From IMG/VR virus record IMGVR_UViG_3300027963_000016, positions 1-35,243 of that record: 35,243 nucleotides of DNA. The stretch is one strand, 5' to 3'. A program made the translations under genes and the position numbers. Positions within the stretch are counted from its first letter, which is position 1. Every line of letters begins with the position of its first letter. The notes under the pieces were generated by a model. The model was given only the letters and a program-made list of their open reading frames with translations. It made no database searches and had not been told where the DNA came from. Positions 1-35,243 of this stretch are shown here, one piece after another. The DNA is from a virus.

Positions 1-127
1 ATCGTTTTTAATGCGAGCAACCATATGCACGCAGCGGTCACCAGCTACGACTCGACGACGGGTGTGCTGGTGGTCGACGTAAATAGTCACACGGGCAGCG
101 GCACCTACGCAGTCTGGTCAGTAAACG
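1..127. repeat. Terminal direct repeat, left copy (circular overlap)
   Basis: These 127 bases are identical to 35117-35243 at the other end of the window. A length of exactly 127, a common maximum assembly k-mer, and a single open reading frame that continues without a break across the join, argue that this is the overlap of a circular assembly and not a second physical repeat. The genome unit would be 35,116 bp. Confidence 0.95.
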
Positions 128-1149
128 TCGGCGGCATTGGTGCAGGCGCGATCCCGAGCGGCGGCACAACGGGGCAGGTGTTGGCGAAACTCTCTAACAC
201 CAACTATGACGACGCCTGGGTGACTCCCACGGTTGCGGTTGGTGGCGTCACGGGCCTCGGCACGGGTGTGGCGACCGCACTTGCGACCAACCTCGGCACG
301 ACAGGCTCACCAGCCCTTCGGCTCATCCAGTCCGACACGACGCCCGCGAGTCCGAACGCAATGGACGAGTGGTATGACTCAGCTACCGGGGCACGGTATG
401 TTCGCTACGGCAGTCAGTGGGTGGAAGTGTCCGGCAGCACCATCGGCAACGCACTTGCCACTACGACCACGGCAGGCACGGTGCCTGGCATCGGCACAGC
501 CGACACAGCAACAACAAACGCCCTTACCGTTGCCGATTATCTTTTAGTTCCCCCAGCGATTATGGCTTGGGAGCGCATAACGGCTGCAGTTACTGGCAGT
601 GGAACAAGTGAAGGTAATTCTGGCATTTATTACGGTGTGGGAACGGGTGTCACGGCTTCTTCAACTTCGCGGGTTGATTCAAACACAAGCGCAGGAGACC
701 CGTGGTATTTTGGATACTATAACACTGGAGCCTTTGGCGCGACCGACCGCTACATAATCAACGGGATATTCTTACGAATCTCCAGCACCTCTACGGGAGT
801 CTGGCGGTTTGGTATCGGCAAAACTTACACTGGTGCGGTCGGACAATGGACCGAGGCCGGATTCGGATTTGTATGCAAAAACGTCCGACTGTGGAGCTTC
901 ACGCACAACGGAACTACCTATACTGAAAACGACACAGGGGTGGATATTCCGAGCGGAGAAATACCAATGCAGTTTTGCATACTACGCACCTCAACTGCGC
1001 ATTTGTTTTACCTTAATCGAACCTTGGTTGCAACCCACACTGCAACAGGGTATGCCAACGGCAGGTTCATCCGTATTGAGGCTGAAAACGGAGCAGACTC
1101 AGCGGCGCAGCGGATGCGTATTTCACCTGTAACCCTAAGATTCCTATGA
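1..1149 (+). CDS. Tail fibre-like protein, C-terminal part (wraps from 34142)
   Basis: This is the last 382 residues of a protein that begins at 34142 and crosses the circular join, about 707 residues in all. The reading frame is open from base 1, so the ATG at 25 is internal. It carries motifs common in phage fibres: a TSYDSTTGVLVV beta segment, a PSGGTTGQVLAK segment, and a TGLGTGVATALATNLG segment that is echoed in the next fibre-like gene. The last 200 residues, from about base 540, have no clear repeats, many aromatics and beta-prone stretches, and lower GC than the rest; this is probably the receptor- or sugar-binding tip. Fibre function is inferred from motifs and from position after portal and before lysis genes. 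It shares ATGA with the gene at 1146. Confidence 0.8.
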   Translation: MVFNASNHMHAAVTSYDSTTGVLVVDVNSHTGSGTYAVWSVNVGGIGAGAIPSGGTTGQVLAKLSNTNYDDAWVTPTVAVGGVTGLGTGVATALATNLGTTGSPALRLIQSDTTPASPNAMDEWYDSATGARYVRYGSQWVEVSGSTIGNALATTTTAGTVPGIGTADTATTNALTVADYLLVPPAIMAWERITAAVTGSGTSEGNSGIYYGVGTGVTASSTSRVDSNTSAGDPWYFGYYNTGAFGATDRYIINGIFLRISSTSTGVWRFGIGKTYTGAVGQWTEAGFGFVCKNVRLWSFTHNGTTYTENDTGVDIPSGEIPMQFCILRTSTAHLFYLNRTLVATHTATGYANGRFIRIEAENGADSAAQRMRISPVTLRFL

Positions 1150-1529
1150 TAACCGCCCTCGACATTGCTGATGCCCTGAACCTTACTGGAGTTACCTTCA
1201 CCGTTGAGGGAGGACGCGCTAGCATCACTGCCAACGAGACGGTTACCGAGGCTATGCAATCTCGCGTGCGGGCTTGGTATGCTGCGGGTGAAGTTTCCAG
1301 CCTTATAAGCCTAGACGCTGACCTAGTGCTGTCCCGTCTCACCCTTGCCGAGCGCGAGGATTTATTCACCGCTCGTCGCACGGTCTGGCAGGTAGATTAT
1401 TTCCTGACCCGCGCAGCGACCACCGGGATCATCTCGACCGCCGACGCCGACCTTCTCGCAGCGCAGGAAATGTTTGCCGAGCTGGGCATCATCGCTGCTG
1501 AACGCTGGACCGACCTCCTCGCCCCCTAA
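1146..1529 (+). CDS. Hypothetical protein downstream of fibre
   Basis: A 127-residue protein I do not recognise. Its start codon overlaps the stop of the fibre gene (ATGA at 1146-1149), so the two are probably translationally coupled. The sequence is mostly helical by eye, with an acidic middle (residues 50-75, including LTLAEREDLF) and no signal peptide or membrane segment. Sitting between two fibre-like genes, it may be a fibre assembly factor or a small virion protein, but this rests on position alone. Confidence 0.7.
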   Translation: MITALDIADALNLTGVTFTVEGGRASITANETVTEAMQSRVRAWYAAGEVSSLISLDADLVLSRLTLAEREDLFTARRTVWQVDYFLTRAATTGIISTADADLLAAQEMFAELGIIAAERWTDLLAP

Positions 1530-1532
1530 CCT

Positions 1533-2423
1533 ATGGCTATCACATTCCCAGCATCTCCCACAAACGGACAGCAGTTTACTGTCGGCGCACGCACTTGGAC
1601 GTATTCTACCGCGAAGGCGGCGTGGCTCGGTGGCACTAGCTCCTTAGAGGTGGGCAACATCACGGGCATCGGCACGGGTGTGGCGGCTGCGCTGGCAAAC
1701 GCTGCCAACGCGACTGGCGGCATTGTGCTGGCGGGTGGAACAAGTTCACTCAATATCAACGGCACGGTTGGCGCAACTACTGCTTCTACTGGTGCGTTTA
1801 CTACCATCACTTCGTCTTCCGCTACGGATGCGACGACGAACAACACAACTGGAGCGGTGGTGCTATCAGGAGGTCTTGCGGTGGCGAAATCTGTTACGAT
1901 TGGCCCTTCAACTGGGGTGCAGCTTCGGTTTATGGGGGGTGGCGGAAATGGACAATTTGAGAGTTGGACTGCACAGACGGGGACAGGATTAGCGTTAAAA
2001 GTATATCACGGGCTTCAAGTCCTTCGTAGCACTAATCAAAACTCCACTCTGCTTGATGTTTTTGACAACACGACAAGTAACGCAACCACCCCGTATTTGC
2101 GGGTGCGTAATAGCAACGGAGACTTTTTTCAAGTGGGTGCGCTTGGTGACATTTCGATGACCAAAACGATTACCGCAACAGGAACTACGGGTGCGGTTAC
2201 TATTAATAAATCAAGCGGTGCAGTCAATTTTGCTGCTGCTGCAAGTTCACTAGTCGTAACCAATTCGTTTTGCACCGTAAACAGCGTTATTCAGCTAACA
2301 GTTGGCACTAATGATACTACCATGCGTAGCGCAATTGCCGTTGCTGCTGCGGGTTCGTTTACGATTTACCCAACGAGTGCACCTACCGCTGAGACTCGTG
2401 TTTATTTCACCATAACAAACTAA
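1533..2423 (+). CDS. Second tail fibre-like structural protein
   Basis: A 296-residue protein rich in Thr, Ser, Ala and Gly with no membrane segment. Its N-terminus has a segment widely seen in phage fibres (residues about 6-30: ASPTNGQQFTVGARTWTY). It then repeats the TGIGTGVAAALANAAN motif also found in the wrap-around fibre at about 247-300, suggesting a shared docking or trimerisation element. The middle has low-complexity ATTAST... beta-prone segments. The second half (after about base 1930) has visibly lower GC, consistent with domain exchange. There is no purine-rich ribosome site before the ATG (CCTAACCT-ATG). A role as accessory fibre or adhesin is inferred. Confidence 0.75.
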   Translation: MAITFPASPTNGQQFTVGARTWTYSTAKAAWLGGTSSLEVGNITGIGTGVAAALANAANATGGIVLAGGTSSLNINGTVGATTASTGAFTTITSSSATDATTNNTTGAVVLSGGLAVAKSVTIGPSTGVQLRFMGGGGNGQFESWTAQTGTGLALKVYHGLQVLRSTNQNSTLLDVFDNTTSNATTPYLRVRNSNGDFFQVGALGDISMTKTITATGTTGAVTINKSSGAVNFAAAASSLVVTNSFCTVNSVIQLTVGTNDTTMRSAIAVAAAGSFTIYPTSAPTAETRVYFTITN

Positions 2424-2424
2424 T

Positions 2425-2616
2425 ATGCAACTCGAAGAACTCCTTGCCTCCCTCGGTATTATGCAGCACATGATTCCGCTGTCCAATTACCGCGATGACC
2501 TCATCCGCGAAAACGCTGCTGCACTACAAGCCCTCGGCATTGCTAAAGATGCCGAGAAACAAGCTGCCCTCGATGCTCTTCGCTTAGAGCTAACGCCAAC
2601 GGACGTAATCGAATGA
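2425..2616 (+). CDS. Small hypothetical protein
   Basis: A 63-residue, mostly helical, acidic protein (EELLASLG, DLIRENAAALQALGIAKDAEKQAALDALRLEL). It starts one base after the stop of the preceding fibre-like gene, and its stop overlaps the start of the next gene (ATGA). No known domain is recognised. Its position at the head of the putative lysis cassette is the only clue to function. Confidence 0.65.
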   Translation: MQLEELLASLGIMQHMIPLSNYRDDLIRENAAALQALGIAKDAEKQAALDALRLELTPTDVIE

Positions 2617-2720
2617 GCCGCGACGAACGAGACGCCATTCAGTTCCTGCTCTCCGTCGTTGCAATCGGCGTCGGGGTGATGGTCGGAATCTGCACGCTGT
2701 TTTTCCACCTACTTACATGA
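2613..2720 (+). CDS. Tiny single-pass membrane protein, possible holin/lysis factor
   Basis: A 35-residue reading frame with ATGA overlaps at both ends (start in the stop at 2613-2616, stop in the next start at 2717-2720), which strongly supports it being real. A short charged head (MSRDERDA) is followed by one long hydrophobic helix (about residues 9-33, including LLSVVAIGVGVMVG). The topology fits a small lysis or membrane-perturbing protein. It lies directly before a lipoprotein and another small membrane protein. The lysis role is inferred from topology and neighbours only. Confidence 0.65.
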   Translation: MSRDERDAIQFLLSVVAIGVGVMVGICTLFFHLLT

Positions 2721-3316
2721 ACCCCACCGTCGCTCTCCTCGCCCTGCTCGCGCTGACCGGATGCTCAACCTCACGCGCCCCCGTCCTGCGGCCTGCGGTG
2801 GTCTCTGCGCCCGTTGTGGCAAGCCAAGAGGGCAAGGACCGCACCATCATCGCCGAAGCCGATAAAATCGACGCTATCGTTCCCGCAGCCAAACCCCACA
2901 CCGATGCTCAACGCGCCGCAGTTGCGGCTGCCCCAGCGGCGGATGTATCCCGGCTGGTGAAGGCACTTGAGGCCGAGGCGGCGCAGCTCCTCAAGGAGAT
3001 TGCGATCCTTACCAAAGAGCGCGACGAGGCCCGCAACCAGACCGACCGCACCATCATCATCGGTGGCTACGCACTCGTGGCGTTGCTTGTCACTGGCGGA
3101 GTCGCTACGTTTTTCCTAATGGCCCAGCTGGCTTTCCTTGGGCCGCGCATCGGCTACGCGCTCATCGGTGCCGGCGGCTCGGTCTTCGTGATGCTCCAGG
3201 CCTACCAGTGGACCAAGGCCCACCCGTGGGTGACTGGTGCCACGCTGCTCTTTCTCGTCGCTGCCGGTGCGTTTGCCGCAGCCAACCAGGTCCACGCCAA
3301 AGAGTCCGCCACATGA
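2717..3316 (+). CDS. Lipoprotein with coiled coil and C-terminal membrane segments (spanin-like?)
   Basis: A 199-residue protein. A lipoprotein signal is seen at the N-terminus: hydrophobic residues 4-13, then the lipobox LTGC with the acylated cysteine at residue 16; Ser follows at +2, which fits outer-membrane sorting. A Pro/Ala-rich linker leads to a charged coiled coil (about residues 77-108, SRLVKALEAEAAQLLKEIA). Then come three hydrophobic helices (about 113-138, 144-163, 170-190). A lipid anchor at one end and membrane helices at the other is the design of single-protein (T1-type) spanins, although those have one helix, not three. With the membrane proteins on either side it forms the best lysis-cassette candidate. 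Function is inferred. Confidence 0.7.
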   Translation: MNPTVALLALLALTGCSTSRAPVLRPAVVSAPVVASQEGKDRTIIAEADKIDAIVPAAKPHTDAQRAAVAAAPAADVSRLVKALEAEAAQLLKEIAILTKERDEARNQTDRTIIIGGYALVALLVTGGVATFFLMAQLAFLGPRIGYALIGAGGSVFVMLQAYQWTKAHPWVTGATLLFLVAAGAFAAANQVHAKESAT

Positions 3317-3567
3317 CCACCATCAAAACCATCCTTGCAGACCTTCTGGCAGACCGCGCAGTGCAGCTCGGCACCGGCACCAGCTCGCTGAGCCTATTCG
3401 GTGCGTCGCAGCTCACTGCGCCTCCGGTGTGGGTCGGGCAGGCGACGACCTACATCGGCCTCTATGCCGCGGTGGTCGGTGGGCTCTCGGCGACCGCCAC
3501 ATTGGTTTACGTTATTCTCAAGATCCGCCGCATCGTAAAGAGCCCAATAGTGGTGGAGAACGATTAA
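3313..3567 (+). CDS. Small membrane protein, holin-like
   Basis: An 84-residue protein; I chose the ATG at 3313 because it overlaps the previous stop as ATGA, while longer upstream starts would run through the lipoprotein gene. A polar N-terminus (MTTIKTILADLLADRAVQLG) is followed by a hydrophobic segment at about residues 42-69 (including YIGLYAAVVGGLSATATLVY) and then a basic stretch KIRRIVK. A single helix with a basic cytoplasmic-type tail is typical of small holins or holin partners. No homologous family is recognised by eye. Confidence 0.65.
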   Translation: MTTIKTILADLLADRAVQLGTGTSSLSLFGASQLTAPPVWVGQATTYIGLYAAVVGGLSATATLVYVILKIRRIVKSPIVVEND

Positions 3568-3573
3568 AAACCC

Positions 3574-4317
3574 ATGAAATCCAAACCGCGCCGGTTCGTC
3601 GTTGCCTCAGATAACCACGGCGACATGGCCGACGCCACGGCGACCGAGGCGCTGTTTGCATTTATTGAGGACTACAAGCCCGAGATCCGCATCCACGCCG
3701 GCGACAACTGGGATTTTCGCAACTTGCGAAAGGGCGCATCCGACGATGAGAAAGCCGCTAGCTTGGAGGATGATTGGGACTGGGGTGCGCGGTTCCTTGA
3801 GCGGTTCTTTAAGGGCGGCACAACCAAGGTGTTTTTAAGAGGCAACCACGACGAGCGGTTATGGGATTTTAGGGAATCCGCAACCGGCCTGCTCCGCGAC
3901 TACGCCGCCGATGGGATCAAGCGGGTCGAGGGCATGATGAAACGCCTAGGCGCAACCATGCTGCCCTACGATGCGGAGCTCGGCATCTACGAGCTCGGCA
4001 AGCTGACCGTGATCCACGGCTACCATTGCGGTGTCGGTGCGGCCCGCGCTCACGCCAACATTTACGGCAACACGATATTTGGACACGTGCATACCATTGA
4101 GTCCGCGCCGGTCGCTAGCCGCGAACCAGCCGAGGCCCGCTCCATCGGGTGCCTCTGCCGCCGCGACATGGGTTACATCAACCGCAAGACCGCCAAGCTC
4201 CGCTGGGCGCAGGGCTGGGCTTACGGTGTGCTGTTCGACGACGGCACCTACCAGCTTTTCCAGACCCGCAACATTAAAGGACGATTCTATGCCGCTACCG
4301 AAATCAAAAGCTACTAA
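3574..4317 (+). CDS. Calcineurin-like metallophosphoesterase
   Basis: A 247-residue protein with the full set of metallophosphoesterase metal-binding motifs in order: DNH (residues 13-15), GDNWD (43-47), GNHDE (90-94), IHG with His148, and GHVH (170-173). The fold binds two metal ions and hydrolyses phosphomono- or diesters. The substrate cannot be read from the sequence; phage members are often annotated as possible DNA or nucleotide phosphoesterases. It lies between the lysis genes and the early control region and has no signal peptide, so it is probably cytoplasmic. Its end overlaps the start of the gene at 4289 by 29 bases. Confidence 0.9.
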   Translation: MKSKPRRFVVASDNHGDMADATATEALFAFIEDYKPEIRIHAGDNWDFRNLRKGASDDEKAASLEDDWDWGARFLERFFKGGTTKVFLRGNHDERLWDFRESATGLLRDYAADGIKRVEGMMKRLGATMLPYDAELGIYELGKLTVIHGYHCGVGAARAHANIYGNTIFGHVHTIESAPVASREPAEARSIGCLCRRDMGYINRKTAKLRWAQGWAYGVLFDDGTYQLFQTRNIKGRFYAATEIKSY

Positions 4318-4567
4318 GACCAACAGTTGGGCTGCAATGTTTGCGGCTGAACTTAAAGGCCGAGAGACCTTGTTCCCTGCGGACTCCAAATCTAAAGAAC
4401 AGATCATGGCGATGCGAAAGGAAATGGGGATATGCTGTTCCCCAAGTCAGGTGCACAAATTCCTTAAAAAAGAAATGGAAGCGGGCCGACTTAAAATGCT
4501 TACGGGGCGAGTGCTCGACAAAGACGGAAAACTGCAACACGCCGCCCGCTACGTCATCGTCTCCTGA
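4289..4567 (+). CDS. Small winged-helix-like protein
   Basis: A 92-residue protein. The start at 4289 is preceded by an AAAGGA ribosome site at 4276-4281 with good spacing; a longer in-frame start would lie entirely inside the phosphoesterase gene. After a basic N-terminus, the segment SPSQVHKFLKKEMEAGRLKM and the following GRV...ARYVIV read like the recognition helix and wing of a small winged-helix DNA-binding protein. It might regulate early genes, whose control region begins about 200 bases downstream. No close family recognised. Confidence 0.7.
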   Translation: MPLPKSKATKTNSWAAMFAAELKGRETLFPADSKSKEQIMAMRKEMGICCSPSQVHKFLKKEMEAGRLKMLTGRVLDKDGKLQHAARYVIVS

Positions 4568-4776
4568 TGCGCATCAAGATCACAGTCGAGACCCGTAGCG
4601 GCGAGACTGGATCGGAGCGAAATTACGTTTACGCCTGCGAGATGCCCGACAAAACTAGCTTTGAGACCATTGAGGCCCACGTCTCCAACGTCGCTCGGCT
4701 GCTCGACCGCCAGGCGAGCGAGGCGCTGGATGAGGACGACGACGACGACAAAGAGAATTGGAAGGCTACGCCGTAG
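4567..4776 (+). CDS. Small acidic hypothetical protein
   Basis: A 69-residue protein whose ATG shares a base with the preceding stop (TGATG at 4565-4569). It begins with a short beta-like stretch (MRIKITVETRSG) and ends in an Asp/Glu run (DEDDDDDKEN). Strongly acidic tails like this are seen in small phage proteins that mimic nucleic acid or regulate DNA-binding partners, but there is no specific evidence here. It is the last gene before the control region. Confidence 0.6.
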   Translation: MRIKITVETRSGETGSERNYVYACEMPDKTSFETIEAHVSNVARLLDRQASEALDEDDDDDKENWKATP

Positions 4777-4915
4777 CAGGCGGATTTTATCGCACAAATA
4801 AAAGATGCGATAAGCAAGCAACTCAACGCGACTTGCAAAAGATGTCGCACAAATAGATGCAGATTCTTTTCTTTTTGTGTTGCAAAACGAAAACAGCAAT
4901 GAAATAGTCTGTGGC
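4777..4915 (+). promoter_or_regulatory. Early control region with dyads, direct repeats and a promoter-like sequence
   Basis: A 139-bp AT-richer non-coding stretch. A perfect dyad TTATCGCA/TGCGATAA (4787-4794 and 4806-4813) is followed by a weaker GCGAC/GTCGC dyad (4828-4832 and 4844-4848). The 11-mer TCGCACAAATA occurs at 4790-4800 and again at 4845-4855. A promoter-like pair TTGCAA (4880-4885) and AATAGT (4903-4908) with 17 bp spacing points to a start site near 4915, right at the next ATG. Together this looks like an operator-promoter for the long early operon. Inferred; no regulator is identified. Confidence 0.55.
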
Positions 4916-5050
4916 ATGATCTCAACCAAACCAATTAAGCAGAAAGTAAAAATCTTAGGCCAAGTCGTCACGGTTGGAACTAAAAAACACGCCGCGCTTC
5001 TTGTGCAGATTAAGCACTTCAATGACCTTGCCAAATACGAAAACAGCTAA
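4916..5050 (+). CDS. Small basic hypothetical protein, first gene of early operon
   Basis: A 44-residue reading frame (begins MISTKPIKQKVKILG, ends AKYENS), lysine-rich in its first half. Its stop shares a base with the next start (TAATG at 5048-5052). If the promoter-like sequence upstream is used, transcription would begin at or next to this ATG, giving a leaderless message. No purine-rich ribosome site is visible, which agrees with that. Function unknown. Confidence 0.55.
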   Translation: MISTKPIKQKVKILGQVVTVGTKKHAALLVQIKHFNDLAKYENS

Positions 5051-5229
5051 TGCGTGCCAAAACCAAACAAGGCAACCGCAACGCCGCCAAACCAGCCGCA
5101 AAAAGACGCGTGCCAATTAGTGCGCGAGTTTTGCCCGAAACCGCAGCGGCCCTACGCGCCGACAAACGCGGCGTAGGCCGGGCGATTGATGCAAATACAA
5201 GTTCACTTTTTCAACAACCCAACACATGA
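5050..5229 (+). CDS. Small basic protein, possible ribbon-helix-helix-like DNA-binding protein
   Basis: A 59-residue protein with a very basic N-terminus (first 20 residues hold eight Lys/Arg). The following segment VPISARVLPETAAALRADKR resembles the strand-helix start of ribbon-helix-helix proteins (strand with alternating residues, then PETAxAL), and GVGRAID may be the second helix. ATGA overlap with the next gene at 5226. If the fold is right, it could bind the dyads in the upstream control region. This is a weak, short-motif assignment. Confidence 0.55.
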   Translation: MRAKTKQGNRNAAKPAAKRRVPISARVLPETAAALRADKRGVGRAIDANTSSLFQQPNT

Positions 5230-5399
5230 ACATCCTAACACTAGTCCTCCTTGCCCTCTGCGTCTCCATCATCGGCGTGATCGCCCTCGGTGGCGATTGG
5301 GCATCAAAGAACTTGGAGCAAGCCAACAAGGCAAAGTTGAACAAGCCGAACAAGCCGAGCGTCAAAGCCAAGCGGGCGATTAAAGGAGGAGTGAAGTGA
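5226..5399 (+). CDS. Small single-pass membrane protein with basic tail
   Basis: A 57-residue protein: hydrophobic helix at residues 3-22 (ILTLVLLALCVSIIGVIALG), then a Lys/Asn/Pro-rich tail with about 13 basic residues (KAKLNKPNKPSVKAKRAIK). Topology suggests an inner-membrane anchor with a basic cytoplasmic tail. Overlapping starts and stops on both sides (ATGA at 5226 and GTGA at 5396) support it. The final codons contain the strong ribosome site AAAGGAGG for the next gene. Function unknown; membrane tethering of replication factors or superinfection exclusion are possibilities without evidence. Confidence 0.6.
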   Translation: MNILTLVLLALCVSIIGVIALGGDWASKNLEQANKAKLNKPNKPSVKAKRAIKGGVK

Positions 5400-5638
5400 A
5401 GACCAAAGATTTTTGCAGCGGCACCTACCTCGCCAACCGCGCCGCCGATGGCCTGCCCTACCCTGAGCAGGCACCGCTGCGCTGGGAGTCAGACGCAAAC
5501 GGCGAGCCGTTTCGCGCCCTGCCAGAAGAACAGCCGGAGCCAATGAACGCCTGGGCGACCCTCGCCCCACTCACTTTTCACGAGGCCATCCTGCGCATCG
5601 TGAGATCCCAACACCACATAAACACGGAGAACCTATGA
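5396..5638 (+). CDS. Hypothetical protein
   Basis: An 80-residue protein starting with GTG, chosen because the strongest Shine-Dalgarno in the window, AAAGGAGG at 5382-5389, sits 6 bases upstream and the start overlaps the previous stop. The sequence is proline- and glutamate-rich in the middle (ALPEEQPEPMNAW) and ends in a helix (FHEAILRIVRSQ). No domain recognised. It overlaps the next start by ATGA at 5635. Confidence 0.65.
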   Translation: MKTKDFCSGTYLANRAADGLPYPEQAPLRWESDANGEPFRALPEEQPEPMNAWATLAPLTFHEAILRIVRSQHHINTENL

Positions 5639-6006
5639 ACACAGACAGATCCACAGTCAGCATAAACGGAGGCCCAGCAATTGACGCAGGGCGCTTCAGC
5701 GAGATCGCAAGCGCGCTGTCCCGCCCTCGCCACATCCTTGAAACCATCCTGGCACTCACCCACGAGGCCATTGCAAATCAGATTGAAGAGGTTGAATCCG
5801 CCGCAGCAGAAGCCGCTGGCGACACCGACGACGAAAAGCCCGTCGTGGCAAAACTCTCCTTGGCCATCTCGTGGCCGGCGGGCGAGCCGATCCCAGAGGT
5901 CACGGTCAAATCATCCTACTCGGTGAAACGCACAAACGAGGCCACGGCTCTTGCCGATGGTGATCAAGGCAAGCTGCCATTTGGCGCAGGGGAGGGCGAG
6001 AAATGA
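5635..6006 (+). CDS. Hypothetical early protein upstream of Sak4-like ATPase
   Basis: A 123-residue protein. Residues 30-60 form an amphipathic, partly coiled helix (ETILALTHEAIANQIEEVES), followed by a beta-like segment AKLSLAISWPAGEPIPEVTV. The acidic linker AGDTDDEKP separates the two. No catalytic motif is visible. It overlaps the ATPase start by ATGA at 6003 and so is probably co-translated with the recombination genes. Confidence 0.65.
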   Translation: MNTDRSTVSINGGPAIDAGRFSEIASALSRPRHILETILALTHEAIANQIEEVESAAAEAAGDTDDEKPVVAKLSLAISWPAGEPIPEVTVKSSYSVKRTNEATALADGDQGKLPFGAGEGEK

Positions 6007-7238
6007 ACCTCAACATCACCAAAGGTCCGCGCAAGTCCGCGGTGCGAGCCGTAATTTACGGCGTCGAAGGAGTGGGTAAATCATCGCTTGCGGCGCTTCT
6101 TCCTGAGCCGCTGTTTTTAGACTTGGAGGAAGGCACCCACCAGCTTGACGTTGCCCGCTCAAGCGTGGACACGTTTGCCGGGCTGCAATCGGCGCTTGCT
6201 CAGCTCGCCGTCAATACGGACGGCTACAAGACCGTGGTCATCGACAGCGCCGACTGGTGCGAGCGACTTGCCGCCGAGGCCTTGCTCAAGAAGCAGGGAA
6301 AGAAATCCATTGAGGACTTCGGGTTCGGCAAGGGATTTGTGATGCTTGCCGAGGACATGGCCCGCACGCTCGCTGCGTGCGATACGCTCGTCCATCGCGG
6401 CGTGCATGTCGTCTGGATCGCTCACGCCAAAACCGTTCGTGTCTCCCCGCCTGATATGGTGGATGGGTTCGACCGCTATGAGATGAAGCTGGCGAAGCAA
6501 ATCGGGCCGCTCTTCAAGGAGTGGGCGGATTTGCTGCTCTTCGCCAACTACGAGACCTCGACCATTAAGGGCAACGACGGGCGGGTAAAGGGCGACGGTG
6601 GAAAACGCCGCGTGCTCATCTCTGAGCGCGCCGCCGCTTGGGATGCCAAGAACCGATATGGTCTCCCAGAGATCATGCCGATGATTCAGAACGAGCTGCC
6701 GCCTGAGCTCGCCGCGATCTTCGCCGGTAAGATGACGCCCCGAGCAGCCGCTCCGGTGGCTGCTACTGAGCCCGCTCCGGTCTCGGGTTTCTGGCGGGCG
6801 GCGGACATGCCGGTGGCGTTGGCTACGCCTCAGCAGATCGCCACGCTCACCACCTACGGAAAGAACTCCGTCGGCGCAAAACTTATCGACGCTGCGCTGG
6901 CGCACTACGGACAAATCAGCCCGTCCGACCTCACCACCGATCAGGCCGCAAAGGTGATCACTCGTTGCCAGGAGGAAATGAACAAGCCTGCCGCACCAGC
7001 AGCGAAGCCCACCGGCCCGCTTGCAACCGCTGCCGCTCCGTTCGTCTGGTCCGCAGGTTTCGCGGACTGGATGGCCTCGAACGAGGACGCGGTTAATACG
7101 TTCCTTATCGGTAAGTTTTGGCTCAACGCCGGCCAGACTTGGCGTGACCTCAGCGCCGAGCGCGCGGAGTCTCTTATCCAGCGCGAGGCGGCGTTTGCGG
7201 CGTCGGCCAAGATCCCAGCGCGTGGAGGTGTAGCGTGA
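6003..7238 (+). CDS. Sak4-like RecA-fold ATPase (single-strand annealing recombination)
   Basis: A 411-residue protein. The N-terminal half is a P-loop ATPase of the phage AAA_24/Sak4 kind: Walker A GVEGVGKSS at residues 20-28 and Walker B TVVIDSADW at 77-85, with the typical spacing for this family. Sak4 proteins are shortened RecA-like ATPases that promote strand annealing, usually with an SSB; an SSB-like gene is present at 9245. The C-terminal half (after residue about 245) contains Ala/Pro-rich linkers and two helical pieces, the first near TLTTYGKNSVGAKLIDAAL; this may bind partner proteins. GTGA overlap with the next gene. Confidence 0.8.
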   Translation: MNLNITKGPRKSAVRAVIYGVEGVGKSSLAALLPEPLFLDLEEGTHQLDVARSSVDTFAGLQSALAQLAVNTDGYKTVVIDSADWCERLAAEALLKKQGKKSIEDFGFGKGFVMLAEDMARTLAACDTLVHRGVHVVWIAHAKTVRVSPPDMVDGFDRYEMKLAKQIGPLFKEWADLLLFANYETSTIKGNDGRVKGDGGKRRVLISERAAAWDAKNRYGLPEIMPMIQNELPPELAAIFAGKMTPRAAAPVAATEPAPVSGFWRAADMPVALATPQQIATLTTYGKNSVGAKLIDAALAHYGQISPSDLTTDQAAKVITRCQEEMNKPAAPAAKPTGPLATAAAPFVWSAGFADWMASNEDAVNTFLIGKFWLNAGQTWRDLSAERAESLIQREAAFAASAKIPARGGVA

Positions 7239-7708
7239 TCGCCTATACTGAAGAACAGAAGGCGCGAAAGCGGGCGTTTATGGCCGCATATCGAAAAGCC
7301 AATCCTGAAAAGGTAAAGGCACGGAAGGCCGCATATCGGAAAGCCAACGCTCAAAAGGTTAAGGCGCAGAGTGCCGCATGGTATAAAGCCAACCTTGAAA
7401 AAGAGAGGGCGCGCAGGGCTGCATATCGAAAAGCCAACCTTGAAAAAGAGAGGGCGCGGAAGGCCGCATATCGAAAAGCCAACCCTGAAAAGGAGAGGGC
7501 GCGGAAGGCCGCATATCGGAAAGCTAACCCTGAAAAGGAAAGGGCGCAGAATGCCGCATGGAAAAAAGCCAACCCTAAAAAGGTTAAGGCGTCGAGTCGC
7601 CGAGCCCGTCAGCACGCCCACCTCTGCGAGCTACAAACCACAATCGCGGCCATCCAAAAGGTCGCTGCTACCGCACAGAAACAAATCTCAGCCCAAATCC
7701 AAAAATGA
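7235..7708 (+). CDS. Lysine/arginine-rich tandem-repeat protein
   Basis: A 157-residue protein starting with GTG inside the ATPase stop. Residues about 16-120 are a 15-residue unit repeated about seven times, consensus AAYRKANPEKERARK; the remainder is a helical C-terminus (ELQTTIAAIQKVAATAQK). The repeats are highly basic and predicted to form long helices able to bind nucleic acid. Similar ANPEK repeats are known as extensions of phage HNH or Vsr-like endonucleases, but no nuclease motif is present here, so the repeat stands alone. It could be a nucleoid-type DNA binder or the remnant of an endonuclease gene. Confidence 0.75.
   Translation: MIAYTEEQKARKRAFMAAYRKANPEKVKARKAAYRKANAQKVKAQSAAWYKANLEKERARRAAYRKANLEKERARKAAYRKANPEKERARKAAYRKANPEKERAQNAAWKKANPKKVKASSRRARQHAHLCELQTTIAAIQKVAATAQKQISAQIQK
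7283..7591 (+). repeat. 45-bp tandem repeat within the basic repeat protein
   Basis: Six full copies with an exact 45-bp period start at 7283, 7328, 7373, 7418, 7463 and 7508, and a partial seventh starts at 7553. Each begins GCCGCATATCGAAAAGCC or a close variant. The third and seventh copies diverge most (GCCGCATGG). The reading frame is preserved throughout, so copy number can change without breaking the gene. Confidence 0.9.
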
Positions 7709-8277
7709 AAACACAAATCGAAATACACAACGCCCTCCCCGACAGCGTGGAGAGCTTCCTTACGCTGCTACAAGGCAGCGCCAACACGCTGCTCCAAGCC
7801 GCTCAAATGCTCGTTCGCCTCAAGGAGAACGACCCGACCATCATCGACCAGGTGGTGAGTGCAGGCGCATCACCGCGCCTTGTCGGTGATCTGCTACGCG
7901 TCGGCGAAGGCAGTCTCAACCCGAGCCTCCTCTTCGACAACTCAGCCGCCGCCAAGAAGGTCAAGCAGTTGCCCGTCTCCGCTCAGGCCGAGATCATCAA
8001 GCGCGGTGCGGTGGAGGTGGTGATGGGCGGTAGCGAGGCCGACACCATCATGGTGCCGCTCCACGCAATGAGCCCGGAGCAAGTGAAGCAGGCGCTCGGG
8101 CCGACTGGGCAGCAAAGCCGCGCCGACCAGCTTGCCTACATCCGCCGCAACTCCCGCCCCGCCGGACCCGACATTGACCAGCCTGCCTATCTGGCGCGCA
8201 AGGATCGTCTGATCATCAACCGCCCGTGCGAGCTCAGTCGCTTGCAGGTCATTCGCTTGCTGGAGGAGATGTCATGA
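7705..8277 (+). CDS. Hypothetical early protein
   Basis: A 190-residue protein with no recognised domain. The N-terminal 60 residues are helical (SFLTLLQGSANTLLQAAQMLVRL), followed by a possible helix-turn-helix-like stretch around ASPRLVGDLLRVGEGSL. The middle (QLPVSAQAEIIKRGAVEVVM) resembles segments of proteins that act as DNA-binding accessory factors, but this is not specific. A YIRRNSRPAGPD segment precedes a short C-terminal domain. It overlaps both neighbours by ATGA and sits inside the recombination gene block. Confidence 0.7.
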   Translation: MKTQIEIHNALPDSVESFLTLLQGSANTLLQAAQMLVRLKENDPTIIDQVVSAGASPRLVGDLLRVGEGSLNPSLLFDNSAAAKKVKQLPVSAQAEIIKRGAVEVVMGGSEADTIMVPLHAMSPEQVKQALGPTGQQSRADQLAYIRRNSRPAGPDIDQPAYLARKDRLIINRPCELSRLQVIRLLEEMS

Positions 8278-8513
8278 GCGCGCTTAACGGTGGGCCTGCG
8301 TTCCCTTTTCGCGAAGAGGACGGAGCGGGTGGATACGACCAGCACGTGGGCATGAGCCTGCGCGACTGGTTTGCGGGTCAGGCGTTGCTTGGCATCATGG
8401 CCAACTATACCACAGCCAAGTTTGGCGCAACTGACGCTGACGTTGCCCGTGGAGCCTACGATTACGCCGACGCCATGCTTGCCGTCCGAGCCAAAACGGA
8501 GGGCAAGAAATGA
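8274..8513 (+). CDS. Small conserved phage protein (NGGPAFP / GMSLRDWFA family)
   Basis: A 79-residue protein; I use the ATG at 8274, which overlaps the previous stop as ATGA and has GGAGGA just upstream, in place of an in-frame ATG at 8226. It has the hallmark pieces of a small protein found in many tailed phages: NGGPAFPF at residues 5-12, GMSLRDWFAGQAL, then an Ala/Tyr/Asp-rich helix ARGAYDYADAMLAVR. No function is established for this family. It regularly lies near recombination and replication genes, as here. Confidence 0.75.
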   Translation: MSALNGGPAFPFREEDGAGGYDQHVGMSLRDWFAGQALLGIMANYTTAKFGATDADVARGAYDYADAMLAVRAKTEGKK

Positions 8514-9220
8514 GCGCCCCCATTACCCTCACGGGCATCGGCGACGCTCAGATCGAGATCGCCATCAGCTCCCACGCGCTGCGCTCCGAGGCGCTGACTC
8601 GCGCTCAGGCTGTCCTCTCGGTTGGTGATGCGATGGATGCCGCTGAGGCATCCGACGCCCTACGCCTCCTCACCCAGCTTTCCAAGCAGGTTGAGGCGGC
8701 GAGAGTCGAGGTCGGCAAGCCGGTGCTGGAACTCACCCGAAAAATCAACGCCACCGCCAAGGATTTTATTGGCGAGGTGCTGGAGGAGAAGACCCGATTA
8801 GAGGGCATCCTCGGCACGTTCCAAGCTGCAGAGCAACGCAAGGCCGACGCCGCCCGCCGCTTGGCGCAGGACGAGGCAAACCGCTTCGCCGCTGATGCCG
8901 CCCGAGCCCAGCACGCAGTTGAGCGGGCGATCAGCGCAACCGAGATTGAGCGCAGCCAGCAAGCCGCAGCCGAACTTGAGGTGAAGGCCATCGAGGCCCG
9001 CGTGGCGGTTGCTGCCATCGCTGCAATCAAGCCCGAGGGCGTCGCGCTCCGGCAGTCATGGAAGTTCGAGGTCGTGGACATTAATGCGCTCTTCAAGGCG
9101 CGCCCCGACCTTTGCGTCATCGAGCCTAACAACGCGGGTATCCGCGCCCAGATCCCACACAACCAATCTCTGCCAGGTCTCCGCATCTGGCAGGAAGCCA
9201 AAGCTAGCGTCCGTAACTAA
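8510..9220 (+). CDS. Coiled-coil phage protein of recombination block
   Basis: A 236-residue protein. Residues about 30-165 are an almost unbroken Ala/Glu/Arg-rich coiled coil (ALRLLTQLSKQVEAARVEVG, TRLEGILGTFQAAEQRK). The C-terminal 55 residues form a compact domain with SWKFEVVDINALFKARPDL and PGLRIWQEAKASVR, a pattern I associate with phage proteins found next to Sak4/SSB genes, of unknown function. It may be a structural or loading partner of the recombination proteins. ATGA overlap at 8510; a 24-bp gap follows. Confidence 0.7.
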   Translation: MSAPITLTGIGDAQIEIAISSHALRSEALTRAQAVLSVGDAMDAAEASDALRLLTQLSKQVEAARVEVGKPVLELTRKINATAKDFIGEVLEEKTRLEGILGTFQAAEQRKADAARRLAQDEANRFAADAARAQHAVERAISATEIERSQQAAAELEVKAIEARVAVAAIAAIKPEGVALRQSWKFEVVDINALFKARPDLCVIEPNNAGIRAQIPHNQSLPGLRIWQEAKASVRN

Positions 9221-9244
9221 TTCAACGCCCAACCCAACACTACC

Positions 9245-9730
9245 ATGTCACAACATCCAACTGGCCGTTTTACGGCCCTTGTCCAGAAAGCCGAAGTCGG
9301 CGAATCCACGAAGAAGGGAACGCCTGGCGTATTCTTCTCGTTCAAAACCAGCGAGGGCGAAATCGACGGCACGCTCTGGCTCTCCGAAAAACCCTACGAG
9401 CGCAGTCTTAACACGCTCCGCGAGTGCTTCGGCTTCAACGACGACTTTGCTACCTTGGCCGCTCAGGCCGAGGGCCGCGAGGTTTCTATCACGGTCGAGA
9501 CCGAGACCGACGAGAAAGGAAAAGACTGGTCGCGGGTCAAATGGATCAACGCGATCCGCTCAGCCGCAGCCAAGCCTGCAGCCAAGCCTGTCGCCGGCGG
9601 AATGCTGGCACGCCTTTCTGCTCAGGCAAAGGCGATTGCCAAGCCCGCCGGGATGCCGGCGCCGCAGCCCGCAAAGCCCAAGCCCGCGCCCGCTCCGGCA
9701 GCAATCAACGACGGCGACGTGCCATTCTGA
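9245..9730 (+). CDS. SSB-like single-stranded DNA-binding protein (DUF669-like)
   Basis: A 161-residue protein. The first 105 residues look like a beta-barrel (alternating FTALVQKAEVGEST, GVFFSFKTSEGEIDGTLWLS, VSITVETETDEKG). A Pro/Ala-rich flexible linker follows, and the protein ends in the acidic tip DGDVPF (residues 156-161), the hallmark of SSB proteins that recruits partners. The barrel resembles phage DUF669-type proteins. It lies in the same block as the Sak4-like ATPase, a known partner type. The start lacks a Shine-Dalgarno (CCCAACACTACC-ATG). Confidence 0.8.
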   Translation: MSQHPTGRFTALVQKAEVGESTKKGTPGVFFSFKTSEGEIDGTLWLSEKPYERSLNTLRECFGFNDDFATLAAQAEGREVSITVETETDEKGKDWSRVKWINAIRSAAAKPAAKPVAGGMLARLSAQAKAIAKPAGMPAPQPAKPKPAPAPAAINDGDVPF

Positions 9731-9903
9731 TGACCACCAAACCCAAAACCACCCGCCGCCTTACGAGCGGGCTCAAGGCACCGAAGCGCGTCACCGAGGC
9801 GAGCCTCTCCCGCGAGATCGCCGAAGGCGCAAAGTTCTTCTGGTCGTCCCGTGGCGGCAACCCAAACGCCGCCTTCTGCCGTCCTCGATTTAACTCCAAA
9901 TGA
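9730..9903 (+). CDS. Small basic hypothetical protein
   Basis: A 57-residue protein that starts on the last base of the SSB-like stop (TGATG at 9728-9732) and ends with ATGA overlap at 9900. The basic N-terminus (TTKPKTTRRLTSGLKAPKR) precedes SLSREIAEGAKFFW. No family recognised. It is separated from longer in-frame starts, which would lie inside the SSB-like gene. Possibly an accessory DNA-binding protein. Confidence 0.6.
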   Translation: MTTKPKTTRRLTSGLKAPKRVTEASLSREIAEGAKFFWSSRGGNPNAAFCRPRFNSK

Positions 9904-10088
9904 AATCCTCCCTCGCTCATAAGTTCAACCGCGCCGAAGCCCTTGGGTGGTCGCGCTCCATGCCCTCGTGGCTGGGGCCGTGTGCCTGGCTAAAGAAGTC
10001 CAAGAAGGAGCGCCGCGAGATGCTCGGCAACCTTCGGCGGATGCGCGCCAACAATGCGTGGGTGCCGGTGGTGGAGGGAGGCGCGTGA
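9900..10088 (+). CDS. Small basic hypothetical protein
   Basis: A 62-residue protein with many Lys/Arg and Trp residues (WSRSMPSWLGPCAWLKKSKKERREMLG). It overlaps its neighbours by ATGA (9900) and GTGA (10085), so it belongs to the same operon. The tryptophan-rich head and charged helix could make a protein-protein adaptor, for example to the helicase that follows, but this is only inferred from position. Confidence 0.6.
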   Translation: MKSSLAHKFNRAEALGWSRSMPSWLGPCAWLKKSKKERREMLGNLRRMRANNAWVPVVEGGA

Positions 10089-11215
10089 ACCTCCGCCCCT
10101 ACCAGTCCCGAGCCGTGGATTTCCTGCAATCCCGCATCGGCATCGGTGCTCGTGGCCTTGTCGTCTGCCCGGCGGGCGGAGGCAAGACCATCATCGGAGC
10201 TGCCGCGCTGGCCCTCGTGGCCCAGCCTTGGGACCGCATCGGCTGGGCCTGCAATACCCGCGAGCAAGTGGAGCAGGGGCAGGCCGCGCTGAAGGCCGCG
10301 GGCGTGAAGTCGGCGTGGGTCAAATGCGTTGCGGGCATTACCCGCGAGGACACCGCCGGCCTCGACTTTCTGGTGGTGGACGAGGTGCATCATCTGCCCA
10401 GCGCGAGCTGGTCGCTGATCGCCGACGCTTGCCCCGGCACCATCTGGGGGCTGACTGCCACGCCCAAATCACCAGATCCAGAGCGCAACTTTTGGTTCGC
10501 CCGCTTCTGGGGCGAGGGCAACACGATCACCATCCTTCGGGCCGAGGTGCTGGAAGGCGGGCACCTGGCGCATGGTCGAGTCGTAATCCTCGACATCGAC
10601 CAGCAGGGCGAGTTCGACTTGATGATTGAGAGCGCGGCCCAGCTTGAGTCGCTCAAGATGGCGCGCCGGTTCCCGATGCTGGACAAGCAGGAGATCTACC
10701 GGCGCGCCCAGTGGCGCACCACCCTTGACCTCTTGATCGAGAACCCCGCCCGCAATGCTGCGGTTGTTGAGACTGCGCTGATGGAGATCGGGCGCGGGCA
10801 GTCGGTGCTCGTGCTCGTGGCCGAGATTGAGCAGGGCGAGCGGTTCGCTGCGCTCATCCCTGATTCCATCGTGGCTCATTCCAAGATGGGTGCGAAGAAA
10901 CGGAAGGCTGCGATTGATGCGTTCCGCGACGGCACGCTCCGGTGCCTGATCGCCACCAGTCTGGCCGACGAGGGTCTCGACGTTCCCCGCGCCTCGGTGC
11001 TGATCCTTGCGACCGCTGGGAGATCCGGCGCGAAGCTGGAGCAGCGCACCGGGCGCGTGATGCGTCCGCATGAGGGCAAGGGTGTCGGGCTGGTTTATGA
11101 TTTTGCGGACGCGGGGGCCAGCATGGCTCGGTCGCAGGGCTTGGCCCGCCGGCGGGTTTACAAGCAGCTTGGCTACGCAATCGAAACTTCCGCGCTCTGC
11201 GCCGCCGCCGCATGA
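10085..11215 (+). CDS. SF2 DEAD/DEAH-type helicase
   Basis: A 376-residue protein when started at GTG 10085, which overlaps the previous stop and begins directly at the conserved LRPYQSRAV helicase Q-motif region; a longer in-frame GTG start at 9947 would run through the preceding gene. Motifs: I PAGGGKT (29-35), II DEVH (99-102), III TATP (124-127), VI QRTGRVMR (320-327). The order and size match compact phage SF2 helicases related to UvsW/DEAD helicases, which unwind or remodel DNA at replication and recombination forks. No extra domain is fused. Downstream gene overlaps by ATGA. Confidence 0.9.
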   Translation: MNLRPYQSRAVDFLQSRIGIGARGLVVCPAGGGKTIIGAAALALVAQPWDRIGWACNTREQVEQGQAALKAAGVKSAWVKCVAGITREDTAGLDFLVVDEVHHLPSASWSLIADACPGTIWGLTATPKSPDPERNFWFARFWGEGNTITILRAEVLEGGHLAHGRVVILDIDQQGEFDLMIESAAQLESLKMARRFPMLDKQEIYRRAQWRTTLDLLIENPARNAAVVETALMEIGRGQSVLVLVAEIEQGERFAALIPDSIVAHSKMGAKKRKAAIDAFRDGTLRCLIATSLADEGLDVPRASVLILATAGRSGAKLEQRTGRVMRPHEGKGVGLVYDFADAGASMARSQGLARRRVYKQLGYAIETSALCAAAA

Positions 11216-11508
11216 TTCCTAAAATAGGCAGACCCTTCTCGGCGCTCACCCCCGCCATCATCGAGCGCGAGCGCCTGCGCATGTCGAAGGCCAAGCCCGG
11301 TGCCTACGTCATCACCCGCCGCGCCAAGGAGCTTGGCGTGAAGAGCTCAACTCTCAGCTACCACCTCCGCAACGGCTACGAAGCCAGGTGCGGAGTAATA
11401 ACCTGGCGAAAGCGCACGGCGCTCGCCCTCCGCACCGCCAACAAAGGCAACAACACTCTCGCCGCCAAGATGCTGCGCGAGGCCGCAGACATCCTTGATT
11501 CTCAATGA
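11212..11508 (+). CDS. Small HTH-like DNA-binding protein
   Basis: A 98-residue basic protein. ITRRAKELGVKSSTLSYHLR reads as a helix-turn-helix, with the LGVKSS turn and a basic recognition helix, followed by WRKRTALALRTA and a C-terminal helix TLAAKMLREAADILD. ATGA overlaps at both ends place it in the helicase-nuclease operon. It may be a regulator or a DNA-targeting subunit for the nuclease that follows; function is inferred. Confidence 0.65.
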   Translation: MIPKIGRPFSALTPAIIERERLRMSKAKPGAYVITRRAKELGVKSSTLSYHLRNGYEARCGVITWRKRTALALRTANKGNNTLAAKMLREAADILDSQ

Positions 11509-11816
11509 AAACCTCTCCCCAAATCTTTATGCAATTTTGCACACTCATGGGCCTTCCGGCCCCGGTGGCTGAGTTGCAGTTCGAGCCGCTGCGCCGCTGG
11601 CGCTTCGACTACTCGTGGCCCGAAGCCAAGATCGCGCTCGAAGTCGAAGGCGGCATCTGGTCGGGCGGTCGCCACACCCGCGGCAAGGGCTTTGTTGGCG
11701 ACATGGCAAAATACAACCACGCCGCCCGCCTTGGGTGGCGGGTGCTGCGGGTGCAACCCAAAGATCTCATGACGCTGGCGACGGTGCAACTGGTGAAGGA
11801 GGCAGGCAGCGCATGA
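11505..11816 (+). CDS. Vsr/DUF559-like PD-(D/E)xK endonuclease
   Basis: A 103-residue protein with a compact nuclease pattern: RFDYSW (acidic residue at 43), KIALEVEGGIW (ExE core), then GGRHTRGKGFVGDMAKYN and the terminal LGWRVLRV strand. This is the layout of Vsr and DUF559 nucleases and other small PD-(D/E)xK enzymes. In phages such proteins act as nicking or Holliday-junction enzymes. It is placed directly before a C5 cytosine methyltransferase, which recalls the dcm-vsr pairing. Cleavage specificity cannot be predicted. Confidence 0.75.
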   Translation: MKTSPQIFMQFCTLMGLPAPVAELQFEPLRRWRFDYSWPEAKIALEVEGGIWSGGRHTRGKGFVGDMAKYNHAARLGWRVLRVQPKDLMTLATVQLVKEAGSA

Positions 11817-13069
11817 GCTTTCATATTGCAGACCTTTTCTGTGGGGCCGGTGGCACTTCGACTGGAGCGATTGAAGCAGTAACAATGCTTGGCCACACGC
11901 CGCGCCTGACTGCCGTGAATCACTGGCCGGTGGCGATTGCCACCCACACGCTCAACCACCCCGCGCATCGCCATTTTTGTGCAACCATCGACCAGCTCAA
12001 TCCGCGTGAACTGTTCCGCGATGGCGAGCTTGATCTTCTTTGGGCATCGCCAGAGTGCACCCATCATTCGACGGCGCGTGGCGGCAAGCCCATCAATGAC
12101 CAGTCGCGGGCCTCGGCATGGTGTGTTGCGCGTTGGGCTGAAGCTCTTCTTCCATCAACCATCATGGTGGAAAACGTCCCTGAGTTCGCTACATGGGGGC
12201 CGATTGGAAGCAATGGTCGGCCACTAGCCAGCCGCAAGGGCGAGACCTTTCAGGCCTGGCTGCGCTGCCTTGAGTCGCTGGGCTACACCGTTGAGCATCG
12301 GACGTTCTGCGCGGCTGACTACGGCGACCCCACCACTCGCACCCGTCTCTTTGTGCAAGCTCAGCGTGGACGCAGGCGCATTGTCTGGCCTGATGCCACC
12401 CACGCCGAGATAACCGGCGGCGATTTGTTCGCCTGCAAGCGTAGGCCTTGGGTATCAGCGGCGGAGATCATTGATTGGTCGCTTCCGCTGCCTTCAATCT
12501 TCGACCGCAAGAAGCCTTTGGCAGACAATACCCTTGCCCGCATCTTCAAGGGATTAAAGGCCCACGGCGGGGCAACGATCATTGCGATGGAGCATGGAGG
12601 TCGGAGCCTATCAACCGCCCGACCGCTCCCGACCGTCACGACTGCAAAGGGTGGGGCGTTTGGGGTTGCCTACATCCTTCCCCAGCAATCTTGCGGTAAA
12701 CTCAGGCCCGTCACGAAGCCGATGCCAACCGTCGCGACTGCCGGCGCGCTTGCCCTGATAGTGGAATACTACGGCAACGGTGTGGCTCGGCCCGTTACGG
12801 AGCCGCTTCCCACGGTCACCTGCCGCGACCGCTTTGCGCTCATTCGTCAGCAGGGCGGCGACATTGGCTTTCGGATGCTTCGCTGGAACGAGTTGGCGGC
12901 GGCTCAAGGATTTAGAAGCGACTACCAGTTTACCGGAAACGTGCAGGACAAAACTAAGCAGATCGGCAACGCCGTGCCTCGCAATTTAGCGCGAGCTTTG
13001 GTGCTCGCCGCCATCGGCCAAGTGACCGACGTGGCTGGAATTATCGAACCAACTTTGAAAGCAGTTTAA
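11813..13069 (+). CDS. DNA (cytosine-5) methyltransferase, orphan
   Basis: A 418-residue enzyme from ATG 11813 (ATGA overlap; GGAGG just upstream). Motif I DLFCGAGGTS (7-16) binds SAM; the catalytic loop is SPEC (79-82) with Cys82, where most relatives have PPC; motif VI is ENV (120-122); motif VIII is TRTRLFVQA; motif X is GNAVPRNLA near the end. Between motifs VIII and X, three related segments (RPLPTVTTA, KPMPTVATA, EPLPTVTCR) form the target-recognition region. No cognate restriction enzyme is seen beyond the small nuclease upstream, so it probably protects phage DNA from host restriction. Confidence 0.92.
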   Translation: MSFHIADLFCGAGGTSTGAIEAVTMLGHTPRLTAVNHWPVAIATHTLNHPAHRHFCATIDQLNPRELFRDGELDLLWASPECTHHSTARGGKPINDQSRASAWCVARWAEALLPSTIMVENVPEFATWGPIGSNGRPLASRKGETFQAWLRCLESLGYTVEHRTFCAADYGDPTTRTRLFVQAQRGRRRIVWPDATHAEITGGDLFACKRRPWVSAAEIIDWSLPLPSIFDRKKPLADNTLARIFKGLKAHGGATIIAMEHGGRSLSTARPLPTVTTAKGGAFGVAYILPQQSCGKLRPVTKPMPTVATAGALALIVEYYGNGVARPVTEPLPTVTCRDRFALIRQQGGDIGFRMLRWNELAAAQGFRSDYQFTGNVQDKTKQIGNAVPRNLARALVLAAIGQVTDVAGIIEPTLKAV

Positions 13070-13072
13070 CAA

Positions 13073-14503
13073 ATGATAAAACCTCAATCAGCACTCGGTC
13101 GCACGCCGCCGCACTCGGTCGAGGCGGAAGAGCATCTGCTTTCCGCCTGTTTGCTCGACGGCACCGACATCATCTCGCGTTGCCTGACCAACGAGATCAC
13201 CGCCGCATCTTTCTACATCCCTGCCAACCGCATTATCTTTGAGCAGGTGCTTGAGCTCTACAACGCTGGCACGCCAGTCGATACATCCATTCTGGCCGAG
13301 GAACTTCACAGCGCCAAAAAGCTGGAAGAGATCGGCGGCATCCCTTATCTGCTTCGCGTCTCAAGCAAGATGCCAACCACGGGTCGAGCCTCCTACTTCA
13401 TCGAGAAGATCCGCGAGCTCTCGGTGCTGCGCGACATCATCTCAGCCGGGACTGCCGCGGTGGAGAACTGCTACACCTACTCTGGCCCCGATGACCTCGC
13501 TGGCATCCTCAGCAAGCTCAAGGAGCCTCAGGACAAGGCCGAGATCGGGCTGGGCGGGTGGAAGCCGGTCACCGCCGCTAAGGCCGCGCTGACGCCCACG
13601 CCAGCCCCGCCTGAGCTGATCAGTGGGATGCTTTATGCCGGCGGCACCCTCATGATGAGCGGGGCAAGCAAGAGCATGAAGACTTACACGATGATCCACG
13701 CCGGCCTGGCGGTGGCGTCGGGCAGCGAGTGGATGGGCAAGAAGACCACCCAACGCCCCGTCATCTACCTCAACCTCGAACTCCAACCGTTCGCAATGGA
13801 AAAGCGGGTGCGCGAGATCGCGTCGGCGATGCGGATAGATTGCCCTGCCGCTTTTCACATCGTGAACCTACGCGGCACTCTCGTGAACATCGGCGTGGTC
13901 GAGGCCCAGCTCCACCGCCTCCTGACCCGCCTCGACCCCGGCTTGGTCATCATCGACCCTCACTACAAGATCAGCGCCGCCTCGGGCGTGGACGAGAACA
14001 GCAACGACGCCCAAGGGCTCCTTCTCTACCGGCTTGAGAACACCATCTGCAAACGCGGCGCGGCCCTGATGATCGCTCACCACTTCAGCAAGGGCGACAA
14101 GTCCCAGACCAAGGCGATGGACCGCGCCGCCGGCGGCGGTGCGCTGGCCCGCTGGCCGGATGTCATCATGACGCTCACCGAACACGAGGACGAGGGCTGC
14201 TGCGTGGCTGAGTTTTCCTTGCGCAACTTCGCCCCGATCCCGGCGTTCGTGTTGCGTTGGGAATATCCGGTTTGGCATCTGGCAGAGGGTGCCGATGCTA
14301 GCAAACTCAAGAAGGCGGGTCGGCCTGCAAAGAACCCAGCAGAGTCCTTGTTGCCCCTCATCCCTCACAACGGAATTACGCGGGGTGAACTGCTCAAGCT
14401 AGTTCAGGACAAGTGGTCGCAACCCTCGCTTTACAAAGCAGTCAAAAAGCTCATCGACGACAAAAAGGTGCGGGAGATGAGCCACCAAATCTACGTCGTT
14501 TGA
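13073..14503 (+). CDS. Replicative helicase/ATPase with DnaB-type N-terminal domain and RepA-like core
   Basis: A 476-residue protein. Residues 12-125 match the DnaB N-terminal domain (HSVEAEEHLLSACL, GTPVDTSILAEEL, LEEIGGIPYLL). The ATPase core has Walker A SGASKSMKT (196-204), a RepA-type variant lacking the usual Gly before Lys, and Walker B LVIIDP (291-296). The last 90 residues contain a winged-helix-like domain (GITRGELLKLVQDKWSQPSL). RepA-family ATPases act as hexameric replication helicases. It sits immediately upstream of an AT-rich array of 9-bp repeats, which suggests origin function. Confidence 0.85.
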   Translation: MIKPQSALGRTPPHSVEAEEHLLSACLLDGTDIISRCLTNEITAASFYIPANRIIFEQVLELYNAGTPVDTSILAEELHSAKKLEEIGGIPYLLRVSSKMPTTGRASYFIEKIRELSVLRDIISAGTAAVENCYTYSGPDDLAGILSKLKEPQDKAEIGLGGWKPVTAAKAALTPTPAPPELISGMLYAGGTLMMSGASKSMKTYTMIHAGLAVASGSEWMGKKTTQRPVIYLNLELQPFAMEKRVREIASAMRIDCPAAFHIVNLRGTLVNIGVVEAQLHRLLTRLDPGLVIIDPHYKISAASGVDENSNDAQGLLLYRLENTICKRGAALMIAHHFSKGDKSQTKAMDRAAGGGALARWPDVIMTLTEHEDEGCCVAEFSLRNFAPIPAFVLRWEYPVWHLAEGADASKLKKAGRPAKNPAESLLPLIPHNGITRGELLKLVQDKWSQPSLYKAVKKLIDDKKVREMSHQIYVV

Positions 14504-14533
14504 CCAAAAAACCAATCAACCCAAACCAATCAC

Positions 14534-14675
14534 TTACGTAACTTTTCTCATAATTCTCATAATTCTCATAAGCTATTTTGAGAAGCCCCTTTTTTTTATT
14601 CTCAGAACACTACGTGATTCTGAGAAAGAAAAAAGGGTCAATGGGCGAGCTTTCGAGAACAAATAATATTGAGAA
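14534..14675. other. Iteron-like repeat array, candidate replication origin or operator
   Basis: In a 207-bp AT-rich gap after the RepA-like gene are three perfect tandem copies of TTCTCATAA (14545-14571), another copy TTCTCAGAA (14599-14607), and inverted relatives TTTTGAGAA (14576-14584), TTCTGAGAA (14618-14626), TTTCGAGAA (14651-14659) and TATTGAGAA (14667-14675). The palindrome TTACGTAA lies at 14534-14541. The central copies are the heart of a long near-perfect inverted repeat (14587-14637) with poly-T and poly-A flanks. Iterons beside a replication gene and an HTH gene are typical of an origin; an operator for the HTH protein is the alternative. Confidence 0.7.
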
Positions 14676-14710
14676 ACGTAAGTCGAAAAAGAAACGGAGC
14701 AAAAACCACC

Positions 14711-15046
14711 ATGAGCTACGAAAGAAAAACCACCCGCCCGAACTGGGAATACACCCTGCCCGAACTCCAAGCGATGGCCAAGCTGGCCGCAGCAACGTCG
14801 CTGTGGCACGCTGCGGGGGCGCTGGGGGCAAGTTGGGCCACAGTCAGGCGGGCGTGCCGCCTGACGGGCTTGGAGCCCCGCCGCAGGCCTTCCAACGCCA
14901 ATGCCAAGGCCAAGGCGCTGCGGTTGCGGGCCAAGGGCCGCACCTACGCCGAGATCGGGCGTGTAGTTGGGTATAACCAGCAGTCCGTGTTTAACTGGTG
15001 CCGGGATGCTGAGTTGGCGGTCGATTGCCGGAGGAAGGCAGCATGA
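14711..15046 (+). CDS. Small HTH DNA-binding protein beside the repeat array
   Basis: A 111-residue basic protein from ATG 14711 (CGGAG upstream at 14695-14699); an in-frame TTG at 14669 would begin inside the repeat array. Two helix-turn-helix-like segments are visible: LWHAAGALGASWATVRRACR and LRAKGRTYAEIGRVVGYNQQ, the second with the standard pattern of transposase/resolvase-like HTHs. There is no catalytic domain. Being next to the 9-bp repeats, it is the best candidate to bind them, as an initiator-type or autoregulatory protein. ATGA overlap with the next gene. Confidence 0.7.
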   Translation: MSYERKTTRPNWEYTLPELQAMAKLAAATSLWHAAGALGASWATVRRACRLTGLEPRRRPSNANAKAKALRLRAKGRTYAEIGRVVGYNQQSVFNWCRDAELAVDCRRKAA

Positions 15047-15666
15047 GCAGGATTCTTTACGCATCGCAGCCAAGGGTGCAGCCGCTTCTCTCCATCCTTA
15101 CCCCGGCCATTCCGCAGCGTCTCGCGCAGCTTCAGGTGCTTGGCGCGGAGATTGAGCGTCAGCGCGTGGGCGTTGAAGAGAAGGTCGAATGGCTGGCGCT
15201 GGTCGATCCTTGCGGCCACCGCACCATCGGCGAGAAGCGCGACGAGCTCGTGCAGTTGGCCCGTGGTCGGTTTGTCGCTTTCGTGGACGACGACGACGCC
15301 ATCTCACCCGATTATGTCACTTACCTTCTCGGCGCGATCCGCGAGGCCGACGCGAACGTCTCGGTCATTACTTTCCGCCAGGCTGCTTCGTGGAACGGCC
15401 AATGCTCGACGGTTGAGTTTCGCCTCGGGCAGCTCAACGCCCCATTCGCGGTCGGTGGCATCACCCAGCGCAACGCCTGGCACGTTTGTGCTTGGCGCTC
15501 GACGCTCGCCAAGGCCCACCATTTCCCAGCGACCAACTACGGCGAGGATTGGGCTTGGGCTCGTCACCTCTGCCTTAGCGCCGCCGGCGAGATTCACATC
15601 CCTTTAGTCCTACACACCTACACCCACCATGAAAACACAACAGCAGCACCAGCACCCACAGCCTGA
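15043..15666 (+). CDS. GT-A family glycosyltransferase (GT2-like)
   Basis: A 207-residue protein from ATG 15043 (ATGA overlap; GGAGG at 15030-15034). The N-terminus LLSILTPAIPQRLAQL is the first GT2 strand-helix, TIGEKRDELVQLARGRFVAF leads to the metal/nucleotide-sugar motif VDDDD (81-85), and later NYGEDWAWARHL resembles the GT2 ED motif that supplies the base. Such enzymes move a sugar from a nucleotide-sugar to an acceptor. The donor and acceptor are unknown; phage targets are capsid proteins, modified DNA bases or host surface sugars. Its placement between replication and packaging genes is unusual. Its end overlaps the next gene by 38 bases. Confidence 0.85.
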   Translation: MSRILYASQPRVQPLLSILTPAIPQRLAQLQVLGAEIERQRVGVEEKVEWLALVDPCGHRTIGEKRDELVQLARGRFVAFVDDDDAISPDYVTYLLGAIREADANVSVITFRQAASWNGQCSTVEFRLGQLNAPFAVGGITQRNAWHVCAWRSTLAKAHHFPATNYGEDWAWARHLCLSAAGEIHIPLVLHTYTHHENTTAAPAPTA

Positions 15667-15883
15667 TTCCCAACTACTCGCCCGCGCTCACCGCGCCATC
15701 CGAATCCTCGAAAGCCGCAAGAAGGCGGTGATCAAGGAGCACTCCGAGCGCACCAAGCGCCTCCGCAACGCAGTCGATGCGCTCGTTACCTCAGCCCTCG
15801 ACCCAGACGACATGGTGCTTACGCCCATCACGCTTGCTCCTGAGCTGATCGCCCTGATCGAGAACCCCGAGGAGGGTCTGTAA
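15629..15883 (+). CDS. Small hypothetical protein
   Basis: An 84-residue protein with a Gln/His-rich head (QQQHQHPQPDSQ) and a basic helical middle (RAIRILESRKKAVIKEHSERTKRLR), then a short acidic C-terminus. It overlaps the end of the glycosyltransferase gene by 38 bases in another frame. No family recognised. The basic coiled helix suggests nucleic acid or protein binding, nothing more. Confidence 0.6.
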   Translation: MKTQQQHQHPQPDSQLLARAHRAIRILESRKKAVIKEHSERTKRLRNAVDALVTSALDPDDMVLTPITLAPELIALIENPEEGL

Positions 15884-15895
15884 CCCACCACTCCC

Positions 15896-16339
15896 ATGCT
15901 CACGATCAACCAGCACCCAGTTGTCGCAGCCGACTACGGCGACCGCCCTGAGCGCAGCCGGGAGAGCCAGCTTGCGGCCCTTGCCAGCGAGATCGCCGAG
16001 CGCTTGGAGGAGATGGAGCAACTGAAGATGCAATCGGCTGGCAGTCTTGTGACCAAGCTCGCCGCGGTTCGGTCGGTGTCGCCGGTCGTGTTCCGCATGA
16101 TCATCCAGCTCCTCCACGGCAACACCGCCGCCCTCGAGTCCTACGGGCAGCGGGCTGCGGCTCGTGGGGTCTCAAAGCAGATGGTGTTTCTTGAATGTAA
16201 AAACGAGTTGGCCAAGGTGCGGCATCTGTTCCCTGTGCTGGTTGATCACGTCGAATCCTTGCAGCTTAACGCCCTCGCCCACGAGGATCCCATGAGCAAC
16301 AGCGACGCCATCCGCGAGGGTAGGGAGGCGACGGGGTGA
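15896..16339 (+). CDS. Hypothetical helical protein
   Basis: A 147-residue protein made mostly of helices (LAALASEIAERLEEMEQLKM; VVFRMIIQLLHGNTAALESY), with no membrane segment or catalytic motif. The segment RGVSKQMVFLECKNELAKVRHLFP is the best candidate for a small DNA-binding domain. It starts 12 bases after the previous stop with a C-rich leader and no Shine-Dalgarno. Its position two genes before the terminase might link it to packaging, but that is weak. Confidence 0.65.
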   Translation: MLTINQHPVVAADYGDRPERSRESQLAALASEIAERLEEMEQLKMQSAGSLVTKLAAVRSVSPVVFRMIIQLLHGNTAALESYGQRAAARGVSKQMVFLECKNELAKVRHLFPVLVDHVESLQLNALAHEDPMSNSDAIREGREATG

Positions 16340-16471
16340 GTGCCACCCCCCCCCACCCCCCTAAGAAAGCTCTCACTTTTGGGCGGGGGGATCGGGTTTT
16401 GTTACCCCTGCAACCCCCTTGGCTACAACTTTTTGCGTTACGCTTTGCTTTTAACCCAATTTCAATAAGAC
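16340..16471. other. Non-coding gap with C-runs and G-run
   Basis: About 130 bp with no convincing gene. It begins with long C-runs (CCCCCCCCC-A-CCCCCC near 16346-16362) and has a G-run (GGGCGGGGGG at 16381-16390) 20 bases on; the two can pair, so transcripts would form a stable stem. It ends in a T-rich run leading to the ParB-like start. This may act as a transcription or translation break before the packaging genes. Confidence 0.4.
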
Positions 16472-17122
16472 ATGAAACTTCAAATCACTTACCTAAAGAC
16501 CAACGACCTGCTACCTTACGCAGGCAACTCCCGCACCCACTCGGACGAGCAGGTGAACCAGATCGCCGCTTCGATTAAAGAGTTCGGCTTCGCCGCCCCC
16601 ATCTGCGTCGCCGAGGGCACGATCCTTGCCGGCCACGGGCGCGTTATGGCCGCTCGGAAGCTCGGCCTGGAGGAAGTTCCCACCGTGGACCTCTCCCACC
16701 TGACGCCGGCCCAGCGTCGGCAATACGTGGTAACCGACAACAAGCTCGCCCTCAATGCCGGCTGGGACGAGGAGATGCTTGCCGCCGAGATCGCGCTGAT
16801 GGCCGAGGAGGGCAGCGACCTGGACGTGCTCGGCTTTACGGCTGATGAGCTAGCGGAGATCCAAGCCGAGACGACAGAAGCCGAGACCGATCCTGACGAG
16901 ACGCCTGAAGCTCCAGTGCAGCCGGCCAGCGTTCTTGGAGACGTTTGGGTGATGGGCAACCACAGAATAATCTGCGGAGATTGCACCAATCCTTCCAATC
17001 CGGCCTACGTCGATGTGGCCGTCACCCGTTGGCAGAACTTCACCGGCAAGCAGGCGATTAACGAAGCCACCGGCAAAACCTTTGACGAGACGAAGGCCAA
17101 GATGGAAGGCGCGAAGAAATGA
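16472..17122 (+). CDS. ParB-like protein with truncated methyltransferase fusion
   Basis: A 216-residue protein. Residues 3-100 are a ParB/Srx-type domain (LLPYAGNSRTHSDEQVNQIA and the GHGR motif at 54-57 in LAGHGRVMAA). In phages and plasmids this domain is often fused to an adenine-type DNA methyltransferase introduced by GDVWxLGxHRLxCGDxT. Here that entry segment is present (GDVWVMGNHRIICGDCTN, 156-173), but the catalytic core with DPPY is missing, and the sequence jumps at about residue 175 to a tail (YVDVAVTRWQNFTGKQAIN) that resembles the normal end of such methyltransferases. So it looks like an in-frame internal deletion. Confidence 0.75.
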   Translation: MKLQITYLKTNDLLPYAGNSRTHSDEQVNQIAASIKEFGFAAPICVAEGTILAGHGRVMAARKLGLEEVPTVDLSHLTPAQRRQYVVTDNKLALNAGWDEEMLAAEIALMAEEGSDLDVLGFTADELAEIQAETTEAETDPDETPEAPVQPASVLGDVWVMGNHRIICGDCTNPSNPAYVDVAVTRWQNFTGKQAINEATGKTFDETKAKMEGAKK

Positions 17123-17715
17123 GCGGCCCCGACAAAACCAAGGGTGTCGGCGTGACCACGCTGGCCAAGGTCTTCGACCTCACCCCCATGCGAGTACAGC
17201 AACTCGCCAGCGCGGGCGTGATCGTGAAGGTCGGTCACGGCACCTACGCGCTGATGGACTCGGTGCGTGGCTACGTTAAGTTCCTGCGCGAGCGCGCCGA
17301 CCGCACTGGCGGCAGCAAGGAGCTTGCCGAGGTCAAGCGCCTCATCGCTCTTGAGGATTTGAAGATGAAGCAGCGCGAGAACTCGGTGCGCGACAAGGAC
17401 GTCGTGGCCGCCGAGGAGATCCGCGCAATGGTCACGCTCGCCACCGCCAAGTGGGGCAGCATCCTTGCAACCAAGCTGGAGACCGAAGCGCCGGCGCGGC
17501 TGGTCGGCAAAGACTCCGCCGAGATGCGCGAAGAGATGCGCGCCGTAGTCGCCGAGCTGAGCGCAATTAGCCGCACGCTTTTTGTGGGCGAGATCGCGCC
17601 CGAGATCATGGCCGGCGAAGACGAGCAGACCCAGAAAGACGAAGCCGCTGCCATGGAAGAACTCAACACCGAGGACGAGACCACCGAGGACGAGACCACC
17701 GAGGCCGATGCTTAG
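17119..17715 (+). CDS. Terminase small subunit (Nu1-like)
   Basis: A 198-residue protein. Residues 10-55 form a winged helix (TTLAKVFDLTPMRVQQLASA, GHGTYALMDSVRGYVKFLR), as in lambda gpNu1-type small terminases. A basic helical middle (EVKRLIALEDLKMKQRENSV) can mediate oligomerisation. The end is an acidic repeat (EDETTEDETTEAD). It recognises the packaging site and hands DNA to the large subunit. It overlaps the ParB-like gene by ATGA and the next gene by 8 bases, as expected for a terminase pair. Confidence 0.85.
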   Translation: MSGPDKTKGVGVTTLAKVFDLTPMRVQQLASAGVIVKVGHGTYALMDSVRGYVKFLRERADRTGGSKELAEVKRLIALEDLKMKQRENSVRDKDVVAAEEIRAMVTLATAKWGSILATKLETEAPARLVGKDSAEMREEMRAVVAELSAISRTLFVGEIAPEIMAGEDEQTQKDEAAAMEELNTEDETTEDETTEADA

Positions 17716-19471
17716 GATTCCTCAACCGCTGGCCGACGCTTGGGGCATCCCGGCGCGTGATACCCGCCCCATCTACGAGTGGGCGCGTGACCACGTTGCC
17801 GACATCCCCGGCTCGCCGATTCGCGGTCGCTTCGACATCCGCAACTCCCCGTGGCTCAAGCGCCCGTTTGAAACGCTCACCGACCCGCTCTGCCGCCACA
17901 CCACGCTCATCGCTCCGGTGCAGACCGGCAAGACCTTGCTCGCCGAGTTGGCCGTCGCCTACCGCCTCGCCAACGACCCCGGTCCCTGCTCCTTCACTTT
18001 CCAGTCCGACGAGATGGCCGCGATGGAAGCCAAAACCCGCCTGATGCCGCTGCTTGACTCCATTGAGTGCGTCGCCCGCCTGCTCCCTCGCCCAGGCCCA
18101 CTCCGCACCCAGCAAGAGATCTTCTTGGGCAATCAGTTCCTCGTGCTTAACTCGGCCAACCTCGCGCACCAGCAAAGCCAATCCATCCGCTTCAAAATCA
18201 ACGACGAGCTCTGGTTCCCTCGCTGGGCCGAGATCTACCCGCACGCCCTCGCCCGCGTCTCCGCTTTTGAGGCCCAAGGCATCTCCCACATCCTTGACAT
18301 CTCCCAAGGCGGCACCGAAGGCGACACCGCTTGGACTAGTTTTGAAGGCGGCACCAAAGAAGTCTGGCACGCCGACTGCGCTGGCTGCGCCAAACCCATG
18401 CCGCTGAAGTTCCAATGCACCCGCACCGATGGTGGGCGCGCTGGCGTGGTATGGGATGCGAAGGCGAAGCGCGACGACGGCACCTTCGATGTTGCACTTG
18501 CCGCAGCATCGGTGCGCTTCGTCTGCCCTCATTGCGGCCACGAGCACCCCGACACCGACCGCACCCGCCACCAGTGGCGCACGACGGGCCGCTACGTCAC
18601 ACCCACCGGAGAGCCCCCCGCCCGTCGCCGCGTGAGCTTCACCTACGACGCCGTGGTCGCGCTGCCAATGGAAACCCTTGCCGCTCAATTCTGCGCTGCC
18701 GAGAACGTGTTTGCCAAGATGGGTGACGAGACCGAGCGGCGCAATTTTAAGCAAAAGAAGGAAGCCGGCTTCTGGACCATCGAGCGCAACGTGATCAAGC
18801 TCGGCGACCGCAAGCCCTCCGGCTACACCACCCAGACCCACCGAGACGCACCGCTGTCTGGCGAGATCGCCCGCGTGATGACCTGCGACAAGCAGCAGGC
18901 CGGATGGTGGGTGGAGATCGGCGCGTGGACGCCCGAGCCCACCTACCGCCAGCTTTACTTTGGCAAAGTCGAAACCCGCGATATGCTGCGCGAACTCCAG
19001 CGCATCTACGGCGTGAAGGATTACGCGGTCGGTCAGGATCGCGGCTACATGCCGAGCGAGGTGGACCGCGACTCGGTGGCGTTCGGTTGGAGCGGCATCC
19101 AAGGCGCAAAGACCAAGGGCAAGCGATGGCCGATGCGCGCCCACGACGGCAGCATGATCCTGACGCCCATCTCCGACACCCTCTTCGCAACGGTCGGCAA
19201 CGACCAGACCGCACCCTACATTGAGTTTGACGGCGAGTGGGCCAAGGACGTCCTTTCCGCCAGCCTCTCCGGTCGCGGCTTTCCCTACCTGCTCCCCGAC
19301 GACCATAACCCACTCTGGCCTGAGCAGGTGAAGAGCGAGGAGAAGCGCGAGGTGCGTCCTGGCGTTTGGCATTGGATCGAGGTGAAGCAGAACAACAACC
19401 ACGCCCTCGACACCGCCTCCATGCAGATCGCGGTTGCCATGGCTCGTGGTATTCTGCGGAGCCCTGCGTAA
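17708..19471 (+). CDS. Terminase large subunit (GpA-type)
   Basis: A 587-residue protein from ATG 17708, which overlaps the small terminase stop; the longer in-frame start lies wholly inside that gene. The ATPase domain has a P-loop APVQTGKT (69-76) and a Walker B-like INDEL (164-168). A zinc-binding pair, CAGC (224-227) and CPHC (273-276), is typical of lambda gpA-type large terminases. The nuclease domain begins around MTCDKQ (Asp394) with VGQDRG further on (441-446). GpA-type enzymes usually cut at a specific cos site, so the genome probably has cohesive ends. Confidence 0.9.
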   Translation: MLRIPQPLADAWGIPARDTRPIYEWARDHVADIPGSPIRGRFDIRNSPWLKRPFETLTDPLCRHTTLIAPVQTGKTLLAELAVAYRLANDPGPCSFTFQSDEMAAMEAKTRLMPLLDSIECVARLLPRPGPLRTQQEIFLGNQFLVLNSANLAHQQSQSIRFKINDELWFPRWAEIYPHALARVSAFEAQGISHILDISQGGTEGDTAWTSFEGGTKEVWHADCAGCAKPMPLKFQCTRTDGGRAGVVWDAKAKRDDGTFDVALAAASVRFVCPHCGHEHPDTDRTRHQWRTTGRYVTPTGEPPARRRVSFTYDAVVALPMETLAAQFCAAENVFAKMGDETERRNFKQKKEAGFWTIERNVIKLGDRKPSGYTTQTHRDAPLSGEIARVMTCDKQQAGWWVEIGAWTPEPTYRQLYFGKVETRDMLRELQRIYGVKDYAVGQDRGYMPSEVDRDSVAFGWSGIQGAKTKGKRWPMRAHDGSMILTPISDTLFATVGNDQTAPYIEFDGEWAKDVLSASLSGRGFPYLLPDDHNPLWPEQVKSEEKREVRPGVWHWIEVKQNNNHALDTASMQIAVAMARGILRSPA

Positions 19472-19488
19472 TCCTGCAAAAAGAATCT

Positions 19489-19516
19489 TTGAAATAGTGC
19501 TTGCAAACAATAAAAT
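19489..19516 (+). promoter_or_regulatory. Promoter-like sequence before small membrane gene
   Basis: TTGAAA at 19489-19494 and TAAAAT at 19511-19516, with a 16-bp spacer, in a locally AT-rich stretch after the large terminase. A start site 7 bases past the -10 would be at 19523, directly before the ATG at 19524, so the message may be leaderless. The same arrangement occurs at 4880-4916. Confidence 0.5.
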
Positions 19517-19523
19517 GGCGTGA

Positions 19524-19667
19524 ATGCTCTTACACATAAACAACGCAATCACCGCCCGCCTCTTGTTAGGCTCAGTCTTCTTTTTCGGTGCCTCTGCTGG
19601 TTTCATGGCTTCATATATTCTAGCCAAGCGAGAAATACGCCGATTAAAAGCAAGACGGTTCCGATGA
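19524..19667 (+). CDS. Small membrane protein, stand-alone moron-like gene
   Basis: A 47-residue protein: a short polar head (MLLHINNAITAR), one hydrophobic helix (about residues 13-33, LLLGSVFFFGASAGFMASYI) and a very basic tail (AKREIRRLKARRFR). It would sit in the inner membrane with the tail in the cytoplasm. Unlike other genes it is not overlapped by its neighbours, and it has a promoter-like sequence upstream and a clear terminator 40 bases downstream. It lies between the terminase and head genes, a classic place for a moron. Function unknown. Confidence 0.6.
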   Translation: MLLHINNAITARLLLGSVFFFGASAGFMASYILAKREIRRLKARRFR

Positions 19668-19706
19668 CTAGGAGTAGTCGTAACTTTTTCCGACTAATCA
19701 GATCAC

Positions 19707-19734
19707 AAGCCCACCCGCAACGGTGGGCTTTTTT
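19707..19734 (+). terminator. Rho-independent terminator after small membrane gene
   Basis: A perfect 7-bp stem GCCCACC (19709-19715) and GGTGGGC (19722-19728) with a CGCAAC loop, followed directly by six T. It ends transcription between terminase and head genes. The stem is nearly the same as that of the terminator after the major capsid gene. Confidence 0.9.
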
Positions 19735-19916
19735 GTGTCCACTTTTTACGCTCGCCCGCCTAGTGCGGGTTTAGGTTCCCGTGTTTTGTGTAGCTACCGT
19801 TCACCGTCCGAAGCGATGCGGCGCGGCTAGTCCCCATTTGGGGTTTCATCACAGCGCAGGCGGGGGCGCTGGCAATCGCCTCACCCCGCCACTTTTTACG
19901 ATGCGAGCCATTGGTA
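19735..19916. other. Structured non-coding region before head genes
   Basis: About 180 bp with no convincing gene. After the terminator come three more inverted repeats: CCCGC/GCGGG (19755-19759, 19765-19769), CCCC/GGGG (19832-19835, 19840-19843) and GGCGGGG/CCCCGCC (19859-19865, 19884-19890). The 12-mer CCACTTTTTACG occurs twice, exactly 150 bp apart (19739-19750 and 19889-19900). The second lies just before the protease gene. Options are a late promoter region, a cos/packaging site, a structured leader, or the scar left by a lost gpW-portal block. Confidence 0.6.
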
Positions 19917-20810
19917 ATGGCTACCGTGTCCAATTTCTGCACCCAGTTTGCGACCCTCGACAACCGCATTGATGCGGCCGAGGGCGTGATCTACGGCGTT
20001 GCAGTCATCACCAAAGGCCCAGCCCTAGGCCACGGGATGATAGTGGACGACACGACCCTCGCTGGCGTGGTCGCCCAGGCCAACACCTACGAAGGCGGAA
20101 TGAAGGTGAAGCTCGACCACACCGACTCCGCCGGTGCCATCGTCGGTTACCTTCGCAATTTCCGCATTGAGGGCGACGCCGTGCGCGCCGACCTGACCCT
20201 GCTCAAGTCCTCTCCCCACCGCGACTACGTGCTGGAGATCGCCTCGACCATTCCCGACACGTTCGGGCTCTCCATCTCATTTTCCGGCGCCGACGAAAAG
20301 ATTGGCGACCACGTGTTTGCCCGCTGCACGGAGATCTACTCCGCCGACATCGTGAGCGAGCCCGCCGCAAACCCTTCCGGCCTATTTCAGGCCGGCGATA
20401 CCCAACCCACCTCCCCCCTACAAATGACTCCCGAAGAGATCCAGGCAGCGATTGCTGCCGCCCTCGCCCCCCTGGCCGAGAAAATCGCGGCCCTTGAAGC
20501 CGCCACCGCAGTCGATACGACTGCTGACGCCGTAGAAATGTCCAACGCCGACAAGGCCAAGGTCCAAATTGCCGCCAAAGAAGCCGCGCTCTCCGTGCTG
20601 CGCGAGTTCTCGGCCAATCTCCCTGCTCCGGTTAAGTTCTCCGCTCCTGCGGTCGAGCCCATCGCCGAAAGCTTTGAGAGCATCGTCCGCGCCCTCAAGG
20701 CCGGCGGCACCAAACATAACGACGCCGTGCGTAAGACTCAGGCCGAGAAGCCCGAGCTTTATGCCACCTACCTTTCCCGCGCCCAAAAGGGCGAGGTGAT
20801 TCTGTTCTAA
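19917..20810 (+). CDS. Prohead protease with C-terminal scaffold-like region
   Basis: A 297-residue protein from ATG 19917. Residues 1-165 have the HK97-type (S78) prohead protease pattern: KLDHTDSAG with the catalytic His, a long GAIVGYLRNFRIEGDAVRAD strand pair, GLSISFSG with the catalytic Ser, and EIYSADIVSEPAANPSGLF, the conserved end of the fold. Residues 165-297 are Ala/Glu-rich, low in aromatics and coiled, as in scaffolds fused to proteases. It directs prohead assembly and then cleaves the scaffold and probably itself. The late-type element TTTTTACGATGCGAGCC lies just upstream. Confidence 0.85.
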   Translation: MATVSNFCTQFATLDNRIDAAEGVIYGVAVITKGPALGHGMIVDDTTLAGVVAQANTYEGGMKVKLDHTDSAGAIVGYLRNFRIEGDAVRADLTLLKSSPHRDYVLEIASTIPDTFGLSISFSGADEKIGDHVFARCTEIYSADIVSEPAANPSGLFQAGDTQPTSPLQMTPEEIQAAIAAALAPLAEKIAALEAATAVDTTADAVEMSNADKAKVQIAAKEAALSVLREFSANLPAPVKFSAPAVEPIAESFESIVRALKAGGTKHNDAVRKTQAEKPELYATYLSRAQKGEVILF

Positions 20811-20828
20811 CCCAAATCCATCCATCCC

Positions 20829-21182
20829 ATGTCCACCCTATATTCAGGCAACGGCACGTTCGTCGCTAACACCACCGTTACCGCTTTCCGCGCCGTGGTG
20901 CTGTCCAGCAATGGCGGCATCACCCTCAACTCCGGCTCCACCAAGCCGGACGGTTTCGCTCTGACCGACGCCGCCTCTGGCGATTACGTTTCGGTCAAGT
21001 TCCTCCACAACCCCGGCACCCAGAAGGGCGCGCTCTCCGCTTCCCCGATCACCATCGGTGACGTGGTTTACGCCGCCAACGCTGGCAACGTTTCGCCCAC
21101 CGGCACCGTCGCCATAGGCAAGTCTTTAACCACTTCTGCCGTTACCGGCACGGTGATCGAGTTCATCGCTAACACCCTCTAA
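20829..21182 (+). CDS. Head decoration protein (DUF2190-like)
   Basis: A 117-residue protein, rich in Gly, Ser, Thr and Val with a beta-barrel look (FRAVVLSSNGGITLNSGS, GDYVSVKFLHNPGTQKG, GDVVYAANAGNVS). Size, composition and position between protease and major capsid protein match head decoration proteins of the DUF2190 kind, which sit on the capsid surface and stabilise it after expansion. The start has no Shine-Dalgarno, only a CA-rich leader. Confidence 0.75.
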   Translation: MSTLYSGNGTFVANTTVTAFRAVVLSSNGGITLNSGSTKPDGFALTDAASGDYVSVKFLHNPGTQKGALSASPITIGDVVYAANAGNVSPTGTVAIGKSLTTSAVTGTVIEFIANTL

Positions 21183-21194
21183 TAACTACCCATC

Positions 21195-22145
21195 ATGTAT
21201 TCAAATTCAAATGCCATTTACCGCGCCGAGTTGGCCGGTCACGTTTTCGAGACCGAAGGCTGGGAGAAGAACCTCATTGGCACGCTCGCGCTGCCCGTTG
21301 TCGAGGTTGCACTTCCCGAAGGTCAATATCCTAAGTTCCAGAAACAACAGGGCCAGCTGCTCAAGACCGAGGTTAAGGCCCGTGCGCCTTACTCCGGCTT
21401 TGCTCGCGGCACCTCGTCTTTTGTTCAGGACACCTACGCGTGTCTTGAATACGGTTATGAGCAAGCTGTTGATGACACCATCCGCCTCAAAAACGCCACG
21501 TTCTTTGATAGCGAGGTCATCGCCACCCGCCTTGCTCGCCGCAAGCTCCTCCTTGCTCACGAGCTGCGTGCTGCTGCAGTGCTGTTCAATGCCACTACCT
21601 TCACCAGCACCAACTCGGCCACCGCTTACACCACGGCCAACATCGCCACGTTCGATGTCGGCAATGACGTCGATGATGCCAAGGATCGTCTGATCAGCAA
21701 GGGCGAGACCGCGAACACCGTCGTCATCCCCTATCAGGTCGCCACCCGTCTCCGCGCTTCCACGAAATTCCAGAACCGCGCTCGCGGTGCAGGTGTTTCA
21801 AGCGATTCTATCCTAAACCTTGATGCGTCCGCCATGGCCGACGTGTTCGGTGTGGATCGCGTCCTCATCGGTCGCGCCGCTTATGATGGTGCCGGCGAAG
21901 GTATCGCGTTCTCCAGCTCCCTGATCTGGTCTAACAGCTACATCTGGGTGGGTAATGTCGGCACTAGCCTCCTTGATGGCGGCGCCGCCTACACCCTCAA
22001 CTGGTCGCAGTATGGCACCGTCCTCAACGTCGAGACCTACCGTGACGAACCGATCAAGTCGGACATCGTTCGCGCCGCGCACTCGACCGCCGAAAAGGTT
22101 GTCAATTCCGCCGCCGGCGAAATTATTGCAACGCAGTATTCCTAA
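21195..22145 (+). CDS. Major capsid protein
   Basis: A 316-residue protein following protease and decoration genes, the standard place for an HK97-fold capsid protein. Features fit: an N-terminal helical arm, an EVALPEGQYPKFQKQQGQLL loop, a long spine-helix region (ATRLARRKLLLAHELRAAAV), then NTVVIPYQVATRLRAST and a beta-rich end with VGNVGTSLLDGGAAYTLNW and NVETYRDEPIKSDIVRAA. It forms the icosahedral shell. A terminator follows 21 bases after the stop, as for a highly expressed gene. Confidence 0.85.
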   Translation: MYSNSNAIYRAELAGHVFETEGWEKNLIGTLALPVVEVALPEGQYPKFQKQQGQLLKTEVKARAPYSGFARGTSSFVQDTYACLEYGYEQAVDDTIRLKNATFFDSEVIATRLARRKLLLAHELRAAAVLFNATTFTSTNSATAYTTANIATFDVGNDVDDAKDRLISKGETANTVVIPYQVATRLRASTKFQNRARGAGVSSDSILNLDASAMADVFGVDRVLIGRAAYDGAGEGIAFSSSLIWSNSYIWVGNVGTSLLDGGAAYTLNWSQYGTVLNVETYRDEPIKSDIVRAAHSTAEKVVNSAAGEIIATQYS

Positions 22146-22166
22146 GCCATAAGCGCTTAGTTCTGA

Positions 22167-22196
22167 GCCCACCCTTTCACCGGGGTGGGCTTTTTT
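22167..22196 (+). terminator. Rho-independent terminator after major capsid gene
   Basis: A perfect 8-bp stem GCCCACCC (22167-22174) and GGGTGGGC (22183-22190) around an 8-base loop, followed by six T. It ends five bases before the ATG of the next gene, so that gene must be reached by read-through or a separate start. Confidence 0.92.
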
Positions 22197-22200
22197 GGGC

Positions 22201-22791
22201 ATGAGCGATTACTCACAGCACGGCGAGCAAGCAGTCATCGTTGCCCACTGCGGCGCACTTGGCGTGTTCCTCGACATCGGAGCTAACGACGGCGTGACGT
22301 TCTCCAACACCCGCGCCCTCGTCGATCTGGGCTGGCGAGGCGTCTACGTTGAGCCCGGGGCCGCAGCGTTCGCCAAGCTCAAGCAGAACCTCCCCAACGC
22401 CTGCGCCTATCAGGTCGCCGTGTCGGATCAGGACGGAGATGCAACGTTCCACGAGTCCGATGCCAACAGCCGGCATATGGTTTCGTCGCTAGTCGAGTCC
22501 GAGCGGCAGAAATGGAGCTGCTACACCTTTGCCGAGGTTCAGGTTGAGACCGTGACCGTCGCAAGCCTGCTCAAGCGCGCCGAACTTTCGCGGGTGGATT
22601 TTCTGAGCATCGACGCCGAAGGATTGGACCTCCTGATCTTCCGCCAATTCGATTTATCCGTTTTCGGCGTGCGGCTGGTTTGCGTGGAGCACAACGGCAG
22701 CGACATCGCTCCGTTCGATGCCCACGCCGCCAGCCACGGCATGAAGCGGATATTCAACAATGCGGCTAATTGTATCTACGCACGACTATGA
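22201..22791 (+). CDS. FkbM-family methyltransferase
   Basis: A 196-residue SAM-dependent methyltransferase. The FkbM pattern is complete: SQHGEQAVI (5-13), SAM motif FLDIGANDG (23-31), acidic YVEP (49-52) and FLSIDAEGLD (134-143) near the C-terminal half. FkbM enzymes usually O-methylate sugars or polyketides. Residue patterns begin right after ATG 22201, so that start is favoured over an upstream TTG within the T-run. The gene lies straight after the capsid terminator and before head-tail genes; its likely acceptor is a sugar on a virion protein or on the cell surface. Overlaps the next gene by ATGA. Confidence 0.85.
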   Translation: MSDYSQHGEQAVIVAHCGALGVFLDIGANDGVTFSNTRALVDLGWRGVYVEPGAAAFAKLKQNLPNACAYQVAVSDQDGDATFHESDANSRHMVSSLVESERQKWSCYTFAEVQVETVTVASLLKRAELSRVDFLSIDAEGLDLLIFRQFDLSVFGVRLVCVEHNGSDIAPFDAHAASHGMKRIFNNAANCIYARL

Positions 22792-23102
22792 GCGACTTCG
22801 ACCTTACCCAACTAGAGACCGACATGGCGGCCATCTGCTCCACCACCTATTCCGGAGAAGCCTTCGTCGTCGGTGGCGTGACTTACTCTGGCGTGTTTGG
22901 CCAAACCGACCAGCAGTTCGGTTTTGAGATCGTCGGCAACCGCACCGATGCGACCGTCAGCCTGGCATTCAGCCGGGGCGTTTACACCCCCACGATCAAC
23001 GCGCTGGTTTACCGCCCCTTCGACTCGACCACCTACCGCATCACCGACTTCAAGCCGGATCTGCAAGCCTACGACTGCACGCTCAACAAGCGCCTCGCGT
23101 GA
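22788..23102 (+). CDS. Head-tail joining protein candidate
   Basis: A 104-residue protein from ATG 22788 (ATGA overlap). An N-terminal helix (FDLTQLETDMAAICSTTYSG) leads into a beta-rich domain (VTYSGVFGQTDQQFGFEIVG, ALVYRPFDSTTYRITDF, then a YDCTL strand near the end). Size and order (after the capsid, before a gp10-like gene) match lambda FII-type attachment proteins, which have little sequence conservation. The assignment relies mainly on gene order. Confidence 0.6.
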   Translation: MSDFDLTQLETDMAAICSTTYSGEAFVVGGVTYSGVFGQTDQQFGFEIVGNRTDATVSLAFSRGVYTPTINALVYRPFDSTTYRITDFKPDLQAYDCTLNKRLA

Positions 23103-23947
23103 ATCTGAATATTGACCTCAATACAGCCGAGTTTCGCATGGCCGCGCAGCGGGCGGTGCGTGAGCTACGAGCCAATTCTACCGAGTTAATCCGAGAAGAG
23201 GCACGGCTTTTTATCGGCGAGTTCATGAAGCTCACGCCACCATTTGCAAAAGGTAATTACGGAAAAAGCCTTGGAAATAGCGCTGACTTTGAGGCAGGGA
23301 AAAAACTTATCACGCATGACCTTGCGCAGATCGCGGGACACGCCGAGGAAAACTACCTCCAGTTCGTCGTTGATACGTTTGGCGGCGCCACTCAAATCCG
23401 GCAGCAGTTCTTCAAGAAAGGCACAAAGAAGCCATACCTGATTGATTGGGATAAAGTTGCTTTTACAACCGGAGAATTAAGCAAATTTCATCGCAGTAAG
23501 ATGGATAAGCGCGGACGCCCGCCGAACCACTACAAGATGGGCGACAAGTCCTACGGCAGAGCGGACAACAACGTCGGACGATGGGTGGCGAAGGAGAAGC
23601 TTATGGTTCCAAACGAGGTTTATTCACGATATTTGGCGGACCTCATTTATAATGTTGGAGCTGCCAAGGCCACATTTAATGCCGCAGCCATGATTTTAGG
23701 CATGAAGCGCATACCTCCTTGGGTAAAGCGACATGGTGATCTTGGTTCATATTCAGAAGAGGGTAGCGGAGAAACTTTTGCCGTCACTCTAGGCGGAAGA
23801 TCACATGTTCCTGGCGCACAGGGAGCAGCCAATATGGCCATTGCAATTCGAGGAAAGAAACTCACCGCCGAAATCCAGCGCTTGCTCAAATCCTTTGCCT
23901 CCACCGGCAAGATCCTGACTCGCCGCAGATCCTTTAATTCCGAATAA
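23099..23947 (+). CDS. Tail completion protein candidate (HK97 gp10-like)
   Basis: A 282-residue protein starting with GTG (GTGA overlap at 23099). The first 60 residues (FRMAAQRAVRELRANSTELI, ARLFIGEFMKLTPP) resemble the helical start of HK97 gp10-type tail completion proteins, which are about 140 residues long. This one is twice that, with a basic insert (RSKMDKRGRPPNHYKMGDKS) and a Gly-rich end. Its base composition is less GC-rich than its neighbours, so it may be recently exchanged or extended. Confidence 0.55.
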   Translation: MNLNIDLNTAEFRMAAQRAVRELRANSTELIREEARLFIGEFMKLTPPFAKGNYGKSLGNSADFEAGKKLITHDLAQIAGHAEENYLQFVVDTFGGATQIRQQFFKKGTKKPYLIDWDKVAFTTGELSKFHRSKMDKRGRPPNHYKMGDKSYGRADNNVGRWVAKEKLMVPNEVYSRYLADLIYNVGAAKATFNAAAMILGMKRIPPWVKRHGDLGSYSEEGSGETFAVTLGGRSHVPGAQGAANMAIAIRGKKLTAEIQRLLKSFASTGKILTRRRSFNSE

Positions 23948-23950
23948 TTT

Positions 23951-24445
23951 ATGCCCACCCAATACGACATTACCGACATGGTAAAGGACGCCGTGAAAAC
24001 CGTCCTTGCCGCCGGTCAAAACTACGTCCCCACCGCCGCCATCCGCACCAACCGCAGCGACATCGCTGCGGTCGCCCCGCGCATTGATGTCACGGTCACC
24101 GGCGTCAGCCGCGCCAGCGAGCAGATGGCATCTGCCAACGGCGCGTTCTTCTTCAACCATTTTGAGGTTGGGGTGGACATTGCCATCGTCTCCGACCGCG
24201 CAGGCGACGGGGCCGCGCAGCACGATCTCATCCTCCAACGCGTGCGCTACCTGATGAGCCGCGAGGCGCAGTCGTTTGTCTCTCCGGTGGTCACGCTCTT
24301 CGAGCCGCTCGACATCGTGGAGTCGGGCGAAAGCCACGAGGTCACCGAAGAGACTCGCGAAGACACTTCGACCGTTTCCTATCGCCTCCCCATCGGTCTG
24401 CTCGGCTCCGGCTACACCGTGCCAACCTCCGGCACGCTGGTCTGA
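23951..24445 (+). CDS. Tail terminator-like protein
   Basis: A 164-residue protein. Features fit small tail terminator/minor tail proteins: helical N-terminus (YDITDMVKDAVKTVLAAG), strands PRIDVTVTGVSR and FEVGVDIAIVSDRAGDG, a long helix HDLILQRVRYLMS and a final beta region after EVTEETREDTSTVSYRLP. Gene order (after the gp10-like gene, before a small tail protein) agrees. No single diagnostic motif is present. Confidence 0.6.
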   Translation: MPTQYDITDMVKDAVKTVLAAGQNYVPTAAIRTNRSDIAAVAPRIDVTVTGVSRASEQMASANGAFFFNHFEVGVDIAIVSDRAGDGAAQHDLILQRVRYLMSREAQSFVSPVVTLFEPLDIVESGESHEVTEETREDTSTVSYRLPIGLLGSGYTVPTSGTLV

Positions 24446-24462
24446 TTTTTTACGAATCGGCC

Positions 24463-24810
24463 ATGGGTAACATGGCCATCCCATATCTTACCACCGCTAC
24501 TCTTCCCTACGGCTCCCGCGTTCTTACTTTGAGCGCAGTTGGCTACATCGCCAACAGCTTCTCCACCTCCACCGGACTGCAAGTCATCGACCGCCAGGAT
24601 GAGGTCGGCGCGCCTAATGGTGCAGTTGGCATCCGCCAGCCGATCACCGGCTCGGCTTCGCTCCAGCTCGCCACCACCTCCACGTCCTATCCGGCAGCAG
24701 GCGACCAGTTCGCTGCGAATTCGGTGACCTTCTTTATCACCGAGGTCTCGAAGCCCGAGTCCCAGAACGGTTTTAAGATGGTCGATATTACCTTCCGCGA
24801 ATCCGTTTAA
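24463..24810 (+). CDS. Major tail (tube) protein candidate
   Basis: A 115-residue protein (112 if the second ATG at 24472 is used). It is beta-rich with few charged residues (YGSRVLTLSAVGYIANSFST, GSASLQLATTSTSYPAAG, SVTFFITEVSKPES). Tail tube proteins are usually longer, but gene order (before the chaperone-like and tape measure genes) makes it the best candidate. The element TTTTTTACGAATCGGCC (24446-24462) ends directly at the first ATG, the closest such element in the window. Confidence 0.5.
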   Translation: MGNMAIPYLTTATLPYGSRVLTLSAVGYIANSFSTSTGLQVIDRQDEVGAPNGAVGIRQPITGSASLQLATTSTSYPAAGDQFAANSVTFFITEVSKPESQNGFKMVDITFRESV

Positions 24811-24824
24811 GGGCGTGAAACCCC

Positions 24825-25466
24825 GTGGACTCCACCGCTCTATGGGCTGAAAAATACTTCCCTCGCTGGCACGCAATGCAGGCGAGGGAGAACGCGCTGC
24901 GCGAGCAGGCGTTCATTGAGTGGAGTTCGGTGGTCTGCGGCGAGCGCATCCGCCAGATGACCCTCGGCGATATGCTGATGCTGCAAGGTCTCGGAAATCC
25001 CTACGTCGCCGGCGACGCCTACCCCGAGGCCGTGGACGTGATGCAGTTTCTCTGGGTGCTCTCGGTCGAGAATAAGGGCAGTCGGCTTCGCAAGTGGTAT
25101 CAGCGCCGCAAGCTGATCCAGAGAGTGGCTCAAATCAAAGCCGTGGACCCGCTGGCGGAGTGCGGCACGCAAATTGACTCCTACATGGCCGACGCATTCC
25201 AAGACGCGCCAAAGGGCAGCAAGTCCGACCGCCGGCCCCTCGGCGTGTGCTTCATGGCCTCCATGCTCACCAGGCTGGCTTCTGCGCTCGGTCCCCACGA
25301 TCCCGCCACCGGCGAGGTCTGGGCTCGCTCCCCGCTCGCCCGCATTTTCCAATATCTCAAAGCCATCCGGGCCAACGAAGCCGAGGGTGAGTTTAAGGAT
25401 TCGTCGCCATCCGACAAGGTGATGAGCGACTGGCTCGAAGAGATCAACCGCCCCGCTGCCGCTTAA
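24825..25466 (+). CDS. Hypothetical tail protein, possible tail assembly chaperone
   Basis: A 213-residue protein starting with GTG at 24825. It is helical and charged (LREQAFIEWSSVVCGERIRQ, FLWVLSVENKGSRLRKWYQ), with no repeats. It sits between the tail tube candidate and the tape measure gene, where lambda-like phages carry the G/GT chaperones. No slippery frameshift sequence was noticed, so a lambda-type -1 frameshift is not supported. Function by position only. Confidence 0.6.
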   Translation: MDSTALWAEKYFPRWHAMQARENALREQAFIEWSSVVCGERIRQMTLGDMLMLQGLGNPYVAGDAYPEAVDVMQFLWVLSVENKGSRLRKWYQRRKLIQRVAQIKAVDPLAECGTQIDSYMADAFQDAPKGSKSDRRPLGVCFMASMLTRLASALGPHDPATGEVWARSPLARIFQYLKAIRANEAEGEFKDSSPSDKVMSDWLEEINRPAAA

Positions 25467-25475
25467 CTTTTACCC

Positions 25476-26861
25476 ATGGCCTTCTTCTCAGAAATCAAAG
25501 CACGCCTCGGGCTCGACATCACTCCGTTTGAAAAGGGTTTGTCGCAGGCGCAGGGCTCGATTGGTAAAGTGGTGGGCGGTGCGGCTGGCAAGCTGGGCAA
25601 TTTTAAGACGCTCGGCACTACCCTTGCAACTGCGATGGGTCTTAATCTTGAAAGCATCGCTGAAGGTCTAGCCCGCTTTGTCATAGGCTTTAGCAAGGCA
25701 CAGGAGTCTGCGCTGCTTAAACTTGTTGAGACCTCCAAGGCTGCGGCGGATGAATTAGCTCAACTGGCTTTTAAAAAACAAGGAGGCGACGACCCAGAAA
25801 AACGAATTGTATTGCTTAAAAGGGAAGTTATATCAACAGAAGCAGTAGCTAAAGTAAGAAAGACCCTTAATTTTTCTCAAGTGGCTTCAATTATGAAGGA
25901 ACAGATTCTTCAAAAAGGCACTATACTTGGAACGATTGCAGGCATCGCCAAAATAAGCGCGGAAAACGATGCAATGGCCGCAGATGCTGCGGATAACCGA
26001 GACAAAATGGGTAAAGCCTCAAGAGGAATAATATCCGCACAAACAGAAATTAAGGACGCTGCGGCAAAGAAAGAAAAGGAAGACGCAAAGGAGATTGACG
26101 CAATTACCAAAGCAACCGACAAAGTGCGCGAAGATGCGCTTAATGAAACACTTACTCTTGAACAGCAAATACTGGCCGCAAAATCGAAGGTATACGACTT
26201 AGAGCTAGATGTAAATGAATCTCAAGAAGGTAGTGTTGATCAAGCAAAGGCCGGATTAGCGCTTGAACAAGAAAAGCATAATTTGGCTAAACTAGAGCGG
26301 GAGCAATCTGATAAACGTGCCGCCGCCGAACAAAAACACACCGACGAACTTAATGCCCAGGTAACGAAACTTAAAGAGCAAAAGACGACCATTGAGCAGA
26401 CGCTGGCTGCGCAGGCCAAGGCATCGCTCTTGCCGTCCATGGCCGATGTCGTCTCAGGCAAGCGCAACATTGGCGGCGTTGCTCGTGCTCGCGCCACCCA
26501 ACTTGAACGAGATCGTGCCAGCGCCCTTGACCTTGCGGACGCCGAGCAGCGGGCGCGTGAGGAGCTTGCGTCTGGAATAAAAACAGGAGGCATTTACAAT
26601 TCAGGAGGAATTAGCTCAGTAAAAATGGATTCCATCGGAGGCATTTCTTCAATGTTGGGCGAAGATCCACTTGGAAAAGGCCGTCGTATCCGCAGTGAGC
26701 TTGACCAGACACGTTCCAGAATTACCACCAACGAGAATCTTCTCGGCTCCCGCATCTCCGATGCCAACCCCAACGCGGCAATGGAAAAAGAGTTACTGGA
26801 AATTAAGACTCAACTCCGAATTCTTAACACCGACACCCTTTCCCCACAAAAAATAAAATGA
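25476..26861 (+). CDS. Tape measure protein
   Basis: A 461-residue protein. The N-terminus (LGLDITPFEKGLSQAQGSIG) is typical for tape measure proteins, followed by a hydrophobic helix region (TTLATAMGLNLESIAEGLARF) and a long coiled-coil, Lys/Glu/Gln-rich section (residues about 180-300: AKKEKEDAKEIDAITKATDK). At about 0.15 nm per residue a 461-residue ruler predicts a tail near 70 nm, which is short. The middle (about 25740-26350) has clearly lower GC and more AAA codons than its flanks, suggesting domain exchange. Confidence 0.8.
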   Translation: MAFFSEIKARLGLDITPFEKGLSQAQGSIGKVVGGAAGKLGNFKTLGTTLATAMGLNLESIAEGLARFVIGFSKAQESALLKLVETSKAAADELAQLAFKKQGGDDPEKRIVLLKREVISTEAVAKVRKTLNFSQVASIMKEQILQKGTILGTIAGIAKISAENDAMAADAADNRDKMGKASRGIISAQTEIKDAAAKKEKEDAKEIDAITKATDKVREDALNETLTLEQQILAAKSKVYDLELDVNESQEGSVDQAKAGLALEQEKHNLAKLEREQSDKRAAAEQKHTDELNAQVTKLKEQKTTIEQTLAAQAKASLLPSMADVVSGKRNIGGVARARATQLERDRASALDLADAEQRAREELASGIKTGGIYNSGGISSVKMDSIGGISSMLGEDPLGKGRRIRSELDQTRSRITTNENLLGSRISDANPNAAMEKELLEIKTQLRILNTDTLSPQKIK

Positions 26862-27505
26862 GCGTTACCTCCGTTACCTTTTACCCCGGCGCCGGCGTGG
26901 CCTTTACTGCCGTCGCCACCGTTGGCCCGATGGAGTGGCAAGCACCGTTTCCCGGTGTTACCGACAAGGTTTTATTCCGCCAGACCTTTCAGCAGGACAT
27001 CTCCAGCTGGTCTGCGTTGGCGATGAGTTCCGCCTACACCGGCGCTGGCTACACCAATTTCGTCCTGGTGCGAGAGTCTGATTTTAAACCCATCGGTGGT
27101 GGCCAGCACCAGTGGAGCCGTTACTACGCAATTACGCCGGCGGAGCGCGTGGAATACACGACCATCGCAGCGCAATTCCCAGGCTATCAAAACATCCGAG
27201 ATCCAATCAACGCAAGCAGCTTGGCCAAGATCACGATGGAGTATTTCTTGATCAATAGCTCAGCCAGCATTCCAAGCCTAGCAAATGCCACAGTCGTCAC
27301 TTTTTCAGCCGACAACACCGCACCGCTGCTTTCTGGCGTAGAGCTTACCACCTCGACCAATTTCACAATTTCGACCTACATTGCAAAAGTAACCGGAGAC
27401 CGCGATACTAACGGTCAATTCTCCATTACCGCCGAAGCCCAAACTCTTAACCGTTGGGAAGGCAACTTTTACGAGCGCCGCACGGTTCAAGTGAAAGCCA
27501 AATGA
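26858..27505 (+). CDS. Tail-associated hypothetical protein
   Basis: A 215-residue beta-rich protein with many aromatic residues (VTFYPGAGVAFTAVATVGPM, SSAYTGAGYTNFVLVRESDF, GGGQHQWSRYYAITPAERVE). It follows the tape measure gene with ATGA overlap, the region of baseplate/distal tail genes. The C-terminal 40 residues (TFSADNTAPLLSG onwards) are also strand-like. No known family recognised; distal tail or tail tip component is inferred from position. Confidence 0.6.
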   Translation: MSVTSVTFYPGAGVAFTAVATVGPMEWQAPFPGVTDKVLFRQTFQQDISSWSALAMSSAYTGAGYTNFVLVRESDFKPIGGGQHQWSRYYAITPAERVEYTTIAAQFPGYQNIRDPINASSLAKITMEYFLINSSASIPSLANATVVTFSADNTAPLLSGVELTTSTNFTISTYIAKVTGDRDTNGQFSITAEAQTLNRWEGNFYERRTVQVKAK

Positions 27506-28044
27506 AAAAGATTCAAAAGCTGGTTTCCGTCCTTGGTCCGTTTGCGACGATTGGGCAAAAGGTCAATGAGATCATTGACGCCAACCCTCCGCTAGAGGCT
27601 GGCACCGGGCTTATCATCACGCGCTCCGAGAACAACATACTGATCGGCCTTGACAAGAGCAGCATTAAGAACCGCATCCCGCCTTGGTTCCTAACCGGCA
27701 CAGTTGAATCCGGCACCGCCAAGATCAGCATCAACCCCGGACTGGTGAATAATTTTGTGCCAACCATCGGTGGCGTTTCCCTTGGCACATTTCCGCGCCC
27801 GACTCTGACCGTCACCGGCTCAGTTGGCGTGATTGAGATCAAGGCCACGATTGACGGTGCTGGAATCATCACCGCCGTGATCGTGCAGAACGTCGCCACA
27901 GCCACCGCAGATACCGTGACTAACAAATACAAGACCATCGGAGGCTGGACCTTTGCCAGCGGCGCGTTCACCTCGGTCACCTCGATTTTAAATACCAATC
28001 AGACGCTCTACCTCTGCAACGGCACCGCTATCTGGGAATCATGA
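27502..28044 (+). CDS. Tail-associated hypothetical protein
   Basis: A 180-residue protein from ATG 27502 (ATGA overlap), short basic start (MKKIQKLVSVLG), then mostly beta sequence with Gly/Thr/Val repeats (TLTVTGSVGVIEIKATIDGA, ITAVIVQNVATATADTVTNK). PPLEAGTGLIITRSENNILIG is similar to linkers in phage fibre proteins. Probably a tail tip or fibre-attachment protein, inferred from composition and position. Confidence 0.6.
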   Translation: MKKIQKLVSVLGPFATIGQKVNEIIDANPPLEAGTGLIITRSENNILIGLDKSSIKNRIPPWFLTGTVESGTAKISINPGLVNNFVPTIGGVSLGTFPRPTLTVTGSVGVIEIKATIDGAGIITAVIVQNVATATADTVTNKYKTIGGWTFASGAFTSVTSILNTNQTLYLCNGTAIWES

Positions 28045-29930
28045 GTATCGCATCACAATGTTCGGAGTGTTGCACTTGCCCGACCGCGACGATGGAGTGG
28101 GATTCGCGGAGTGCGAGCAAGACGAAAGCGGATGTCGGTTATTATGATGCCGGTTCCTACTACAAGCAAAGTAGCACGACTGGCACGGGCACGGGATGCC
28201 CAGGTTCAAACTCATATACATCAACCGCGCTATCCACCTTTAGCACAGGTCTAATAACTTACACGGGGTCACTTAGTCTAGCCGGAGGCGTTTCAGGGAC
28301 GCAGAACTCAGATGGCTCATGGACAATTACAGGCCCAGACCCGCCAGTTAATGCTGGTAATTGCCGGAGCGCGGGATGTGTTGACGAGTGCGCGGCGCCA
28401 GGCGCATCTGTCGGCGTTTGCTGGGGCACGGATTGCTCCGGTTCAACTTCAGTCACTTCGTATTTAAGTGAGGTTAACGCATCGGACTTAAACGCAGCGA
28501 CAGCCGCCGCGCTTCCTGCATGGCCGAATACATGGACCGAAACGGCGGGAAGTTTTGCGGATACATCAACGGACGGGTTTACCCGTTCCATCCGTGAAAG
28601 CCGTTACCGCCTCCGCTTCAAAATCCCGCAGGTCAACACCGGCAAAAACCTCCGCGCCTCGTGGTTAGAGCGGTTCATCGCAGAGGCGGGCGTTGCGGTC
28701 ACGTCCGTCGAGGTTTACGCACGCGGCGTTTACCGGCCAACAGTCACCATCTCCACTTCACCTCTAGGCACTAATGCCGCCGCGACTGCAGTGATGGCAA
28801 GCGATGGCACGGTTGCCAGCCTATCAATTCTCAATCCAGGCGCGGGCTACATTCCCCTCATCACATTCTCGGGAGGAGGTGGAACGGGCGCGGCGGCAAT
28901 CGCAATTATCAATTCATCTGGTGCAGTCACGGGCGTGACGATTACGAGCGGTGGCTCTGGCTACACCTCCGCACCAACTGTTGCTTTTACCAACGTCACC
29001 GCACCCCGCGTTCGCGCCACCGGCACCGCAGTTGTTACGGGCGGCGTGGTCACCGGAATTAACGTAGGCACAGCGGGCGACTTCCGGCCAACGGTTACCT
29101 TAGAAACCGCAACAGGTGGCGGCACTACTTCGACGGGGTGGATTGCGACCCTCGCGGTTACGGGCGAAGTAGCCAGCATTGCGGGCGGCAACGCAGGCAA
29201 CTATCTGCCGACGCTTGAGTTTTCCGCACCTGGCGGTTCACCCGCTGGCACGACAGCGACGGCTACTTGCACGGTTGATTCACAAGGCGGCATTGCTACG
29301 GTTACGATGGGCACGGGCGGCACGAAATATACCAGCGCACCTTCGCTTACAATTACGCCCAAAGTAACCGGCCCAACCGCCGCCGATTTAATTATCCACC
29401 TTGGCACCGAGACTGCCAAGTGCGCGGTTTGGGACGGCACCACGCTTGGCGGCAAGTGGGTAAAGCGCGAAGTCGTTGATGCAGGCCACGCACTCACCTC
29501 CATCGAAGTCGTCCACGGCGGCACCGGCTTTACCAGCCCCCCCACGGTCGCCATTACCGGAGGCGGTGGCTCCGGCGCAACAGCTACCGCCACCGTGTCA
29601 GGTGGCGTCATCACGGGCATCACTCTGGGCGCGGCTGGATCCGGCTACAAAACCAACCCGACCATCACGCTCTCAGGTGGCGGCGGGGAGCAAGGCGGCA
29701 CCGTGTTGCTCGCTGCCCACTTCGGAACCGAAACCGAATACGCCGACAACGCGCAGCCCATAGGCACGACTCCGCTCGGTTACGTCGATGGCGTGACCCG
29801 CACCTATCCACTCATCGGCAGCACTGGAACCGCACCGTGGAAATACTACGAACTAGCCGTTCCCGCGACTGACGGGGAAACGACCGTTGCCAATATCCGC
29901 ACCGTCTGCGACGGCACCGCCTGCCCATGA
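28041..29930 (+). CDS. Large repeat-rich tail fibre/tip protein with Cys-rich head
   Basis: A 629-residue protein. The head has clustered cysteines (CSECCTCP near residues 7-14, more around CRSAGCVDEC and CWGTDC), possibly metal-binding or disulfide-linked. From about residue 240 come about seven Gly/Thr-rich beta repeats of a type common in phage fibres: units ending GAGYIPLITFSGGGG, GSGYTSAPTVAFTN, GTGFTSPPTVAITGGGG, GSGYKTNPTITLSGGGG and related forms. The end has no repeats. It is probably an adhesin or fibre at the tail tip. ATGA overlap with the following Cys-rich gene. Confidence 0.75.
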   Translation: MSIASQCSECCTCPTATMEWDSRSASKTKADVGYYDAGSYYKQSSTTGTGTGCPGSNSYTSTALSTFSTGLITYTGSLSLAGGVSGTQNSDGSWTITGPDPPVNAGNCRSAGCVDECAAPGASVGVCWGTDCSGSTSVTSYLSEVNASDLNAATAAALPAWPNTWTETAGSFADTSTDGFTRSIRESRYRLRFKIPQVNTGKNLRASWLERFIAEAGVAVTSVEVYARGVYRPTVTISTSPLGTNAAATAVMASDGTVASLSILNPGAGYIPLITFSGGGGTGAAAIAIINSSGAVTGVTITSGGSGYTSAPTVAFTNVTAPRVRATGTAVVTGGVVTGINVGTAGDFRPTVTLETATGGGTTSTGWIATLAVTGEVASIAGGNAGNYLPTLEFSAPGGSPAGTTATATCTVDSQGGIATVTMGTGGTKYTSAPSLTITPKVTGPTAADLIIHLGTETAKCAVWDGTTLGGKWVKREVVDAGHALTSIEVVHGGTGFTSPPTVAITGGGGSGATATATVSGGVITGITLGAAGSGYKTNPTITLSGGGGEQGGTVLLAAHFGTETEYADNAQPIGTTPLGYVDGVTRTYPLIGSTGTAPWKYYELAVPATDGETTVANIRTVCDGTACP

Positions 29931-30232
29931 TCCCTAACGGTGTAATCCAAGTCCGCCAAGACATCTGCAAGGATTGCCAAACTCCGTGCAATCCTCGTCC
30001 AGATCCAGCGGACAAGTGCTCAAGGTGCGCAATTAACCGTTGGAGCACTTACGGCCAATGCACGCCCGAGGCAGTCGCTGCCGCGCCTATGCGCGGTCTG
30101 GGCGACCTTGTGGCCAAGTTCGCCGAGCCCATCGGCAAGATCATCGGCCTCGACAAATCAAAGTGCGGCTGCGCCAAGCGGCAGGATGCGATGAATCGGT
30201 TGCTGCCCTTTACACAGCGTCAGGATTCCTGA
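29927..30232 (+). CDS. Small Cys-rich, zinc-binding-like protein
   Basis: A 101-residue protein with CKDC (14-17), Cys21, CSRC (31-34), Cys45 and CGC (80-82). The first cluster has the spacing of a zinc ribbon-like site. The tail CGCAKRQDAMNRLLPF is a pattern I associate with small phage proteins located after fibre genes. It overlaps the fibre gene by ATGA and its last 23 bases run into the end of the opposite-strand glycosyltransferase gene. Function unknown; partner of the Cys-rich fibre head is a possibility. Confidence 0.65.
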   Translation: MIPNGVIQVRQDICKDCQTPCNPRPDPADKCSRCAINRWSTYGQCTPEAVAAAPMRGLGDLVAKFAEPIGKIIGLDKSKCGCAKRQDAMNRLLPFTQRQDS

Positions 30233-31880
30233 CCTCAAACACCGCCCGCCCTTGGTCATAACGCTCGGCTGCGTTGCTAGCCTTGTAGGTCGCATCCATC
30301 GGCACCGACGAGTCGAAGAACGGGTGAACGTGGCGGAACTTGAGCCGCTCGCGGGCATCAATCACCACGCCATCCCGCCAGGCTCGGTGCGAGAACTCGT
30401 TGTCAGAATACACCGACAAATACTCAGGCGAGAACAGCGTGCCGCCTTCCTGCCGCTCGAGGCGGGCGCGGGTCAAGATGGCCATGCAGAGCAGCGAGTC
30501 GGTGCGGTTGCCGTCGCTGACGGCCAGCACCGCAGAGCGCGAGGTGTCGCCGATCTCGGCGAGGATTGCGGTGTCCCAGCCGTAGGAGGAAATCCAGTCA
30601 TCGGAGAGCTGCACCAGCACGTCCCCAACCGCCACCTTTGCCGCTGCGTTCCATGCCCGCACGCAGGAGCCGGGCTCGACCACCACGCTGCGGAACTGCT
30701 TTGCCAGCTCGACGCTCGACGCATCGTCGGAATCCACCGCGAGGATATGCTCCACCGCTGCCGGATTCGCCGCCATGCCGAGCCAACGCTCGCGGCACTC
30801 CCACGCCGCCTGGGCCCGCCCCCGCGTGGCGTGAAGCAGCGAGATCCGCACGCCCTCCCGCTTCTCCGGCTCGCGGCCATTGAGCCGGGCAATGCGCTCG
30901 GCCAGATCCAGCCCCGCCCACCCATACCATTTGGCCTCGTAAGACCAAGGCCGGCGGTGGGCCGGTGGCTCGGGCAGCGCGAGCATCGCCTGCACGCAGT
31001 CCGCCGCCCGCTGGTGGTTTCCGAGCTCAAGGTTGGCCGCGATCAGCGCAGCCAGCGGTTCGCGCAGGTGCGGGTTTTCGGCAAAAGCCTGACCAAGCCA
31101 AGGCAGCGATTGCTGCGGCGTCTCGGCCATGCGGCCAAGGTTCATCAAGATCTCAAACCGGAACGATTCGTGGAGGTTGGGCATCAAGAGCGCGATCTCG
31201 CCAAACTCCCGCGCCTTCGCTTTTGACTTTGCGTAGTAGTGCTCCTGGTGAACGTAGAAAAGCTGGCTGGCGGCATCGCGCAGCTGGTTGCTCAGGATGC
31301 GCAGGTTGCGCGCATGGCTCATCGGCTTCTCCGCCACCGGCGCGTGGCGCCAGACCGGCGTTGCGAAATTATGCCGGCGGTCGGTTGGCTCGCAGCAGAA
31401 GTTTTCATGCACCGCATAAACCCAGCGCCGCCCCGCATCCCAGATCTTGCGCGAAATTAACCGCTCCCGCATTGGCGACTTGTTCGTCCCCGGCACGTCG
31501 TAAGGAAACAGCAGAAGGTCGGCGTCGGTGGTCTGCACGCAGGCCCGCACGCCCTCGATGCCCACCGCCACGTCGTCGGCGTCGCACCACATGAGCCAGT
31601 CTCCGCTGGCCTGCGCGAAGCTGGCGTTACGCGCCGCAGCAAAGGAGTCCACGTGGTCCCAGTCCGCCGCGCTGGGTCCGTTTTTATATTCAGAAAACAC
31701 GAACTTCTTTCCATTCGCCGCGCACCAGTCCGCCGCGGTCGCTGCGGTGTCATCGGCTGCGCGGTTTCCGCAGGCCCGCACCAGCGAGAGCTGGTCGAAG
31801 GCTGGGCCGAAAGAGTTGAGGCAGGCAAGGATATGCGCCGCCTCGTTGCCGACGATCATGCAAAGGGAGATTTGGGACAT
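30210..31880 (-). CDS. Two-domain glycosyltransferase with helical linker
   Basis: A 556-residue protein, the only minus-strand gene; ATG at 31880 is chosen because conserved residues start right there (MSQISLCMIVGNEAAHILAC) and the longer reading frame runs over the opposite gene. Domain 1 is GT2-like with the metal motif DADD (100-103) after GDWLMWC. A helical, TPR-like middle spans about 200-335 (LPWLGQAFAENP, LAALIAANLELGNHQRAADC). Domain 2 starts at VRISLLHATRGR (344-355) and has LSDDW (425-429). Two transferases in one chain suggest alternating or sequential sugar addition. Donor and acceptor unknown. Its 3' end overlaps the Cys-rich gene by 23 bases. Confidence 0.85.
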   Translation of the reverse strand: MSQISLCMIVGNEAAHILACLNSFGPAFDQLSLVRACGNRAADDTAATAADWCAANGKKFVFSEYKNGPSAADWDHVDSFAAARNASFAQASGDWLMWCDADDVAVGIEGVRACVQTTDADLLLFPYDVPGTNKSPMRERLISRKIWDAGRRWVYAVHENFCCEPTDRRHNFATPVWRHAPVAEKPMSHARNLRILSNQLRDAASQLFYVHQEHYYAKSKAKAREFGEIALLMPNLHESFRFEILMNLGRMAETPQQSLPWLGQAFAENPHLREPLAALIAANLELGNHQRAADCVQAMLALPEPPAHRRPWSYEAKWYGWAGLDLAERIARLNGREPEKREGVRISLLHATRGRAQAAWECRERWLGMAANPAAVEHILAVDSDDASSVELAKQFRSVVVEPGSCVRAWNAAAKVAVGDVLVQLSDDWISSYGWDTAILAEIGDTSRSAVLAVSDGNRTDSLLCMAILTRARLERQEGGTLFSPEYLSVYSDNEFSHRAWRDGVVIDARERLKFRHVHPFFDSSVPMDATYKASNAAERYDQGRAVFEVRNPDAV

Positions 31881-31923
31881 ATCCGCCCCGCCCCGTAAAG
31901 TTTTACGAACCGCCCTTTTTAAT
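31881..31923. promoter_or_regulatory. Divergent control region with palindrome
   Basis: The 43 bases between the two divergent genes hold a palindrome CGTAAA-GT-TTTACG (31894-31907). Read on the plus strand it is part of GTTTTACGAACCGCCC, leading to the gpW-like gene; read on the minus strand it is ACTTTACGGGGCGGGGC, leading to the glycosyltransferase. Both resemble elements before the protease gene (19893) and a tail gene (24446). A shared bidirectional late promoter or operator is the likely meaning; inferred. Confidence 0.55.
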
Positions 31924-32172
31924 ATGGCGATGGCAAACCCTTTTATCGGTCTCGATTCGGCGACGCTCACCACGCTGAAAACGCAGGCCGTCGCCTGCTT
32001 GTCCGCCATCCTGACCAACCAGAGCTACTCGCTCAACGGGCGCAGCCTCACCCGCGCCAATCTGAACGAGGTAAAGGACATGGTGGGCCAGCTCCAGGCC
32101 GCGATTGACATCGCCAGCGGCACCACCGCCGAGACGACCTTCGTGAGTTTTAACAGCCCGAACACCTGGTAA
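31924..32172 (+). CDS. gpW-like head-tail joining protein
   Basis: An 82-residue protein from ATG 31924 (an ATG two codons later is the alternative). The pattern matches gpW-type joiners: LDSATLTTLKTQAVACLSAI, a loop QSYSLNGRSLTRANL and a second helix NEVKDMVGQLQAAID. GpW plugs the portal after packaging so the tail can join. It stands two bases before the portal gene, as in lambda; the pair is displaced relative to the terminase genes. Confidence 0.8.
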   Translation: MAMANPFIGLDSATLTTLKTQAVACLSAILTNQSYSLNGRSLTRANLNEVKDMVGQLQAAIDIASGTTAETTFVSFNSPNTW

Positions 32173-32174
32173 CC

Positions 32175-34145
32175 ATGGAACGTCCCGACATCGCTGGCCT
32201 CGTGCAGAATCAGAACGCTTTCGAGCGCGCTCTCGGTGCCATTGCACCAGCTTGGGCGACGCAGCGTCTGCGCTCCCGCATCGAGAAGCACCTTTTTGAG
32301 TATCAAGCTGCGCAAGCCAATCGCCTCTTCAATCCCCGCACCAACGAAGCACCGAGCGAGAGCCCGAAGACGAGCCGCGAGCGCAAGGTGATGATGTTCG
32401 AGGCCCGCGACCTCATCGCCAATTTCTCCGCCATCGCTGGCGTTCCTGAGAAGTTCGCTCTCAACTGCACGCCCAATGAGTGGAGCCCCGCCACTGGTGA
32501 CCGTGACTACGACCGCGCCATCGCCGACTACTTCCACGCCTGGTGCAAGAAAGCCGACGTCACCGGGCGCCACTCCTTCCGCCAGTTGATTGGCATGGCG
32601 CTGCAAATGCGGCCTGTGGACGGCGACTGCGGCTTCGCCCTTCGCAAGACCGCTGATGGCCTCCGCCTCCAGCTCGTCCCCGCCGACCTCATCGGCAACC
32701 CCGCCGAGATCTCGAACTTCGACAAATACATCGACGGCATCGTGGTCGATGATTTTGGAAAGCCTGTCGCCTACCGAGTGTTTCAGCGCGACCGCAACGG
32801 CTCCTACTCAAACCCCGAGGACGTCCCCGCCCGCGCTTTCTGCCACTACTTTGATCCTTTCCGCGCCGACCAATACCGCGGCGTGACCGAGTTTCACGCC
32901 GTCATCAACACCGCCCGAATGCTCAAGGGCATCCTTGATGCCGAGCAGGTCGGCGTGCGCTTTGCCTCCCAGCAAGCCGCGCTGGTCTTCAACGAGCGTG
33001 GGTCCGCCTCGCCGCGCCAAGCCTTCAGCGCAGCGCCGTCGCTCACCCTCGAAAACGGGCAGCAGCGCAAGGACGAGTTGTCCGAGATGGGCATGATCAA
33101 ATATTTCAACACCTCTGACAAGGTGGAGGTGATGCCGTCGCGCCCGTCCTCCGCTTTCACCGGCTTCGTCGAGCATCTGATGGACGAGATTGCCATGGGC
33201 CTCGGCATCCCCGGTGGCGTGCTCTTCGGCACCCAAGGCTACAAAGGCCCGAACGTCCGCGCCGAGTTCGCGCAGGCGGATCGCGTCTGGGATCGCCACC
33301 GTGGCGTGCTTTCCGACAAAGTTCTGGACCCAATCAAGAACGACGTGATCCTGATCGCCATTGCCGAAGGCGAAATCCCCGCCCCGCCCGCGAAAGCTGG
33401 CGAGACCGAAGTGCAAGCCCTCCGCCGCGCTCTTCGTGGTGAGTGGCGTTGGCCCGCTCGGATGTCGATTGACGTGGGCCGCGAGTCCACCGCCAACCTC
33501 AACGAGAACCGCCAGGGCATCAAATCCGGCCAGCAGATCGCCGCCGAGAATGGCTACGACTACGAGGACACGCTTGAGCAACTCGCCATCGAGGCCGCGA
33601 AAGTCTCGGAGCTTGCCACCCGCTACGGCGTGCCAGAGACCGCCATCCGCCTTACCACTTCCTCGTTGCCCTCCACGCCTTCCGCCGCAGCTGCATCTGG
33701 CTCGCAGGTCGGTGCAGCCGCCGCCGAGGCATCGCAGATCAATTCTGGTGGTAGCGCAGTGGGTGCAGTGGGCGCAGTCGTCGGTGGAGTCGAATCGTTC
33801 CCCGACGTATCCGCCGAGCTCGCACCGCTCAACGGCGCACAGATCACAGCCGTGCTCTCCATCTTGGAGAACCTTCGCGCTGGTGACCTCACCGCTGATT
33901 CTGCATCGGTGCTTATGGTATCCGCCGGCATGGCGCAGGAATCCGCCAACCGAGTCGCGCAGGCCGTCTCTGCTCTGCCGCCCGAGCCCTCGGCTACCAC
34001 GCCCGCCGCCATGCAAGCCCACCTCGACCTGGCCAAGGGTCTCGATCACCGCAACACCGCCGGCGTCCGCAAGCTAGGCCGCGACATCGGCGGCAACGTG
34101 ATTTTTAACGACTTGCTTTCTGGTTTCACCGACACCGCTAAATGA
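32175..34145 (+). CDS. Portal protein (lambda-type)
   Basis: A 656-residue protein. The core fits lambda-type portals: N-terminal NRLFNPRTNEAPSESP, the region VPADLIGNPAEISNFDKYID followed by GKPVAYRVF, and VEHLMDEIAMGLGIPGGVLF with QGYKGPNVRAEFAQADRVW, the conserved end-of-stem and crown region. A long C-terminal extension (about residue 485 onwards) has low-complexity Ala/Gly/Ser and a helical segment NGAQITAVLSILENLRAGDL, which occurs in other portal C-termini. The ring forms the DNA entry port and terminase dock. It follows gpW directly and overlaps the fibre gene by ATGA. Confidence 0.88.
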   Translation: MERPDIAGLVQNQNAFERALGAIAPAWATQRLRSRIEKHLFEYQAAQANRLFNPRTNEAPSESPKTSRERKVMMFEARDLIANFSAIAGVPEKFALNCTPNEWSPATGDRDYDRAIADYFHAWCKKADVTGRHSFRQLIGMALQMRPVDGDCGFALRKTADGLRLQLVPADLIGNPAEISNFDKYIDGIVVDDFGKPVAYRVFQRDRNGSYSNPEDVPARAFCHYFDPFRADQYRGVTEFHAVINTARMLKGILDAEQVGVRFASQQAALVFNERGSASPRQAFSAAPSLTLENGQQRKDELSEMGMIKYFNTSDKVEVMPSRPSSAFTGFVEHLMDEIAMGLGIPGGVLFGTQGYKGPNVRAEFAQADRVWDRHRGVLSDKVLDPIKNDVILIAIAEGEIPAPPAKAGETEVQALRRALRGEWRWPARMSIDVGRESTANLNENRQGIKSGQQIAAENGYDYEDTLEQLAIEAAKVSELATRYGVPETAIRLTTSSLPSTPSAAAASGSQVGAAAAEASQINSGGSAVGAVGAVVGGVESFPDVSAELAPLNGAQITAVLSILENLRAGDLTADSASVLMVSAGMAQESANRVAQAVSALPPEPSATTPAAMQAHLDLAKGLDHRNTAGVRKLGRDIGGNVIFNDLLSGFTDTAK

Positions 34146-35243
34146 ATCCACAACTCACGAAGTTTGCCGAGTGCCTAAGCGAATCGCACGCCCGCGAAAT
34201 TAAGCTGGCGCGCTGTTTGGCCGAGTCGCTGAAGCGTATCCAGACGCTAGAGACCAAAGGCGGAAAGCAGGCGGCGGTTATTCAGACGCAGTTTCACGAG
34301 GCCGTTCAAAGCGTTGCGGAAAAGTTGGCGCAACACACCACCGAGACGGCAGGCGCACTCAGCCAGCGCATTGACGGCATCGCGCAGGCGTTGCCCGTTG
34401 AGCTTTCCGCCGTTCGCAGCGAGATGGAGACGGTGCGCGAAATGGCCGCAAAAACCACCGGGGCCGCAAACATCGCCGCCGCCGAAATCGCGCAGCGCAT
34501 GACGGAAATTGAGGCCAATTTTCCCGCTCAACTCGCCGCGCTCAAGACTGAGTTCGCCAAGCCGGAAGCGCAGGCCGCCGCCCCCCAATCTTTCAACCCT
34601 CGCGGAGCCTACGAGCCTGGAGAGAAATACAAGCCTTTCGATTACGTCAGCAGCAACGGCTCCTCCTACATCGCCCTCATCGAGAACCCCACCCAGCCGC
34701 CCTCTAAAAAGTCAAAGCAGTGGATGCTGGTTGCGGCACGTGGTGCGGGTGGTGGTGTCGATTCTGGTGGTGGTGCGACCGGCCTCGGCACCGCAGCGTA
34801 TCGTGATGTCGGGCAGGCAGCGGGGAACGTGCTAGAGTTAAGCGCGCTTAATACTGTGACGATAGGCAATGGCTCTAGTCCATCAGGACAACTTTCTTTA
34901 ACGGGGCCAGATGGAATTGTTTTTGTAAAAAACGACAACGGCTTTCTTACGTTTTCAGATTCTACTGGAACAGCTACTCTTGAAGAACTTGCGAGACTCT
35001 CTCAAGTTGGCGACCGCTACCTGACCAGCTCGACGACCTCGAACACGATTGGCAACGGAGCCAAAACCTTTACCGTTGGCACGGGCCTCGCCTACACCCC
35101 CACGCAGGACATCACTATCGTTTTTAATGCGAGCAACCATATGCACGCAGCGGTCACCAGCTACGACTCGACGACGGGTGTGCTGGTGGTCGACGTAAAT
35201 AGTCACACGGGCAGCGGCACCTACGCAGTCTGGTCAGTAAACG
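34142..35243 (+). CDS. Tail fibre-like protein, N-terminal part (continues at base 1)
   Basis: Starts at ATG 34142 (ATGA overlap with portal) and stays open to the window end; through the circular join it continues in frame to base 1149, giving about 707 residues. The first 150 residues are an Ala/Gln/Glu-rich coiled coil that could form a trimer (AALSQ-type heptads, e.g. ETAGALSQRIDGIAQAL). Next is a chitin-binding-like module, YEPGEKYKPFDYV...YIALIENPTQPPS...QWMLVA, known in phage fibres as a carbohydrate-binding unit. A Gly-rich hinge (RGAGGGVDSGGGATG) follows, then GTAAYRDVGQAAGNVLEL, a typical fibre motif. Fibre role inferred from these and position. Confidence 0.85.
   Translation, partial: MNPQLTKFAECLSESHAREIKLARCLAESLKRIQTLETKGGKQAAVIQTQFHEAVQSVAEKLAQHTTETAGALSQRIDGIAQALPVELSAVRSEMETVREMAAKTTGAANIAAAEIAQRMTEIEANFPAQLAALKTEFAKPEAQAAAPQSFNPRGAYEPGEKYKPFDYVSSNGSSYIALIENPTQPPSKKSKQWMLVAARGAGGGVDSGGGATGLGTAAYRDVGQAAGNVLELSALNTVTIGNGSSPSGQLSLTGPDGIVFVKNDNGFLTFSDSTGTATLEELARLSQVGDRYLTSSTTSNTIGNGAKTFTVGTGLAYTPTQDITIVFNASNHMHAAVTSYDSTTGVLVVDVNSHTGSGTYAVWSVN
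35117..35243. repeat. Terminal direct repeat, right copy (circular overlap)
   Basis: Identical to bases 1-127; see the left copy. Bases 35117 onward should be dropped when the circle is closed. Confidence 0.95.

Follow-up and report, generated by a model that had tools for sequence, protein, structure and literature searches.

A candidate iteron origin next to a predicted DnaB-type initiator helicase with a C-terminal winged helix in a virus genome

Introduction

Helicases of the DnaB type are usually brought to origins by initiators and loaders that are separate proteins; in a review of the subject, SV40 large T antigen and papillomavirus E1 are the only helicases listed with a fused origin-binding domain (PMC3401641). 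In the PICI/SaPI elements, the gene for the initiator helicase is followed directly, on its 3' side, by the origin, where a possible melting site, rich in AT, lies between two sets of short iterons; these iterons are recognised by the C-terminal domain of Rep (PMC6092414, PMC7581432). For SCCmec Cch2, which works with a separate primase-polymerase, direct repeats located just after the helicase gene are bound by the C-terminal domain in isolation (PMC7581432). The alpha protein of phage P4 combines origin recognition and helicase in one polypeptide (Ziegelin et al. 1993, as cited in PMC8965321). At the origin of plasmid RSF1010, which is melted by a separate protein, RepC, the helicase RepA has a RecA fold (PMC8965321). 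For Vibrio PLEs, experiments have shown that the initiator RepA covaries with its origin and that the two are exchanged as one unit (PMC8263062); this RepA belongs to the RepA_N family, with an N-terminal DNA-binding domain and no predicted helicase activity (PMC7145576).

The locus described here was found in the virus record IMGVR_UViG_3300027963_000016, and the whole stretch of 35,243 nt is referred to below as the window. A 127-bp terminal direct repeat was found, in agreement with the 35,116-bp circle proposed originally. The locus has the rep-ori organisation defined for PICIs/SaPIs (PMC6092414), as the candidate origin lies immediately 3' of the helicase gene, its two sets of short repeats flank an AT-rich region, and the C-terminal domain of the helicase is predicted to recognise them. 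However, the motors of SaPI Rep proteins belong to other helicase families (Cch and Cch2 relatives), whereas that of the window has the DnaB/RecA fold and is of neither the D5 (Primase_Cterm) nor the DUF927 type seen in SaPI Rep and Cch2. Cch2 also differs in that its helicase is D5-related, has 3'-5' polarity and goes with no more than three iterons of 5 nt (PMC7581432). Unlike in RSF1010, recognition appears to be fused to the motor, and the P4 alpha protein has a primase activity of its own where the window's helicase has a DnaB_N domain. The window is not a PICI/SaPI satellite, encoding TerS and TerL in a closed genome of 35.1 kb, and its prophage relatives are not satellites either, because they carry terminase, portal, head protease and major head/capsid genes.

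Results and Discussion

Repeat array in an AT-rich gap

The gap between the stop codon of the helicase gene and the start of the gene for a 111-aa HTH protein is 207 bp long and has a GC content of 35.7%, compared with 59.5% for the whole window, which bears out the size, place and low GC content first described. It is the lowest-GC 200-bp segment of the phage and also ranks first for repeated 6-mers. TGAGAA occurs 15 times in the window, seven of these in the gap, where there is also one degenerate copy, and six of the seven copies of TTNTGAGAA lie inside the gap; seven copies of any 6-mer were obtained in none of 2000 dinucleotide-preserving shuffles. The sequence TTCTCATAA forms a perfect tandem at 14545, 14554 and 14563 and is absent from the rest of the window. 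Together with five related copies in both orientations, one of them degenerate, it makes up the array as originally placed (Table 1): four of the five copies to the left of the hairpin centre (1-3 and 5) are forward, copy 4 being inverted, and every copy to its right (6-8) is inverted. The gap combines several short repeats with a non-coding AT-rich region, as expected of an iteron origin.

The near-perfect 20-bp inverted repeat with T and A runs noted originally is present as two 20-nt arms (14588-14607 and 14618-14637) that are 85% complementary across a 10-nt spacer. As single-stranded DNA, the 56-nt strand at this hairpin folds at -15.9 kcal/mol (z -7.5), and the element is a candidate for melting or strand opening. 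A perfect 8-bp outer inverted repeat, ACTTACGT and ACGTAAGT, brackets the array. DnaA boxes (TTWTNCACA), which would mark a DnaA-dependent origin, are absent from the gap, and neither an intrinsic terminator nor a sigma-70 promoter was found within it. Cumulative GC skew over the circle, which had been suggested as a test, is uninformative and lends no support to an origin: it declines over the entire circle, and after detrending its maximum at 15,298 is close to the array but has terminus-type polarity.

Table 1. Features of the helicase-array locus and neighbouring genes in the window
Feature	Position	Strand	Basis or state in relatives
C5 cytosine methyltransferase gene, just upstream of helicase	11813-13069		Missing from L003 and L005; replaced by a different gene in L002
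Predicted initiator helicase, 476 aa (DnaB_N, AAA_25 of RecA fold, C-terminal winged helix)	13073-14503	+	Pfam, AlphaFold2
DnaB_N-like domain, residues ~12-134	13073-13474	+	Pfam, AlphaFold2; 2r5u match
C-terminal winged helix, residues 422-476, predicted iteron-binding	14336-14500	+	AlphaFold2; winged-helix PDB matches
Recognition-helix patch, residues 449-464	14417-14464	+	Changes with repeats; helix 450-462 in models
AT-rich intergenic region with predicted replication origin	14504-14710	.	GC and repeat richness; backbone kept in L002 and L003
Left outer boundary repeat ACTTACGT	14532-14539	+	Identical in L002, partly kept in L003
Iterons 1-3, three tandem TTCTCATAA	14545-14571	+	L003 cores TTTCGG, TTCCGG, TTCCGG
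Iteron 4, TTTTGAGAA	14576-14584	-	L003 core CCGGAA
Central inverted repeat, T-run/A-run arms around CACTACGTG	14588-14637	.	CACTACGTG kept in L002 and L003
Iteron 5, TTCTCAGAA, hairpin left arm	14599-14607	+	L003 core TTCCGG
Iteron 6, TTCTGAGAA, hairpin right arm	14618-14626	-	L003 core CCGGAA
Iteron 7, degenerate TCGAGAAC	14653-14660	-	TTGAGAAC in L002, TCCGGAGC in L003
Iteron 8, TATTGAGAA	14667-14675	-	L003 region TTTCCGGAAAA
Right outer boundary repeat ACGTAAGT	14676-14683	-	Kept in L002 and L003
111-aa HTH protein gene	14711-15046		HTH_23 match 4.6e-07
Glycosyltransferase family 2 gene, between replication and packaging genes	15043-15666		PHROG glycosyltransferase 2.5e-23
ParB_N protein gene	16472-17122		ParB-like profile matches

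Domain architecture of the helicase

Pfam recognises two domains only, DnaB_N (PF00772, 5.5e-22) and AAA_25 (PF13481, 1.4e-25), and with a DnaB N-terminal domain joined to a RecA-type motor the protein has the domain make-up of a DnaB-type (SF4) replicative helicase; its Walker A motif is the variant GASKSMKT. DnaB structures came out on top in the fold comparison (Z ~19), the large rmsd of the full-length rows being due to domain arrangement, and the DnaB_N-like domain aligned with 2r5u at Z 19.4 and an rmsd of 1.4 over 139 residues. The family profile matched the RSF1010 RepA structure 1g8y at 1.2e-06. In the full-length AlphaFold2 model, a DnaB-type N-terminal bundle is followed by the RecA-type motor and a C-terminal winged helix, which DnaB replicative helicases do not have; as this model is only moderate (pTM 0.47), its inter-domain arrangement was left unused.

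When modelled alone, the C-terminal domain reached a pLDDT of ~94 over residues 421-476 and displayed the three helices and beta-hairpin wing of a winged helix, and in two AlphaFold2 models its third helix is the recognition helix and coincides with the patch that changed between relatives. In the PDB it has matches of moderate strength (Foldseek E values from 0.014 upwards, Z reaching 9.2) to many winged-helix proteins; therefore the fold is identified and the family is not. The replication-region proteins scanned include no other recognisable initiator or helicase loader. It is possible that the DnaB_N-like domain contacts the host DnaG primase.

Joint change of repeats and recognition helix

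Two IMG/VR relatives, L002 and L003, hold the complete region. L002 has a helicase 96% identical to that of the window and keeps the window's repeats, with 49 of 50 core positions identical. In L003, with a helicase of 88% identity, the ends, the CACTACGTG centre and the spacing of the array are kept, and all eight repeats have changed from TTCTCA/TGAGAA to TTCCGG/CCGGAA, so that only 25 of the 50 core positions are identical; the array backbone is similarly close to the window in both (113/136 positions in L003, 115/136 in L002). Two small ORFs lie between helicase and array in L003 (6458-6861), with no clear known family and weak PHROG matches for one of them.

An operator for the 111-aa HTH protein was the main alternative in the original prediction; by binding the repeats, this protein would control the operon to which its own gene belongs. 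HTH proteins often bind repeats 5' of their own genes, and the array does lie immediately upstream of this one, whose product has an HTH_23 match. The two relatives contradict such a role: the HTH protein of L003 is 98% identical (2 of 111 residues differ) despite a change in every repeat, and in L002 the window's repeats adjoin a different downstream gene. A sigma-70-type promoter match is also absent from the region, other promoter types being outside the scan. We therefore do not regard the HTH protein as the binder, and consider the operator very unlikely.

The helicase itself, which was overlooked originally, is the likely binder of the repeats. Among the proteins common to all three genomes, nearly all are closer between the window and L003 than between the window and L002, with a near-tie for the protein at 11505 (95% for L003 and 96% for L002). 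The only clear reversal concerns the two ends of the helicase: its N-terminal 108 residues are 65% identical to the window in L003 and 93% in L002, and its C-terminal 66 residues 83% and 98.5%, respectively, whereas the motor is equally close to both. Within residues 109-476, 8 of the 18 replacements between the window and L003 fall in the patch 449-464, a result seen in none of 20000 permutations; half of the 16 patch residues differ in L003 and none in L002. The patch codons carry four synonymous changes between the window and L003, and residues 109-448 carry 78 synonymous and nine non-synonymous ones. This comparison indicates that the array is recognised by the C-terminal end of the helicase. 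Two caveats apply, namely that the N-terminal domain also differs between the window and L003, and that part of their covariation could come from linkage, since the recognition helix and the array are only ~70-250 bp apart in the window.

Centromeres are repeat arrays too, and ParB-like profiles match the product of a gene downstream (Table 1), which could suggest a partition site for this ParB_N protein. The PHROG that it matches best, however, groups DNA methyltransferases having a ParB-like N-terminus, the proteins scanned include no recognisable ParA, and changes in the repeats accompany those in the C-terminus of the helicase, so that a centromere-like role appears extremely improbable.

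Further near-isogenic pairs, chosen for similar motors, are consistent with recognition of the repeats by the winged helix. L157 and L159 lie in the same genome, and their helicases are 95% identical in the N-terminus, 100% in the motor and 49% in the C-terminus; their arrays have no repeated 6-mer in common (TGTCCCG versus GCACCA), and the bases around the hairpin are alike. Therefore the N-terminal domain need not change much with the repeats, which answers the first caveat but not that of helix-array linkage. L157 and L158, with a 100% identical C-terminus, have the same repeats, and L134 and L154, at 74% C-terminal identity, share an identical recognition helix (SRASFYRILEKL) and the repeat GTCTCA. 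Both C-terminus and repeats have changed in L136/L138 and L134/L153. Joint change is thus seen in several independent relatives, with four switches, window/L003 included, and three pairs, window/L002 included, in which both helix and repeats are unchanged.

Over diverse members, Mantel-type tests of C-terminal-domain against repeat similarity were not significant, either by rank correlation in 11 systems (rho 0.05, p 0.34) or in 37 members (rho 0.08, p 0.14; partial 0.10, p 0.08), probably reflecting saturation by distance. The relation between helix and repeats is visible only among close relatives, and no general code is claimed.

Distribution of the family and its origins

A profile of motor and winged helix was run on the class to which an Opitutaceae MAG belongs, and it identified the helicase in 47 of 384 genomes. 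In a mechanical count over 45 loci, the 250-bp segment that follows the helicase gene is the richest in repeats within its locus in 18 and holds the best hairpin in 12, with ~1.5 expected; about half of the relatives lack a clear array at this position. Many of these class genomes have repeats and a hairpin directly 3' of the helicase gene, often with a ATCCCTTTAGGGTAT-like centre. Such a centre recurs in L133, L140, L146, L152 and others, in otherwise different origins, and is possibly a conserved melting or priming element.

Distant relatives from IMG/VR and MAGs follow the same plan with other repeats, such as GGTCCAAAA in L014, GTCCCAAAAC in L020, CATTAAAC in L048, GTTCCGTTCA in L050 and GTTTAAC in L066, the last in a Sulfuritalea MAG contig; further arrays were seen by eye in L055 and L056. 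Within 20-kb regions around clade-B helicases, arrays were found by scan or eye in L048, L055, L056, L126 and L127, and none in L044/L045, L022, L021, L015/L067 and L065. L126 carries a CTGCCAAAA array around a long hairpin (TATATATAAAAATACGTAGTATTTTTATA) at 16490-16690, ~6 kb from the helicase. In the 73.8-kb record of L127, two separate GTCTCATG arrays with hairpins occupy an unusual position (4330-4900), ~4.4 kb from the helicase.

The N-terminal parts vary in the family: the window has DnaB_N, L137 and L139 have BT4734-like_N (with PriCT_1 in one of them), and none was recognised in others. The contexts of L174, L175/L176 and L177 are prophage-like, and they share with the window the gene order of a Sak4-like protein, a second helicase, the initiator helicase and the array; L174 and L175/L176 have packaging and head genes as well. 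Genome G358 has four helicase matches on contig C1 (4499445, 4535165, 4570885 and 4606605; L165, L175 and L176) at an exact spacing of 35,720 bp. They form a tandem array of a phage-like element carrying TerS/TerL, a Sak4-like protein and an integrase, which may be a genuine prophage repeated in tandem or an artefact of assembly.

A contig profile search with clade B returned 56 loci, mostly in Opitutaceae/Verrucomicrobiota, with many of them apparently representing host DnaB N-terminal domains; the same search of genome contigs with the close helicase alignment gave no matches. No near-identical DNA was found in cultured phages, and tblastn against phages gave partial matches only, none covering 80% of the query. 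For the family, leaving the window's own host aside, the distribution of relatives and the DnaB_N matches point to Verrucomicrobiota (Opitutia).

A predicted origin read by its helicase

The gap is very probably the vegetative replication origin of the phage, with the helicase encoded upstream as its own initiator and the winged helix binding the 9-bp repeats. The original proposal of an origin beside the helicase has gained from the anatomy conserved in many relatives and from the change of the repeats together with the DNA-binding domain of the helicase. Judged from sequence comparison, an iteron origin that is PICI/SaPI-like in anatomy but has a DnaB/RecA-fold motor is the best explanation of the array.

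It is also conceivable that the winged helix binds the array mainly for autoregulation, copy control or recombination-dependent replication, with initiation elsewhere. Plasmid iterons have a role in copy control too, and recombination-dependent replication is plausible because a Sak4-like annealing protein, an SSB-like protein and a second helicase are encoded near the helicase. However, the AT-rich centre, the hairpin and the two opposed repeat sets resemble an origin, a site 3' of the helicase gene is a poor place for its operator, and the position of the array is identical in many relatives; we consider initiation elsewhere unlikely.

At an origin of the predicted type, the winged helix would dock helicase subunits on the two opposed repeat sets, which would place the RecA-fold motor at both flanks of the AT-rich centre. 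This centre, with its hairpin, would melt locally or open and let the helicase load without a separate loader, a RecA-type ring would assemble on the exposed strands, firing would be bidirectional, and the DnaB-type N-terminal domain could then bring in the host primase. Loading, direction and primase recruitment are proposed here by analogy with SaPI Rep, Cch2 and DnaB (PMC7581432, PMC3401641).

A broader reading, for which we see the chances as even, is that these proteins form a widespread and undescribed group of Verrucomicrobiota prophage initiators, in which an origin-reading winged helix is fused to a DnaB/RepA-type RecA-fold motor (a self-loading SF4 helicase) with interchangeable N-terminal modules (DnaB_N or primase-associated). 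Helix and iterons would have been paired anew repeatedly, two prophages of the same genome included, and the pairs would amount to natural replication specificities or incompatibility groups. An earlier description of such a family elsewhere is possible, the literature covered being open-access full text. The natural near-isogenic pairs, which differ mainly in the origin-reading domain and the repeats, would offer a simple test of how such helicases are loaded and a handle on the rewriting of replication specificity. Possible drivers of the re-matching are incompatibility between co-resident prophages and escape from defences directed at origins, for which Vibrio PLEs are a precedent (PMC8263062).

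Neighbouring genes

No link was found between the repeat change and the cytosine methyltransferase encoded 5' of the helicase, which had been regarded as a possible driver. The ORF at 7235-7708 encodes internal repeats (RKAAYRKANPEKERA...) and aligns in several registers with L003 and L005, which is likely to reflect variation in repeat number.
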